Below, in pieces: positions 1 through 64,000 of a stretch of 64,000 nucleotides of DNA (positions within the stretch are counted from its first letter, which is position 1; each line of letters opens with the position of its first letter). Origin of the DNA: Pseudomonas sp. LFM046 (GTDB lineage: Bacteria; Pseudomonadota; Gammaproteobacteria; Pseudomonadales; Pseudomonadaceae); assembly GCF_000949385.2 (NCBI RefSeq), contig NZ_JYKO02000001.1, positions 3,854,770 through 3,918,769 of the forward strand, written 5' to 3'. Below the pieces are notes generated by a model, which saw only the letters and a program-made list of their open reading frames with translations, was not told the DNA's origin and searched no databases. The position numbers and the translations under genes are program-made.

Positions 1-972
1 ATTGTGCTCGCCCAGGGTCTCGGAGAATACATGGCTGCCATCGCCACGAGCGACAAAGTAGAGGCTCTTGCCGTCGGCGGGGTGCAGCGCGGCATGGATA
101 GCCTCGCGCCCTGCGAGGGCAATGGGCGTTGGCGGCAGGCCACTGATGACATAGGTGTTATAGGGCGTCGGCTCGCGCAGGTGATCGCGGGTCAGGTTGC
201 CGTTGTAGCGCTCACCCAGTCCGTAGATCACGGTGGGGTCGGTCTGCAGCAGCATGCCGGTCTTCAGGCGACGCACGAAGACTCCGGCGATCTGCCCGCG
301 CTCGTTGGGCACGCCGGTTTCCTTTTCCACCAGGGACGCCATGATCAGCGCCTGGTAAGGCTCCTTGTAGGGCAGTTGGTCGGAGCGCTTGCTCCACTCT
401 TCGGCCAGGACCTGGTCGAGTCGATCCCGCGCCTGCTTCAGCAGATCGATGTCGCGCATGCCACGCACATAGCGATAGGTATCGGGGAAGAAACGGCCTT
501 CCGGGTACTCGCCGGGACGGCCAAGACGGGCCATCAGCTCGGAGTCACTGACATCGGCCAGGGTATGTTCAAGCTTGTCCTGTTTGGCCAGCACCGCCCT
601 CACCTGCCGGAAGTTCCAGCCTTCGACGAGGGTCACGCTGTATTGAACCACCTCGCCCCGCTGCCAGAGGCCCAGCAACTCGGCGGCCGTCATGCCCGGG
701 GCGAGGCGATACTCACCGCTATGCAGGGATTCGCTGGCCAGGTTGAAGCGCCAGTACTGGCGCAACCAGAAGGCGTTGGTCAGCACCCCTTCCTCTTCCA
801 GGCGATTCAGCAGGCCGCCAGGCGTAGCGCCAGCGGGGACGTCCAGCATCCGCTCAGCGGAGATGTTCAGGGGTTGCTCGAGGGTGACGCGCTGCTGCCA
901 GCCGGCAAAAGCCACCAGCAAGCCGGCAAGAAGCAGGCCTGCCTCCAGCATCAGCAGGAATTTGCGTATCAC
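1..972 (-). CDS. mltG: Endolytic murein transglycosylase MltG (3' end outside window)
   Basis: Membrane-anchored lytic transglycosylase of the YceG/MltG family, which cleaves nascent peptidoglycan strands in the periplasm. A GTG start three bases after the pabC stop gives MIRKFLLML followed by a single N-terminal membrane helix, then the LysM-like region and the catalytic stretch ASLVEKETGVPNERGQIAG, whose Glu is the family's catalytic residue. The visible 324 codons end at the window edge in the conserved C-terminal region (YFVARGDGSHVFS), so only a short tail is missing. It is the last visible gene of the fab operon, the same mltG-pabC pairing as in other gammaproteobacteria. Identity is secure; the GTG start is inferred from the lack of an upstream ATG. 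Confidence 0.95.
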   Translation of the reverse strand, partial: MIRKFLLMLEAGLLLAGLLVAFAGWQQRVTLEQPLNISAERMLDVPAGATPGGLLNRLEEEGVLTNAFWLRQYWRFNLASESLHSGEYRLAPGMTAAELLGLWQRGEVVQYSVTLVEGWNFRQVRAVLAKQDKLEHTLADVSDSELMARLGRPGEYPEGRFFPDTYRYVRGMRDIDLLKQARDRLDQVLAEEWSKRSDQLPYKEPYQALIMASLVEKETGVPNERGQIAGVFVRRLKTGMLLQTDPTVIYGLGERYNGNLTRDHLREPTPYNTYVISGLPPTPIALAGREAIHAALHPADGKSLYFVARGDGSHVFSETLGEHN

Positions 973-975
973 GAA

Positions 976-1791
976 TCAGATGTCCAGTAGATCGCGGGCG
1001 ATGGCCTGAAGTTTACGGGTCAGCGGGCCGACCGGCCAGTGATGCCCTTCTACAGCGCGCACCGGCCAGACCCCGAAGAGGCTATTACAGAGGAAGACCT
1101 CGTCGGCGCGGAGGAATTCATCGAAGGGGATATCACGCACCTCTACCGCCAGACCCGCGGACCGGGCGCTGTCGAGCAGGGCCCCGCGCATCACGCCAGC
1201 AACGCCGCAACGAGACAGATCGGCAGTGACGAGCGCGCCATCGCGTACGATGAACAGGTTGCTGAATACGCCTTCGATCACGCGGCCAGACTGGTCGCGC
1301 ATCAGACCCTCCGCGAAATCGCCACCCTGCCATTCAGCGCGGGCCAGAACCTGCTCCAGACGATTCAGGTGCTTGAGACCCGCCAGCAGTGGCTGCTCGG
1401 CGAGTCGGGTCGCACAGGGGAACAGTTGCACACCGTTTTCCCCGTTGGCTTCCGGGTAGGCCGGGAACGGGCTGCCCTGGAGGATTCGCCGGGGCAGTGC
1501 AACAACAGGCGGTGCATAGCCGCGCAGCCCTTCGCCACGGGTGACCATCAGTTTGACGACGCCCGCCCCCAAGCCGGCCGAATAGGCCAGCAGCTCGGTG
1601 CGCATCAACTGAAGATCGAGAGGAATGCCGAGGCGACGGCAGCCTTCGGCCAGCCGCGCCATGTGGTACTCAAGCAATGGGGGTCGGCCGGCGCGAACGG
1701 CAATGGTCTCGAAAAGCCCATCGCCGTAGGCCAGGCCGCGATCCTTGATGGACAGCGACTCGGCCGGATGGCCGTCGACCCAGTTCGGCAT
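976..1791 (-). CDS. pabC: Aminodeoxychorismate lyase PabC
   Basis: PLP-dependent fold-type IV enzyme that converts 4-amino-4-deoxychorismate to p-aminobenzoate and pyruvate for folate synthesis. The 271-residue product has the family start [29 protein letters not shown], typical of PabC/branched-chain aminotransferase-like proteins, and the LKHLNRLEQVLA segment. Its ATG overlaps the fabF stop by one base (TGATG), so it is probably translationally coupled. The position between fabF and mltG is conserved in Pseudomonas and E. coli. Confidence 0.95.
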   Translation of the reverse strand: MPNWVDGHPAESLSIKDRGLAYGDGLFETIAVRAGRPPLLEYHMARLAEGCRRLGIPLDLQLMRTELLAYSAGLGAGVVKLMVTRGEGLRGYAPPVVALPRRILQGSPFPAYPEANGENGVQLFPCATRLAEQPLLAGLKHLNRLEQVLARAEWQGGDFAEGLMRDQSGRVIEGVFSNLFIVRDGALVTADLSRCGVAGVMRGALLDSARSAGLAVEVRDIPFDEFLRADEVFLCNSLFGVWPVRAVEGHHWPVGPLTRKLQAIARDLLDI

Positions 1792-3035
1792 CAGCCTGCG
1801 AACCGACGGAACACCAGGGAGCCGTTGGTGCCGCCGAAGCCGAAGGAGTTGGACAGGACCACGTCGATCTCCATGGAACGAGCTTCATGGGGCACGAAGT
1901 CGAGGTCGCAGCCGTCGTCCGGCTCTTCCAGGTTGATGGTGGGCGGCGCCACCTGGTCGCGCAGGGCCAGCACGCTGAAGATGGCTTCCACGGCACCAGC
2001 CGCACCCAGCAGGTGACCGGTCATGGATTTGGTGGAGCTGACCGCGAACTTGTAGGCGTGATCGCCAAACACCGACTTGAGGGCCATGGCTTCTGCCACG
2101 TCGCCCGCCGGAGTAGAGGTGCCATGCGCATTCACGTACTGCACCTGATCCGGGTTCAGACCGGCATCGCGCAGGGCGTTGCGCATGCAGCGGGCAGCAC
2201 CGGCGCCGTCATCCGGCGGCGAGGTCATGTGGTAGGCGTCGCCACTCATGCCAAAACCGATCAGCTCGGCGTAGATGGTCGCGCCACGGGCCTTGGCGTG
2301 CTCCAGCTCTTCCAGGACCAGGGCACCGGCACCGTCAGACAGCACGAAGCCGTCGCGACCCTTGTCCCAGGGACGGCTCGCGCGGGCCGGGTCGTCATTG
2401 CGGGTGGACAGCGCACGAGCGGCACCGAAGCCGCCCAGACCCAGGCCACAGGCGGCCATTTCGGAACCACCGGCGACCATCACGTCAGCCTCGCCATAAG
2501 CAATGTTGCGCGCGGCCATGCCGATGCAATGGGTGCCGGTGGTGCAGGCAGTCGCGATGGCGTAGTTCGGCCCCTGGATTCCCAAGTGGATCGACAGGAA
2601 ACCGGACACCATGTTGATGATCGAGCCAGGCACGAAGAACGGGGAAATCCGGCGTGGGCCTTGCTCGGCCAGGGACTTGCAGTTGTTCTCGATGTTGGTC
2701 AGGCCGCCGATACCGGAACCCATGGCAACACCAATGCGCTCGCGATTGGCCTCGGTGACTTCGAGGCCGGAATGACGGAAGGCCTGGAAACTTGCCGCAA
2801 GGCCGTACTGGATGAACAGGTCGAGCTTGCGCGCCTCCTTGGCCGAAAGGTATTCCTCGACATTGAACCCTTTGACCGAACCACCGAAGCGGGTGGTGTA
2901 AGCGGAAAGGTCCATATGTTCGATCAGGCCAATGCCACTGCGGCCAGCCAGAATTCCCTGCCAACTGCTCGATACATCGGTACCCAGCGGCGACAGCATG
3001 CCAAGGCCAGTGACCACGACGCGTCTACGCGACAC
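1791..3035 (-). CDS. fabF: 3-oxoacyl-[ACP] synthase II FabF
   Basis: Condensing enzyme KAS II of type II fatty acid synthesis; it extends acyl-ACP with malonyl-ACP and is needed for the C16:1 to C18:1 step. The active-site cysteine lies in [12 protein letters not shown] and the two histidines in [11 protein letters not shown] and [16 protein letters not shown] start it at GTG ([12 protein letters not shown], 414 aa) because AAGGAG sits six bases upstream; the longer ATG frame would put that ribosome site inside the gene. It follows acpP after an intrinsic terminator, so it depends on read-through or its own promoter. Confidence 0.95.
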
Positions 3036-3142
3036 AGCGATCTCCTTCTTCAATCTCTACACGGCGGTTGATTCGGGTTAACAGACTGTTGAAAAGCCCG
3101 GCAGGCAAAATTCGCCGCGGATTTTCAACAACCTGCTTAAAG

Positions 3143-3177
3143 AAAAGCCGCACGCCCGGTTGGGTCGTGCGGCTTTT
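3143..3177 (-). terminator. Intrinsic terminator after acpP
   Basis: A perfect 12-bp inverted repeat (AAAAGCCGCACG / CGTGCGGCTTTT) with an 11-base loop, followed on the minus strand by TTTTCTTT. It lies between acpP and fabF and would partly uncouple abundant acpP mRNA from fabF-pabC-mltG. Confidence 0.85.
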
Positions 3178-3202
3178 CCGCGTCGGGGAACCGACGATTA
3201 CA

Positions 3203-3439
3203 TTACTGCGCGTGGGCGTTGATGTAATCGATGGCTTCCTGAACGGTGGTGATCTTCTCGGCCTGCTCGTCCGGGATTTCGGTCTCGAATTCCTCTTCCA
3301 GAGCCATCACCAGCTCAACGGTGTCAAGGGAGTCGGCGCCCAGGTCTTCAACGAAGGAAGCGCTGTTGGTGACTTCGTCTTCTTTGACGCCCAGTTGCTC
3401 GGCGACGATTTTCTTGACGCGTTCTTCGATGGTGCTCAT
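3203..3439 (-). CDS. acpP: Acyl carrier protein AcpP
   Basis: 78-residue acidic carrier protein of fatty acid synthesis. The phosphopantetheine attachment serine is Ser37 in [12 protein letters not shown]; the N-terminus [18 protein letters not shown] is the family standard. It lies between fabG and fabF as in most gammaproteobacteria, with a 190-base upstream gap that probably carries its own promoter and a strong terminator downstream, consistent with acpP being expressed far above its neighbours. Confidence 0.98.
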
Positions 3440-3630
3440 ACCTTGTTTTCACTCCTATGGAAAAATCCGTGCAGCTGGGGCTGCAGTGTATAGAAAGGGT
3501 TTTCCGCATTTCAAGCAGAACGCCTGAACCCCTTCCGGATAACCGCAACGAAATGTCTATAACCCGGCTGCACTGTTATAGCGAATTCTAGACAGCTCAT
3601 ATGACAGCTTCCTGAAGGGATTCGTCACAT

Positions 3631-4374
3631 TCAGCTCATGTACATGCCGCCATTGACCGGAACGGTTGCGCCGGTGACGTAGGCAGCGCCGTCGGAAGCG
3701 AGGAACCCCACCACCTTGGCAATCTCTTCGGCCTGACCCAGACGACCCAGCGGGATCTGGGTCAGCAGCGCATCGCGCTGGGCTTCCGGCAGCTCACGGG
3801 TCATGTCGGTATCGATGAAGCCAGGGGCCACCGAGTTGACGGTGATGGCACGGGAGCCGACTTCACGCGCCAGAGCGCGACTGAAGCCTTCCAGGCCGGC
3901 CTTGGCGGCAGCGTAGTTGGTCTGGCCGGCGTTGCCCATGGCGCCCACGACCGAACCGATGTTGATGATGCGCCCCCAGCGAGCCTTGGTCATGCCACGC
4001 AGCACGGCCTTGGACAGGCGGTACAGGCTGTTGAGGTTAGTGTTGATGACGTCGAACCACTCATCGTCCTTCATGCGCAGCATGAGGTTGTCGCGTGTGA
4101 TGCCGGCGTTGTTCACCAGGATCAGCGGTTGGCCCAGGTGCTGCTGAATGTGTTCCAGAGTGCTTGCTACCGATTCGTCGCTGCTGACATCGAGTACCAG
4201 GCCAGCGCCTTCGATGCCATTGTCCTTGAGGAACTCGGCGATGCGCTCGGCACCGGAAGCGGAAGTCGCAGTGCCAATCACCACGGCACCCTGGCGACCC
4301 AGTTCGAGGGCGATTGCCTGGCCAATGCCACGGCTCGCACCGGTGACCAGTGCCACCTTACCTTGCAGACTCAT
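3631..4374 (-). CDS. fabG: 3-oxoacyl-[ACP] reductase FabG
   Basis: NADPH-dependent short-chain dehydrogenase that reduces 3-oxoacyl-ACP in each elongation cycle. The 247-residue product shows the Rossmann glycine motif TGASRGIG at residues 11-18, NNAG, the catalytic Ser in INIGSVVGAMG and the YAAAK catalytic Tyr/Lys pair, and the PGFIDTDM loop. A good ribosome site (AAGGAG) precedes the ATG. It is the fabD-proximal gene of the operon, 15 bases downstream of fabD. Confidence 0.97.
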   Translation of the reverse strand: MSLQGKVALVTGASRGIGQAIALELGRQGAVVIGTATSASGAERIAEFLKDNGIEGAGLVLDVSSDESVASTLEHIQQHLGQPLILVNNAGITRDNLMLRMKDDEWFDVINTNLNSLYRLSKAVLRGMTKARWGRIINIGSVVGAMGNAGQTNYAAAKAGLEGFSRALAREVGSRAITVNSVAPGFIDTDMTRELPEAQRDALLTQIPLGRLGQAEEIAKVVGFLASDGAAYVTGATVPVNGGMYMS

Positions 4375-4389
4375 AGGTCTTCTCCTTGT

Positions 4390-5328
4390 TCAGGCCAGCG
4401 CAGCACGGGCGGCTGCGAAAGCATCAGGGGTATCCAGATTGTGGGTGTTCACACCCTTGACGCAACGCTTGTTGAGGCCGGACAGCACCTTGCCGGGGCC
4501 GCATTCCACCAGATCGGTGACGCCGCGCTCGGACAGGCTGACCATCGACTCGACCCAACGAACCGGACTGTAGAGCTGGGCCAGCAGGTCACGCTTGAGC
4601 TCAGACAGATCGGCCACGACGGCGGCGCTTACGTTCTGCACCAGGGGGATCAGTGGCGCCTGCCAGGCAAGCGCCTCGACGGACTCGGCAAATCGCTCGG
4701 CGGCGGGCTTCATCAGCGCGCAATGGGACGGCACGCTCACCGGCAGCGCCATGGCGCGCTTGGCACCACGAGCCTTGCACGCTTCGATCGCGCGCTCGAC
4801 AGCAGCCGCGGCGCCGGCGATTACGACTTGGCCGGGAGCGTTGAAGTTAACGGCACTGACCACGTCGCCCTGGGCCGCTTCTGCGCACGCAGCCAGCACG
4901 TCGGCATCTTCCAGGCCAAGGATGGCGGCCATGCCGCCCTGCCCTGCCGGAACGGCCTGCTGCATCAGCTGGCCACGGCGCTCAACGAGCTTGACCGCAT
5001 CAGCGAAGCCGATGCTGCCGGCAGCCACCAGGGCGGAGTACTCACCCAGGCTGTGACCGGCGACGAACGCCGGACGCGCACCACCCTCGGCCAGCCACAG
5101 GCGCCACAGGGCGATGGAGGCGGTGAGGATGGCGGGTTGGGTCTTGTCGGTCTGATTGAGATGTTCTTCCGGACCTTGCTGGGTCAGGGCCCAGAGGTCA
5201 TAGCCGAGTGCCTCGGAGGCTTCGGCGAACGTATCCAGGACCAGCTTGTGCTGGCCCCCCTGCTCGGCCAGCATGCCCAGAGACTGGGAGCCCTGACCGG
5301 GGAAGACGAAAGCGAGGGATGCGGACAT
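4390..5328 (-). CDS. fabD: Malonyl CoA-ACP transacylase FabD
   Basis: Transfers malonyl from CoA to AcpP to supply extender units. The 312-residue product starts MSASLAFVFPGQGSQSLGM and has the nucleophilic serine in VAGHSLGEYSAL and the catalytic His in SVPSHCALM. I chose this ATG over one 60 bases upstream because it matches the family N-terminus and has AAGGGA nine bases before it. Confidence 0.96.
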   Translation of the reverse strand: MSASLAFVFPGQGSQSLGMLAEQGGQHKLVLDTFAEASEALGYDLWALTQQGPEEHLNQTDKTQPAILTASIALWRLWLAEGGARPAFVAGHSLGEYSALVAAGSIGFADAVKLVERRGQLMQQAVPAGQGGMAAILGLEDADVLAACAEAAQGDVVSAVNFNAPGQVVIAGAAAAVERAIEACKARGAKRAMALPVSVPSHCALMKPAAERFAESVEALAWQAPLIPLVQNVSAAVVADLSELKRDLLAQLYSPVRWVESMVSLSERGVTDLVECGPGKVLSGLNKRCVKGVNTHNLDTPDAFAAARAALA

Positions 5329-5431
5329 TGAGAGTGGTCCCTTATCTGGCGGTATAGGGAGATTGACGCCCGGCATAGCCAAGCGCACGAAACTGACAGT
5401 TGGATGACAGGCTGCCTTTAGCGGTCACATC

Positions 5432-6442
5432 CTACAGCAACAGATGCTCCAGACGGCCGTGCAGGCGCTGCGGCAGATTCTCCCGCACTTCGACCTGCGC
5501 GCGACGAATGGCGCTCTGGAATCCTTCCGAACCCGCCGAGCCATGGCTCTTGATCACGATTCCCTGGAGCCCCAGGAAACTCGCCCCGTTGTGGCGAGCA
5601 GGCGCCAGGTCGGAGCGTAGACGGCGCAGCAGCGGCAGGGCCATTGCCCCTACCACGCGGGCCCCCAGGCTCTCGCTGAACAGCGCCTCCATTCGCGAGG
5701 AAATCATCGAGGCCAGCCCCTCACTGGATTTCAGCAGGATATTGCCGACGAATCCGTCGCAGACCACCACATCCGCCTCGCCTCGATAGAGGCCATCGCC
5801 TTCGATGTAGCCGATGTAGTTGAGACCTTCGGCCTGCTGCAGCAGGTTCGACGCCAGCTTGACCCGCTGATTGCCCTTGATGTCCTCGGTGCCGACGTTT
5901 AGCAGCGCCACGCGAGGCCGGTCGATCCCGAGGGTTTCCGCGGCGACCGCACCCATGACAGCAAACTGATAGAGGTGTTCGGCACTGCAATCGACGTTGG
6001 CCCCGAGATCCAGTAGATGGCAGTGGCCACGCGCGGTGGGAATGGCACTGACCATGGCCGGACGATCGATGCCGGGCAGGGTCTTGAGCACATAGCGGGA
6101 AAGCGCCATCAAGGCACCGGTATTGCCGGCGCTGACGCAGGCCTGCGCCCGACCATTGCGCACCAACTCGAGGGCAACGCGCATCGAGGCATCCGGCTTG
6201 CCACGCAGGGCTTGCGCCGGGCGCTCGTCCATACCAATGACTTCGCTGGCATGTTCGATTTGCAGGCGCTGACGATCGACCGCAGGGATACGGGCGACGA
6301 GATCTTCAAGGAGGGGAGCTTGGCCGACGAGGACCAGGTGAAGCGAGGGGAATTCAGCCAGACAAGCGATGCTGGCCGGAACAATGCAGCGGGGACCGAA
6401 GTCCCCGCCCATTGCATCAATCGCGATGATCGAGGCGGCCAA
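5432..6442 (-). CDS. plsX: Phosphate acyltransferase PlsX
   Basis: Makes acyl-phosphate from acyl-ACP, the first committed step toward phosphatidic acid by the PlsX/PlsY route. The 336-residue product carries the family N-terminus [15 protein letters not shown] and the conserved [13 protein letters not shown] and [17 protein letters not shown] segments. The only codon that keeps this N-terminus is TTG, four bases after the rpmF stop; no stronger start is available, so a TTG start and coupling to rpmF are likely. Confidence 0.95.
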
Positions 6443-6445
6443 GGA

Positions 6446-6628
6446 TTACTCGGCGGCGCCCTTGTCGATCACTTTGCGACCGCGGTAGAAACCGTCCGGG
6501 GAAACGTGGTGGCGCAGGTGAACTTCACCGGTGCTCTTCTCTACGGACAGTGCGTTGGCCTCGAGGGCGTCGTGGGAACGACGCATGTCGCGTGCCGAGC
6601 GGGATTTTTTGTTCTGCTGAACAGCCAT
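6446..6628 (-). CDS. rpmF: 50S ribosomal protein bL32
   Basis: 60-residue large-subunit ribosomal protein. The start [17 protein letters not shown] is the bL32 standard; an ATG two codons earlier (MIMAVQ) is possible but not conserved. The C-terminus lacks the zinc-binding cysteines found in some bL32 proteins. It sits between yceD and plsX, the conserved arrangement that links ribosome and membrane synthesis. Confidence 0.96.
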
Positions 6629-6641
6629 AATCAATTAACTC

Positions 6642-7169
6642 CTAAACGTTTGGGTCACGCTTTAACTGCGCCAGTACGCTGAACGGGTTGGACCGCGAAA
6701 CCTCGTCCTCGCTCGGCTCGGGCTCTTCAAGGCCCGCCGGCTGCTGGCAATCTTCAGGGTCATGGGCCGGAACTATGGGGAGGGCAAGCAGCAGCTCATC
6801 CTCGACCAGAGTCATCAGATCCAGAGGATCTTCTCCCACTTCCAGCACGTCATAGCCCTTCGGCAGCGACTGACTGTCAGCCCCTTCCCTCACCACAGCG
6901 TAATCACACTCGCTGTGGATGTTCAGGGCGACCAGCTCTAGACAACGCTGGCAAACCATCTTGACCTCGACGTCGATCTGGCTATGGATGACGACAGTGC
7001 GACGCTCGTCACGGCCAAACGCCAGGCTCGCACGAATGCTGCCCGCGCTGTCCGCAAGGGGTTCGCAGAGTCGCTCCAGACTGGCGAGCGCAATGCCACC
7101 CTCTAGAGTGACTTCGCGGTCCGCCAACTTGCGCGGATCTACATGAGGTGGAATCGGCCCATTCAACAT
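6642..7169 (-). CDS. yceD: YceD/DUF177 family protein, 23S rRNA accumulation protein
   Basis: 175-residue protein of the DUF177 family encoded beside rpmF in most proteobacteria; the E. coli homologue is linked to 23S rRNA accumulation. Visible hallmarks are MVCQRCLELVAL (Cys pair), the acidic stretch LMTLVEDELLLALP, and the conserved C-terminus NPFSVLAQLKRDPNV. The ATG has no Shine-Dalgarno sequence and lies only a few bases from the predicted transcription start, so the mRNA may be nearly leaderless. First gene of the fatty-acid operon. Confidence 0.9.
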   Translation of the reverse strand: MLNGPIPPHVDPRKLADREVTLEGGIALASLERLCEPLADSAGSIRASLAFGRDERRTVVIHSQIDVEVKMVCQRCLELVALNIHSECDYAVVREGADSQSLPKGYDVLEVGEDPLDLMTLVEDELLLALPIVPAHDPEDCQQPAGLEEPEPSEDEVSRSNPFSVLAQLKRDPNV

Positions 7170-7178
7170 AGGCGCGAC

Positions 7179-7207
7179 ATTCTAGGGATGAGCCCCTGAC
7201 CTGTCAA
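7179..7207 (-). promoter_or_regulatory. Sigma-70 promoter of yceD-rpmF-plsX-fab operon
   Basis: On the minus strand TTGACA (7202-7207), a 17-base spacer and TAGAAT (7179-7184). The expected transcription start near 7172 is only about three bases before the yceD ATG at 7169. Confidence 0.85.
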
Positions 7208-7220
7208 AAGAAATTCCGCA

Positions 7221-7250
7221 TTGTCCGCGGGCGAAGCGCGTCGATAAAAT
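7221..7250 (+). promoter_or_regulatory. Sigma-70 promoter of yceF
   Basis: TTGTCC (7221-7226), 18-base spacer, TAAAAT (7245-7250), with the yceF ATG about 20 bases beyond the expected start site. It diverges from the yceD promoter within 50 bases. Confidence 0.6.
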
Positions 7251-7277
7251 TCGACGCCTCACAGTCCGGAGAACGCC

Positions 7278-7856
7278 ATGCTGCCCCTGGTGCTCGCATC
7301 CAGCTCCCCCTACCGCCGCGAACTGCTCGAACGCCTGCGCCTGCCCTTTACCTGGAGTGCGCCAGCCATAGACGAAAGCCGGCACCCACAAGAGTCCGCG
7401 GAACAACTTGTGCGCCGCCTGGCCCTGGAAAAGGCCCGCGCTCTCGCCGCCCTGCATACGAACCACCTGATCATCGGCTCGGACCAGGTTGCCGTGCTTG
7501 GCGAACACATCCTCGGCAAGCCCCACGGTTTCGAGCGCGCGCGCAGCCAGTTGCTGGCCGCCAGCGGCACCAGCGTCAGCTTCCTGACCGGCCTGGCCTT
7601 GCTGAATAGCGCCACCGGCCAGTACCAGGTGGACTGCGTGCCCTTTACCGTCCATTTCCGCGAACTGGATGACGCACGCATCAGTCGTTACCTGGAAGCC
7701 GAGCAGCCCTACGATTGCGCCGGCAGCTTCAAAGCTGAGGGCTTGGGTGTCAGCCTGTTCCGAGCCACGGAAGGCAGCGACGCTACCAGCCTGGTAGGCC
7801 TGCCTCTGATTCGCCTGGTCGACATGCTGCTCGCCGAAGGCGTACAGATTCCCTGA
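7278..7856 (+). CDS. yceF: Maf-family nucleotide pyrophosphatase YceF (7-methyl-GTP)
   Basis: House-cleaning pyrophosphatase of the Maf superfamily; the E. coli YceF orthologue hydrolyses 7-methyl-GTP. The 192-residue product begins LVLASSSPYRRELLERL and has the SDQV loop (IIGSDQVAVLGE), the CAGSFKAEGLGVSLF stretch and GLPLIRL near the C-terminus, closer to YceF than to YhdE. CGGAG precedes the ATG. Divergent from yceD-rpmF, as in E. coli. Confidence 0.92.
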   Translation: MLPLVLASSSPYRRELLERLRLPFTWSAPAIDESRHPQESAEQLVRRLALEKARALAALHTNHLIIGSDQVAVLGEHILGKPHGFERARSQLLAASGTSVSFLTGLALLNSATGQYQVDCVPFTVHFRELDDARISRYLEAEQPYDCAGSFKAEGLGVSLFRATEGSDATSLVGLPLIRLVDMLLAEGVQIP

Positions 7857-7874
7857 TACCCATATAGAAGGAAG

Positions 7875-7902
7875 AAAGCCCGGCACAGGCCGGGCTTTTT
7901 TT
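7875..7902 (+). terminator. Intrinsic terminator after yceF
   Basis: Ten-bp stem AAAGCCCGGC / GCCGGGCTTT with an ACAG loop and a run of seven T. The flanking A residues may let it also act against convergent sppA transcription. Confidence 0.9.
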
Positions 7903-7919
7903 CATGCAGCACTCGCACG

Positions 7920-8900
7920 TCAGCGCAGGGACGGCCCCTGGAAGCCCATCCACAGTGCAAGGCGCTCGGCGACACTGGCACCGAATTTCTTCGAGAAGCG
8001 ATCGAACGGGGACTCCTGCACGGTGTAGTCGACAATATCCTTCGCCCCAATGACCTCCCGAGCCACGAAGCTGGTATTGCCGAGCTTGTCCACCAACCCC
8101 AATTGCAGGGCCTGCTCACCCGACCACACCAGGCCACTGAACAGCTCGGGATGATCCTCGACCTTCAGTCGGTCACCACGCCCCTTCTTCACGCTTTCAA
8201 TGAACTGCTGATGGGTAGTGTTCAGGACGCCCTGCCAGAACTCCGTCTCCTCCGGCTTCTGCGGCTGGAAGGGATCGAGGAACGCCTTGTGCTCACCCGA
8301 GGTATAGACGCGACGCTCCACCCCCAGCTTACTCATTGCATCGACGAAGCCGAAACTGGCTGCGGTTACACCGATTGACCCCACCAGACTGGCCTTGTCG
8401 GCATAAATCTCATCCGCTGCGCTGGCGATGTAGTACGCACCGGACGCCCCCAGGTCGGCTATTACCGCGTAGACCTTGATGTTCTTGTGCTCAGCGCGCA
8501 GGCGACGGATTTCGTCATAGACGTAGCCGGATTGCACCGGACTGCCGCCCGGGCTATTGATCCGAAGGATCACACCCTTGGTCTTCGGGTCCTCGAAGGC
8601 AGCGCGCAAACTGGTGACGACATTGTCCGCACTGGCCGCCTCTTCATCGGCAATCATTCCGCGAATTTCCACCAGAGCCGTGTGCTCCTGACTGCGCGCG
8701 GCGCTCTTCTGCAGATCGAACGCTGGCGAAATGAGCAGCAGCGCAACGAACAGGTAAATGAAGGTCAGCAGCTTGAAAAAGATCCCCCAACGCCGCGCCC
8801 GGCGCTGCTCCTGGACGCCAGCCAGGACGGCCTTCTCCAGCAGCTTCCAGCTCTTTTCGTCGGCCTTGTCGGAAGCCGGTTCTTTCCATTCGTCAGACAT
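7920..8900 (-). CDS. sppA: S49-family signal peptide peptidase SppA
   Basis: Membrane-bound serine protease that degrades released signal peptides. The 326-residue product has a cytoplasmic N-terminus, one membrane helix near residues 42-62 (FFKLLTFIYLFVALLLISP), and a single S49 domain with the nucleophile in LGASGAYYIAS and the general-base lysine expected in TSGEHKAFLDPF. Its length fits the short SppA type rather than the double-domain E. coli enzyme. The start overlaps the HAD gene stop by eight bases (ATGTCTGA), so the pair is probably coupled. Confidence 0.92.
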   Translation of the reverse strand: MSDEWKEPASDKADEKSWKLLEKAVLAGVQEQRRARRWGIFFKLLTFIYLFVALLLISPAFDLQKSAARSQEHTALVEIRGMIADEEAASADNVVTSLRAAFEDPKTKGVILRINSPGGSPVQSGYVYDEIRRLRAEHKNIKVYAVIADLGASGAYYIASAADEIYADKASLVGSIGVTAASFGFVDAMSKLGVERRVYTSGEHKAFLDPFQPQKPEETEFWQGVLNTTHQQFIESVKKGRGDRLKVEDHPELFSGLVWSGEQALQLGLVDKLGNTSFVAREVIGAKDIVDYTVQESPFDRFSKKFGASVAERLALWMGFQGPSLR

Positions 8901-9585
8901 AGAACTCCACCTCTCGCGATTGCCGGCTCAGGTCACCATCCAGCCAGTGACGCAACTCTTCGAAACGCTCGATCGCCAGCGTTGGCGACTCCTTGAGCAA
9001 CTCAGCTAGCGGCTGGGCACCATACCCCACCGCCACGGAATCCATCCCTGCCCGATGCGCCATGCGCAGATCGAAGGGCGAATCTCCCACCATCAACGCC
9101 TGGTCAGCGGTCACACCGCAACACGCCAGGATTTCATGAAGCATACGCGGGTCCGGCTTGCTGGCCGTTTCATCAGCGCAACGCGTGAAATCGAAGTAAT
9201 CCAACCAGCCGCGCCCTGCCAGCACATGATCGAGCCCGCGACGGCTCTTGCCGGTGGCCACCGCCAGGCGATACCCCTGGTCCCGGAAGTCCTCCAACGC
9301 TTCGGCCACCCCATCGAAGAGGGGCGAAGGCTGACTCTCCAGCGTGTTGTAGTGCTCGCCGTAGCGACGCCGAAAAATGTCGATACTCCGCGCGTCCTGG
9401 AGTTCCGGATATAGCGTGGCAATCGCCTCCGGCAGACCAAGACCGATAATGCCCTTGATAGCGCCATCGTCGCGCCAGGGCAGCCCACCCTCCTCGGCCG
9501 CCACGCGCATGGATTCGACAATGCGCGCAATGGAATCCACCAGGGTGCCATCCCAGTCGAAGATCAATAGCTGATAATCAGGCAC
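8893..9585 (-). CDS. HAD-superfamily hydrolase, phosphoglycolate-phosphatase-like
   Basis: 230-residue HAD subfamily IA phosphatase. Motif I is [10 protein letters not shown], motif II is VATGKSRRG, motif III/IV lies in [12 protein letters not shown] and [17 protein letters not shown]. The substrate cannot be read from sequence; phosphoglycolate or another small phosphomonoester is likely. I start at GTG ([13 protein letters not shown]) because GGAG lies seven bases upstream; this start overlaps the rluC stop by eight bases. Conserved neighbour of rluC and sppA in Pseudomonas. Confidence 0.88.
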
Positions 9586-10531
9586 CGAGACGCTCCAGAG
9601 TTTTCTGCCACATCTCATCCACCGGTGCTTCCAACTTCAACTCCCCACCATCCGGCAGGGTGATGGCCAGGGAATGGGCGTGAAGGAACAGGCGCTTGCC
9701 GCCCAACTCACGGACCTCGCGGGTGAAATCTTCATCCCCATATTTGGGGTCACCGGCAATGGAATGACCGGCGTGCTTGGCATGCACACGAATCTGGTGG
9801 GTACGCCCGGTGATCGGGCTGGCTTCCACCAGGGTGGCGAACTCACCGAAGCGGCGCACGACGCGAAACTCGGTCAGCGCTTCCTTGCCCTCAGGGTTTA
9901 CCTCCACCATGCGCTCGCCTGAACGCAGGTTGTTCTTCAGCAGCGGCGCGCTGACCTTCTTCTTCGAGGTCGGCCAGCTGCCCCGCACCAGGGCCAGGTA
10001 GCGCTTGTCGACGCCATCGCCGCGCAGGGCTTCGTGCAGGTGGCGCAGCATGCTGCGCTTCTTGGCAATCATCAGCAGACCCGAGGTATCGCGGTCGAGT
10101 CGATGCACCAATTCCAGATCCTTGGCATCCGGACGCAGCTGGCGAAACGCCTCGATCACCCCGAAGCTCAGACCGCTGCCGCCATGCACGGCAATGCCAG
10201 CCGGCTTGTTCAGCACGATCAGCGCCTTGTCTTCATAGACGATCGCCGCTTCCAGGCGCTCCAAAAGCCCCTGGGCGACCGGAGCCGGCTCGTCAGGTTC
10301 GGACAGGCGCAGCGGCGGCACCCGGACGATATCGCCCGCCTGGAGCTTGTACTCCGGCTTGATGCGCCCCTTGTTCACACGGACTTCGCCCTTGCGCAGG
10401 ATGCGATAAATCAGCGTCTTGGGCGCACCTTTCAGCTGGGTACGTAGGAAATTATCGATACGTTGGCCGGCATATTCCGGCGCAACCTCAAGCAGCTGGA
10501 CGCTGGAGGCTGGGGAGGAGGGAGTAGTCAT
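9578..10531 (-). CDS. rluC: 23S rRNA pseudouridine synthase RluC
   Basis: Modifies helix uridines 955, 2504 and 2580 (E. coli numbering) of 23S rRNA. The product has an N-terminal S4 RNA-binding domain ([33 protein letters not shown]) and a RluA-type catalytic domain with the catalytic Asp in [13 protein letters not shown]. Two ATGs are possible; I use MTTPSSP (317 aa) because the upstream ATG at 10543 overlaps a probable extended -10 element. It diverges from rne, the usual gammaproteobacterial arrangement. Confidence 0.94.
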
Positions 10532-10538
10532 GGCGCGC

Positions 10539-10547
10539 ATCATAACA
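10539..10547 (-). promoter_or_regulatory. Possible extended -10 promoter of rluC
   Basis: Minus strand reads TGTTATGAT, an extended -10 (TGn plus TATGAT), with no convincing -35. Transcription would begin at or just before the ATG at 10531, giving a leaderless rluC message. Confidence 0.35.
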
Positions 10548-10560
10548 ATTTTTTATGGAT

Positions 10561-10589
10561 TTGAAGCACTTAATGATTACTGCTATAGT
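10561..10589 (+). promoter_or_regulatory. rne: Sigma-70 promoter of rne
   Basis: TTGAAG (10561-10566), exactly 17 bases, then TATAGT (10584-10589). The expected start near 10596 leaves a leader of about 495 bases before the rne ATG. Confidence 0.75.
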
Positions 10590-10595
10590 CGCGAA

Positions 10596-11091
10596 CGCCG
10601 CCAAAAGCGGCCTGGTTTCGGGGTGATCGCCAACAATGCCACCCCCCAACCGCTGCAACCCTTTCAGGACGTAAGGCCGTCCGACAGAAAATTCGCCGCA
10701 ATGACCGCGAATTTTCCGAAATCAAAGCCTTGAGCCATGACGCGTGATCGCCCTTCCAGTGGGAGTTCACGGTAAATGCAACCCGCTACGGATTCAGCGA
10801 GCGGCACCCGATTTTCAAGGGATAAGTGTAGGGTGGAGATGCACAACCGTCGGCCTGCGTAGTTTCAAGACGCTTCATTTCGTCCGCTACCGACCGTTGA
10901 TTCCTCCTCCTGACCAAGTGCTTCTGTCACGACACAGCAAGCAGGAGATGTAGTCGCGATTCCGGCCCCACTGGCTGGAGTTCGCTGGACACAGGGGTGG
11001 CTCGCCGCTCCTGATACGCACCTGACACCGACCGCGAGAGTCGTGTGCGCCAATCGCCGTTTCCGGCAGCCCGGAAACCTATTGGTACCAC
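10596..11091 (+). promoter_or_regulatory. Long structured 5' leader of rne
   Basis: No gene is visible in this stretch of roughly 500 bases. It contains inverted repeats, notably a perfect 10-bp stem GAAAATTCGC / GCGAATTTTC at 10687-10716 and an 8-bp stem GTTTCCGG / CCGGAAAC at 11059-11078 just before the start codon, whose right arm holds the only purine-rich candidate ribosome site. E. coli rne has a comparable long leader by which RNase E cleaves and limits its own mRNA; the same role here is inference from position and structure, not from sequence match. Confidence 0.55.
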
Positions 11092-14000
11092 ATGAAAAGA
11101 ATGCTGATTAACGCGACTCAGCCCGAAGAGTTGCGTGTTGCTCTGGTCGACGGCCAACGCCTGTACGATCTGGACATCGAATCGGGTGCCCGCGAGCAGA
11201 AAAAGGCCAACATCTACAAAGGCCGCATCACTCGCATCGAGCCCAGCCTTGAAGCCGCCTTCGTCGACTTCGGCGCCGAACGCCACGGCTTCCTGCCCCT
11301 GAAAGAAATCTCCCGCGAATACTTCAAGAAGTCCCCCGAAGGTCGCATCAACATCAAGGAAGTGCTCAGCGAAGGCCAGGAAGTCATCGTCCAGGTCGAG
11401 AAAGAAGAGCGCGGCAACAAGGGCGCAGCCCTGACCACCTTCATCAGCCTCGCCGGTCGCTACCTGGTGCTGATGCCGAACAACCCCCGTGCCGGTGGCA
11501 TCTCCCGTCGCATCGAAGGCGAAGAGCGCAATGAACTGCGCGAAGCGCTGAACGGCCTCAACGCTCCGGCCGACATGGGCCTGATCGTCCGCACCGCCGG
11601 TCTCGGCCGCTCCAGCGAAGAGCTGCAGTGGGACCTGGACTACCTGCTGCAACTCTGGAGCGCCATCAAGGAAGCCTCCGGCGAGCGCGGCGCGCCCTTC
11701 CTGATCTACCAGGAAAGCAACGTCATCATCCGCGCCATCCGCGACTACCTGCGCCAGGACATCGGTGAAGTGCTGGTGGATAGCGTCGAAGCCCACGAAG
11801 AAGCCCTCAGCTTCATTCGCCAGGTGATGCCGCAGTACCAGAGCAAGATCAAGCTCTATCAGGACAGCGTTCCGCTGTTCAATCGCTTCCAGATCGAAAG
11901 CCAGATCGAAACCGCCTTCCAGCGCGAAGTGAAGCTGCCGTCCGGCGGCTCCATCGTTATCGACCCGACCGAAGCCCTGGTGTCCATCGACATCAACTCG
12001 GCCCGCGCGACCAAGGGTGGCGACATCGAGGAAACCGCCCTGCAGACCAACCTGGAAGCGGCTGAGGAAATCGCCCGCCAGCTGCGTCTGCGTGACATCG
12101 GCGGCCTGATCGTCATCGACTTCATCGACATGACCCCGGCCAAGAACCAGCGCGCCGTGGAAGAGAAAGTCCGCGAAGCCCTGGAAGCCGACCGCGCTCG
12201 CGTGCAGATCGGCCGCATCTCCCGCTTCGGCCTGCTGGAAATGTCCCGTCAGCGCCTGCGTCCGTCCCTGGGCGAGACCAGCGGCATCGTCTGCCCCCGT
12301 TGCGACGGCCAGGGCATCATCCGTGACGTCGAATCCCTGTCGCTGGCCATCCTGCGCCTGATCGAGGAAGAGGCCCTGAAGGATCGTACCGCTGAGGTCC
12401 GCGCCCAGGTGCCAATCCCGGTTGCCGCCTTCCTGCTCAACGAGAAGCGCAACAGCATCACCAAGATCGAGCTGCGCACCCGTTCGCGCATCGTCATCCT
12501 GCCGAACGATCACCTGGAAACCCCGCACTTCGAAGTCCAGCGCCTGCGCGACGACAGCCCGGAAGTACTGAGCAACCAGTCCAGCTACGAAATGACCCCG
12601 GCCGAGGTCGAAGACGCCCAGCCGGTCAGCTCCACCCGCACCCTGGTTCGCCAGGAGGCCGCGGTGAAGACCGTATCCCCCGAGCGTCCCGTTCCGGCTC
12701 CGGTTGCGGCTCCGGCCCCTGCCCCGCTGGCTCCGGCCGCCCCCGCGCCGGAACCCAGCCTGCTCAAGGGCCTGGTCAAGTCCCTGGTAGGCCTGTTCGC
12801 CGGCAAGGAAGAACCCAAGGTCGCAGCCGAGCAGCCCGCTGCCGAGCGCCAGCCGCGCGGTGAAGAGCGCCGTAACGGCCGCCAGCAGAACCGTCGCCGT
12901 GATGGCCGCGAAGGTCGTGAAGGCCGCCGCGATGAAGACCGCAAGCCGCGTGAAGAACGCCAGCCGCGCGAAGCCCGCGAAGGCCAGGAAGGTCGTCGCG
13001 AGCGTCCGGCCCGCGAAGAGCGCCAGCCGCGTGAAGAACGTCAGCCCCGCGAGGAGCGTCAGGCTCGCGAGCCGCGCGAAGAGCGTCAGCCACGTGAAGA
13101 ACGCCAACCCCGCGAGGAGCGTCAGGCCCGTGAGGAGCGTCAACCGCGCGAAGAACGCCAGCCGCGTGAAGAGCGCCAGCCCCGCGAAGAGCGTCAGCCT
13201 CGTGAAGAGCGCCAGCCGCGCGAAGCCCGCGAAGCCCGCGAAGGCCAGGAAGGCCGTCGCGAACGTGCCGAGCGTCCTGCCCGCGAAGAGCGCCAGCCCC
13301 GTGAAGAGCGTCAGCCGCGTGCCGAAATGGCCCAGGCCGAGGTGGTCGACGAAGAACTGCTGAACAACGAAGAGATGCTTGACGACGAACTGGAAGGCGC
13401 CGATGGCGAGCGTCCCCGTCGCCGTTCCCGTGGTCAGCGTCGTCGCAGCAACCGTCGTGAGCGTCAGCGTGAAGCCAACGGTGACGAAATCGTAGAAGGC
13501 CAGGAAGGCACTGAGCAGGCTGCGCCTGCCGAAGCCGCCCAGGTCGCTGCCGTAGCCGCCACCGTGGTTGCCGCCGAAGCGGTTGCCGAAGCCGCCAGCG
13601 AGGAAACTTCGGTCCAGGCTGAAGCACCGGTTGTCGAAGCCCCGGTTGCCGAGGCCGTGGTGGCCCAGGTCGAAGAAGCCGCCCCGGTTGCCGAACAGGC
13701 CCCGGTGACCGAGCAAGCTCCGGCCGTGGTCGAAGCGCCCCAGGTTGTCGATGCCGCCCCGGTGGAAGCTGTCGCCGTAGCACCCGCTCCCGTCGAGGAA
13801 GCCCCGGTTGCCGCGCCTCAGGAAGAAGAGTCCGCTCGCGCGTCTTCCAGCACCGGCCGCGCCGCCAACGATCCGCGCGAAGTGCGCCGCCGTCAGCAGG
13901 AAGCGGCGCGCCTGGCCAAGGAAGCCGAAGAGGCTGCCGCCAACGCCGTTGAAGCTGTCGCCGCTGTCGAGCCGGTCGCTGCTCCCGCAGAGGCTGTCGC

Positions 14001-14193
14001 TGAAGTGGAAGAGGCTGCGGTCGCCGTCGAGCAGAAGGTCGAAGAAGCCGTTGAGCAGGCAGCAGAGGCCCCGGCCGAACAGCCCGAGCAAGTGGCGGTA
14101 GCGACTGAAGCCGAAGCGCCGGTGAAAGCCGAGCCCAAGGCCGAGGAAGAAGAAAAGGATGAAGCCAAGGACGAGCCCAAGCCGGTCGTCTGA
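11092..14193 (+). CDS. rne: Ribonuclease E
   Basis: Essential endoribonuclease and degradosome scaffold. The catalytic half (about residues 1-510) has the S1 domain near 37-120, catalytic Asp in [13 protein letters not shown] (Asp300) and the IVIDFIDM segment (343-346), and the Zn-link cysteines in CPRCDGQG (Cys401, Cys404). The rest is low-complexity: about 15 REERQ repeats (617-743), an acidic/Arg-rich patch, and long Ala/Val/Pro/Glu stretches. [10 protein letters not shown] at residue 926 matches the short motif described in P. aeruginosa RNase E for PNPase binding. The 1033-residue length is normal for Pseudomonas. No strong Shine-Dalgarno is exposed upstream of the ATG. Confidence 0.97.
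12940..13320 (+). repeat. REERQP tandem repeat tract inside rne
   Basis: Codes for residues 617-743 of RNase E, with about 15 copies of REERQ spaced by Pro or Ala, two interrupted by an [11 protein letters not shown] module. The DNA repeat unit is about 18 bases, with synonymous variation between copies, so it is prone to slippage in whole units. Arg/Glu-rich repeats at this site are known in Pseudomonas RNase E and contribute to RNA binding and clustering. Confidence 0.85.
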
Positions 14194-14208
14194 AGCCAGT
14201 CCTGAATG

Positions 14209-14241
14209 AAAAAGGGGATGCCAATTGGCATCCCCTTTTTT
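14209..14241 (+). terminator. Bidirectional terminator between rne and the ABC exporter gene
   Basis: Perfect palindrome centred on AATT: AAAAAGGGGATGCCA paired with TGGCATCCCCTTTTT, then TCTT. Flanked by A and T runs on both sides, so it can stop rne (plus) and the convergent exporter gene (minus). Confidence 0.92.
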
Positions 14242-14280
14242 CTTGCCTGCGTCAAACCTCTCCGCCACCAGTCAGCCGCT

Positions 14281-16062
14281 TCACCGCTGCGCTTCCTCCT
14301 CCTGCACCCCGAACTGCAGTTCCGCCAGCCGCGCATAGAGCGGACTGCTGGCCACCAGCTGCGCATGGCGACCAATCGCCACCACCCTGCCCCGCTCCAT
14401 CACCGCAATACGATCGGCGTTCTGCACCGTGGCCAGCCGGTGGGCGATCACCAGCGTGGTGCGTCCGCTCATCAGGGTCGGCAGGGCTTGCTGGATCAAG
14501 TGTTCGCTTTCCGCGTCCAGGGCGCTGGTGGCTTCGTCCAGCAGCAGGATGGGTGCATCCACCAGCAGCGCACGGGCGATGGCCAGGCGCTGTCGCTGGC
14601 CGCCGGACAGGCCGATACCGCCCTCCCCCAGATGCGTCCTGTAGCCCTGGGGCAGGCGGGTGATGAACTCATGGGCGTGGGCCGCACGGGCCGCGGCTTC
14701 CACCTCCGCATCACTGGCCTCCGGGCGGCCGTAACGGATGTTGTCCTCGACACTGCCGAAGAACAGCGCCGGGTTCTGCGATACCAGGGCGAAACAGCGA
14801 CGCAGGTCAGTGGGGTCGAGCCGCCGGAGCTCCACACCTTCCACCAGGAGGCTGCCCTCCTGGGGATCGAAAAAGCGCAGCAGCAACTCGAAGACCGTGG
14901 ACTTGCCCGCGCCCGAAGGTCCTACCAGGGCCAGCGTCTCGCCAGGACGCACCTCCAGGCTGACGCCATCCAGAGCATTGACCTGCGGACGACTGGGATA
15001 AGCGAAACGAATGTCGCGCAACTCGATGCGGCCGCTCACCCGAGGCGGCAGGACCACCTTGCCCTCCTCGGGCGCGACGATGGCGTTGCGCGCCTGCAGC
15101 AGTTCGGCGATGCGCTCCGCCGCACCGGCCGCGCTCTGCAGTTCACCGATGACCTCACTGATGGCACCGAACGCGGCGCCCACGATCAGGCTGTAGAAGA
15201 CGAAGGCTGCCAGGTCGCCCGGCGAAATGCGCCCGGCGATGACATCCATGCCGCCGACCCAGAGCATCACCCCAACGGCCCCCAGCACCAGCCCGATCAC
15301 CAGGGTGATCAGCCACGCGCGCTGCATGATTCGCCGCCGCGCGGTATCGAAGGCGCCTTCCACCGTCGCGGCGAAGCGTTGGCGATCCTGCGCCTGGTGG
15401 TTGTAGGCCTGCACGGTCTTGATCTGCCCCAGGGTCTCGCCCACATAGCTGCCGACATCGGCAATGCGATCCTGGCTCTGCCGCGACAGGCGCCGTACAC
15501 GGCGGCCAAACAGGAGAATGGGCGCCAGCACCAGGGGCAACGCCAGCAACACGATGCCGGTGAGTTTCGGGTTGGTGACGAACAGCAGACCGATGCCACC
15601 CACCAGCATGATGCCGTTGCGCAACGCCATGGACAGCGACGAACCGATCACCGATTGCAGCAGCGTGGTGTCGGCGGTCAGCCGCGACTGGATTTCCGAA
15701 GCGCGGTTGCTCTCGTAGAACCCCGGATGCAGCTGCACCAGGTGATCAAATACGCGCTTGCGGATATCCGCGACGAAGCGCTCGCCGATCCAGGACACCA
15801 GGTAGAAACGCGTGAAGGTGCCGACGGCCAGCGCCAGCACCAGGCCGAAGAAGAGCATGATCGAATGCCGCAGTGCCGCCTGGGACTGGGTGGCCAGGCC
15901 TTGATCCACCAGCAGGCGGATACCCTGCCCCATGGACAGGGTGATGCCGGCGGTGAACAGCAGCGCCAGCAGCGCACCGATCACTCGCCACCGATAAGGC
16001 GCGACGAAACGCCCGGCCATACGCAGTGCAGTGCGCTGTCGAGAAGAAAGGAAGGATGGCAT
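14281..16062 (-). CDS. MsbA/BmrA-type ABC exporter, fused membrane and ATPase domains
   Basis: 593-residue half-transporter expected to form a homodimer. The N-terminal ~320 residues hold six membrane helices; the C-terminal ATPase has Walker A (GPSGAGKST), the Q-loop, signature LSGGQRQR, Walker B (ILLLDEAT) and the switch His in IAHRLATV. It resembles the multidrug/lipid exporter group rather than true MsbA, and the substrate is unknown. ATG at 16062 is preferred over the TTG just before it because GAGG is five bases upstream. It is followed on the other side by a convergent terminator shared with rne. Confidence 0.9.
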   Translation of the reverse strand: MPSFLSSRQRTALRMAGRFVAPYRWRVIGALLALLFTAGITLSMGQGIRLLVDQGLATQSQAALRHSIMLFFGLVLALAVGTFTRFYLVSWIGERFVADIRKRVFDHLVQLHPGFYESNRASEIQSRLTADTTLLQSVIGSSLSMALRNGIMLVGGIGLLFVTNPKLTGIVLLALPLVLAPILLFGRRVRRLSRQSQDRIADVGSYVGETLGQIKTVQAYNHQAQDRQRFAATVEGAFDTARRRIMQRAWLITLVIGLVLGAVGVMLWVGGMDVIAGRISPGDLAAFVFYSLIVGAAFGAISEVIGELQSAAGAAERIAELLQARNAIVAPEEGKVVLPPRVSGRIELRDIRFAYPSRPQVNALDGVSLEVRPGETLALVGPSGAGKSTVFELLLRFFDPQEGSLLVEGVELRRLDPTDLRRCFALVSQNPALFFGSVEDNIRYGRPEASDAEVEAAARAAHAHEFITRLPQGYRTHLGEGGIGLSGGQRQRLAIARALLVDAPILLLDEATSALDAESEHLIQQALPTLMSGRTTLVIAHRLATVQNADRIAVMERGRVVAIGRHAQLVASSPLYARLAELQFGVQEEEAQR

Positions 16063-16116
16063 CAACGCCTCGTTCGGCTCGGCTGGAACCTTACCCCGCG
16101 CTCCAGGCAGAAAGAT

Positions 16117-16557
16117 TCAATCGCGGGCATCGAGGAAACGCCCCGCATGGTCGGGCGTCGGCAGCAGGCAACTGTCGTAGCGGCCAAAGAGCCGGTAGCG
16201 ATTGCGGGCGACGCGGTCGTAGCACCAGTCCCGCAGGCCCAGGGGCAGGAAGCGGAACACCGCCAGCAGCGGCCAAGGCGCCGGCAGTTGGCGAAGAATG
16301 CGTGAAATGGCCTCGGAGCGGACAAACAGTTCGGGGCCCTCGACATAGAGCAGGGTTGCGAAGCTGTCAGCGGGCAGGCCGAACCAGCGCAGGATCGCCT
16401 GCCCTTCCGCAGACTGCACCGCGGCCAGCTTGAACAACCGCGCCCGGTCATGGCGAATGATGAACTTCACCCAGCCATTGCAGAGCTTGCATACCCCGTC
16501 GAAGAGCACGACGCGCTCACCGGGGCGGATATGGGGCGGGTATTCGTTGGCATCCAT
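16117..16557 (-). CDS. DCC-family thiol-disulfide protein (DUF393)
   Basis: 146-residue protein of the DCC family, named for its N-terminal motif: VLFDGVCKLCNGWVKFIIRHD here, with a CxxC-type pair at Cys23 and Cys26. The family is thioredoxin-like, mostly uncharacterised, and this member ends in the common LPLGLRDWCYDRVARNRYRLFG region. No signal peptide. It lies about 50 bases upstream of the exporter gene on the same strand; a functional link is not shown. Confidence 0.85.
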   Translation of the reverse strand: MDANEYPPHIRPGERVVLFDGVCKLCNGWVKFIIRHDRARLFKLAAVQSAEGQAILRWFGLPADSFATLLYVEGPELFVRSEAISRILRQLPAPWPLLAVFRFLPLGLRDWCYDRVARNRYRLFGRYDSCLLPTPDHAGRFLDARD

Positions 16558-16631
16558 CGCGATGCTCCTGCATCCACGGGGAAGTGTCGTCGATGGTAGC
16601 CGATCTCCCCCGCCCCGGGTGAAACGTCGCC

Positions 16632-17759
16632 TCAGTCCACCTCGCCCCAGCCCAGGGGATACAGCAGCTCTTCCTTGTAGCCGGCCCAGACCCGCACCGC
16701 GTCCGGGAATGCCTCGTCCAGGCCCGGGTCGCCGCTGTCCACCAGGAGGGGGCGCCCCTCCAGGGTGCCGAGTTTGCGCTTGGTGGCCACCACGCGCAGG
16801 TGGTCCAGGCCGATGGCACGCAGCACCCGCGGGCTGATCTGCTGGTTGCCACGACCAATGATGTGGCCCTGGCCGCCGATGGCGGTGACCAGCAATCGCG
16901 CGGCATGCCCCTCCACCAGGTCGAACAATTGCGCTTCGGTCACATCCCGAGCAATCACCACGCCGTTCTCGATCACATCCACCCCGAGCAGCGTGGTTTC
17001 CAGGCCCAGGTTGGCCGCCAGGCCATGGAGGGTGGAGCCCGGCCCGAGTACGTAGCGCACGCCCTCCTCCCAGCTTTCGCTGAGCCAGTCGGCAAGCTCC
17101 ACCAGCACCAGTTCCTCCGACTCCATGCCGCCCTGCTTGACGTGCTGCATGAAATGCCCTTCCACCGGCACCGTCAGCTCGCCATACCAGCGCGCGGCGA
17201 CCTTGCCGTCCCGCAGCGCAGCTTCATCCAGGTCACGCACCTCGCCGCTGGCCAGGCGCACCAGGCCGCCTTCCACCAGGCGCCGCGCCAGTTCCCCGGC
17301 CGCGCGCGGGCTGATGGCATAAACCCCGGAATGGATTTTCACCCCGGCGGGGATCCCCAGCACCGGCTGGTCTTCCCGCACCACGGCACTGACGTCCCGC
17401 GCCGTGCCATCACCGCCGGCGAAGAGGATCAGGGCGACACCGACATCCTGCAGGGCCGCTACGGCATGGCGAGTATCGTCGGCGCACGTGAGCGGCCCCT
17501 CGAGGTGACCCAGAACCCGGTGCGCAAAGCCCATCTCCGCCAGCAGGTCGGCGCCCATGGGGCCGGGAAAGGTGAGGAACTGGATACGTCCGACGAGCGG
17601 CAGCAGGCATTCCAGGGCCAGCCGGGTTCGTGCTGTCGCTCGGGGCTCGGCGCCTCTGGCAAGGGCTTCTTCGGCGACGCCGTCGCTACCCTTGAGCGCG
17701 GCTGGCCCGCCCAGGCCGGCCAGGGGATTGATGATCAGGCCCATATGGAATGCGGACAT
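16632..17759 (-). CDS. ATP-NAD kinase-like (NAD kinase superfamily) protein
   Basis: 375-residue protein of the ATP-NAD/AcoX kinase group. It shows MGLIINPLAGLGG at the N-terminus and the diagnostic LFAGGDGTARDV (GGDGT motif), then GIPAGVKIHSGVYAISPRAAG and GGQGHIIGRGNQQISP. Related proteins sit near acetoin or other catabolic genes, but no such context is visible here, so the phosphorylated substrate is open. I start at MSAFHMG (17759), with GAGGTAAGT before the ATG, rather than 42 bases upstream. Confidence 0.82.
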   Translation of the reverse strand: MSAFHMGLIINPLAGLGGPAALKGSDGVAEEALARGAEPRATARTRLALECLLPLVGRIQFLTFPGPMGADLLAEMGFAHRVLGHLEGPLTCADDTRHAVAALQDVGVALILFAGGDGTARDVSAVVREDQPVLGIPAGVKIHSGVYAISPRAAGELARRLVEGGLVRLASGEVRDLDEAALRDGKVAARWYGELTVPVEGHFMQHVKQGGMESEELVLVELADWLSESWEEGVRYVLGPGSTLHGLAANLGLETTLLGVDVIENGVVIARDVTEAQLFDLVEGHAARLLVTAIGGQGHIIGRGNQQISPRVLRAIGLDHLRVVATKRKLGTLEGRPLLVDSGDPGLDEAFPDAVRVWAGYKEELLYPLGWGEVD

Positions 17760-17962
17760 ACTTACCTCGAACTGAACTCTCGCCCCGCGCTGGGGGTCCA
17801 CCCATCAGGACCAGGACAACCGCAGTTGGCACATTCGGTGCTACTTTCACTGCAGGTATTTCCTGGTCTTTCGCTTTTCCGGTGCCAGGCCGGCGCCAAC
17901 TGTCACTGCGTGTTCATCTAGCCTGCCTAGACTGCGCGCACCAGCTGAAGAGGAGACAGGCC

Positions 17963-18139
17963 ATGAGTTTGCACGACCACACGTCCGATCGCCGCGTGAT
18001 CCCGCTGCAGCAACACCGCCCCGTGGGCGGCGCCATCATCGACGCCCAAGGGCGCGAGATTCCCATCACCGAAACCATGATCCAGCGCGCCTGCCAGGAA
18101 CTGCACAAGCAGCTGGCCACCGAGCTGAAGCAGGCTTGA
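17963..18139 (+). CDS. Small conserved hypothetical protein (58 aa)
   Basis: 58 residues beginning MSLHDHTSDRRVIPLQQH, with a conserved-looking core VGGAIIDAQGREIPITETMI and a Lys/Gln-rich helix at the end. GAGGAG lies nine bases before the ATG and an intrinsic terminator follows directly, so it is a genuine monocistronic gene. It resembles short Pseudomonas proteins annotated as PA1571-like, but I am not certain of that assignment. No membrane segment or known motif. Confidence 0.75.
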   Translation: MSLHDHTSDRRVIPLQQHRPVGGAIIDAQGREIPITETMIQRACQELHKQLATELKQA

Positions 18140-18142
18140 ACG

Positions 18143-18170
18143 AAGGCCCGGGGCAATCCCGGGCCTTTTG
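18143..18170 (+). terminator. Terminator between the 58-aa gene and pdxB
   Basis: Ten-bp stem AAGGCCCGGG / CCCGGGCCTT with a five-base loop GCAAT, then TTG. It lies between convergent genes and may serve both. Confidence 0.85.
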
Positions 18171-19313
18171 CTAAACGAGTTCCGCTCCCAGCGCCCGCAC
18201 GATTTCCGCCAGCCTCGGCGCATCCCCTTGCAGGCGCACCCGCAACCCGTCGATTTCCCGCCGCACCGGATAGTGCTTGCGCAACGCATCGAACGCCGCG
18301 CGCCGCTGCGCATCGTCGCCCACCAGGCTACGGCGGAAATCCGCATCGTCCCGGCGCGGGTCGTACACCGCGCGGCACAGCGTGGCCAGGGCCCAGTTCG
18401 GATCGGCACTGGTATCGAGGCCAAGTTCGCCCAGCCAAGGCGCCGGCAGCAGCTCATCCAGACGAATGCTTTCCGACTGCCCGCTGAACCGGCACCAGGC
18501 CTGGTACACCTGGGCGGTGCCCCGCAGCTTGCCATCCAGGCTGTAGCCGGCGATATGCGGCGTGGCAATGCGGCAGAGCCGCGCCAGCGCCACATCCGCC
18601 TGGGGTTCGCCTTCCCAGACATCCAGCACCGCGCGCAGGTCGTCACGACGCCCCAGCAGCTCGCGCAGGGCCTTGTTGTCCACCACCGCGCCACGGCTGG
18701 CGTTGATCAGCCAAGCCCCTGGGCGCAAGCGCTCCAGGCGAGCGGCATCCAGCAGATGGCGGGTCGGATGATCACCACCGGCGTTCAGCGGCGTATGCAG
18801 GCTGATGGCATCGCACTCGCGGAGAATGGTCTCCAGGTCGACGAAGTCGCCCCCTTCGGCGGCCTGGCGCGGCGGATCGCAGACCAGCACGCGCCAGCCG
18901 AGGCCGCGCAGCACCTCCACCAGCCGCCCGCCCACCTGGCCAGCCCCCACGACGCCGTACGTGCGTGTGGCGAGATCGAGCCCTTCGTCCTCGGCCAGCA
19001 CCAGCAGACTGCCCAGCACGTAATCCACCACGCCACGGGCATTGCAGCCGGGCGCACTGGACCAGGCGATGCCGGCTTCCTTGAAGTAATCGAGATCGAG
19101 ATGGTCGGTGCCGATGGTGCAGGTGCCCACGAAGCGTACCGGGCTGCCCGCCAGCAGGGCGCGGTCGACCTGGGTGACGGAACGCACCAGCAGCAGTTCG
19201 GCGTCGGCCAGCGCGGCGGCGTCAATGGCGCGGCCAGGGAGGCGGCGGATGTCGCCCAGACCGCCGAAGAAGGCATCGACAAGGGGAATGTTTTCGTCGG
19301 CAACTATTCGCAT
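18171..19313 (-). CDS. pdxB: Erythronate-4-phosphate dehydrogenase PdxB
   Basis: NAD-dependent D-2-hydroxyacid dehydrogenase in the DXP-dependent pyridoxal phosphate pathway. The 380-residue product starts [17 protein letters not shown], has the nucleotide-binding motif [17 protein letters not shown], the catalytic region [14 protein letters not shown] and [12 protein letters not shown], and the PdxB-specific C-terminal dimerisation domain. GGAG sits six bases before the chosen ATG; the longer upstream frame is not conserved. Confidence 0.96.
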
Positions 19314-19580
19314 GGCAGGCTCCAGCAGAGAGAGCGACATTCTACGCAATCGCCTCGTTCGGCGCCCCCACCACCGCCCGTCCGCCCTCTTTTCTGACCG
19401 ACACGTCAGGGCGTAAACTAGCCGCCCCTCAGCCTCCACGTCCCGTTCCGCCGGCAGTCTCTTCTGCAAAGGCTGGGACCGTGCACCGTTGCGAGCCCGT
19501 CGCGACCAGGCAGCATCCAAACTCCTGTCAGCCACCTTTGCCTGGACACCACCGGTACGCCCGGAGGATGACTTATCGAT

Positions 19581-20963
19581 ATGGAACTTTCAGCGACTCA
19601 AGCCCAGTCTCGTTCCAGCCGCGCCGTCAACGAACTGCGCGCGCTGCTCAAGCTGGCGGCGCCCATCATGGTCGCCCAGCTATCCAACTCCGCCATGGGA
19701 TTCGTCGATGCTGTAATGGCCGGCCGCGTCAGCCCGCGCGACCTGGCCGCCGTGGCCCTCGGCAACTCCATCTGGATCCCGGTCTTCCTGTTGATGACCG
19801 GCATCCTGCTCGCTACCACCGCCAAGGTGGCCGAACGTTTCGGCGCCGGGAAGCAGGCGGAGATCGGCCCACTGGTGCGCCAGGCCCTCTGGCTGGCCCT
19901 GGTAGTGGGTATTTCCGGCGCCCTGTTGCTGCTCAACGCTCGGCCGGTACTGGAGCTGATGGGCGTCGATCCGGAACTGATCGACCCTGCCATGGGCTAT
20001 CTGCACGGCATCGCCTTCGGCTTCCCCGCTGTCGCCCTGTACTACGTGCTGCGCTGCTTCAGTGATGGCCTGGGCCGCACGCGCCCGAGCATGATGCTGG
20101 GGATCGGCGGCCTGCTGCTGAACATTCCCCTGAACTACATCCTGATCTACGGCCACCTCGGCATGCCCGCCCTGGGCGGCGTGGGCTGCGGCTGGGCCAG
20201 CGGCACGGTGATGTGGTTCATGCTGCTGGGCATGCTGAGCTGGGTCACCCGCGCCCCTGTCTACAAGCCCAGCGGCCTGTTCGAGCGCTTCGACACGCCG
20301 CAGCTGCCGGTGATCAAGCGCCTGCTCTCCGTGGGCGGGCCCATCGGCATCGCGGTGTTCGCTGAATCCAGCATCTTCGCCGTGATCGCCCTGCTGATCG
20401 GCAGCCTGGGCGCCACCGTGGTGGCCGGGCACCAGATCGCCCTGAACTTCAGCGCCCTGATCTTCATGATCCCCTACGCCCTGGCGATGGCTGTCACCGT
20501 GCGCGTCGGCCAGGCCCTGGGCCGTGGCGAGCCACGCGCAGCGCGCTTCGCGGCCGGTATCGGGATCGGCGCCGCGCTGGCTTACGCCTGCGTTTCCGCC
20601 AGCCTGATGCTGCTGTGCCGCGAGCTGATCGCGAAGATGTATTCGCCCGATCCGCAGGTGATCGCCGTGGCCGCCATGCTGATCGTCTACTCGGCGCTGT
20701 TTCAGTTCTCCGACGCCATCCAGGTCGCCGCAGCCGGCGCCCTGCGCGGCTATCAGGACACCCGCGCCACCATGATCATCACCCTCTTCGCCTACTGGGG
20801 CATCGGTCTTCCGGTCGGTTACGCCCTTGGCCTGTCCGACTGGCTGGGCGAGCCGAGCGGCCCGAAGGGCCTCTGGCAGGGGCTGGTCGTGGGCCTGACC
20901 TGCGCCGCAGTGCTGCTCAGCCTGCGGCTGGCGCGCAGTTCAAGGGCGAGGATTCGCAGGTGA
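19581..20963 (+). CDS. MATE-family multidrug efflux transporter (NorM/PmpM type)
   Basis: 460 residues with 12 predicted membrane helices in two related halves. The N-terminal MATE motif is visible in [37 protein letters not shown], and the ALRGYQDTR segment marks the second half. NorM/PmpM members couple cation (Na+ or H+) entry to export of fluoroquinolones and cationic dyes. It ends in a strong terminator. Symbol withheld because several MATE paralogues occur in Pseudomonas. Confidence 0.93.
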
Positions 20964-20965
20964 AA

Positions 20966-20994
20966 AAAGGGCCGCATCGAGCGGCCCTTTTTCT
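20966..20994 (+). terminator. Terminator after the MATE gene
   Basis: Ten-bp stem AAAGGGCCGC / GCGGCCCTTT with an ATCGA loop and T-rich tail; A-rich on the other flank, so it may also stop the convergent gene ending at 21012. Confidence 0.9.
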
Positions 20995-21011
20995 TTTGCG
21001 GATGACGCAGC

Positions 21012-21467
21012 TCAATCGTCCAGGTGAGCAGGCACGGCGGCCAGGGCTTCCCAGTAGGCGGGAGTCAGGTAATCCCGGCCGGCCAGCAGGTGCTCGAGGT
21101 AGCTGCGGGTCGGCCAGAGGCCCGCTTCGCGCATGGCCGGGTTGGCGATGTAGACCCAGGCCGCCTGCACGCCGTGCTCGGTGATCACCGGCATGCGCTC
21201 GCGGCTGTAGAAGATGGGCGTGCCCTCGAAGGGGTCCATCTTCCAGATCTCGTCCTCATGGGCCAGCCGATAGAGCACGCCCTCTACCACCCCGCCCTGC
21301 TGGTGGCGAATGTTCGCGTAGGAACGGCCGGGGCGATCATGGGCGCGCTTGTCGAAGCACAGGGCGTAGCCCTCCAGGCGCCCGGCCATGGCGTCCGTGA
21401 ACGCCAGGCCCCGGCTGCGCATGCGCGCCGGGTTCATGTTGGAGCCATAGGCGAAGTAGAACGGCAT
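21012..21467 (-). CDS. Gamma-glutamylcyclotransferase-fold (GGCT/AIG2-like) protein
   Basis: 151-residue protein with the GGCT substrate-binding motif YFAYGSNMNPARM at the N-terminus and a conserved acidic residue in the KMDPFEGTP stretch, as in cyclotransferases that release 5-oxoproline from gamma-glutamyl compounds. The exact substrate is not predictable. Its ATG overlaps the tusA-like stop by one base (TGATG), so the two are probably translated together. Confidence 0.85.
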   Translation of the reverse strand: MPFYFAYGSNMNPARMRSRGLAFTDAMAGRLEGYALCFDKRAHDRPGRSYANIRHQQGGVVEGVLYRLAHEDEIWKMDPFEGTPIFYSRERMPVITEHGVQAAWVYIANPAMREAGLWPTRSYLEHLLAGRDYLTPAYWEALAAVPAHLDD

Positions 21468-21706
21468 CAGTCGGCCTTCTTGCGGATCCAGTAGAGGTAG
21501 GTACCGGCTTCTTCCGACTGGTCCAGCAGTTCGTGACCGAGGAAAACGCAGAACTTGGGGATGTCACGACGGGTCGAGGGGTCGGTGGCGATCACCTTGA
21601 GCAGGCCGCCGGGCGGCAGGTCGCGCACCTTGTTGTGCAACATCATCACCGGCTCGGGGCAATTCAGGCCGGTGGCGTCGAGGATGGCATCGGGTTGTTG
21701 GGACAT
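21467..21706 (-). CDS. tusA: TusA-family sulfurtransferase
   Basis: 79-residue sulfur carrier of the TusA/SirA fold. The active cysteine is in [16 protein letters not shown], and [19 protein letters not shown] is the family's second conserved block. The protein passes persulfide sulfur, classically to TusBCD for tRNA 2-thiouridine. GGAG precedes the ATG by six bases; a longer start four codons upstream would bury that site. It shares an overlapping operon with the GGCT-fold gene. Confidence 0.9.
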
Positions 21707-21870
21707 GGGGCACTCCAAAAGCTGGCCGCTATTGTGGCGTAAAGCCGTGTATCCGCACAGCCTCGCTGCCTCTGCTGCGACGTCCGGCCACAGCGCACAA
21801 CCTTGGATGGGCGCCCCCCGACGCTGCGCTGGGGCAAGCTGCCCGGATCACTCCCGGAAGCGGAACACCG

Positions 21871-23415
21871 ATGCGCCTCGCCAGCCTGATCCTCGCCCTC
21901 CTCCTGCTCGGTGGCTGCGCCGCCCGCGAGCAGCTTCCCGACTACGACCAGCTCGTCGATCGCCAATTGCCTGCCACCCATTTCGAGACCGTGATCACTG
22001 CCCGCGACGGCACGCGGCTTTCCGCCACGGTCTTCCAGCCAGCCCTCGAGCCGGGCAAACACGCGCCTGTGGTGGTCCACACCCACGGCTGGGGCGGCTG
22101 GCGGGTCACCGGGCCGGACAGCTTCTACGGCACGCAGATGATGTCCGGCCGGGCGGCGCTCAAGGCCTGGCGCGCCGGTTTCTGGGTGATCAGCTACGAC
22201 CAGCGCGGTTGGGGTGGCAGCGACGGTGATATCGAGATGATGGACCCGCGCTACGAGGTGCAGGACGCCCTGGCAGTGATCGACTGGGCCGCCACGCACC
22301 TGCCGCGCCTGACCCTGGACGGCCCCGGCGACCCGCGCGTCGGCATGCTCGGCGAGAGCTATGGCGGCGCCGTGCAACTGCTGGCCTCGGCGGAGGACCC
22401 GCGCATCGATGCCATCGTGCCCATCGCCACCTGGTACGACCTGTCCGAAGCCCTGGCGCCCGGCGGACACCTGAAGGTCGGCTGGACCGGCGTGCTGCTG
22501 AGTCTGGGCCTCGCCACCGGCTATGACCTGGGCAAGTTCACCCAGACGCCCTACCTGAGAAGCGCCAGCGGCGAGATGACGCCGGAAGTGGCAGCCGAAC
22601 TCAAGGCCCACAGCCTCGCCAGCTACTGCCAGCGCGGCCAGCGCCCCCATGCCGACGCCCTGCTGATCCAGGGTTTGCGCGACACCCTGTTCCCGCTGGA
22701 CCAGGGCCTCTCCATCCGCGAGTGCCTGGGCCAGGGCGATGTCGACGTCCGCTTGCTGGGCATGCAGGGTGGCCACATCCTGCCACCGCCGCTGCAGCGC
22801 TGGAGCGGCCTGCCGCCCTTCAACAACGAGCCGGTACTGCATTGCGGCGACCGCGCCATCAACCTCTATCAAGCGGTGGTCGCCTGGTACGAGGACAAGC
22901 TGCGCGGCCGTACCGGCGTCGCCGACAGCGTGCCGGACCTCTGCCTCAGCCTCGACCTGGACCACGGCCTCGCCCTGCAACAGACGCCGCAGTCCGCTGC
23001 ACCCCAGCCCCTGCCGGACATCCGTATTCGTCCGCTCACCAGTGGCTGGCTCAGCCCGGCCAGCTTCATCCCGCTGCGCAAGGTGGACACCGCCAGCGGC
23101 CTGGTGGGCAGCGCCCGTCTGGAACTGGAGCACGACACCGACGCGCCGTTGCTCTTTGCCTCGCTGGCGGTACGCCGGGCCGGAGGCGGCATCGACGTCC
23201 TGAGCGAGCAGAGCACACCACTCAACGCCCGCCAGGTGGACCTTGCCGCCGCCAGCGCCCTGCTCCGGCCCGGCGACGAGTTGGGGCTGCGCGTAAGCGG
23301 ATTCAGCGGTCAATACCTGTTCAACAGCTCCTGGAGTCCACGCGCCACGACCCTCAGGGGGCGGATCAGCCTTCCCGCACTACAGCCTCTGGAAACGCCC
23401 CTGGCCAGCCAATGA
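21871..23415 (+). CDS. CocE/NonD-family alpha/beta hydrolase, predicted lipoprotein
   Basis: 514-residue hydrolase of the X-Pro dipeptidyl-peptidase/CocE (S15-like) group. The signal sequence ends in a lipobox LLLGGC (Cys about residue 16), so it should be lipid-anchored. The catalytic domain shows VVVHTHGWGGWR, the nucleophile elbow GESYGGAVQ, and a late His in QGGHILPP; the C-terminal ~170 residues (from DIRIRPLTSGWLSPASF) resemble the jelly-roll domain of this family. Substrate unknown: cocaine esterase, glutaryl-7-ACA acylase and dipeptidyl peptidases share the fold. Confidence 0.82.
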   Translation: MRLASLILALLLLGGCAAREQLPDYDQLVDRQLPATHFETVITARDGTRLSATVFQPALEPGKHAPVVVHTHGWGGWRVTGPDSFYGTQMMSGRAALKAWRAGFWVISYDQRGWGGSDGDIEMMDPRYEVQDALAVIDWAATHLPRLTLDGPGDPRVGMLGESYGGAVQLLASAEDPRIDAIVPIATWYDLSEALAPGGHLKVGWTGVLLSLGLATGYDLGKFTQTPYLRSASGEMTPEVAAELKAHSLASYCQRGQRPHADALLIQGLRDTLFPLDQGLSIRECLGQGDVDVRLLGMQGGHILPPPLQRWSGLPPFNNEPVLHCGDRAINLYQAVVAWYEDKLRGRTGVADSVPDLCLSLDLDHGLALQQTPQSAAPQPLPDIRIRPLTSGWLSPASFIPLRKVDTASGLVGSARLELEHDTDAPLLFASLAVRRAGGGIDVLSEQSTPLNARQVDLAAASALLRPGDELGLRVSGFSGQYLFNSSWSPRATTLRGRISLPALQPLETPLASQ

Positions 23416-23454
23416 AAGCCGGCGCAGCATGGAGTGATTTCCGGAGGGTGCGAT

Positions 23455-23622
23455 ATGGCCCACGCTTCCGAGCACCGGTGGTGCGTCAAACGCCTGGATG
23501 ACAATGGCAACGTGTTCGTTCTGCGGGCTGGGCTGAGCCGTGACGAAGCCGAGCGCCTGGTGGCGGAGTACCAGGCGCGGGGGCACAAGCAGAGTTACTG
23601 GGTGGAGCGGATGTCGCTGTGA
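23455..23622 (+). CDS. Small conserved hypothetical protein (55 aa)
   Basis: 55 residues: MAHASEHRWCVKRLDDNG, then VFVLRAGLSRDEAERLVAEYQARGHKQSYW. GGAGG lies seven bases before the ATG. The helix-plus-strand pattern with 'AERLVAEYQARGHKQ' looks like half of a small alpha-beta sandwich of the kind seen in stand-alone DUFs of Pseudomonas. No catalytic motif. It lies 39 bases after the CocE-type gene and may be co-transcribed. Confidence 0.7.
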   Translation: MAHASEHRWCVKRLDDNGNVFVLRAGLSRDEAERLVAEYQARGHKQSYWVERMSL

Positions 23623-23650
23623 AGGGGCAGCAATTCGCCCCCCACACGGC

Positions 23651-24700
23651 TTACAGCCTGCGCAGATGGCAGGTCACTTCCTCGCGGTCGTGGTAGAGCT
23701 GCTTGCAGGCGATGGACACCTTCATGCCCCTGCCCTTCAGGCCCGCCTCGATCCTCGCCAGCAGCTTCTGCACCTCGGCGTAACGCTGCTTCATCGGCAG
23801 CTTGAGATTGACCACTGCCTCCTGGCACCAGCCCTCGCCCAGCCAGGTCTCGATCATTGCCGCCGTCCGCGCGGGCTTTTCGACGATGTCGCAGACCATC
23901 CAATTTACGGGGTGCCGCGGCTTGAACGTAAAGCCGTCGGCCCGCTGATGCACGACGAAACCCGAATACATCAGGCTCTCGGCCATGGGGCCGTTGTCCA
24001 CGGCGGTGACCTTGATCTCTCGCTGCACCAGTTGCCAGGTCCAGCCACCCGGCGCGGCGCCCAGGTCCACGGCGGTCATGCCGGGTGCCAGACGAGCATT
24101 CCACTGGTCACGGGGAATGAACTGATGCCATGCCTCCTCCAGCTTGAGGGTGGAACGGCTGGGGGCCTCGCGGGGGAACTTCAGGCGCGGGATGCCCATG
24201 GGCCAGAGCGCCGAATTGTTCGATTCGGCCAGGCCGACGAAGGCCTCGCGGCCGCTGCGGAAGGTCAGCAGCAGGCGTGGCAGCTGCGGGTCGTCCTTGA
24301 GCTTGCCCGCCTTCGCCAGGGCAGCGCGCAGGGGCTTTTCGAACTTGCGGCAGAAGGTGGACAGCTCCTTGCCTTCGTTGGTATCGAGCACTTCCAGCCA
24401 GAGGCTGCCGCATACCGGGTAGCCCGCCAGGGCTTCAAGCAGCACGCCGATACGGTCGGTTTCAGGCAGCTCGACGTATTCGCCACGGGCCCACTGACGG
24501 GGAAAGATCAGCTGGCTGAAGCGCACCTTGCGCATCAACCGCTCGGCACCGCCGGGTTCAGTGCAGACGAACTCGGCACAGGCGCTCTGGGGCTTGGCCT
24601 TGGGGTAGCCGGCCACTTCGAGGCGGGCGGCGTGCTCGGCGATCTCGGCACAGACTTCCCCCTCGAAACCGGGGCGGCAGTGCAACAACAGGGTGTTCAT
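23651..24700 (-). CDS. rlmM: 23S rRNA (cytidine-2498-2'-O)-methyltransferase RlmM
   Basis: 349-residue SAM-dependent methyltransferase that modifies C2498 of 23S rRNA before subunit assembly. It has the N-terminal THUMP-like region and a C-terminal Rossmann methyltransferase with AVDLGAAPGGWTWQL as SAM motif, the catalytic Lys/Asp/Lys/Glu set in WMVCDIVEKP and VVNLKLPMKQRY. I start at MNTLLLHCRPGFEGE, with AGGAGG upstream. It is divergent from acnA. Confidence 0.94.
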   Translation of the reverse strand: MNTLLLHCRPGFEGEVCAEIAEHAARLEVAGYPKAKPQSACAEFVCTEPGGAERLMRKVRFSQLIFPRQWARGEYVELPETDRIGVLLEALAGYPVCGSLWLEVLDTNEGKELSTFCRKFEKPLRAALAKAGKLKDDPQLPRLLLTFRSGREAFVGLAESNNSALWPMGIPRLKFPREAPSRSTLKLEEAWHQFIPRDQWNARLAPGMTAVDLGAAPGGWTWQLVQREIKVTAVDNGPMAESLMYSGFVVHQRADGFTFKPRHPVNWMVCDIVEKPARTAAMIETWLGEGWCQEAVVNLKLPMKQRYAEVQKLLARIEAGLKGRGMKVSIACKQLYHDREEVTCHLRRL

Positions 24701-24912
24701 GGGGGGCTCCTCCTGGGCGCGCACTATAGTTGCGCGCCGCCCTTTTTCACACAGCCCTTAAAGGAAATTCCTACGGCCGGCTTGGTATTCGGGAGCATTG
24801 CGAGAAGGAACAGCCGGTCGGCTGATATGGCAAGCCCTGCCGGACAGGGCTAACGTTCTAGATTCCGTTCGCGCAGCCGGCCCATGCCGTGTGGGCCCCA
24901 AGGAGATGTCCG

Positions 24913-27603
24913 ATGCCTTCCCTGGATAGCCTGAACTGCCGCCGCAGCCTCGAAGTCGCCGGCAAGACCTACCACTACTTCAGCCTGCCCGAAGCCGCCA
25001 AGCGCCTGGGTGCCATCGACAAGCTGCCCATGTCGATGAAGGTCCTGCTGGAGAACCTGCTGCGCTGGGAGGACAACGAAACCGTCAGCGCCGCCGACCT
25101 CCAGGCCCTGGCCGACTGGCTCGGGCCACGCAGTTCGGAGCGGGAGATCCAGTACCGCCCGGCGCGCGTGCTGATGCAGGACTTCACCGGCGTGCCCGCA
25201 GTGGTGGACCTGGCCGCCATGCGTGCCGCCGTCGCCGCGGCGGGCGGTGACCCGCAGCGGATCAATCCCCTGTCGCCCGTCGACCTGGTGATCGACCACT
25301 CGGTGATGGTGGACCGTTTTGCCTCCCAGGCCGCCTTCGAGCAGAACGTCGAGATCGAAATGCAGCGCAACGGCGAACGCTACGCCTTCCTGCGCTGGGG
25401 CCAGCGGGCCTTCGACAACTTCAGCGTGGTGCCCCCGGGCACCGGCATCTGTCACCAGGTCAACCTCGAGTACCTGGCCCGTACCGTCTGGACCCGCGAA
25501 GACGGCGACGTCACCTACGCCTTCCCCGACACCCTGGTGGGCACCGACTCCCACACCACCATGATCAATGGCCTCGGCGTGCTCGGCTGGGGCGTCGGCG
25601 GCATCGAGGCGGAAGCGGCCATGCTCGGCCAGCCGGTGTCGATGCTGATTCCCGAGGTGATCGGCTTCAAGCTCACCGGCAAGCTGCGCGAAGGCATCAC
25701 CGCCACCGACCTGGTGCTCACCGTCACGCAGATGCTGCGCAAGAAGGGCGTCGTCGGAAAGTTCGTCGAGTTCTACGGCGACGGCCTGGCCGACCTGCCC
25801 CTGGCCGACCGGGCCACCATCGCCAATATGGCCCCGGAATACGGTGCTACCTGCGGCTTCTTCCCGGTGGACGAGATCACCCTGGGCTACCTGCGCCTGT
25901 CGGGCCGCCCGGAGCAAACCGTGAAACTGGTAGAGGCCTACAGCAAGGCCCAGGGCCTGTGGCGCGTACCTGGCCACGAACCCGTGTTCACCGACACCCT
26001 CGCGCTGGACCTCTCCAGCGTCGAAGCCAGCCTGGCCGGCCCGCGCCGCCCACAGGACCGGGTGCCCCTGCCCCAGGTACCGAAGGCCTTCGATGACCTG
26101 CTGGGCCTGCAGGTGAAGCCGGCCGACGGCCACGAGGTGGGCAACGGCCTGGTCACCTTGGACGACGGCCAGTCGTTCACGCTCGAAGACGGTGCCGTGG
26201 TCATCGCCGCCATCACCTCCTGCACCAACACCTCCAACCCCAGCGTGATGATGGCCGCCGGCCTGCTGGCGAAGAAGGCCGTGGAAAAAGGCCTGACCCG
26301 AAAGCCCTGGGTGAAGTCCTCCCTGGCCCCCGGTTCCAAGGTGGTGACGGAATACTTCCGCGCCGCCGGCCTGACACCGTACCTGGACCAGCTCGGTTTC
26401 AACCTGGTGGGCTATGGCTGCACCACCTGCATCGGCAACTCCGGGCCGCTGCTCGACCCCATCGAGAAAGCCATCCAGCAGGCCGACCTGACGGTGGCCT
26501 CCGTGCTCTCCGGCAACCGCAACTTCGAAGGCCGGGTGCACCCGCTGGTGAAAGCCAACTGGCTGGCCTCCCCGCCGCTGGTGGTGGCCTACGCCCTCGC
26601 CGGCAGCGTGCGGATCGACCTGGGCAGCCAGCCCCTGGGCCAGGGCAAGGACGGCCAGCCGGTCTACCTCAAGGACATCTGGCCGAGCCAGCAGGACATT
26701 GCCGCGGCCATCCAGAAGGTGGACACCGCCATGTTCCGCAAGGAATACGCCGAAGTATTTGCCGGCGATGAAAAATGGCGGTCGATCCAGGTGCCCGAGT
26801 CCGACACCTATGCCTGGCAGGCCGACTCCACCTATATCCAGCACCCGCCTTTCTTCGCCGATATCACCAGTGCGCCACCCAAGGTGGAAGACGTTCACCA
26901 GGCGCGCATCCTCGCCCTCCTGGGGGACTCGGTGACCACCGACCACATCTCCCCCGCCGGCAACATAAAGGCGGACAGCCCCGCAGGGCGCTACCTCAGG
27001 GAGCACGGCGTGCAGCCCGCGGACTTCAACTCCTACGGCTCGCGGCGCGGCAACCACGACGTGATGATGCGCGGCACCTTCGCCAATATCCGCATCCGCA
27101 ACGAGATGCTCGGTGGCGAGGAAGGCGGCAACACCCTGCACGTGCCCAGTGGCGAGAAGCTGGCGATCTATGACGCCGCCATGCGCTACCAGACCGAGGG
27201 CACGCCGCTGGTCATCGTCGCCGGCAAGGAATACGGCACCGGCTCCTCACGTGACTGGGCGGCCAAGGGCACCAACCTGCTCGGGGTCAAGGCGGTGATC
27301 GCCGAGAGTTTCGAGCGCATTCACCGCTCCAACCTGGTGGGCATGGGCGTGCTGCCCCTGCAGTTCAAGGAAGGTGAGGACCGCAAGACTCTCGGCCTCA
27401 GCGGCAAGGAGACCCTGGCCATTCGCGGCCTGGACGGTGCCGGCCTGCGTCCGCACATGGACCTGCGCTTGGAAATCACCCGCGAGGACGGCTCGAAAGC
27501 CCAGACGACGCTGCTGTGCCGCATCGACACCCTGAACGAGGTGGAGTACTTCAAGGCGGGCGGCATCCTGCACTACGTGTTGCGGCAGCTGCTGGCGGGG
27601 TAG
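24913..27603 (+). CDS. acnA: Aconitate hydratase A
   Basis: 896-residue [4Fe-4S] enzyme of the TCA and glyoxylate cycles, isomerising citrate and isocitrate. The cluster cysteines lie in [16 protein letters not shown] and [13 protein letters not shown]; the swivel domain motif [16 protein letters not shown] is intact. Length and sequence fit the IRP-like AcnA type, which is more oxidant-stable than AcnB. ATG at 24913 has AAGGAG seven bases upstream. Confidence 0.97.
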
Positions 27604-27776
27604 CGGGCGTCGAGTTGCAGGCCGGCACCTGGCGCCGGCCTGCAACGGGCTGCCGTCGTGGACGAAGGCATGAAAGCGGCAGGTGTCACATTCCGAGTAG
27701 ACTAGCGCCCCGAAAAAAAGGCTCAACCTTGGCGCCTGGGTGCCGATAGATGCTGTAAGCCTCGCGGAAGGACACC

Positions 27777-29342
27777 ATGAAGAACAACCAACCTATCACC
27801 CAACGGGAGCGCAGTTTCCCGACAGAACAACGCCTGATTTCCACTACGGACAGCAAAGGCGTCATCACCTATTGCAACGAAGCCTTCATCGAGATCAGCG
27901 GCTACAGCCGCGAGGAACTGCTTCGCTCGCCCCATAACATCGTGCGCCACCCGGATGTGCCGCCGGCCGTGTTCGGCCATATGTGGACAACCCTGAAGAA
28001 GGGCCGCCCCTGGATGGGCGTGGTGAAGAACCGTTGCAAGAACGGCGACCACTACTGGGTCAACGCCTATGTCACGCCCATCTTCGAAGGCTCCCAGATC
28101 ACTGGCTACGAGTCCGTACGGGTCAAACCTTCGGCCGAACAGGTGCGCCGCGCCGAAGCCCTCTACCGGCGCCTGAACAGCGGCAAGGCGGCCATCCCCA
28201 GCCGCGACAAATGGCTGCCGGTGCTGCAGGACTGGCTGCCCTTCATTCTCATCAGCCAGATCGGCTTCCTCATCGGCGCCTGGCTGAACTCCCACTGGGG
28301 CTTCGTGCTGGCCGCCCTGCTCTCCGTGCCCCTGGGCCTGGTGGGGCTGATGTGGCAGAACCGTGGCATCAAGCGCCTGCTGCACCTGGCGGAGCAGACC
28401 ACCTCGGACCCGCTGATCGCACAGATGTACACCGACAGCCGTGGCGTCCAGGCGCGTCTGGAAATGGCCATGCTCAGCCAGGAGGCCCGCCTGAAGACCT
28501 GCCTGACCCGCCTTCAGGACACCGCCGAGCACCTCACCCAGCAGGCCCGCCAGGCCGACACCCTGGCCCACAACAGTTCCGACGGCCTGGAGCGCCAGCG
28601 CGTGGAGACCGAACAGGTGGCCGCCGCCGTCAACCAGATGGCCGCCACCACTCAGGAAGTGGCCAGCAACGTGCAGCGCACGGCCGACGCCACCCAGGAA
28701 GCCAATCGCCTGACCAGCCAGGGCCGCGACATCGCAGCGGAAACCCGCGAAGCCATCCAGCGCCTGTCCCAGTCCGTGGGCGAAACCGGCGAAACCGTCA
28801 CCCGCCTGGCTCAGGACAGCAACGAGATCGGCGGCGTGGTGGACGTGATCAAGGGCATCGCTGACCAGACCAACCTGCTGGCCCTCAACGCCGCCATCGA
28901 GGCCGCCCGCGCAGGCGAGATGGGTCGTGGCTTCGCCGTGGTGGCCGACGAGGTCCGTCAACTGGCCCAGCGCACGGCGGAATCCACCGGGCAGATCCAC
29001 CAGTTGATCGCGCAGCTGCAGAAAACCGCCGAAGAAGCGGTGCTCACCATGGAAAACGGCCGCCGCCAGGCGGACGAAGGCGTCGAGCGCGTGCTTCAGG
29101 CGGATCAGGCGCTGGTGGGCATCAGCGAAGCGGTGGCCAACATCGCCGATATGGCCGACCAGATCGCTGCGGCCACCGAGGAACAAAGCGCGGTGGCGGA
29201 GCAGATCAACCACAGCATCAGCAGCATCGCGCAACTGGCTGACCAGACCTCGGGCGAGGCCCAGCGCACCGCCCAGCTCAGCGAAGAATTGACCCACACT
29301 GCCCAAGGGCAGTACTCCCTGGTGGACAGATTCAACCGCTGA
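27777..29342 (+). CDS. aer: Aer-type aerotaxis/energy-taxis receptor
   Basis: 521-residue methyl-accepting chemotaxis protein with an N-terminal FAD-type PAS domain (about residues 20-115, including [21 protein letters not shown] and [13 protein letters not shown]), a short hydrophobic pair near 155-200 that holds it in the membrane without a periplasmic loop, and a C-terminal MCP signalling domain with the hairpin tip [32 protein letters not shown]. This is the Aer plan: cytoplasmic redox sensing passed to CheA/CheW. It lies beside acnA and the cbb3 oxidases, consistent with oxygen-linked energy metabolism. Confidence 0.92.
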
Positions 29343-29353
29343 TCCCGACCACA

Positions 29354-29382
29354 AAAAAAGGCGCCGAAAGGCGCCTTTTTTG
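29354..29382 (+). terminator. Bidirectional terminator after aer
   Basis: Twelve-bp stem AAAAAAGGCGCC / GGCGCCTTTTTT closed by a GAAA tetraloop. A and T runs on both flanks; it lies between aer and the convergent permease gene. Confidence 0.93.
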
Positions 29383-29395
29383 TTCTGCCCATGGA

Positions 29396-30829
29396 TCACT
29401 CCGGGCTATCAGCAGAAGACCGTTGTGCCTCCTGCCCCTCCCGGGCTACCTCCGCGCTCGGGCGAAAGTACAACTGGTAAACCAGGGCCAGCAGTGCAAG
29501 GAAGGGCACACCAAACACCAGGGTCATGCGGAACGCCGGCACAAAGGCGGTAGTCACCAGGATCGCCAGCAGCATCCCCAGGCCCAGCAGGGTCGCCCAG
29601 GGGAAGCCCCACATGCGGAAGGACAGCTGCAGACCGCCACGGCGCTCATGGTAGCGACGGAAGCGGTAGTGGGTCAGGAAGATCATCATCCAGGCGAAGA
29701 GCGCACCAAAGATGGAGATGGCCATCATCAGCATGAAGGACTCCTCGGGGAACGCCAGGTTGACCAGGGTCGCCAGGGCGATGCCGGTGCAGGACAGCGC
29801 CAGGGCGTTCAGCGGCACCCCGGCCTTGCTCAACCGGCCCATGGCCTTCGGCGCGTGGCCGGCGCGGGAGAGGCTGAACATCATCCGGGTGGTGGTGTAG
29901 AGCTGGCTGTTCATCGCCGACAGTGCGGCCACCAGGATCACGAAATTGATCAGGCCGGTGGCGCCGGGAATGCCCACCATTTGCATGACGGTGACAAAGG
30001 GGCTCTGGGCACCCTGCCCCGACTGGTCCCAGGGCACCATCGCGAGGATCAGCGCCAGGGTGAGGATGTAGAACACCACCAGCCGCACCATGGTCACGCG
30101 GAAGGCGCTCTTCACCGCCACCTCGGGTTGCTCCGCCTCGCCGGCCGCCACCGCGATCATCTCGATGCTGAGGTAGCTGAAGATGGCGATGATTACGGCG
30201 ACCCAGACACCCGACAGGCCATGGGGCAGGAAGCCACCATGCTCGACGTAATGCTGGAAGCCGTATTCCGGGTGCTGGCCACCGAAGACCAGCCACGCAC
30301 CCAGCAGGATGAAGGCAAGGATGGCGCTGATCTTGATGGCCGAGAACCAGTACTCGAAATGACCGAACGCCTTGACGCTGATGGCGTTGGTCAGGATCAG
30401 CGCGGACGAGAACAGCAGGATCCAGACCCAGCCCGCCACGTCGGGGAACCAGTACTTCATGTACAGGGCGATGGCGGTAACTTCAGTGCCGACTGCCAGG
30501 ACGATGGCCGCCCAGTAGGCATAGCGCACCAGGAAACCGGCCAGCGGGCCGACGTAGTACTCGGCGTAGGCGCCGAAAGAACCGGAGGTGGGATGGGCCA
30601 CGGTCATCTCCGCCAGGCAGCCCATCAGCAACAGCGCAATCAGCGCACCGATGGAATAGCTGATGAGCACGCCCGGCCCGGCAAAGCCGATGGCGAAACT
30701 GCTGCCCATGAAGAGCCCGGTGCCGATGGCGCCACCGATGGCAATCATGCTCATCTGCGCCGAAGTGAGCTGGCGCTTGAGCCCCTGCTCCCTGGCCGCG
30801 ATCGCGGCGAATCCAGTCTTGTTAGTCAT
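29396..30829 (-). CDS. APC-superfamily amino acid permease
   Basis: 477-residue permease of the amino acid transporter (AAT) family with 12 predicted membrane helices. The family signature is the first helix IAIGGAIGTGLFMGSSFAIG, followed by the consensus helix-2/3 and the EMTVAHPTSGSFGAYAEYY loop. It starts at MTNKTGFAAIAAREQGLKRQL with GAGG upstream. It lies downstream of an OprD porin, kynU and kynB on the same strand, so uptake of tryptophan, kynurenine or another aromatic amino acid is an attractive but unproven role. P. aeruginosa also has a permease beside kynU. Confidence 0.9.
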   Translation of the reverse strand: MTNKTGFAAIAAREQGLKRQLTSAQMSMIAIGGAIGTGLFMGSSFAIGFAGPGVLISYSIGALIALLLMGCLAEMTVAHPTSGSFGAYAEYYVGPLAGFLVRYAYWAAIVLAVGTEVTAIALYMKYWFPDVAGWVWILLFSSALILTNAISVKAFGHFEYWFSAIKISAILAFILLGAWLVFGGQHPEYGFQHYVEHGGFLPHGLSGVWVAVIIAIFSYLSIEMIAVAAGEAEQPEVAVKSAFRVTMVRLVVFYILTLALILAMVPWDQSGQGAQSPFVTVMQMVGIPGATGLINFVILVAALSAMNSQLYTTTRMMFSLSRAGHAPKAMGRLSKAGVPLNALALSCTGIALATLVNLAFPEESFMLMMAISIFGALFAWMMIFLTHYRFRRYHERRGGLQLSFRMWGFPWATLLGLGMLLAILVTTAFVPAFRMTLVFGVPFLALLALVYQLYFRPSAEVAREGQEAQRSSADSPE

Positions 30830-30864
30830 CGTGTGCCTCGTATGTCTTGTCGTTGTGGCAGGCG

Positions 30865-32181
30865 TCAGAGCAGTTGCAGCGGGTATTCGATGATCACCCG
30901 CAGTTCGTTGTTGTCGGCGGTGTCGGCACGAGCCACCTCCTCGGTGGAGCGGATACTGGCCTGGCGCAGGCGGACCGAGAGGTCCTTTGCCGAACCGGAT
31001 TGCACCACGTAGCGCAACTCGATATCGCGCTCCCAACGCTTGCCATCGTCGCCGTAGCGACCGTAGGCGCCATTGGGGCCGCCCCGGTAGTGGCTGTCAT
31101 CGATGTGGTCGCCACTCACATAGCGGCTCATGAAGCTGAGGCCGGGCACGCCGAAGGCGGCCAGGTCCAGGTCGTAGCGCAGCTGCCAGGAACGTTCGTT
31201 GGGGGCGTTGAAGTCCAGAATCTGCACCGAGTTGGCGAGGAAGATCGACGTACCCGGCTGGCGGTCGAAGCCCAGGTAGTCGAACGGTTCATCGCCATGC
31301 ACCCGCTGGTAGGCCAGGGTCAATGCGTGGGGGCCCTGGCTGTAGCGTCCGGACAGCGACCAGGTGGTGTTGTCGATCTCGCCTGCGCGCTGCTGTCCCT
31401 GGTCGAGGGTGCGGTAGAGGTTGAAGTCGAAGGTCAGGGCCCGACCTTCGTCGAGTTCCAGACGCTGGCTTGCGTTGGCGTAGTACTGCCGCCAGATGTC
31501 CTCGAAGCGCGAGCCATAGGCGGAGAAGCTGGTGCCATTGGAGGGCGTCCAACTGAGGCCGGCGTAGTCGACGCGGCGCGTCTCGACCTGGGCATAAAGG
31601 GCCTTGAGTGCACCGTCGGAGTTGGTGGAGTTGCCATCATTGCCAGCCGTGAAGTGGCCGGCATCCACCAGCAGGTCATCGATTTCCCGGCTGTTCAGCG
31701 AGAAGCCAATGGCCATGGGGGTAAACAGCCGCGCGTTACCGGTACCGAACACCGGGTTCAGGGGGGCCTGGCTGCCGTATTTCAGTTCACTGCGGGAGAG
31801 GCGCATTTTCACCGCGCCACCCACTTCCGAGTACTCATCCTCGGGCTGCCCTTCGGAATCCACCGGGAGCAGGTCGGTGCCGGTGCGGGCGCGGCTGCTA
31901 TCGAGCTTGAGACCCAGGTTGGCGTAGGCGTCGATACCGAAACCGACGGTGCCCTGGGTAAAGCCGGAGCTGTAATCCAGGATCATCCCGTGGGCCCACT
32001 CCTCGCGGTAGTTCTGCCCACCCGGGTTATTCAGGATATTGCGATGGAAGTAGAAGTTGCGCTGGGTCAGGACCAGGCGACTGTCGTCGAGAAAGCCACC
32101 CTCGGCCTCCCCGGCCATCAGGTAGGGACTCAAGGCACCGAGCAGGAATAGCGGGCACGCCGACAACGGATTCAGCTTCAT
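30865..32181 (-). CDS. OprD-family outer-membrane porin
   Basis: 438-residue precursor with an N-terminal signal peptide (cleavage near AMAGEAEGG, about residue 22) and the OprD hallmark GGFLDDSRLVLTQRNFYFHR, then alternating strands typical of an 18-stranded barrel. OprD-type channels take up amino acids, peptides or aromatic acids by specificity loop; here the position between kynU and an amino acid permease suggests aromatic amino acid or kynurenine-pathway substrates. A GC-rich hairpin separates it from kynU. Confidence 0.9.
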   Translation of the reverse strand: MKLNPLSACPLFLLGALSPYLMAGEAEGGFLDDSRLVLTQRNFYFHRNILNNPGGQNYREEWAHGMILDYSSGFTQGTVGFGIDAYANLGLKLDSSRARTGTDLLPVDSEGQPEDEYSEVGGAVKMRLSRSELKYGSQAPLNPVFGTGNARLFTPMAIGFSLNSREIDDLLVDAGHFTAGNDGNSTNSDGALKALYAQVETRRVDYAGLSWTPSNGTSFSAYGSRFEDIWRQYYANASQRLELDEGRALTFDFNLYRTLDQGQQRAGEIDNTTWSLSGRYSQGPHALTLAYQRVHGDEPFDYLGFDRQPGTSIFLANSVQILDFNAPNERSWQLRYDLDLAAFGVPGLSFMSRYVSGDHIDDSHYRGGPNGAYGRYGDDGKRWERDIELRYVVQSGSAKDLSVRLRQASIRSTEEVARADTADNNELRVIIEYPLQLL

Positions 32182-32218
32182 GGATTCAACCTATTGTTGT
32201 GTTTATGGGGTCGAGGCT

Positions 32219-32244
32219 GGGCGCCATCCCTGGAGATGGCGCCC
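32219..32244 (-). other. Intercistronic hairpin between kynU and the OprD gene
   Basis: Ten-bp perfect stem GGGCGCCATC / GATGGCGCCC with a six-base loop and no T-run. It may stabilise the upstream mRNA end or reduce, without ending, read-through into the porin gene. Confidence 0.5.
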
Positions 32245-32268
32245 GGGCAAAGGCTTGTAGTTCGTGGA

Positions 32269-33519
32269 TCAGGTCACTTGCTTGCGCGTCATGAATCGCT
32301 CTTCGCGCCAGGCACCGCTGTCGAGCACCTCGCCGAGGATTTCCGCGGCGTCCCAGACATCGACAAAGCGGGTGTAGAGCGGCGTGAAGCCGAAACGCAT
32401 GATTCGCGGCTCGCGGTAATCACCGATGACGCCCCGGTCGATCAGCGCCTGGATGACTGCGTAGCCGTCGGGGTGCTCGAAGCTCACGTGGCTGCCGCGG
32501 CGGGCGTGCTCCAGCGGCGTGACCAGGGTCAGCGGGTGCTTGCCGCAGCGGGCCCGGACGCGCTCGATGAAGAGGTCGGTCAGCGCCAGGGACTTCTGCC
32601 GCAGGGCCTGCATGTCGGTCTTGGCGTAGGTGTCGAGGCCGCACTCCACCAGCGCCATCGAGGTGATGGGCTGGGTACCACAGAGGTAGCGACCGATGCC
32701 CGGTGCCGGCTCGTAGCGGGGCTCCATGCCGAACTGGCGAGCATGGCCCCACCAGCCGGACAGCGGTTGCCAGACCCGCTCCCGAAGTGCCGGGGAGACC
32801 CAGACGAAGGCCGGTGAACCGGGGCCGCCGTTCAGGTACTTGTAGGTGCAGCCGATGGCGTAGTCGGCGCCGGCTGCCTTGAGGTCGACCGGCACCGCGC
32901 CGGCCGAGTGGCAGAGGTCCCAGATGGTCAGCGCGCCGCACTCATGGGCCAGGGCGGTGAGCGCGGCCATGTCGTGCAGGTAGCCGGTCTTGTAGTTCAC
33001 CTGGGTGATCATCACCACCGCAGTGTCATTGCCGATCGCCGCCGGCAGGTCCTCCGGGCGGTCCACCAGGCGCAGGCTGTAGCCCTGCTGCAGCATGTCG
33101 GCCAGGCCTTCGGCCATGTAGATGTCGGTGGGGAAGTTGCTGCTCTCGGTGACAATCACCTTGCGCGACGGGTCGCGCTCGGCCTGCACCCGCAAGGCCG
33201 CCACCAGCACCTTGAAGAGGTTGATCGACGTGGTATCGGTGATCACCACCTCATCCTCGCCGGCACCGATCAGGGGCGCCAGCTTGTTGCCCAGGCGCGA
33301 CGGCAGGCCGCGCCAGCCGGCGCTGTTCCAGCTACCGATCAGGTCGTCGCCCCACTCGTCCGCCAGCACCTGGCGCGCCCGGTCCAGAGCAGCCACCGGG
33401 CGTGCACCGAGGGAGTTGCCGTCCAGATAGATCACACCCTCGGGCAGGGCGAAGTCCTCACGCAGCGCGGCGAGTGAGTCGCGGGCGTCGAGGGCCAGGC
33501 AGTCTTCTCTTGTTGTCAT
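32269..33519 (-). CDS. kynU: Kynureninase KynU
   Basis: PLP enzyme of fold type I that cleaves kynurenine to anthranilate and alanine. The 416-residue product shows [12 protein letters not shown], the PLP contact [15 protein letters not shown], and the Schiff-base lysine in [20 protein letters not shown] precedes the ATG. It is just downstream of kynB, in the kynBU order of P. aeruginosa, where the pathway feeds anthranilate to the antABC route or PQS synthesis. Confidence 0.96.
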
Positions 33520-33528
33520 GGTCTTTTC

Positions 33529-34170
33529 CTAGATCGAAAGGGGACGCAGCACGGCGCGGACCGGGCTGGCATCGAGATGGGTGAACTTGAGCGGGAGGGC
33601 GATCAGCTCGTAGTCGCCAGGCGGCACCTCATCGAGCAACAGCCCTTCGAGGATGGCCATGCGATGTCGCGCGACGGCGCGGTGGGCGTCGAGGCTCTTG
33701 CTGTCCTGCGGGTCCAGCGAGGGCGTATCGGTGCCCACCAGGCACACGCCGTGGCGAGCCAGGAGTTCGATGCTGTCAGGGTCGATGGCGGCAAAGCGCT
33801 CCGGCCAGGTGTCCAGCGGCGCGCGGTGCCAGGTGCGGATCAGTACCCGTGGCGGGACCCCGTCGAGGTGGGGCGCTAGCTGCTCCGGGCGCACACAGTC
33901 GCCCGCTTCCAGGCAGTGGATCAGCCGGCACGGCCCGAGGTAAGGCGCAAGATCCACGGCCCCGATGGCCGCCCCCGTGGCGTCGTAGTGCAACGGCGCG
34001 TCGGCGTGAGCCCCAGTGTGGGGTGACAGGGTGATGCGCCCGACATTGACCGGGCATTGCTCATCGATGTTCCAGCAGCGCTCCTCCTGGAAGGGCGTGT
34101 CACCCGGCCAGGTTGGGGTACTGGTATCCAGCGGCGGGCTGATGTCCCACAGGATCTTGCCGTCGTGCAT
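33529..34170 (-). CDS. kynB: Kynurenine formamidase KynB
   Basis: 213-residue metal-dependent cyclase-family hydrolase that converts N-formylkynurenine to kynurenine. The metal motif [13 protein letters not shown] (HxGTHxDxPxH type) is intact, and [17 protein letters not shown] is the family N-terminus. GGAG lies upstream of the ATG. First gene of the minus-strand kyn cluster, divergent from kynR. Confidence 0.95.
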
Positions 34171-34301
34171 GATCGGTCTCCTCTGAAAGCGAGAGAATCA
34201 TGCTCAATATCCCTGCGAATTTTCGTGCTATCTTTGCACCGCTTACGCCATTCATTCGCAGATAATTTCGTTTTTCAACAAATCAAGAGAATATTCTTCA
34301 A

Positions 34302-34778
34302 TTGACCCTGGATTCCACCGACCTGCGCATCCTCCTCTGCCTACAGCAGAACGGGCGCATCAGTAATCAGGAGCTGGCAGAGAAGGTCGCGCTGTCGCCA
34401 TCCGCCTGCCTGCGCCGGCTGCGCAACCTGGAAGAAGGCGGCGTCATCCGTGGCTATCGCCCCATCCTGGATGCCGAGCGCCTGGGCGTCGAACTGGAAG
34501 CCCTGGTGCACATTTCCATGCGCCAGGACGAGGAAGGCTGGCACGATCGCTTCGTGGAAAAGGTCCAGGGCTGGCCGGAGGTGGTCAGCGCCTGCATCGT
34601 CACCGGCCACAGCAACTATGTGCTGCGGGTGCAGGCGCGGAATCTCAAGCAGTTCTCCGATTTCATCGTCAACCGCCTCAACCGCGCCAATGGGGTCACC
34701 GACATCCGCTCGGAAATCATCCTGCAGACCATCAAGGAAGGTGGCGGCGTGCTCGACCTGCTGGCCGCGCGCAGGTAA
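34302..34778 (+). CDS. kynR: Lrp/AsnC-family regulator KynR
   Basis: 158-residue regulator with an N-terminal winged helix (DLRILLCLQQNGRISNQELAEKVALSPSACLRRLRNLE) and a RAM ligand-binding domain. Divergence from kynB and resemblance to P. aeruginosa KynR indicate activation of the kyn genes in response to kynurenine. The start is TTG; no ATG or GTG gives the conserved N-terminus, and the upstream ribosome site is weak (AAGAGA). The upstream DNA is unusually AT-rich for this genome, and carries the palindrome GAATATTC at 34289-34296. Confidence 0.88.
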   Translation: MTLDSTDLRILLCLQQNGRISNQELAEKVALSPSACLRRLRNLEEGGVIRGYRPILDAERLGVELEALVHISMRQDEEGWHDRFVEKVQGWPEVVSACIVTGHSNYVLRVQARNLKQFSDFIVNRLNRANGVTDIRSEIILQTIKEGGGVLDLLAARR

Positions 34779-34785
34779 GCGGGGT

Positions 34786-35403
34786 TCAGCCCGCGAGGAA
34801 CGCCGCCACGGTGTCGGCCGCGCTGTCCAGATGCTGTTCGTGGGTCAGCCCCGACGCCTTGAGCGGCTTCAGGTCATGGTCCCCCGTCGCCAGCCAGTGC
34901 AGCTGGATGGCACCCGAGAGGTCGTATCCCGCCACCGTCGCACGGTCGCCCATGGGGTCGCGCTCGCCCTGGACGATCAAGGTGGGCGTCTTGAGGTCAG
35001 CCAGATGGGCGACCCGGGGTTTGTCCGCCTTGCCCACCGCGTGAAAGGGATAGCCCAGGCAAACCAGTGCGTCGGCCCCCGATTCATCCGCCAATAGACT
35101 GGCCATCCGCCCGCCCATGGACTTGCCGCCGATAGCCAGTCGGCCTGTGACCTGCTGTCGCACCAGGGCATGGACGTCCCGCCAACTGGCCAGCAACTGG
35201 GCCTGGGGATTCGGCGGCCGGCGCCGACCGTCCTCCCGCCGGGCGGCCATGTAGGGAAACTCGAAGCGAACGACCGCGACCCCGCGCGCTGCAAGCCTTT
35301 GCGCCATCTGTTCCATGAAATCGCTGTCCATGGGCGCACCCGCGCCATGGGCCAGGATCAGGGTGCTGTTTACCGGCCCGGAAGGCCTGTTCCACAAAAG
35401 CAT
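34786..35403 (-). CDS. KANL3/Tex30-like alpha/beta hydrolase
   Basis: 205-residue single-domain hydrolase. It starts LWNRPSGPVNSTLILAHGAGAPMDSDFM and has the nucleophile elbow GGKSMGGRMAS, the acid in LIVQGERDPMGDR and a His near GDHDLKPLK. The family (related to animal KANL3 and Tex30) is uncharacterised in bacteria. GGAG precedes the ATG. It diverges from ccoN2 and shares its upstream region with the Anr box; whether Anr acts on it is unknown. Confidence 0.82.
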   Translation of the reverse strand: MLLWNRPSGPVNSTLILAHGAGAPMDSDFMEQMAQRLAARGVAVVRFEFPYMAARREDGRRRPPNPQAQLLASWRDVHALVRQQVTGRLAIGGKSMGGRMASLLADESGADALVCLGYPFHAVGKADKPRVAHLADLKTPTLIVQGERDPMGDRATVAGYDLSGAIQLHWLATGDHDLKPLKASGLTHEQHLDSAADTVAAFLAG

Positions 35404-35430
35404 TGAGACTTCTCCGTCTATCGAAGGCGA

Positions 35431-35444
35431 TTGACCCAGATCAA
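35431..35444 (+). promoter_or_regulatory. Anr (FNR-type) box of ccoN2
   Basis: TTGACCCAGATCAA matches TTGAT-N4-ATCAA except at position 5. It centres about 74 bases before the ccoN2 ATG, so a start about 41 bases downstream fits class II FNR activation, as for the Anr-induced cco-2 operon of P. aeruginosa. Confidence 0.85.
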
Positions 35445-35511
35445 TGGTCGCCAAATGGGCTTTCACCATGCTTGCCCCGCAATCCAAAAACCGTGGACGG
35501 AAGCCCATAAC

Positions 35512-36936
35512 ATGAACACAGCAAGCAGTACCGCCTACAACTACAAGGTGGTCCGCCAGTTCGCCATCATGACGGTGGTCTGGGGAATCGTCGGGATGGG
35601 GCTCGGCGTTCTCATTGCCGCACAACTGGCCTGGCCGGAACTCAACTTCAACCTGCCCTGGACCTCGTTCGGCCGCCTGCGACCGCTGCACACCAACGCG
35701 GTGATCTTCGCGTTCGGGGGTTGTGCGCTGTTCGCTACCTCCTACTACGCCGTGCAGCGCACCTGCCAGACGCGACTGATCTCCGACAAGCTCGCCGCCT
35801 TCACCTTCTGGGGTTGGCAACTGGTGATCGTGCTGGCCGCCATCAGCCTGCCCATGGGCTGGACCAGCTCGAAAGAATACGCCGAGCTGGAATGGCCGAT
35901 CGACATCCTGATCACCATCGTCTGGGTCAGCTACGCCATTGTGTTCTTCGGCACGGTAGTCAAGCGCAAGACCAAGCACATCTATGTAGGGAACTGGTTC
36001 TTCGGCGGCTTCATTCTCACCGTGGCCATCCTGCACCTGGTCAACAACCTGGAAATCCCGGTCACCCTGACCAAGTCCTACTCCCTGTACTCCGGAGCCA
36101 CTGACGCCATGATCCAGTGGTGGTACGGCCACAACGCCGTGGGCTTCTTCCTCACCGCCGGCTTCCTCGGGATGATGTACTACTTCGTGCCGAAGCAGGC
36201 CGAACGCCCGGTGTATTCCTATCGCCTGTCCATCGTCCACTTCTGGGCGCTGATCGCGGTGTACATCTGGGCCGGTCCGCACCACCTGCACTACACCGCC
36301 CTGCCGGACTGGGCCCAGTCCCTCGGCATGGTGATGTCCCTGGTGCTGCTGGCACCCTCCTGGGGCGGCATGATCAACGGCATGATGACCCTCTCCGGGG
36401 CCTGGCATAAGCTGCGCTCCGACCCCATCCTGCGTTTCCTGGTGGTGTCCCTGGCCTTCTACGGCATGTCCACCTTCGAAGGCCCGATGATGGCCATCAA
36501 GACCGTCAACGCCCTCTCCCACTACACCGACTGGACCATCGGCCACGTACACGCCGGCGCCCTCGGCTGGGTTGCAATGGTGTCCATCGGCTCTCTGTAC
36601 CACCTGATTCCGAAAGTGTTCGGCCGTGAGCAGATGTACAGCACCGGTCTGATCAACACCCACTTCTGGCTGGCCACCATCGGCACGGTGCTCTACATCG
36701 CCTCCATGTGGGTCAACGGCATCACCCAGGGCCTGATGTGGCGTGCAGTCAATGAAGACGGCACCCTCACCTACTCCTTCGTCGAAGCCCTTGAAGCCAG
36801 CCACCCCGGCTTCGTGGTCCGGGTACTCGGCGGGGCCATTTTCCTCAGCGGCATGTTCTTCATGGCCTGGAACACCTGGCGCACCGCCCGCGCCTCGAAG
36901 CCGGCCGAGTATGACGCCATCGCCCAGATCGCCTGA
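35512..36936 (+). CDS. ccoN: cbb3-type cytochrome c oxidase subunit I (copy 2)
   Basis: 474-residue heme-copper oxidase core with 12 membrane helices and heme b, heme b3 and CuB. Start [17 protein letters not shown]; conserved histidine segments include [30 protein letters not shown] and [13 protein letters not shown]. The ATG is the first of the family N-terminus; earlier codons in frame overlap the Anr box. It leads the Anr-controlled operon used at low oxygen. Its DNA shares identical blocks with the ccoN copy at 39099. Confidence 0.96.
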
Positions 36937-36947
36937 GGAATCGAGAA

Positions 36948-37559
36948 ATGAAAAAGCATGAAGTCATCGAGAAGAACGTCGGCCTGATGGCGCTGTTCAT
37001 GATCCTGGCCGTCAGCATCGGCGGCCTGGTGCAGATCGTGCCGCTGTTCTTCCAGGACGTGACCAACAATCCGGTTGAAGGCATGAAGCCCTACACCGCC
37101 CTGCAACTGGAAGGCCGCGACATCTACATCCGCGAAGGCTGCGTTGGCTGCCACTCGCAGATGATCCGTCCGTTCCGCGCCGAAACCGAGCGTTATGGCC
37201 ACTACTCCGTTGCCGGCGAAAGCGTCTGGGACCACCCCTTCCTGTGGGGCTCCAAGCGTACCGGTCCGGACCTGGCCCGCGTGGGCGGCCGCTACTCCGA
37301 CGACTGGCACCGTGCGCACCTGTACAACCCGCGCAACGTGGTGCCGGAGTCGAAGATGCCCGCCTACCCCTGGCTGGTCGAGAACACGCTGGATGGCAAG
37401 AACACCGCCGCCAAGATCCGCGCCATGCAGACCCTCGGCGTGCCCTACACCGACGAACACGTCGCCGGCGCCCAGGCGGCGGTCAAGGGCAAGACCGAGA
37501 TGGACGCCCTCGTCGCCTACCTGCAGGTGCTGGGCACCAGCCTGAAGAACAAGAGGTAA
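36948..37559 (+). CDS. ccoO: cbb3 oxidase subunit II, monoheme cytochrome c (copy 2)
   Basis: 203-residue membrane-anchored c-type cytochrome. One N-terminal helix (near residues 12-34) is followed by the heme motif [14 protein letters not shown] and the Met-ligand region in [10 protein letters not shown]. It accepts electrons from CcoP and passes them to CcoN. Twelve bases separate it from ccoN2. Bases 37212-37339 are identical to the second copy. Confidence 0.96.
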
Positions 37560-37563
37560 GGCC

Positions 37564-37731
37564 ATGGACATCGGAACCCTGCGTGGCCTCGGCACCCTGC
37601 TGGTGCTGATCGCCACACTCGGCGTGATCTGTTGGGCCTACAGCGGAAAGCGCAAGGCCGCCTTCGACGAGGCTGCCAACCTGCCCTTCGCCGACGACGA
37701 CCGGAACGATTCTAGGAGCACCCGCGCATGA
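37564..37731 (+). CDS. ccoQ: cbb3 oxidase small subunit CcoQ (copy 2)
   Basis: 55-residue single-helix subunit, [20 protein letters not shown] then [20 protein letters not shown]. CcoQ supports stability of the oxidase complex. It ends in GCATGA, so its stop overlaps the ccoP start by four bases. Confidence 0.92.
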
Positions 37732-38663
37732 CCACTTTCTGGAGCTGGTACATAACCCTGCTCACCCTCTTCACCTTGCTGGCGCTGGTCTGGCTGATCT
37801 TCGCCACCCGCAAGGGCGAATCCCAGGGCACCACCGACCAAACCATGGGCCACGCCTTCGACGGCATCGAGGAGTACGACAATCCGCTGCCCAAGTGGTG
37901 GTTCTGGCTGTTCGTCGGCACTCTGGTCTTCGCTGCCGGCTACCTGGTGATGTACCCGGGTCTTGGCAATTGGAAGGGCCTGTTCCCCGGCTACGCCGAT
38001 GGCTGGACCCAGGAAGCGCAGTGGCAGCGTGAAGTGAAGAAGGCCGAGCAGCAGTACGGCCCCATCTTCGCCCGCTACTCCGCCATGTCCATCGAGGACG
38101 TGGCCAAGGATCCGAACGCGATGAAGATGGGGGGGCGCCTGTTCGCCACCTATTGCTCCATCTGCCACGGCTCCGATGCCAAGGGTGCCCAGGGCTTCCC
38201 CAACCTCACCGACAGCAACTGGCGCTGGGGCGGCGAGCCGGAAACCATCAAGACGACCATCCTCCACGGCCGCATGGCCGCCATGCCGGCCTGGGGCGAA
38301 GTGTTGGGTGATGAGGGCGTGAAGAACGTCGCGGCCTATGTCCGCCAGGACCTGGCCGGCCTGAAGCTGCCGGAAGATGCCAAGGCCGACCTGGAAGCCG
38401 GCAAGAACCTGTTCGCCACCACCTGCGTCGCCTGCCACGGCGCCGAAGGCAAGGGCACTCCGGCCATGGGCGCCCCGGACCTGACCCATCCGGCCGCCTT
38501 CATCTACGGCTCCAGCCTTGCCCAGCTGCAGCAGACCATCCGCTACGGCCGCAACGGCCAGATGCCCGCCCAGCAGGAATACCTGGGCCAGGACAAGGTC
38601 CACGTCCTGGCTGCGTACATCTACAGCCTGTCCCACAAGGATCAGGAACTGGCCGCCAAGTAG
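37728..38663 (+). CDS. ccoP: cbb3 oxidase subunit III, diheme cytochrome c (copy 2)
   Basis: 311-residue cytochrome with two N-terminal helices around residues 5-20 and 55-75 ([22 protein letters not shown]) and two heme sites, [13 protein letters not shown] and [13 protein letters not shown], on the periplasmic side. It is about 13 residues shorter than the second copy, mainly because of a gap in the linker after FPGYAD. The start overlaps ccoQ by ATGA. Last gene of the Anr-regulated operon. Confidence 0.96.
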
Positions 38664-39098
38664 TGAAGAAGTCGGAGTGGCGCACGGAAGCGCCACTCCA
38701 ACCAGGCAGCCAGACCTTCGGGTCAAACTGCACGCCGCGCAAAAAGGCACCCTGAGCCGGGTGCCAGGGACACAGGGATGTGTCCACCCCTCCTTCTATA
38801 CAGTGCGACCCAGTGTCGCACCTCTCCGACCAATAACACCCTCCCCGCTTTGACATCAGCTAAGCTGTTGCGCAGTCGCCACTTTGCACAACTCCAAGGC
38901 GATCCTTCCTGTCACGCAAAACATCAGGCTTCGGCGCCCCGTCGAGAAGAGCCGAAAACACAGCCACAAAACCTTGTCCAGAGGGCTCCAGGCCCCGGTT
39001 TGTATCGGCTTGTGTCGTTGCAATGGCTACCCTCTTTCTCCATACTTGCCGCCGATTTTTTGTCCCCAAAAAACTCCATTAACCGTGGAACCCCTAGC
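38664..39098 (+). promoter_or_regulatory. cco-2/cco-1 spacer with three hairpins
   Basis: 435 bases without a gene. Hairpins: GGAGTGGCGC / GCGCCACTCC at 38674-38699, GGACACA / TGTGTCC at 38768-38785, and GTGCGAC / GTCGCAC at 38803-38821; none has a T-run. A TTGACA occurs at 38850, but without a -10 at the proper distance. No FNR-type box is visible, which fits constitutive expression of the second copy, as reported for cco-1 of P. aeruginosa. The leader to the ccoN ATG is long. Confidence 0.5.
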
Positions 39099-40538
39099 AT
39101 GAGCACAGCAATCAGTCAGACTGCTTATAACTATAAGGTGGTCCGCCAGTTCGCCGTTATGACGGTGATCTGGGGGGTCATAGGGATGGGTCTAGGCGTG
39201 TTCATCGCCGCACAACTCGTGTGGCCGGAACTCAACCTGAACCTGCCCTGGACCTCTTTCGGCCGCCTGCGCCCCCTGCATACCAACGCGGTGATCTTCG
39301 CCTTCGGCGGATGCGCCCTGTTCGCCACTTCCTACTATGTGGTGCAGCGCACCTGCCAGACCCGTCTGGTATCCGATAGTCTGGCCGCCTTCACCTTCTG
39401 GGGTTGGCAAGCCGTGATCGTGCTGGCAATCATCACCCTGCCGCTGGGTTACACCTCCTCCAAGGAGTACGCCGAGCTGGAGTGGCCGGTCGACATCCTG
39501 CTGGGTCTCGTCTGGATCACCTACTGCGTCGTCTTCTTCGGCACCATCATCAAACGCAAGACCAAGCACATCTATGTGGGCAACTGGTTCTTCGGCGCCT
39601 TCATCCTGGTGACCGCCATGCTGCACATCGTCAACAGCATGGAAATGCCGGTCTACGCCTTCAAGTCGTACTCCATGTACTCCGGTGCCACCGACGCCAT
39701 GATCCAGTGGTGGTACGGCCACAACGCCGTGGGCTTCTTCCTGACCACCGGCTTCCTGGGGATGATGTACTACTTCGTGCCGAAGCAGGCCGAGCGTCCG
39801 ATCTACTCCTACCGCCTGTCCATCGTGCACTTCTGGGCGCTGATCACCCTGTACATCTGGGCCGGTCCGCACCACCTGCACTACACCGCCCTGCCGGACT
39901 GGGCCCAGTCCCTCGGCATGGCCATGTCCCTGATTCTGCTGGCTCCGAGCTGGGGCGGCATGATCAACGGCATGATGAGCCTGTCCGGCGCCTGGCATAA
40001 GCTGCGCTCCGACCCCATCCTGCGCTTCCTGGTGGTATCCCTGGCCTTCTACGGCATGTCCACCTTCGAAGGCCCGATGATGGCCATCAAGACCGTCAAC
40101 GCCCTCTCCCACTACACCGACTGGACCATCGGCCACGTACACGCCGGCGCCCTCGGCTGGGTCGCGATGATCTCCATCGGCTCCCTGTACCACCTGATTC
40201 CGAAGGTGTTCGCCCGCCAGCAGATGCACAGCGTCGGTCTGATCAACGCCCACTTCTGGCTGGCCACCATCGGTACCGTTCTGTACATCGCCTCCATGTG
40301 GGTCAACGGCATCACCCAGGGCCTGATGTGGCGTGCAGTCAACGAAGACGGCACCCTCACCTACTCCTTCGTTGAAGCCCTTGAAGCCAGCCACCCGGGC
40401 TACCTGGTGCGCATGATCGGCGGCGCCTTCTTCGTGACCGGCATGCTGCTGATGGCCTACAACACCTACCGCACCGTACGTGCTGCCAAGCCGGCTGAAT
40501 ACGACGCCGCTGCGCAGATCCCGCAAGGAGCTCACTAA
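39099..40538 (+). CDS. ccoN: cbb3-type cytochrome c oxidase subunit I (copy 1)
   Basis: 479-residue paralogue of the ccoN at 35512, with the same helices and metal ligands ([28 protein letters not shown]). Start [18 protein letters not shown] is by homology; the upstream frame is open for 107 more codons without conservation. No Anr box. The stop overlaps the ccoO start by one base (TAATG), in contrast to the 12-base gap of copy 2. Bases 40038-40162 match copy 2 exactly. Confidence 0.96.
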
Positions 40539-41149
40539 TGAAGCAACACGAATTAGTCGAGAAGAACATCGGCCTGCTGGCCCTGTTCATGGTGATTGCC
40601 GTGAGCATCGGTGGCCTGGTGCAGATCGTGCCGCTGTTCTTCCAGGACGTGACTAACACCCCGGTTGAAGGCATGAAGCCGCGCACCGCGCTGGAACTCG
40701 AAGGCCGCGACATCTACATCCGCGAAGGCTGCGTTGGCTGCCACTCGCAGATGGTCCGTCCGTTCCGTGCCGAAACCGAGCGTTACGGCCACTACTCCGT
40801 GGCCGGCGAAAGCGTCTGGGACCACCCCTTCCTGTGGGGCTCCAAGCGTACCGGTCCGGACCTGGCCCGCGTGGGCGGCCGCTACTCCGACGACTGGCAC
40901 CGTGCGCACCTGTACAACCCGCGCAACGTAGTGCCGGAGTCGAAGATGCCCGCCTACCCCTGGCTGGTTGAGAACAAGCTCGACGGCAAGCACACCGCTG
41001 ACAAGATGGAAGCTCTGCGCAAGCTGGGCGTGCCCTACACCGACGAAGACATCGCCGGCGCCAAGGCAGCAGTGAAAGGCAAGACCGAAATGGAAGCGCT
41101 GGTCGCATTCCTGCAAGGTCTGGGCACCGCTATCAAGAACAAACGGTAA
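40538..41149 (+). CDS. ccoO: cbb3 oxidase subunit II, monoheme cytochrome c (copy 1)
   Basis: 203 residues, single N-terminal membrane helix, heme motif [14 protein letters not shown]. It is highly similar to the copy at 36948, with 128 bases (40802-40929) identical including silent sites; divergence is concentrated at both ends. Confidence 0.96.
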
Positions 41150-41155
41150 CGCAAG

Positions 41156-41344
41156 ATGGATATCGGCACTCTCCGCGGCATAGGCACCTTCATTGTCTTC
41201 GTCGCCTTCATCGGCGTCGTGCTCTGGGCCTACAGCAGCAAGCGCAAGAGCAGCTTCGACGAAGCGGCCAACCTGCCCTTCGCGGATGAGCCGCCCAAAA
41301 CCTCCGAGCGTGACGAGCAAGCTTCTAGGAGTAACAAAGAATGA
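41156..41344 (+). CDS. ccoQ: cbb3 oxidase small subunit CcoQ (copy 1)
   Basis: 62-residue single-helix protein, [20 protein letters not shown] then [20 protein letters not shown], with a longer polar tail than the other copy. The stop overlaps ccoP by four bases (ATGA). Confidence 0.93.
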
Positions 41345-42315
41345 CTTCGTTCTGGAGTTGGTACGTAACCCTCCTCACCAGCGCCACGCTGGTGGCGCTG
41401 ACCTGGCTGATCTTCGCCACCCGTCGCGGCCAGCGTCAGGAAAGCACCGATGAAACCGTTGGCCACGCCTTCGACGGCATCGAGGAATATGACAACCCGC
41501 TGCCCAAGTGGTGGTTCATGCTGTTCGTCGGCACCCTGATCTTCGCCGTCGGCTACCTGGTCATGTACCCGGGCATGGGCAACTGGAAAGGCATGTTCCC
41601 CGGCTACGGCGAAGTTGCCGAAGGCAAGCCGTTCGCCAACGGCCAGAGCGGCTGGACCGGCGTACACCAGTGGGAAAAGGAGATGGACAAGGCTGACCAG
41701 CAGTACGGCCCGATCTTCGCCAAGTACGCTGCCATGCCCATCGAAGAAGTAGCGCAGGACCCGAAAGCCCTGAAAATGGGCGGCCGCATGTTCGCGTCCT
41801 ACTGCTCCGTGTGCCACGGCTCCGACGCCAAGGGCGCCTACGGCTTCCCGAACCTGACCGACCACGACTGGCGCTGGGGTGGCGAAGCCGCCACCATCAA
41901 GACCACCATCATGGGCGGTCGCCACGGCCTGATGCCGGCCTGGGGCGAAGTCATTGGCGACCAGGGCGTGCGTGACGTAGCCGCCTTCCTGCGCGTGACC
42001 CTGCACGGTCGCGAGCTGCCGAAGGACGTGAAGGCCGATCCGGAAGCCGGCAAGGCCATCTTCGCTGCCAACTGCGTAGCCTGCCACGGCGCCGAAGGCC
42101 AGGGCACCCCGGCCATGGGTGCGCCGAACCTGACCCACCCGAACGCCTTCATCTACGGCAGCAGCTACGCCCAGCTGCAACAGACCATCCGCTACGGTCG
42201 CCAAGGCACCATGCCGGCCCAGGAGCAAGTCCTCGGCAACGACAAGGTACACCTGCTGGCTGCCTACGTTTACAGCCTGTCGCAGAAACCTGCTGCAGAA
42301 GCTGAAGCCAAGTAA
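41341..42315 (+). CDS. ccoP: cbb3 oxidase subunit III, diheme cytochrome c (copy 1)
   Basis: 324 residues, with the N-terminal helices and two heme c sites [13 protein letters not shown] and [13 protein letters not shown]. It differs from copy 2 by an extended linker ([16 protein letters not shown]) between the membrane and heme domains. Followed by a stem-loop and then ccoG. Confidence 0.96.
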
Positions 42316-42323
42316 TACCCTCG

Positions 42324-42358
42324 CCTGCCATGCGCGACGCACTGTCGCACATGGCAGG
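42324..42358 (+). other. Stem-loop after ccoP (copy 1)
   Basis: Fifteen-bp stem CCTGCCATGCGCGAC / GTCGCACATGGCAGG with one mismatch and a five-base loop, no T-run. It may stabilise the oxidase mRNA 3' end. The loop region resembles the GTGCGAC hairpin after the other ccoP. Confidence 0.5.
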
Positions 42359-42450
42359 CAGCTATCAGGCGTACCATATATAGCGGATAGAAGAACTCCG
42401 ACCGGCAATGTACTGGTCCGAGCATCGATGACCGCCGTGGTATGAGAAAG

Positions 42451-43866
42451 ATGAGCGAACAGATTCCCGTCAAGAACATCACCCCTCCCCCGGCCAAGGG
42501 CGGTGCAACCACCGACCTCTACGCCAGTCGCGAAAAGATCTACACCCGAGCCTTCACAGGCCTCTTCCGCAACCTGCGGATGACCGGCGGCGCCTTCCTC
42601 TTCCTGCTTTACTTCGGCACCGTCTGGCTCAACTGGAACGAGCGCCAGGCCGTCTGGTGGAACCTGCCCGAACGCAAGTTCTACATCTTCGGCGCCACCT
42701 TCTGGCCCCAGGACTTCGTACTCCTCTCCTGGTTGTTGATCATCTGCGCCTTCGGCCTGTTCTTCATTACCGTATTCGCCGGCCGCGTCTGGTGCGGCTA
42801 CACCTGCCCCCAGAGCGTCTGGACCTGGATCTTCATGTGGTGCGAGAAAGTCACCGAGGGTGACCGCAACCAGCGCATGAAGCTCGACAAGGCCCCCATG
42901 AGCGGCCAGAAACTCCTGCGCAAGTCCGCCAAGCATGGCCTCTGGCTGCTGATCGGCTTCGCCACCGGCATGACCTTCGTCGGCTACTTCACCCCCATCC
43001 GCGAACTGGCCTTCGAGTTCTTCACCGGCGCCGCCAGCGGCTGGGCCTACTTCTGGGTGTCCTTCTTCACCCTCGCCACGTACGGCAACGCCGGTTGGTT
43101 GCGCGAGCAGGTGTGCATCTACATGTGCCCCTACGCCCGCTTCCAGAGCGTGATGTTCGACAAGGACACCCTGATCGTCTCCTACGACCCGCGCCGCGGC
43201 GAGTCCCGTGGCCCGCGCAAGAAAGGCCTCGACTACAAGGCCCAGGGTCTCGGCGACTGCATCGACTGCACCATGTGCGTCCAGGTCTGCCCCACCGGCA
43301 TCGACATCCGTGACGGCCTGCAGATCGAATGCATCGGCTGCGCGGCCTGCATCGACGCCTGCGACAGCATCATGGAGAAGATGAACTACCCGAAAGGGCT
43401 GATCAGCTACACCACCGAACACAACCTGAATGGCCAGAAGACGCACCTGATGCGCCCACGCCTGATCGGTTACGCTATCGCCCTCGTCGCCATGATCGGC
43501 CTGTTCGCCTACGCCGTGGCCATCCGCTCCCTGGTGGAACTGGACGTGATCAAGGACCGCGTGCTGTTCCGCGAAAACGAACAAGGCCGCATCGAGAACG
43601 TCTACACCCTGAAGATCATGAACAAGTCCCAGGCGGACCAGACCTTCGTGATCGATGCCGAGGGCCTGGACGGCCTGGTCTACGAAGGCAAGCGCGAAGT
43701 GCGCGCCGAAGCGGGCGAAGTGCTCTCGGTACCGGTGGAACTGTCCATCGACCCCGACCAGCTGCCATCCAGCACCAACAAGATCCTCTTCCGCGTCCAC
43801 AGCGCGGATGACACCAGTATCAAGACCGACGCCGACAGCCGTTTCATTGGCCCCAGCGTCCGCTAG
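42451..43866 (+). CDS. ccoG: cbb3 oxidase maturation ferredoxin-type protein CcoG
   Basis: 471-residue membrane iron-sulfur protein of the CcoG/FixG/RdxA family, which reduces Cu(II) to Cu(I) for cbb3 assembly. The middle carries two 4Fe-4S motifs (CIDCTMCVQVCPTGID and CIGCAACIDACD), flanked by five hydrophobic segments and a C-terminal Ig-like domain. The alternative ATG nine bases upstream is possible; MSEQIPVKN is the usual start. Leads the maturation set ccoGHIS. Confidence 0.94.
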   Translation: MSEQIPVKNITPPPAKGGATTDLYASREKIYTRAFTGLFRNLRMTGGAFLFLLYFGTVWLNWNERQAVWWNLPERKFYIFGATFWPQDFVLLSWLLIICAFGLFFITVFAGRVWCGYTCPQSVWTWIFMWCEKVTEGDRNQRMKLDKAPMSGQKLLRKSAKHGLWLLIGFATGMTFVGYFTPIRELAFEFFTGAASGWAYFWVSFFTLATYGNAGWLREQVCIYMCPYARFQSVMFDKDTLIVSYDPRRGESRGPRKKGLDYKAQGLGDCIDCTMCVQVCPTGIDIRDGLQIECIGCAACIDACDSIMEKMNYPKGLISYTTEHNLNGQKTHLMRPRLIGYAIALVAMIGLFAYAVAIRSLVELDVIKDRVLFRENEQGRIENVYTLKIMNKSQADQTFVIDAEGLDGLVYEGKREVRAEAGEVLSVPVELSIDPDQLPSSTNKILFRVHSADDTSIKTDADSRFIGPSVR

Positions 43867-43880
43867 CAAACGGAAGCCCC

Positions 43881-44378
43881 ATGCAGTCCGAAACTCCCAG
43901 CCCCTGGTACAAGCAGCCCTGGCCCTGGTTCATCATCGCCATCCTCGGCACCTCGGTGGTGCTCGGCACCACCATGCTGGTGATCGCCACGAAGAATCCG
44001 CCGAGCCTGGTCGCCGACAACTATTACGAAGTCGGCAAGGGCATCAACACCTCCCTGGAGCGGGAGAACCTCGCCAAGCAGCTCGGCATGAAAGCCAGCC
44101 TGCGGTTGGATGAAGCCAGCGGCCAGGTGGACCTGGAGCTGGCGGGCACCAGCCGGCCGCAACAGGTGGTGCTGAGCCTGCTCTCCCCCACCCAGCAGGA
44201 AAAGGACCGCCGAATCGTGCTTCAGCCCCAGGCTGACGGCCACTATCGCGGCCAGCTGCCGGATGCGGTCAGCGGCCGTCGCTTCGTCGAACTGATCGGC
44301 CAGGAGCAGGGCCAGGACTGGCGCCTGTTCGAGGAAGAAACCCTGGACAAGGGCAGCGTCATCCGCCTTGGCGAATAA
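43881..44378 (+). CDS. ccoH: cbb3 oxidase assembly protein CcoH (FixH)
   Basis: 165-residue single-pass membrane protein with an N-terminal anchor (about residues 13-36, PWFIIAILGTSVVLGTTMLV) and the conserved PPSLVADNYYEVGKGIN. Acts late in assembly of the oxidase. GGAAG precedes the ATG. Confidence 0.93.
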   Translation: MQSETPSPWYKQPWPWFIIAILGTSVVLGTTMLVIATKNPPSLVADNYYEVGKGINTSLERENLAKQLGMKASLRLDEASGQVDLELAGTSRPQQVVLSLLSPTQQEKDRRIVLQPQADGHYRGQLPDAVSGRRFVELIGQEQGQDWRLFEEETLDKGSVIRLGE

Positions 44379-44384
44379 GCGCCC

Positions 44385-46784
<2,400 letters not shown>

Positions 46785-46859
46785 AAACCGGCGGCTGGAG
46801 TCCGAAGCGAGGTGCCTTCGCTCCGACTTCCGCCTCCCGCTCCACAACGAGATTTCGCC

Positions 46860-47081
46860 ATGCCCGCGTTATACATCCTGATCCCGGTCGCCATCGGCCT
46901 GGTCGGTTTCGCCATCTGGCTGTTCTTCTGGGCCGTGGACAGCGGCCAGTACGACGACCTCGATGGCCCGGCCCACAGCATCCTCTTCGATGACGAAGAC
47001 CCCAAGCACCAGGCCGGCATCGCCGAAGCGGAAGGCAACGACAAGCCCCAGCAGGACGAACAGGACAAGCCCCGTGGCTGA
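46860..47081 (+). CDS. ccoS: cbb3 oxidase maturation protein CcoS
   Basis: 73-residue single-pass protein, MPALYILIPVAIGLVGFAIW with the conserved FWAVDSGQYDDLDGPAHSILFDDE. Needed for cofactor insertion in CcoN. It overlaps the following membrane-protein gene by eight bases. Confidence 0.92.
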   Translation: MPALYILIPVAIGLVGFAIWLFFWAVDSGQYDDLDGPAHSILFDDEDPKHQAGIAEAEGNDKPQQDEQDKPRG

Positions 47082-47802
47082 ACTCGCTCCCCTGCTGGTC
47101 TCCGCCCTCATCCTCGGCCTGCTCGGCGGCGGCCATTGCCTCGGCATGTGCGGTGGCCTGATGGGCGCCCTGACCCTCGCCATCCCACCTGAACAACGCG
47201 CCCGGCGACTGCAGCTGCTGCTGGCCTACAACGTCGGCCGCATCCTCAGCTATACCCTCGCAGGCCTGCTGATCGGCCTGGCGGGCTGGGCCATTGCCAG
47301 CAGCCCGGCCGCCATGGCGCTGCGCGTGGTCGCGGCGGCGCTGCTGATCTGTATGGGCCTGTACCTGGCCGGCTGGTGGAGCGGCCTGACCCGCATCGAA
47401 GCCCTGGGCCAGGGGCTCTGGCGCCACATCCAGCCGGTGGCGCGCAAGCTGTTGCCGGTGTCCAGCCTCCCCCGCGCGCTGCTCCTCGGCGGTCTCTGGG
47501 GCTGGCTGCCCTGCGGCCTCGTCTACAGCACCCTGCTCTGGTCCGCCAGCCAGGGCTCCGCGGCCGACAGCGCCCTGCTGATGCTGGCCTTCGGCGTCGG
47601 CACCCTGCCGGTTCTCATTGCCACGGGCCTGGCCGCCGAGCGCCTGACCGCCTTGCTGCGCAAGCGCGGCGTGCGGGTGGCCGGTGGCCTGCTGGTGATT
47701 CTCTTCGGCCTCTGGACCCTGCCCGGCCCGCACCAGGCCTGGCTGATGGGCCATGGCGGACACGGCACCACCGCCAGCAGCGAGCACCATCACAGCCACT
47801 GA
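47074..47802 (+). CDS. TauE/SafE-like (DsbD-type) membrane protein, cco-linked
   Basis: 242-residue integral membrane protein with about six helices. It starts at GTG (VAELAPLLVSALILGLLGGGHCLGMCGGLMG); the GHCLGMCGG pair and second Cys in GWLPCGLVYS place it in the SafE/UrtA-like group found after ccoS in many bacteria, implicated in copper or sulfur/redox handling. The C-terminus is His-rich (SSEHHHSH), which would suit metal binding. The GTG is chosen because it gives conserved residues; its ribosome site is weak and coupling to ccoS is likely. Confidence 0.8.
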   Translation: MAELAPLLVSALILGLLGGGHCLGMCGGLMGALTLAIPPEQRARRLQLLLAYNVGRILSYTLAGLLIGLAGWAIASSPAAMALRVVAAALLICMGLYLAGWWSGLTRIEALGQGLWRHIQPVARKLLPVSSLPRALLLGGLWGWLPCGLVYSTLLWSASQGSAADSALLMLAFGVGTLPVLIATGLAAERLTALLRKRGVRVAGGLLVILFGLWTLPGPHQAWLMGHGGHGTTASSEHHHSH

Positions 47803-47826
47803 ACAGGTCAACAGCCCATACACCGC

Positions 47827-47868
47827 TTGATACAAATCAAGATCGCCATGACGGGAGCCCCCTAGACT
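47827..47868 (+). promoter_or_regulatory. Anr box and -10 of hemN
   Basis: TTGATACAAATCAA (47827-47840) is a perfect TTGAT-N4-ATCAA site. TAGACT at 47863-47868 is a fitting -10, and the start it predicts near 47875 lies 41.5 bases from the box centre: the class II geometry. Confidence 0.92.
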
Positions 47869-47902
47869 GCCGGGCACAGACAGCCGAACCGGGGATTCCC
47901 GC

Positions 47903-49285
47903 ATGCTCGACGACATTAGCTGGGACGCCGGCCTGATCCGCCGCTACGACACCCCAGGCCCGCGCTACACCTCCTACCCCACCGCCGTGCAGTTCAATCA
48001 CCGGGTGGGCTCCTTCGAACTGCTCCATGCCCTGCGCGAAAGCCGCAAGGCGAGCCGCCCCCTCTCGCTCTACGTGCACGTGCCGTTCTGCGCGAACATT
48101 TGCTACTACTGCGCCTGCAACAAGGTCATCACCAAGGACCGCGGCCGCGCCCTGCCCTACCTGGAGCGCCTGGAGCGGGAAATCGAGCTGATCGCCTGCC
48201 ACCTCGACCCACAACAGAAGGTCGAACAGCTGCATTTCGGCGGTGGCACGCCCACGTTCCTCAGCCACGACGAACTGCGCCGGCTCATGAACTACCTGCG
48301 CACACACTTCAACCTGCTTGACGACGATTCGGGCGACTACGGCATCGAGATCGATCCGCGTGAGGCGGACTGGTCCACCATGGGCCTGCTTCGGGACCTG
48401 GGCTTCAATCGCGTCAGCCTCGGTGTGCAGGACCTGGACCCCGCCGTGCAGCGCGCCGTCAACCGGCTGCAGAGCCTGGAAGAAACCCGCGCCATCGTCG
48501 AAGCCGCGCGCACCCTCCAATTCCGCTCGCTGAACCTCGACCTGATCTACGGCCTGCCCAAGCAAACGCCGGACAGCTTCGCCCGCACGGTGAACGAAGT
48601 GATCGCCCTGCAGCCGGACCGGCTATCGGTATTCAACTATGCACACCTGCCGGAGCGCTTCCTGCCCCAGCGCCGCATCCGCAGCGAAGACCTGCCCAGC
48701 CCCGGCGAGAAACTGGAAATGCTCCAGCGCAGCATCGAACAGCTGACCGCTGCCGGCTACCGCTACATCGGCATGGACCACTTCGCCCTGCCCGATGACG
48801 AACTGGCCATCGCCCAGGAAGACGGCCGCCTGCAACGCAACTTCCAGGGCTACACCACCCATGGCCACTGCGACCTGATCGGCCTTGGGGTTTCCGCCAT
48901 CAGCCAGATCGGCGACCTCTACTGCCAGAACACCATCCAGTTGAACGAGTACCAGTCCTCCCTGGAACAGGGCTTGCTCGCCACCAATCGCGGCCTGGTC
49001 TGCGAAGACGACGATCGCATTCGGCGAGCGGTGATCCAGCAACTGATCTGCGAATTCGAATTGGATTTCGCCAGCATCGAAACCCACTTCAACATCGAAT
49101 TTCGCGGCTATTTCGGCGATATCTGGCCGCAACTGGAGCAAATGGCCAAGGACAGACTGATCGATCTCAGCGACAGCCGAATCGACGTACTCCCCGCCGG
49201 CCGCCTGCTGGTTCGCTCGCTGTGCATGCTCTTCGACCACTACCTGGCGGGCCAGGTCCAGCGGCGTTTTTCCCGGGTGATCTGA
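47903..49285 (+). CDS. hemN: Oxygen-independent coproporphyrinogen III oxidase HemN
   Basis: 460-residue radical SAM enzyme that makes protoporphyrinogen IX precursors without oxygen. The radical SAM cluster is in HVPFCANICYYCACNKVITK, with GGGTPTFLS and the C-terminal HemN domain. It lies behind a perfect Anr site and upstream of anr, the arrangement of P. aeruginosa, and supplies heme when the oxygen-dependent HemF cannot. Confidence 0.97.
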   Translation: MLDDISWDAGLIRRYDTPGPRYTSYPTAVQFNHRVGSFELLHALRESRKASRPLSLYVHVPFCANICYYCACNKVITKDRGRALPYLERLEREIELIACHLDPQQKVEQLHFGGGTPTFLSHDELRRLMNYLRTHFNLLDDDSGDYGIEIDPREADWSTMGLLRDLGFNRVSLGVQDLDPAVQRAVNRLQSLEETRAIVEAARTLQFRSLNLDLIYGLPKQTPDSFARTVNEVIALQPDRLSVFNYAHLPERFLPQRRIRSEDLPSPGEKLEMLQRSIEQLTAAGYRYIGMDHFALPDDELAIAQEDGRLQRNFQGYTTHGHCDLIGLGVSAISQIGDLYCQNTIQLNEYQSSLEQGLLATNRGLVCEDDDRIRRAVIQQLICEFELDFASIETHFNIEFRGYFGDIWPQLEQMAKDRLIDLSDSRIDVLPAGRLLVRSLCMLFDHYLAGQVQRRFSRVI

Positions 49286-49292
49286 CGCCAGG

Positions 49293-49730
49293 TCAGGCGG
49301 TCAGCAGCCGCCCGACCTCCAGCGCCTGCTCATCGCTGAGGCCGGCCTCGCGGACCGCCTTGGCCAGATTGAGTTGGGCGCTGGTCAAGGCGCTGCGCAG
49401 CGCGTTGAGTTGGCTGCGAACCGCCTCCAGGCGCTGCACGTCCAGGGTCCCGTCGGCGGCAATGGCGTCCAGCTCGGCCTGCCGCTCGGCGAGCTGCGCC
49501 TTCAGTGCACGGATCAGCTTCAGCAACTCCTTGATGCCGTCGGGCAGGCTGCTCTCATCGATATCGTCGTTCTTCTGCGGGGCACTGGTCTTGCCAAGAT
49601 TCGACAGGCTCACGCGGATGCCCTCACGCACACCGTCGGCGTCCGCCGGTCCTTCCTCCCGACGTGCGACCTGTCGCCGCACCGCCTCCGCCACGCGCAT
49701 CAGGGGGCTATTCGTGTCCAAGCGCAACAT
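49293..49730 (-). CDS. Conserved hypothetical coiled-coil protein
   Basis: 145-residue soluble protein, start MLRLDTNSPLMRVAEAVRRQVARREEG. The C-terminal two thirds (SLPDGIKELLKLIRALKAQLAERQAELDAIA) are strongly helical with heptad-like Leu spacing. GGAG lies six bases before this ATG, which favours it over the ATG 12 bases upstream. I cannot name a family; it is convergent with hemN and divergent from anr, the same place as a hypothetical gene in P. aeruginosa. Confidence 0.72.
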   Translation of the reverse strand: MLRLDTNSPLMRVAEAVRRQVARREEGPADADGVREGIRVSLSNLGKTSAPQKNDDIDESSLPDGIKELLKLIRALKAQLAERQAELDAIAADGTLDVQRLEAVRSQLNALRSALTSAQLNLAKAVREAGLSDEQALEVGRLLTA

Positions 49731-49876
49731 AGGCTGCTCCATGCCTGATTTCGCACTGGCTATCGGCTGATTTCGGCAAAACTTGAGCGACAGGTCAGGT
49801 AGGCTTTTTCTGGCTGTCGCCTACACCCTGCGTTAACCTTACGCGTTATGTGTGTTTGTTTTGCAAGGAATAGCTC

Positions 49877-50611
49877 ATGTCCGAAATCATCAAGGTGCGT
49901 AACGTACCTCAGGCCCACTGCAAGGACTGCAGCTTGGCGGCCCTCTGCCTGCCCCTGTCACTGAACATGGAAGACATGGACGCGCTGGACGAGATCGTCA
50001 AGCGTGGCCGTCCCCTGAAGAAGGGTGAACTCCTGTTCCGCCAGGGCGACGAATTCGGCTCCGTCTTCGCGGTGCGCTCCGGTGCCCTCAAGACCTTCAC
50101 CGTCACCGATGCCGGCGAAGAGCAGATCACCGGTTTCCACCTGCCCAGCGAACTGGTCGGTCTCTCCGGCATGGACACCGAGCTCTACCCGGTATCCGCC
50201 CAGGCCCTGGAAACCACCTCGGTGTGCGAAATTCCCTTCGAGCGCCTGGACGAACTGTCGGTCCAGCTGCCGCAACTGCGCCGTCAGCTGATGCGGGTCA
50301 TGAGCCGGGAAATCCGCGACGACCAGCAAATGATGCTGCTGCTCTCCAAGAAGACCGCCGACGAACGCATCGCCACCTTCCTGGTCAACCTCTCGGCCCG
50401 CTTCCGCGCCCGTGGTTTCTCCGCCAACCAGTTCCGCCTGGCCATGTCGCGCAACGAAATCGGCAACTACCTGGGCCTGGCGGTAGAAACCGTCTCCCGC
50501 GTCTTCACCCGTTTCCAGCAGTCCGGCCTGATCGCCGCCGAAGGCAAGGAAGTCCACATCCTCGACCCCATCGAACTCTGCGCCATGGCCGGCGGGAGCA
50601 TCGAAAGCTGA
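49877..50611 (+). CDS. anr: Anaerobic regulator Anr (FNR family)
   Basis: 244-residue CRP/FNR regulator. The [4Fe-4S] cysteines are Cys15, Cys18 and Cys24 in [15 protein letters not shown], with Cys117 in TTSVCEIPF; the recognition helix has EVxSR-type residues in AVETVSRVF. The sites seen at ccoN2 and hemN match its consensus. GGAA precedes the ATG. No obvious box lies in its own short upstream region. Confidence 0.97.
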
Positions 50612-50676
50612 TTCCCGCGGGGCTGCCCGTCCGGCGGCCCCGCCTGATCCATCCCGCCATCCTCCAGGCCTCGACG

Positions 50677-51225
50677 ATGATTTTCGACGACTTCTCCATC
50701 AAGACCCTGATCCGCCCCGTACTGGACTTCCCCAAGCCCGGCGTGGTGTTCCGCGACATTACTCCCCTGTTCCAGTCGCCCCGCGCGCTGCGCCTGGTGG
50801 CCGACAGCTTCATCCAGCGTTACGTCGAAGCCGACTTCAGCCACATCGGCGCCATGGACGCCCGTGGCTTCCTGATCGGATCGATCATCGCCTACGAACT
50901 CAACAAGCCCCTGGTGCTCTTCCGCAAGCAGGGCAAGCTGCCGGCCGACGTGCTCTCCGAGCCCTACCAGACCGAGTACGGCGAAGCCTTCCTGGAAGTC
51001 CACAGCGACAGCCTGTGCGAAGGCGACAAGGTCCTGATCTTCGATGACCTGATCGCCACCGGCGGCACCCTGCTGGCCGCCGCACGACTGGTCCGCCGCA
51101 TGGGCGCCAGCGTGTTCGAAGCCGCCGCCATCATCGACCTGCCGGAACTGGGCGGCTCCGAGCGCCTGGGCGAAGCCGGCATCCCCACCTTCTCCCTCAC
51201 CGCCTTCGCCCTCGACGAGCGCTGA
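50677..51225 (+). CDS. apt: Adenine phosphoribosyltransferase
   Basis: 182-residue purine salvage enzyme making AMP from adenine and PRPP. The PRPP-binding motif [18 protein letters not shown] is intact, with the flexible loop in [12 protein letters not shown]. The first in-frame ATG that gives the conserved [19 protein letters not shown] start is chosen. It follows anr directly and ends before a GC-rich hairpin. Confidence 0.95.
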
Positions 51226-51230
51226 GTGAC

Positions 51231-51258
51231 GTGCGGGCCCGCGCCAGCGGGCCCGCAC
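51231..51258 (+). terminator. Hairpin after apt
   Basis: Perfect 12-bp stem GTGCGGGCCCGC / GCGGGCCCGCAC, loop GCCA, no T-run. A very stable GC-rich hairpin; may need Rho or act as a 3' block. Confidence 0.5.
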
Positions 51259-51471
51259 CCAACCGAAGCACGGCCGCTCTGACCGGGTTACAGCGCCTTC
51301 CGCAGACGTTACCCCTCGCCCCACCCCACCCCGCGAACACCCGCCGAAAGTTGGCGCCCAGGCCCTCGCGCCCGCCTCCTCGATCCTCAATAGTTACATC
51401 GACTGATGGCACGGTCGCCCGCGCCACCGATAACAACAATGGACGGCTCCCCGAGCCCGAGAGGATCCCGC

Positions 51472-52320
51472 ATGACCGCCACCGCCACCGCCACCGCCAG
51501 CGCCGCCCTGCCCAAGGCCAATTTCCCCGTTCGCCGCATGGATTTCAGCTTCGCGTCGACCCAGAAGTACTGGTGGAGTGGCGATCCCTTCATGACCCAC
51601 TTCATGAACAACCTGTCCTCGCTCTTCCCCTACGGCGAGAAGTTCTTCGTCGACAGCGTGCGCGCCGTGCGCGACCAGGTCAGTGATCCGCAACTGCAGA
51701 AGGACATCAGCGCCTTCATCGGCCAGGAGGCCATGCACTCCAAGGAACACGCCACCTACAACGACTACGCCGCCGAGCACGGCATCGACCTGGAGCGCCT
51801 GGAACTGCGCATCAAGGTCCTGCTGGAATGGGTCACCCGCTTCACCACGAAGAAGCAGCGCCTGGCCGCCACCTGCGCCCTGGAACACTTCACCGCCACC
51901 ATGGCCGAGCAATTGCTGCGCCGCGAAGACATCAACACCCAGATGGATGATCCGAAGATGTACACGCTGTGGATGTGGCACGCCATCGAGGAGAACGAAC
52001 ACAAGGCGGTCTGCTACGACGCCTACAACGCCGTCGGCGGCGGCTACCTGATCCGCACCATCACCATGTTCCTGACCACCTTCCTGTTCTTCGGCGTGAT
52101 CATGAGCTTCCAGGTCCACCTGATGCGCAAGGACGGCCAGCTGTTCAACTGGCGCAGCTGGTCGCGCGGCCTGAAGACCCTGCTCGGCCCGCGCAATGGC
52201 TACTTCCCGAAGATGATCAAGCCGTACCTGGACTACTACCGCCCCGGCTTCCACCCCTTCGATCACGAAACCCGTCCGCTGGAGAAGCGCTGGAAGGCAC
52301 GCCTGGGGTTCAGTGGCTGA
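51472..52320 (+). CDS. PF10118-type metal-dependent hydrolase-like membrane protein
   Basis: 282 residues. After an Ala/Thr-rich start comes VRRMDFSFASTQKYWWSGDPF, then a helical core with acidic and His pairs IGQEAMHSKEHATYND, CALEHFTAT and HAIEENEHKAVCYD, which look like the ligands of a di-metal (ferritin-like) centre, and one hydrophobic segment (TITMFLTTFLFFGVIMSF). The family is called predicted metal-dependent hydrolase, but no substrate is known. GAGAGG precedes the ATG; the frame is open 66 bases further. Confidence 0.82.
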   Translation: MTATATATASAALPKANFPVRRMDFSFASTQKYWWSGDPFMTHFMNNLSSLFPYGEKFFVDSVRAVRDQVSDPQLQKDISAFIGQEAMHSKEHATYNDYAAEHGIDLERLELRIKVLLEWVTRFTTKKQRLAATCALEHFTATMAEQLLRREDINTQMDDPKMYTLWMWHAIEENEHKAVCYDAYNAVGGGYLIRTITMFLTTFLFFGVIMSFQVHLMRKDGQLFNWRSWSRGLKTLLGPRNGYFPKMIKPYLDYYRPGFHPFDHETRPLEKRWKARLGFSG

Positions 52321-52337
52321 ACGTCCAGTCGCCTTCC

Positions 52338-52437
52338 TGTGGGGGCGATTTCAATCGCCAAGCGGGCCGCAGGTCCGCCCAGACAGTTCGCGGGGGCAAC
52401 TGCGTTGCCCTTGGCGAATGAGTTCGCCCCTACAAGG
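52338..52437. repeat. Inverted pair of REP-type palindromic elements
   Basis: TGTGGGGGCGATTTCAATCG followed by CCAAGCGGGC reads like the Pseudomonas extragenic palindrome; about 70 bases on, the opposite strand has TGTAGGGGCGAACTCATTCG followed by CCAAGGGCAA. Two head-to-head copies form a REPIN-like doublet between convergent genes. Confidence 0.75.
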
Positions 52438-52466
52438 AAGCGGCGTCCCCGGAGCGGGCTTGCCCC

Positions 52467-53165
52467 TCACTCCTCCTCGAAATACTCCGCGAAAAACCTG
52501 TCCAGCTCCCCCTCGTAGCTGTCCAGGGAATACAGCGTGTCCGCTGCCAGCAGGTCCAGCAGGATCAGGCCATTGAGGCTGGAATCCTCCTCGGCGGCGG
52601 CGCGCAGGCGGCCGGCCATGCCCAGATTGACCAGCCGCAGGTTGCGGTACAGCTCGCGCAGGCCATCCATCGCCCAATCCGGCTCCAACCCGCGCCCCTG
52701 GCGAAGGTGCTGGCCCAGCAGGTAGGTACCGAGGGAGCGATAGAGGGTCTCAGCCGAGGTGCTGAACGGCCAGTGGAACCAGGCCATGGCCCGCAGCATC
52801 CGGGTGTGGGGACAACCGCTGGTCGCCCCGAGCAACCCCAGCAACGACCCTACGGCCCGCTGCAGGGTGGTCTTCTGGCGGATCTCCCGGTCGCGACAGG
52901 ACACGGTCACCAGGACCTCCTCGTACGACGGCGAGTTCGCCAGCATTGCCACTGGTCGCGCCAGCGCACGGGCGAAGGGACAATCACGCACCTCTGCCGC
53001 CTTCAGCGGGCAATGGCTGCATTGCTGGAACTCCAGCCGCGCCCAGTCCGGGGCATCCTCCGGGGGATGTGGCGCCACCACGTCCACCTCATGGACCCAG
53101 AGGCGGTCATCGGGGAAATGGAATGCGTAGCGAACCGGCGCCTCTGTCCTTGCTTTCGGCTCCAT
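52467..53165 (-). CDS. Unrecognised Cys-rich protein divergent from the signalling operon
   Basis: 232 residues, no family I can assign. It starts MEPKARTEAPVRYAFHFPDD and has a cysteine cluster FQQCSHCPLKAAEVRDCPFARA (about residues 47-66) plus GCPHTRMLRAMAWFHW at mid length, which could bind a metal or cluster. The second half is helical. Pseudomonads carry similar sequences as uncharacterised proteins (a DUF6901-type name is possible). It is divergent from the kinase gene with 165 bases between. Confidence 0.65.
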   Translation of the reverse strand: MEPKARTEAPVRYAFHFPDDRLWVHEVDVVAPHPPEDAPDWARLEFQQCSHCPLKAAEVRDCPFARALARPVAMLANSPSYEEVLVTVSCRDREIRQKTTLQRAVGSLLGLLGATSGCPHTRMLRAMAWFHWPFSTSAETLYRSLGTYLLGQHLRQGRGLEPDWAMDGLRELYRNLRLVNLGMAGRLRAAAEEDSSLNGLILLDLLAADTLYSLDSYEGELDRFFAEYFEEE

Positions 53166-53330
53166 GGTCTACCCTGACCTCCTGAACGAGGGAAATTTCG
53201 TCGCGGCCCCAGGCTTGCCGTCAGGAATTGAACGCCTGGAATCTGTCTTACACTTCGTACAACAAAGTAGGACACGCGCCAGAATTCAACCCTGCCAACC
53301 GATCCTCAGCGAAAAAAAGCGGGCGACATC

Positions 53331-54605
53331 ATGGATAGCAGCCCTATGGACTTTGCCGGAGCTCTGGTCGAACAGATCGAGGTGGGCGTCATCCTTCTCG
53401 ACCATGACCTGCGAATCCTTCACTGGAACACCTTCGTCAGCCAACGCAGCGGCAAGGCACTGGCCCCGGCGCGCGGCCAACCGCTGGTCAGCGTGTTCCC
53501 GGAAGCCGACACCAACCGCCTCGAACAGATGGTCGCCAAGGCGCGGGACGAGGGCCTGCATGCCTACACCCACTGGCGCGAAGACCCCTACCTGATCCAG
53601 ATGCACTATGGCCCCGAAGGCCAGACCAGCCCGCTGCGGCTGCAAAGCACCCTGTTCTTCCCCTTCGACTGCCAGGGTCAGCGCTGCTTCGGCCTGCTGC
53701 TCTACGACACCACCGAGTTCGCCCGCTCCAACGAGGAACTGACCACCGCCCTCAACGCCCTGGGCAGCAAGCAGTTGGAGCAGGAACAGCTGATGCACAA
53801 GCTGGAAAAGGCCAACGCCCAGCTGCTGCAATCGGAAAAGCTCGCCGCCATCGGCCAGCTCGCCGCGGGCGTGGCCCACGAGATCAACAACCCCATTGGC
53901 TACGTCTTCTCCAACCTCAAGACCCTGACCGGCTACGTCAACGACCTGCTGCGCATCGTCGACGCCGTGGACGGCGTCAGCAGCCTGGACGAGCTCCAGC
54001 AGCTCAAGCGCAGCCTCGAATACGACTACATCCGCAATGACGTCGAGGCGCTGATCCACGAATCCGAGGACGGCATCGAGCGGGTCAAGAAGATCATCAC
54101 CGCCCTCAAGGACTTCTCCCACATCGAAGAGGAGGAATTCCGCGCGGCAGACCTGCACAAGGGCTTCGACAGCACCCTCAACCTGGTGAACAACGAGCTC
54201 AAGTACAAGGCCGAAGTGGTGCGGGAATATGGCGACCTGCCGCCGGTGGAGTGCATTCCCTCGCAGATCAACCAGGTGGTCATGAACCTGCTGATCAACG
54301 CTGCCCACGCCATCGAGGGTTTCGGCCGCATCTCGCTGCGCAGCAGCCACGAGGGCGACTGGATCTGGCTGGAAGTGGAAGACAACGGCAAGGGCATCGA
54401 CCCGGCCATCCTCAACCGCATCTACGAACCCTTCTTCACCACCAAGCCCGTGGGCAAGGGCACGGGGCTCGGCCTCGCGCTCTCCTACAACATCGTGCAG
54501 AAACACAATGGGCGCATCGAAGTCTTCAGCAGTCCCGGTCAGGGCACCCGCTTCCGTGTCTGGCTGCCCACGCGCCAGCCCCTGCCGGACGGAGCGCCCA
54601 CATGA
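53331..54605 (+). CDS. Soluble PAS-domain sensor histidine kinase
   Basis: 424-residue kinase without membrane helices. An N-terminal PAS domain (VEQIEVGVILLDHDLRILHWN onward), a coiled-coil, the phosphoacceptor motif LAAGVAHEINNPIGYVFSN with His183, and an ATPase domain with N-box (NLLINAAHAIEG), G1 (DNGKGID) and GTGLGLAL. The EINNP type of H-box is typical of kinases that feed CheY-like or RpfG-like regulators. Its stop overlaps the next gene by four bases. Signal unknown. Confidence 0.88.
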   Translation: MDSSPMDFAGALVEQIEVGVILLDHDLRILHWNTFVSQRSGKALAPARGQPLVSVFPEADTNRLEQMVAKARDEGLHAYTHWREDPYLIQMHYGPEGQTSPLRLQSTLFFPFDCQGQRCFGLLLYDTTEFARSNEELTTALNALGSKQLEQEQLMHKLEKANAQLLQSEKLAAIGQLAAGVAHEINNPIGYVFSNLKTLTGYVNDLLRIVDAVDGVSSLDELQQLKRSLEYDYIRNDVEALIHESEDGIERVKKIITALKDFSHIEEEEFRAADLHKGFDSTLNLVNNELKYKAEVVREYGDLPPVECIPSQINQVVMNLLINAAHAIEGFGRISLRSSHEGDWIWLEVEDNGKGIDPAILNRIYEPFFTTKPVGKGTGLGLALSYNIVQKHNGRIEVFSSPGQGTRFRVWLPTRQPLPDGAPT

Positions 54606-55948
54606 CCGAAGCCCCGTGCCGCCCGACCCTGCTGCTGGTGGATGACGAGGAAAACATCCTCAGCGCCCTGCGCCGGGTCCTGCGCGGCGAGCCCTACGAC
54701 CTGCTCACCGCGACCAGTGGCAGTGCTGCCCTGGACATGCTGGCCGGGCAGCAGGTTGACCTGGTGGTCTCCGACGCCCGCATGCCCGGTCTCGACGGCC
54801 CCAGCCTGCTGGCCGAGGTGCAACGGCGCTGGCCCGGCACCGTGCGCATCCTCCTCACCGGCGCCGCCGACCTGGACACCAGCATCCGCGCCATCAACCA
54901 GGGGCAGATCTACCGCTACCTGGGCAAACCCTGGAATGACGACGAACTGCGCTTCACCCTGCGACAGGCCCTCGCGCACCAACATGCCGAACGCGAGCAC
55001 CGACGCCTGGAGAGCCTCACCCTGGAGCAGAACCAGCGGCTGCACGAACTCAACGCCAGCCTGGAACAACGGGTCGTCGACCGCACCGCCGAGCTGCAGC
55101 AGACCGCCGACATGCTCGACCTCGCCTACGACGAATTGCGGCGCAGCTACGTAACCGCCACCGAAGTCTTCTCCTCCCTGCTTGCCCAGCGCCTGCCGGG
55201 AGACACGCAGGGCAACGCCCAGGTCATCGCCTTGGTCCGGGCCTTCGCGGCCGAGCACCAGTTGCCGGAGACCGACCGACGAGACCTGGCCATGGCCGCC
55301 GCCCTCTACAACCTCGGCAAGCTGACCTGGGACGACCAGTTGCTGAACCGCCCCAGCGACCTGATGCACCGTGAGGAGCGCGAACGTTACGTCCGCTACC
55401 CGGCCCTTGGCGAAAGCCTGCTGATGGCCCTGGAGCCCCTGCACGATGCCGGCCGGCTGATCCGCCATCACCAGGAGCGCTGGAACGGCACCGGCTTCCC
55501 CGACCAGTTGCGCGGCGAAGACATCCCCTTCGGCGCCCGGCTGCTCAAACTGGCGGTGGATTTCGTCGAGCTGCAATTCGGCCTGGTGCTGCAACGGGAA
55601 GTGCCGCGCCAGGAAGCCCTGCAGTTCCTCACCCGCTACGCCGGACGCCTCTACGACCCCGAGCTCTGCCGGCTCTTCACCGACTTCTGCACCCGCAGCG
55701 CGCCGGACCTGCTGGATGCGACCGCCGGCATCCTCGCCGTGGATACCCGACGCCTGGAACCGGGCATGGTCCTGGCGCGCAACCTCCAGGCCGATAGCGG
55801 GATGCTCCTGCTCAACGCCGGCAAGCAGCTCAGCCGCGCGCTGATCGACAAGCTCATCGCCTTCGAGGCCAGCGAAGGCGCGCGCTACACCCTCCATATC
55901 CGCCAGCCCGAGGCTGAAGCGGCACCGGCCAAGGAGCAGACATCATGA
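54602..55948 (+). CDS. Response regulator with degenerate HD-GYP domain
   Basis: 448 residues. REC domain with acceptor Asp58 in VVSDARMPGLDG and the KPW end typical of RpfG-type regulators, coiled-coil near 140-190, then an HD-GYP-related fold. The diagnostic HD pair is replaced by Tyr236-Asn237 (AALYNLGKLTWDD), and HHxxxDGxGYP is HHQERWNGTGFP (His289-His290). Loss of the metal-ligand HD suggests no phosphodiesterase activity, so a binding or scaffold role is more likely. GGAG precedes the ATG, which overlaps the kinase gene; the stop overlaps the next ATG by four bases. Confidence 0.85.
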   Translation: MTEAPCRPTLLLVDDEENILSALRRVLRGEPYDLLTATSGSAALDMLAGQQVDLVVSDARMPGLDGPSLLAEVQRRWPGTVRILLTGAADLDTSIRAINQGQIYRYLGKPWNDDELRFTLRQALAHQHAEREHRRLESLTLEQNQRLHELNASLEQRVVDRTAELQQTADMLDLAYDELRRSYVTATEVFSSLLAQRLPGDTQGNAQVIALVRAFAAEHQLPETDRRDLAMAAALYNLGKLTWDDQLLNRPSDLMHREERERYVRYPALGESLLMALEPLHDAGRLIRHHQERWNGTGFPDQLRGEDIPFGARLLKLAVDFVELQFGLVLQREVPRQEALQFLTRYAGRLYDPELCRLFTDFCTRSAPDLLDATAGILAVDTRRLEPGMVLARNLQADSGMLLLNAGKQLSRALIDKLIAFEASEGARYTLHIRQPEAEAAPAKEQTS

Positions 55949-56481
55949 TCAACATCCAACTGGTGGACGACGAACCCCAGATCCTCACGGCCCTGCAACG
56001 TCTGCTGCGCCCCCAGGGCTGGAGCCTGCACCTGTTCGACAACCCCGAGGAAGCGCTGTCGGCATTGGCCGAGCACCAGTACGCCGCCATCGTCTGCGAC
56101 CTCAACATGCCGCAACTGGACGGCCTCAACTACCTGCAGTTCGCCCGCCAACGCCAGCCCGACGCCGTGCGCCTGCTGCTCAGCGCCCATGGCGACCGCG
56201 CCACCCTCATGCAGGCGATCAACCGCGCCGAGGTCTACCGCTTCCTGTCCAAGCCCTGGGTGAACTACGAGATAGAAACCGCACTGCAGGCCGCCGTCGA
56301 CCTCTACCTGCTGCGCGACGAGAACCGGCGTTTGCTGGAACAGGTGCGCGGCCAGCAGCACACCCTGGACCGCCAGCGCCGTGAACTGCTGCGCCTGGAA
56401 GCCGAGCACCCGGGCCTGACCCGCGTGCGCCGCGACCACGACGGCGCGGTGCTGCTGGACGGTTACGACCTGGACGACTGA
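55945..56481 (+). CDS. Stand-alone REC response regulator with C-terminal helix
   Basis: 178-residue regulator. REC domain (residues 1-120) with acidic pair Asp8-Asp9 and acceptor Asp52 in AIVCDLNMPQLDG; the switch region SAHGD and FLSKPW match the preceding gene's REC. A long helix follows and then a short tail VRRDHDGAVLLDGYDLDD without DNA-binding domain. AAGGAG lies eight bases before the ATG. It is one of three related REC domains in this operon. Confidence 0.85.
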   Translation: MINIQLVDDEPQILTALQRLLRPQGWSLHLFDNPEEALSALAEHQYAAIVCDLNMPQLDGLNYLQFARQRQPDAVRLLLSAHGDRATLMQAINRAEVYRFLSKPWVNYEIETALQAAVDLYLLRDENRRLLEQVRGQQHTLDRQRRELLRLEAEHPGLTRVRRDHDGAVLLDGYDLDD

Positions 56482-56524
56482 GCCGGGTCAGCCAGGACAG
56501 CCCCAGCCAACGGACGGCGCCCCC

Positions 56525-59500
56525 ATGGCCAACCACAACCCCAACCGCAACCTCAGCTTCCAGGTCTACCTGCACTGCCTGGCGTTCGCCCTGATGGCCC
56601 TGGGCTGCGTCAGCCTGATCGCCTACCTGTTCGAATCGAACCCGGCCCGCCACGAACTGGTGCTCCTGCCCGACAGCGCCCTGCTCACCATCCTCGCCGG
56701 GGCAGCCCTGCTCACCGCCACCCGCGGCATTCGCCGGTTGTCCCTGTTGGCCAGCCTGGCGCTGCTCGCCCTCGCCGGCTACAGCCTCGGGCACAACATC
56801 CTCACCGGCGGCAGCGAGCATGGCCGCTCACTGATCAGCGGCTACTGGCGGGTCCGCAGCGAACTGGCCATAGTCGCCTGCCTGTTCGGCCTGGCCATGC
56901 TCCTGGCCGTGACGCGCCACGGCGGCCGCTGGCTCAGCCAACTCTGCGGCCTCACCCTGATCGGCCTTGCGCTGACGTCCCAGCTGTCCCTGCTGGGCGC
57001 CAGCCACGCGCTTGCACGCTTCGCCCTCCGCCCTGAATCCGGGCATGTCGCCAACCTCTTCGTCACCCTGCTAGGGGCCTCCGTGCTGGTGCTCTGCGCC
57101 CTGCCGGAGGACCGCCGGCGCCTGCTCGACCGGCGCAGCATGGTCACCGGGATGCTGGGCACCCTCGCCACCTGCATCGGCTGGTTCCTGCTCAGCCAGA
57201 ACGAAATCGCCACCCTCAATGCCCACAGCCACCAACTGCTATTGCGCGCGCAGTCTTCCATCGAGAACACCCTCACCGTGCGCCTGCAGCTGGTGCAGCG
57301 CATGGCGGAGCGCTGGCAGAGCCTTCACAGCCTGCCGAACGAGGCCCTCTGGGAGCAGGAGGCCGGCAGCTACTTGCGGGACTTCCCCAACATCAACCTG
57401 ATCACCCTGCTCGACCCCGAGCTCAGGCCGCTCCGTCAGAGGGTCCGCCATGAACAGGCCGATGACTGGCTGAAGCGCTTCCTCGCCCAGAACGACGTGC
57501 GTGACTGGCTGCTACAGGTGGGCCAGGGCAGCCAAGCGCAGATGAGCGCGGCACAGAATTTCAGCTCGGACAACAGCGTCACCCTGGTGGCGACTCCCGT
57601 GCACATCGAAGGCCAGCCCACCGCCCTGCTGGTGGCCAGCCTGAACATCGGCGCCACCCTGGACAGTCAGTTGGGACGCGACCTGGACGGCTTCGTGCTG
57701 GAGGTATTCGAAGGCTCAAGGCGCATCTACGAGTCCCGCACCGGCGGCGACGGCCGCAGCCTGTTCCCAGTGGGAGAACAGAGCACTGACCTGGGCCCCG
57801 AGGGCCGCTGGCGGATGCGCACCTTCCAGACCCTGCCGCGCCAGGACTACGCCACCGTTTACTTGCCGCCGCTGTTCATGCTCTTCGGCCTCTGCTTCAC
57901 CTTCCTGCTGATGGTCAGCCAGAGCTTTGCCCGCCTGGCCATCGAACGCAGCCAGCGTCTGCGCGAAAGCAATCGTGAACTGGAGCTGAGCCTGCAACAC
58001 CAGGCCCGCCTGCAGATGCAGAACCAGCGGATCATGGACCACTCCATGGACGTGCTCTGTTCCATGGACGAGGACGAGTGCTTCACCCAGGTCAGCCCCT
58101 CCTGCCATACCGTGCTCGGCTACTGGCCCGAGGAGATGATCGGCCGCCGCTTCACGGAGTTCGTCCTGGCCGAAGACCGCGAGCGCACACGGGGCGACAT
58201 CCAGGCGATCATCGATGGCGAATCCTGGGAGGCGGTCCGCAATCGCTGCCAGCGCAAGGATGGCAGCGTGGTCCACCTGCTCTGGTCCATCGGCTGGTCT
58301 GAAAGCGAGCGCACCCTCTTCGCCGTCGCCCACGACATCACCGGCCTGGTGCGCCACGAAGCCTACGCGGAAGACCAGCGCGACATCCTCAGCATGATCT
58401 CCACCGACCAGCCGCTGCCGGACATCCTCAAGGCCATCTGCCTGATGAGTGAAACCCTGCAGCCCGCCACCCTGTGCTCGGTGCTGCTGGTGGATGGCGA
58501 CCATAAACGCCTGCGTCTCGGCGCTGCGCCGAGCCTGCCGCATAGCTACCGGCAATCCCTCGACGGCTTGGCCATCGGGCCGCTCGCGGGCGCTTGCGGC
58601 ACCGCCGTGTTCCGCCGGCAGATGGTGGTCAGCACCGACATCCGCGAAGACCCGCTCTGGCACGAACACCGCGACCTCGCCCTGCGCCATGGGCTGCACG
58701 CCTGCTGGGCGATCCCGTTGATCTCCCACCACGGCGACGTACTCGGCACCTTCGCCGTCCAGCTGCGCCAGCCCTGTGCGCCGGACGACGAGGCGCTGCA
58801 ATTGATCGGCACCGCCGGGCAACTGGCGGCCATCGCCATCGAGCGGCAGAACGATCGCCTGCGCCTGCAGGAAAGCGAACAGCGCTACCGCTCGCTCTTC
58901 ATCTTCAACCCCGACCCGGTGTTCTCCTTCGACCGTGAAGGGCGCTATCTCAGCCTCAACCAGGCCGGCAGCGAACTGATCGACTACCGCGCCGCGGAGC
59001 TGATCGGCCAACCCTTCTCCACCCTGGTGCTGGACGAGGACATCGGCCGCGTGCACCAACATCTGCGCGCCGCCCTCGACGGTACGGCGCAGCACTATGA
59101 GGTCCGTTGGCGCAGCCGTGCCGGCCAGGTTCTCGAACTGGACATCACCAACCTGCCCATCGTGGTCGAAGGGGAAATTGTCGGGGTATTCGGCATCGCC
59201 AAGGACATCGGCGAACGCAACCGCATGACCCGCACACTGCGCGAAACCCTGGCCCAGTCCGAGCGCAAGGCCCAGCAGTTGCGGGGCCTCAGCGAAACCG
59301 CGCTGCGCATCGGCGGCATCCTCGATACCCGCGCCCTGCTGGAGTTCATGTGCGAACAATTGCGCTTGCTGGTGGGAGCCCACCAGTCGCTGCTGGGCCT
59401 GGCTGAGGCACCGGGGATGGAAGCGGTGTCCCTGTCCGCCAAGTACCAGGCCTGGGAAGCGCCGCACTTGTCCGCCAAGGGCCGGGCGCTCAGCAACCGC

Positions 59501-62239
59501 GCCGGCGCCGGCTACCAGCCGGTCCTGCTGACCCGTGCCGAACTCGCCGTCCCCGGCGACCAGGCCAGCGGCCAACTGCCCCTGAAAGGTTGGCTCGCAG
59601 TGCCCCTGGTCGACCATGGCGGGCGCAAGCTCGGCCTGCTCCAGCTCTCCGACAAGTTCGACGGCGACTTCGACCAGGACGATCTCGCCATCGCCCAGCA
59701 GTTCGCCCAGATGGCGGTGGCCGCCCTGGAAAACATCCGCCTGGTCCAGCAGGTGCTTTCCGGCGAGCAGCGCCTGCAGGAGCAACTGGACTTCACCTCG
59801 GCCATCACCGACAGCGTGGGCGAGGGCCTGCTGGCGGTGGATCGCCAGGGCCGCCTGAACTTCGTCAACCCCGCCGGCGCCGAACTTCTCGGACAGAGCG
59901 TCGAGGCCCTGCTGGGCCAAGCCCTCGCCGAGCACCTGCCGCTGGACCTCTACAGCGCGCCGGTCACTGGCAGCCGCCATGGCGAAGTCAGCCTGGCGGG
60001 CGACCGCCATATCGCCTACGACTGCGCGCCGCTGCTGCACCCCCAGACCCTCGGCGGCTGGGTCATCGCCTTCCGGGACGTCAGCCGCGCCAAGGAATCC
60101 GAGAAGCAGCTGCGCATCCTCCAGCGCAGCATCGAGGCCAGCTACAACGGCGCGCTGATCTGTGATGCCAGGGCCGACGACCTGCCCATCATCTACGTCA
60201 ACCCGGCCTTCGAGCGCATCACCGGCTACACCGCCGGCGAAGCGCTGGGCAACAACTGCCGCTTCCTTCAGGGCGCCGACCGGGAGCAGCCGGGCGTCGC
60301 CGAAATCCGCCATGCCCTGACGGAAAAGCGCGAGGTCCACGTGGTCCTGCGCAACTTCCGCAAGGACGGCACGCCCTTCTGGAACGACCTCTACATCGCC
60401 CCGGTGCCCGACGAGCACGGCGAGATCACCCACTTCATCGGCGTGCAGAACGACATTTCCGTACAGAAGCGCGTGGAGTCCGAACTGGCCTACAACGCCA
60501 GCCACGACGTACTCACCGGCCTGCCCAACCGTTCCCTGATGGAGGACCGTCTGCGCCAGGGCTACCAGATCAGCCAGCGCTACCAGCGCAAACTGGCGGT
60601 GATGTTCATCGACCTCGACGGCTTCAAGCCCATCAACGACTCCATGGGCCACAGCATCGGCGACCAGATCCTGGTGGAAGTGGCGCGCAGATTGAGCCAA
60701 CTGGTACGCCCTGGCGACACCGTGGCGCGCCCGGGGGGTGACGAGTTCATCCTGATCCTGCCGGACCTCGCCCGCGAAGAAGACGTGCTGCAGGTGGCCG
60801 AGCGCGTCATCGACGGCATCGCCCGGCCCTACTCCATCGCCGGCGGCGAGCTGCACATCACCGCCAGCCTGGGCATCGCCCTCGGCGAACTGGGCATGCA
60901 ACAGCCGATGCAGCTGATCCAGCAGGCGGACCTGGCCATGTACAAGGCCAAGAAGCAGGGGCGTAACTGCTACCAGTGGTACACCACCGATCTGGAGCAG
61001 AAAGTCGGCGAGCGCGTGACCCTGCGCAACGAGCTGCAGAAGGCCATCGAGGCCAACGCCTTCATGCTCTATTACCAGCCACAGATCGACGGCCGCAGCG
61101 GCCGCGTCATCGGCTTCGAGGCCCTGCTGCGCTGGCAGCACCCGCAGCAGGGTTTCATCTCCCCGGCCGAATTCGTGCCGGTGGCCGAAGACACCGGGCA
61201 GATCATCCCGCTGAGCGAATGGGTGTTGGCGACCGCGTGCCGCGACTGCCGGGAACTGCTCGATCGCGGCATGACCGGCACCGTGGTGGCGGTGAACATC
61301 TCGGCGGTGCACTTCCAGCGCAACATCTTCGTCGACACCGTGAGGCGCGTCCTCGAAGAGACCCGTCTGCCCGCCGAACTGCTGGAACTGGAGATCACCG
61401 AAACCGTGTTGCTGGACAACGCCGAACGCGCCATCGCCACGCTGCAAGCCCTCAAGACCCTGGGCGTGCGCCTGTCCCTCGATGACTTCGGCACCGGTTT
61501 CTCCAGCCTCAACTACCTCAAGCGCCTGCCCATCGACAAAGTGAAGATCGACCGGGCCTTCGTCCAGGAGATCATCAGCGACCTCCACGACGCCGCCATC
61601 ACCCAGGGCATCATTTCCATGGCCCACCACCTGCGCCTGCGGGTGATCGCCGAAGGGGTGGAAACCGAATCCCAGTTCGCCTTCCTGAAGAAAGGCCACT
61701 GCGACATTTTCCAGGGCTACTACTTCGCCCGGCCCATGCCCTTCGAGCAACTGGACCGGTTCCTCCACGAACACCACAAGAGCCCGGCGGCCTACCTGGA
61801 AACCCGCTCGGGGACGAGCAGCGCCCAGACCCTGCTGTTGCTGGACGACGAGGAGAACATCCTCCGCGCCCTGACCCGCGTGCTGCGCCGCGACGGCTAC
61901 CAGATCTTCACCGCCACCCGCGCCCAGGACGCCTTCGCCCTGCTGGCCAAGCACGATGTCCAGGTGATTCTCTCCGACCAGCGCATGCCGGAAATGAGCG
62001 GCACCGAGTTCCTCAGCCGGGTCAAGGACCTGCACCCGGACACCGTCCGCATCGTGCTGTCCGGCTACACCGACCTGAAGTCCGTGACCGACGCCATCAA
62101 CCAGGGCGCCATCTACAAATTCCTCACCAAACCCTGGGACGACGAACAGCTCCGCGCCGTGATCACCCAGGCGTTCCTCCACCACAGCCAGGCCAAGACC
62201 AAGGAAGAGAACGCGACGGTGGAAAACGATGGCGAATAG
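56525..62239 (+). CDS. Multisensor membrane c-di-GMP protein (LOV-GGDEF-EAL-REC)
   Basis: 1904 residues, exceptionally long. About six N-terminal membrane helices (to ~225), a periplasmic sensor-like stretch with a further helix near 447-467, PAS (~500-620), GAF (~640-780), PAS (~785-905), GAF (~915-1080), PAS (~1090-1190), then a LOV-type PAS with GNNCRFLQGADRE, where Cys1245 is the photo-adduct position, ending NFRKDGTPFWNDLYIAPV. Next GGDEF (1404-1408, ARPGGDEFILIL), EAL (1532-1534, GFEALLRW; DDFGTGFSSLNYL; IAEGVETESQ), and a C-terminal REC with Asp1818 (LSDQRMPEMSG, KFLTKPW). Cyclase and phosphodiesterase motifs look intact. The C-terminal REC is unusual in this class. Confidence 0.9.
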   Translation: MANHNPNRNLSFQVYLHCLAFALMALGCVSLIAYLFESNPARHELVLLPDSALLTILAGAALLTATRGIRRLSLLASLALLALAGYSLGHNILTGGSEHGRSLISGYWRVRSELAIVACLFGLAMLLAVTRHGGRWLSQLCGLTLIGLALTSQLSLLGASHALARFALRPESGHVANLFVTLLGASVLVLCALPEDRRRLLDRRSMVTGMLGTLATCIGWFLLSQNEIATLNAHSHQLLLRAQSSIENTLTVRLQLVQRMAERWQSLHSLPNEALWEQEAGSYLRDFPNINLITLLDPELRPLRQRVRHEQADDWLKRFLAQNDVRDWLLQVGQGSQAQMSAAQNFSSDNSVTLVATPVHIEGQPTALLVASLNIGATLDSQLGRDLDGFVLEVFEGSRRIYESRTGGDGRSLFPVGEQSTDLGPEGRWRMRTFQTLPRQDYATVYLPPLFMLFGLCFTFLLMVSQSFARLAIERSQRLRESNRELELSLQHQARLQMQNQRIMDHSMDVLCSMDEDECFTQVSPSCHTVLGYWPEEMIGRRFTEFVLAEDRERTRGDIQAIIDGESWEAVRNRCQRKDGSVVHLLWSIGWSESERTLFAVAHDITGLVRHEAYAEDQRDILSMISTDQPLPDILKAICLMSETLQPATLCSVLLVDGDHKRLRLGAAPSLPHSYRQSLDGLAIGPLAGACGTAVFRRQMVVSTDIREDPLWHEHRDLALRHGLHACWAIPLISHHGDVLGTFAVQLRQPCAPDDEALQLIGTAGQLAAIAIERQNDRLRLQESEQRYRSLFIFNPDPVFSFDREGRYLSLNQAGSELIDYRAAELIGQPFSTLVLDEDIGRVHQHLRAALDGTAQHYEVRWRSRAGQVLELDITNLPIVVEGEIVGVFGIAKDIGERNRMTRTLRETLAQSERKAQQLRGLSETALRIGGILDTRALLEFMCEQLRLLVGAHQSLLGLAEAPGMEAVSLSAKYQAWEAPHLSAKGRALSNRAGAGYQPVLLTRAELAVPGDQASGQLPLKGWLAVPLVDHGGRKLGLLQLSDKFDGDFDQDDLAIAQQFAQMAVAALENIRLVQQVLSGEQRLQEQLDFTSAITDSVGEGLLAVDRQGRLNFVNPAGAELLGQSVEALLGQALAEHLPLDLYSAPVTGSRHGEVSLAGDRHIAYDCAPLLHPQTLGGWVIAFRDVSRAKESEKQLRILQRSIEASYNGALICDARADDLPIIYVNPAFERITGYTAGEALGNNCRFLQGADREQPGVAEIRHALTEKREVHVVLRNFRKDGTPFWNDLYIAPVPDEHGEITHFIGVQNDISVQKRVESELAYNASHDVLTGLPNRSLMEDRLRQGYQISQRYQRKLAVMFIDLDGFKPINDSMGHSIGDQILVEVARRLSQLVRPGDTVARPGGDEFILILPDLAREEDVLQVAERVIDGIARPYSIAGGELHITASLGIALGELGMQQPMQLIQQADLAMYKAKKQGRNCYQWYTTDLEQKVGERVTLRNELQKAIEANAFMLYYQPQIDGRSGRVIGFEALLRWQHPQQGFISPAEFVPVAEDTGQIIPLSEWVLATACRDCRELLDRGMTGTVVAVNISAVHFQRNIFVDTVRRVLEETRLPAELLELEITETVLLDNAERAIATLQALKTLGVRLSLDDFGTGFSSLNYLKRLPIDKVKIDRAFVQEIISDLHDAAITQGIISMAHHLRLRVIAEGVETESQFAFLKKGHCDIFQGYYFARPMPFEQLDRFLHEHHKSPAAYLETRSGTSSAQTLLLLDDEENILRALTRVLRRDGYQIFTATRAQDAFALLAKHDVQVILSDQRMPEMSGTEFLSRVKDLHPDTVRIVLSGYTDLKSVTDAINQGAIYKFLTKPWDDEQLRAVITQAFLHHSQAKTKEENATVENDGE

Positions 62240-62283
62240 TGAGGGGCTTGGGCTTTTCGTAGGATGGGTGCGGAAGGTTCTGC

Positions 62284-62991
62284 CTACACCGCCCCCACCG
62301 CCTGCAACACACTGGCGCCGGTGAAGAGGAACAGCACCTGCTCCTCCGCCTCCGCGCGAATGACGTCGCGACGTTCCGGCTCGCCGATGTAATCCAGGGA
62401 CAGCTGGAACAGGTTGCGGCTGATCAGCCGTGACACCCGCCGCACCACCGGCTCGGCCACCAGCGCGGGCAGCAGCTTGTACTCGCGGATGTCCTCCGCC
62501 ATATCGGCGGCAAAATCGTCCATGACCTCCCCCAGCGCGGCCCGCAGCACCGGTGATGCGCCGTGGAGTTCACGCACGCCGATGATGAAGGCCTCGGCAT
62601 TGCCGTCGACGAAATCGAAGAACAATTGCACGGTCTCGTGGCATACCCGCCGGCCACGGCCGAGGTCGATGCCCATCAGTTTCGGCGTCCCGTCCCCTTC
62701 GCCCTGCACGGCACGCGCCGCCGCTTCCCGCCGCAGATCGCACAGGGGCTGGCGCAGTTGGGTGGCGATGCTGCGGATGATCGCCAGGCCCAGGTCGTCC
62801 ACATCCTTGAAATGGCGATAGAAGGTGTTGGGGTTCAACCCGGCCTCCCGCGCCAGCTCCCGCAGGCCCAGGCTGCTCAGGCTACGGCTCCGGGAACCCA
62901 GGCGCAGGGCGGCTTCCATCAGCAGGCGCTTGCCGGGTGCATCGGGAACAGGTTCGCGCGACTGCTGCTCGTCGCCGCTGGCGGAATTCAT
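62284..62991 (-). CDS. TetR-family transcriptional regulator
   Basis: 235 residues with the helix-turn-helix in LGLRELAREAGLNPNTFYRHFKDVDDLG and a variable ligand domain with large hydrophobic helices. The Leu/Phe-rich C-terminus resembles regulators responding to acyl or aromatic ligands. It is divergent from the monooxygenase gene, and the two palindromes between them are likely its operators. Confidence 0.88.
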   Translation of the reverse strand: MNSASGDEQQSREPVPDAPGKRLLMEAALRLGSRSRSLSSLGLRELAREAGLNPNTFYRHFKDVDDLGLAIIRSIATQLRQPLCDLRREAAARAVQGEGDGTPKLMGIDLGRGRRVCHETVQLFFDFVDGNAEAFIIGVRELHGASPVLRAALGEVMDDFAADMAEDIREYKLLPALVAEPVVRRVSRLISRNLFQLSLDYIGEPERRDVIRAEAEEQVLFLFTGASVLQAVGAV

Positions 62992-63039
62992 GTCTGGCCC
63001 TACCTAAGGTTGGTTGTGACGGCGTTGGATTGCCGGAGA

Positions 63040-63075
63040 GTATACAGATGTCTACCTTGGTATACAGCTGTATAC
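63040..63075. promoter_or_regulatory. Tandem operator-like palindromes, tetR-monooxygenase
   Basis: GTATACAGCTGTATAC (63060-63075) is a perfect 16-bp palindrome. GTATACAGATGTCTAC (63040-63055) is the same motif with two mismatches, 20 bases upstream centre to centre, so both lie on one DNA face. Confidence 0.75.
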
Positions 63076-63106
63076 GCCGCAACTAATAAGAACAGGAGCT
63101 CGGCCA

Positions 63107-64000
63107 ATGAATGCGTCAGCCTCACCCCGCCCCTCTGCCCGTCACTGCAAGATCGCCATCATCGGGTCCGGCTTCTCCGGCCTCGGCATGGCGATCCGCC
63201 TGAAGCAGAAGGGCGAGAACGATTTCCTCATGTTCGAGAAGGAGGCCGGCATCGGCGGCACCTGGCGGGTGAACAACTACCCGGGCTGCGGCTGTGATGT
63301 GCAGTCCCACCTCTACTCCTTCTCCTTCGAGCCCAACCCGAACTGGACGCGGATGTTCGCCAAGCAGGAGGAGATCAAGAGCTACCTGGAAGGCTGCTGG
63401 GAGAAGTACCGCCTGCAGGACAAGACCCTGCTCAGAACCGAAATCACCCGCGTGGCCTGGAATGACGTGGACGAGCTGTGGCAGATCGAGGATGCCGCCG
63501 GCAACCACTACAGCGCACAGTTCGTGGTGTCCGGCATGGGCGCCCTGTCCACCCCGTCGATCCCGGCCCTGAACGGCCTGGAGAATTTCCAGGGAGCACG
63601 CTTCCACTCCCAGCAGTGGAACCACGACTATGATCTGACCGGCAAGCGCGTGGCGGTGGTGGGCACCGGCGCCTCCAGCATCCAGTTCGTGCCGCAGATC
63701 CAGAAGCAGGTGGCCCAGCTCGACCTCTACCAGCGCACCGCGCCGTGGATCATGCCCAAGCCCGACCGCGCCATCAGCGAGGGCGAACGCTCGCGCTTCA
63801 AGCGCTTCCCCTTCCTGCAGCAACTCTGGCGCGGCGCCATCTACGCCATCCTCGAAAGCCGCGTGGTGGGCTTCGCCCTGACGCCGAAGGTGATGAAGCT
63901 CGCCGAGCTGGTCGCCAGGGGCTACATCAAGCGCAAGATCAAGGACCCGGTGCTGCGCGCCAAGGTCACCCCCGACTACACCATGGGTTGCAAGCGGGTG
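63107..64000 (+). CDS. Flavin-containing Baeyer-Villiger-type monooxygenase (3' end outside window)
   Basis: First 298 codons visible. It has the FAD motif IAIIGSGFSGLGMAIRLKQ, the second Rossmann motif VAVVGTGASSIQFVPQI for NADPH, and the Baeyer-Villiger fingerprint with F-Q-G-A-R-F-H-S-Q-Q-W followed by Asn instead of the usual Pro or Asp. FEKEAGIGGTWRVNNYPGCG is the cluster-1 motif. AGGAG precedes the ATG by eight bases. It probably oxidises a ketone or an alkane-derived substrate; neighbours outside the window may include its pathway. Confidence 0.88.
   Translation, partial: MNASASPRPSARHCKIAIIGSGFSGLGMAIRLKQKGENDFLMFEKEAGIGGTWRVNNYPGCGCDVQSHLYSFSFEPNPNWTRMFAKQEEIKSYLEGCWEKYRLQDKTLLRTEITRVAWNDVDELWQIEDAAGNHYSAQFVVSGMGALSTPSIPALNGLENFQGARFHSQQWNHDYDLTGKRVAVVGTGASSIQFVPQIQKQVAQLDLYQRTAPWIMPKPDRAISEGERSRFKRFPFLQQLWRGAIYAILESRVVGFALTPKVMKLAELVARGYIKRKIKDPVLRAKVTPDYTMGCKRV

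Follow-up and report, generated by a model that had tools for sequence, protein, structure and literature searches.

In the well-studied c-di-GMP enzymes the controlling receivers precede the enzyme domain; the regulators RocR, PvrR and VieA show this REC-EAL order, with the REC in front of the EAL. On the photoreceptor side, roughly 18% of the LOV proteins of bacteria have a GGDEF, either alone or together with an EAL (PMC4844311), and the control of an EAL by a LOV has a precedent in SL2 of Synechococcus elongatus, a LOV-GGDEF-EAL protein that PMC8846402 presents, after Cao (2010), as a blue-light-sensitive phosphodiesterase. The NosP-NosK-NosR system of Burkholderia uses a soluble kinase with a HEINN motif to phosphorylate a regulator that combines a REC with a degenerate HD-GYP, the motifs of NosR reading HG-GTP (PMC12570481). 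PA2572 of Pseudomonas aeruginosa, in turn, is a YN-GYP regulator (PMC3411652).

The window, i.e., the whole stretch of 64,000 nucleotides analysed here, contains on its plus strand, at 56525-62239, a single uninterrupted ORF that translates into a 1904-residue protein with the following features:

56525..62239, plus strand: 1904-aa PAS/GAF-LOV-GGDEF-EAL-REC membrane multisensor (ORF, translation, Pfam, motifs, orthologues)
56540..57202, plus strand: seven predicted TM helices, residues ~6-226 (hydropathy, AlphaFold2 model)
57203..57862, plus strand: predicted extracytoplasmic sensor domain, residues ~227-446, weakly Cache-like (model, dCache_1, Foldseek)
57863..57919, plus strand: TM helix 8, residues 447-465 (hydropathy)
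58025..60079, plus strand: PAS-GAF-PAS-GAF-PAS array, residues ~501-1185, the borders of the second GAF and third PAS being approximate (Pfam)
60089..60460, plus strand: LOV domain, residues ~1189-1312, with the codon of the predicted photoactive Cys1245 at 60257-60259 (motifs, flavin residues, PDB matches)
60497..60967, plus strand: GGDEF domain, residues 1325-1481, with an RxxD inhibitory site; codon of Pro1403 at 60731-60733 (Pfam, motif alignment)
61025..61735, plus strand: EAL domain, residues 1501-1737, with the full catalytic set (Pfam, residue check)
61835..62164, plus strand: C-terminal REC, residues 1771-1880, with D1774, D1775, acceptor D1818 and K1869 (Pfam, residue check)

A sequence-only reading had described this gene as a membrane-bound multisensor with several PAS/GAF modules together with LOV, GGDEF, EAL and REC domains, and the outline is borne out: the frame runs without a stop, eight TM helices are predicted, Pfam recognises four PAS and two GAF stretches, and Cys1245 within GNNCRFLQ, GGDEF at 1404-1408, EAL at 1532 and Asp1818 all lie where they had been placed. 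Further motifs include EALLRW at 1532, DDFGTG at 1653 and the SDQRMP that holds Asp1818; the Pfam E-values are 7e-77 for the EAL, 1e-49 for the GGDEF and 2e-22 for the REC. In fold searches the N-terminal half returns, for the most part, PAS matches along with one weak Cache-type sensor match. Hydropathy places seven TM segments within residues 18-224 and another at 447-465. In the AlphaFold2 model covering residues 1-620 (pLDDT 83), seven TM helices are followed by a mixed alpha/beta region at ~273-440, then by TM helix 8 and a PAS domain; the sensor domain matches dCache_1 weakly (E 0.11) and resembles the KinD sensor domain in Foldseek (4jgq, TMt 0.58). The minus-strand ORF of 1489 aa that overlaps the large gene (57716-62185) looks like an ordinary shadow ORF of GC-rich DNA, because the orthologues keep the plus-strand protein. 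With full-length conservation at the protein level in 12 congeners and the antisense frame read as such a shadow, a chance or frame artefact is ruled out.

The assignment of a canonical LOV domain from GxNCRFLQ and Cys1245 withstood a check of the flavin contacts: Asn1277, Asn1287, Gln1308 and the Arg1246 of NCRFLQ are all present, and an additional LOV Arg can be read directly from the sequence in EIRHAL. The cysteine is kept in 12/12 orthologues, and the cysteine, the two asparagines and the glutamine together in every full-length orthologue, as also in the homologues from Marinobacter, Halomonas, Arsukibacterium and Alkalimonas. A phmmer search of the PDB places short-LOV photoreceptors near the top (7r5n at E 1.6e-38, and 3sw1) and recovers the LOV-GGDEF enzyme 8c05 at E 6.6e-28. 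Hence, on the sequence evidence, we infer blue-light photochemistry for this domain. Three more LOV-like stretches occur in the same genome at E <= 1e-20, one of them in a paralogue (G000:C1:1342362, locus L028) with a REC at both ends and a Leu at the equivalent of Gln1308. This LOV-GGDEF-EAL-REC paralogue type, with Leu replacing the LOV Gln, is found in L028 (4478-8065, plus strand), L024, L031 and L075; its second, N-terminal REC is shown for L028, and the C-terminal REC has lost residues of the phosphorylation site in L024 and L075.

The GGDEF and EAL motifs had both been called intact. For the EAL this holds in full, with 8/8 catalytic positions present (E1532, N1591, E1623, D1653, D1654, K1674, E1710 and Q1730); for the GGDEF it holds literally, but the motif is directly preceded by Pro1403 (codon CCG), where 12/12 orthologues have Leu. 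A Pro at this place occurs in 2/140 GGDEF-like sequences from the fetched loci, a set that held the window gene twice (L001, L036), and it may weaken cyclase activity in this strain. The domain retains the RxxD inhibitory site. The C-terminal REC has the acceptor Asp1818, as claimed, together with D1774, D1775 and K1869. A model of residues 1185-1904 (pLDDT 79, pTM 0.52) shows LOV, GGDEF, EAL and REC each folded; its linkers are of low confidence, that between EAL and REC (construct residues 575-581) falling below pLDDT 50, and the arrangement of the domains is therefore not readable from it. The closest solved structures to the catalytic half are DosP, PA0575 and MorA, with RocR (3sy8) also among the matches; by sequence, the GGDEF-EAL part is nearest to MorA and PA0575.

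What the sequence-only reading missed is the operon, in which the likely phosphodonor is encoded. The large gene closes a four-gene cassette read entirely from the plus strand, in the order PAS-histidine kinase, REC-HD-GYP, solo REC and 1904-aa protein, beside a divergent gene:

52467..53165, minus strand: DUF6901 gene, divergent from the cassette and kept beside it (Pfam; seven fetched loci)
53331..54605, plus strand: soluble histidine kinase, 424 aa, PAS + HisKA + HATPase_c, H-box VAHEINNP with His183 (Pfam, motif)
54602..55948, plus strand: REC-HD-GYP response regulator, acceptor Asp58, degenerate with YN for HD and GFP for GYP (Pfam, NCBIfam, motif)
55945..56481, plus strand: solo receiver, 178 aa, acceptor Asp52 (Pfam Response_reg)

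The kinase/REC-HD-GYP and REC-HD-GYP/REC junctions are 4-base overlaps (the kinase stop and REC-HD-GYP start share ATGA), and a 43-base gap separates the solo REC from the large gene. The HisKA match of the kinase lies slightly below the Pfam cut-off. The REC-HD-GYP protein scores 552 bits against the NosR-family model NCBIfam NF053512 (cut-off 400). Since the motifs expected of an active HD-GYP phosphodiesterase are replaced in it by YN and GFP, it is probably not a phosphodiesterase. A NosP/NO system is ruled out by the cassette having no FIST gene: a FIST-domain NosP gene was not found in it, and the single FIST match in the genome lies at G000:C1:3124615, ~0.7 Mb away. No sites turned up when the surroundings of the cassette were scanned for promoters and terminators.

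The cassette is a stable unit in related genomes. Full-length orthologues of the large protein, at 74-85% identity, occur in 12/17 sampled congeners, and in each of these 12 loci a REC-HD-GYP and a REC precede the large gene, the solo REC being kept in 12/12. Orthologues of both the kinase and the DUF6901 gene are found at the cassette in seven loci (L022, L029, L030, L032, L033, L034 and L076), and the four-gene set extends to a relative of another genus (L022) and to Pseudomonas taeanensis (L076). One congener (G011) has three copies of the large gene, at 84, 75 and 61% identity (L007, L029 and L030), and the two extra copies, L029 and L030, when fetched with wider flanks, each have a complete four-gene set; L030 has an additional solo REC after the large gene. 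Plasmid tblastn yielded partial sensor-GGDEF-EAL similarity, reaching no more than about half of the query length in the rows listed, and a plasmid origin is thus ruled out.

In another set of loci (L021 and L027, and L026 by similarity only) the N-terminal sensor half sits in a separate histidine kinase beside a shorter LOV-GGDEF-EAL-REC protein: at L021:10021-14688 (minus strand) and L027:4572-9689 (plus strand), the sensor region of the 1904-aa protein is fused to HisKA-HATPase_c. The same sensor is wired in cis to the enzyme in one lineage, and in the other it is wired in trans through a kinase, as would be expected if the REC of the enzyme takes kinase input. The multisensor kinase and LOV-GGDEF-EAL-REC genes of L021 are adjoined by a gene (14692-16932, minus strand) for a REC-MshEN-T2SSE protein, i.e., a receiver in one chain with a predicted secretion/pilus ATPase of c-di-GMP-binding type, which is possibly an effector of the same module. 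Similar REC-bearing ORFs of ~747 aa occur in L026, L027 and L077, the Pfam domains being from L021 only. A full-length REC-MshEN-ATPase homologue was not found in the genome of the window (G000), ruling out an adjacent REC-ATPase as a partner there.

The placement of a REC behind an EAL had been called unusual. As a matter of frequency this is right: a search of the phylum with the EAL-REC part (E <= 1e-88) reached 24 genomes, of which two (G106 and G366) were dropped with matches ending before the REC, leaving at least 22/399 sampled genomes, that of the window included. As an oddity it does not stand, for the same order recurs in several gamma- and betaproteobacterial genera. Likewise, the coupling of a blue-light cysteine to a REC in one chain is no stand-alone curiosity: orthologues with the same domain order were found, and the LOV-GGDEF-EAL-REC order is shared by the genus of the window, P. 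taeanensis, Marinobacter, Halomonas, Arsukibacterium and Alkalimonas. Such full-length orthologues and the same order in other genera rule out a unique architecture. In the literature searched for GGDEF-EAL-REC proteins or a C-terminal receiver behind an EAL, nothing relevant came up, be it a characterised protein of the GGDEF-EAL-REC or LOV-GGDEF-EAL-REC order or a description of a c-di-GMP module with one kinase and three receivers.

In a tree of 75 REC domains the EAL-REC receivers stand apart from solo RECs and from those of REC-HD-GYP proteins, across a weakly supported deepest fork; 34/36 rows on the EAL-REC side are EAL-REC, the other two being solo receivers. The REC of the 1904-aa protein falls within this cluster. 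The EAL-REC fusion hence seems to be a single old family and not a series of repeated accidents, a pattern that falls short of proving that it arose once. Among 49 EAL-REC homologues, the Asp and Lys of the REC are kept in 46 and the EAL catalytic set in 42, as against 27 for the GGDEF motif, 25 for the LOV cysteine and 19 for the full Cys-Asn-Asn-Gln. Because the REC and EAL residues are better kept than those of GGDEF and LOV, the core of the family is predicted to be a receiver-controlled phosphodiesterase, and the full LOV persists in a subset of the gammaproteobacterial members, the 1904-aa protein among them. EAL-REC proteins from nine loci, mostly betaproteobacterial (L082, L085, L090, L091, L093, L103, L104, L121 and L123), extend 130-150 aa past the REC; Pfam found no domain in this extension in L082, the one checked.

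The EAL-REC fusion also travels with the other cassette genes. A scan of public genomes gave, among the best 80 matches listed, 21 EAL-REC loci and 59 EAL loci without a REC; a kinase (> 200 bits) and/or a full REC-HD-GYP homologue lay within ~9 kb in 15/21 of the former versus 1/59 of the latter (Fisher p 1.2e-10, in a test that ignores kinship and includes some short contigs). In a separate phylum sample, counted by reading at the same cut-off, 10/20 fetched EAL-REC loci had a kinase and/or a REC-HD-GYP homologue.

Taken together, we favour, with reasonable though far from full confidence, a phosphodiesterase-centred enzyme in which the cassette kinase phosphorylates the receivers, the REC controls the EAL and the LOV adds a blue-light input. 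Briefly, the kinase (53331-54605) would transfer phosphate to three receivers, namely the REC of the REC-HD-GYP protein, the solo REC and, at Asp1818, the C-terminal REC. The phosphorylated C-terminal REC would act on the EAL from the C-terminal side; with the EAL as the conserved catalytic output, c-di-GMP turnover would run mainly towards hydrolysis, and binding of GTP or c-di-GMP by the GGDEF might tune it. Blue light would generate a flavin-Cys1245 adduct whose signal passes along the helix between LOV and GGDEF; this second input was probably added in the gammaproteobacterial subclade, and the membrane, PAS and GAF modules might provide further inputs. The two accessory receiver proteins, one with the degenerate HD-GYP and one a solo REC, would most likely serve as a protein-protein regulator and a phosphate sink. 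Two observations weigh against the kinase link: in the phylum sample, one EAL-REC locus in two has no close kinase homologue nearby, and the interaction of the PA2571 kinase with PA2572 was not seen in two-hybrid assays in P. aeruginosa (PMC3411652), so that neighbours need not be partners. More tentatively, the protein might be a coincidence detector, with blue light at Cys1245 and phosphorylation at Asp1818 jointly setting one EAL site and the kinase also loading a degenerate HD-GYP that docks on the GGDEF.

A different reading, which we regard as rather unlikely, inverts the roles: the protein would be a light-switched bifunctional enzyme with net cyclase activity, its LOV controlling the GGDEF, its EAL secondary and its REC a phosphorylation brake. 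Near relatives do keep an intact GGDEF and the RxxD site, such that net cyclase activity may arise in some state, and the LOV-GGDEF enzyme LadC (8c05) is a strong cyclase switch. Against it stand the poorer conservation of the GGDEF motif relative to the EAL set among the EAL-REC homologues, the Pro1403 peculiar to the window copy and the behaviour of LOV-GGDEF truncations of LOV-GGDEF-EAL proteins, which showed no light-regulated cyclase activity, control of the EAL being proposed instead (PMC10396304). We find it quite improbable that the LOV is a flavin redox or scaffold PAS and no light receptor, with the cassette a purely phospho-signalling phosphodiesterase module: several homologues have indeed lost Gln1308 (CNNL in L028, L057, L024 and L075), others drop the whole LOV motif yet keep the EAL-REC, and RmcA has a flavin PAS without the LOV cysteine (PMC8846402), but the complete residue set persists in every full-length orthologue and in the four other genera named above. 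Finally, a C-terminal REC that serves as a phosphate sink or for dimerisation, of no consequence to the enzyme, is comparably doubtful, for although the cassette already has a solo REC and a low-confidence linker joins EAL to REC in the model, the REC stays covalently behind the EAL across beta- and gammaproteobacteria with residues among the best conserved.

A conserved EAL-REC family associated with one type of kinase and a degenerate HD-GYP offers a defined system for studying: (i) how a phosphorylation signal is passed to an EAL by a receiver behind it; (ii) what degenerate HD-GYP regulators do; (iii) how light and phosphorylation combine in one chain. Members with and without a LOV lend themselves to a comparison of how light input evolved.

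Set against the described systems, the 1904-aa protein resembles SL2 in having a canonical LOV right before a GGDEF-EAL with a complete EAL set, and it is likewise predicted to be a light-controlled phosphodiesterase; beyond this it has a C-terminal REC, an array of PAS and GAF modules and eight TM helices, neither a REC nor a kinase cassette being described for SL2 in the review PMC8846402. LadC (PMC10396304) similarly has a LOV joined to a GGDEF via a helical linker but lacks both the EAL and the REC. The cassette kinase shares the HEINN motif of NosK and the REC-HD-GYP protein passes the NosR-family model; in contrast to NosP-NosK-NosR, the cassette lacks a FIST/NosP gene, its kinase includes a PAS, and it also encodes a solo REC together with the LOV-GGDEF-EAL-REC enzyme. 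The PA2571-PA2572 pair is alike by gene type, rather than by sequence orthology, in being a kinase with a REC-YN-GYP regulator that has the same YN substitution, whereas its neighbour is the chemoreceptor PA2573 and not REC and EAL-REC genes. RocR, PvrR and VieA are receiver-controlled EAL phosphodiesterases as proposed here, and differ in that the REC of the 1904-aa protein is C-terminal, behind the EAL. The 1904-aa protein is a variation on two known kinds, LOV-GGDEF-EAL enzymes and receiver-controlled EAL enzymes, and the conserved kinase/REC-HD-GYP/REC cassette in which it lies adds to its interest.
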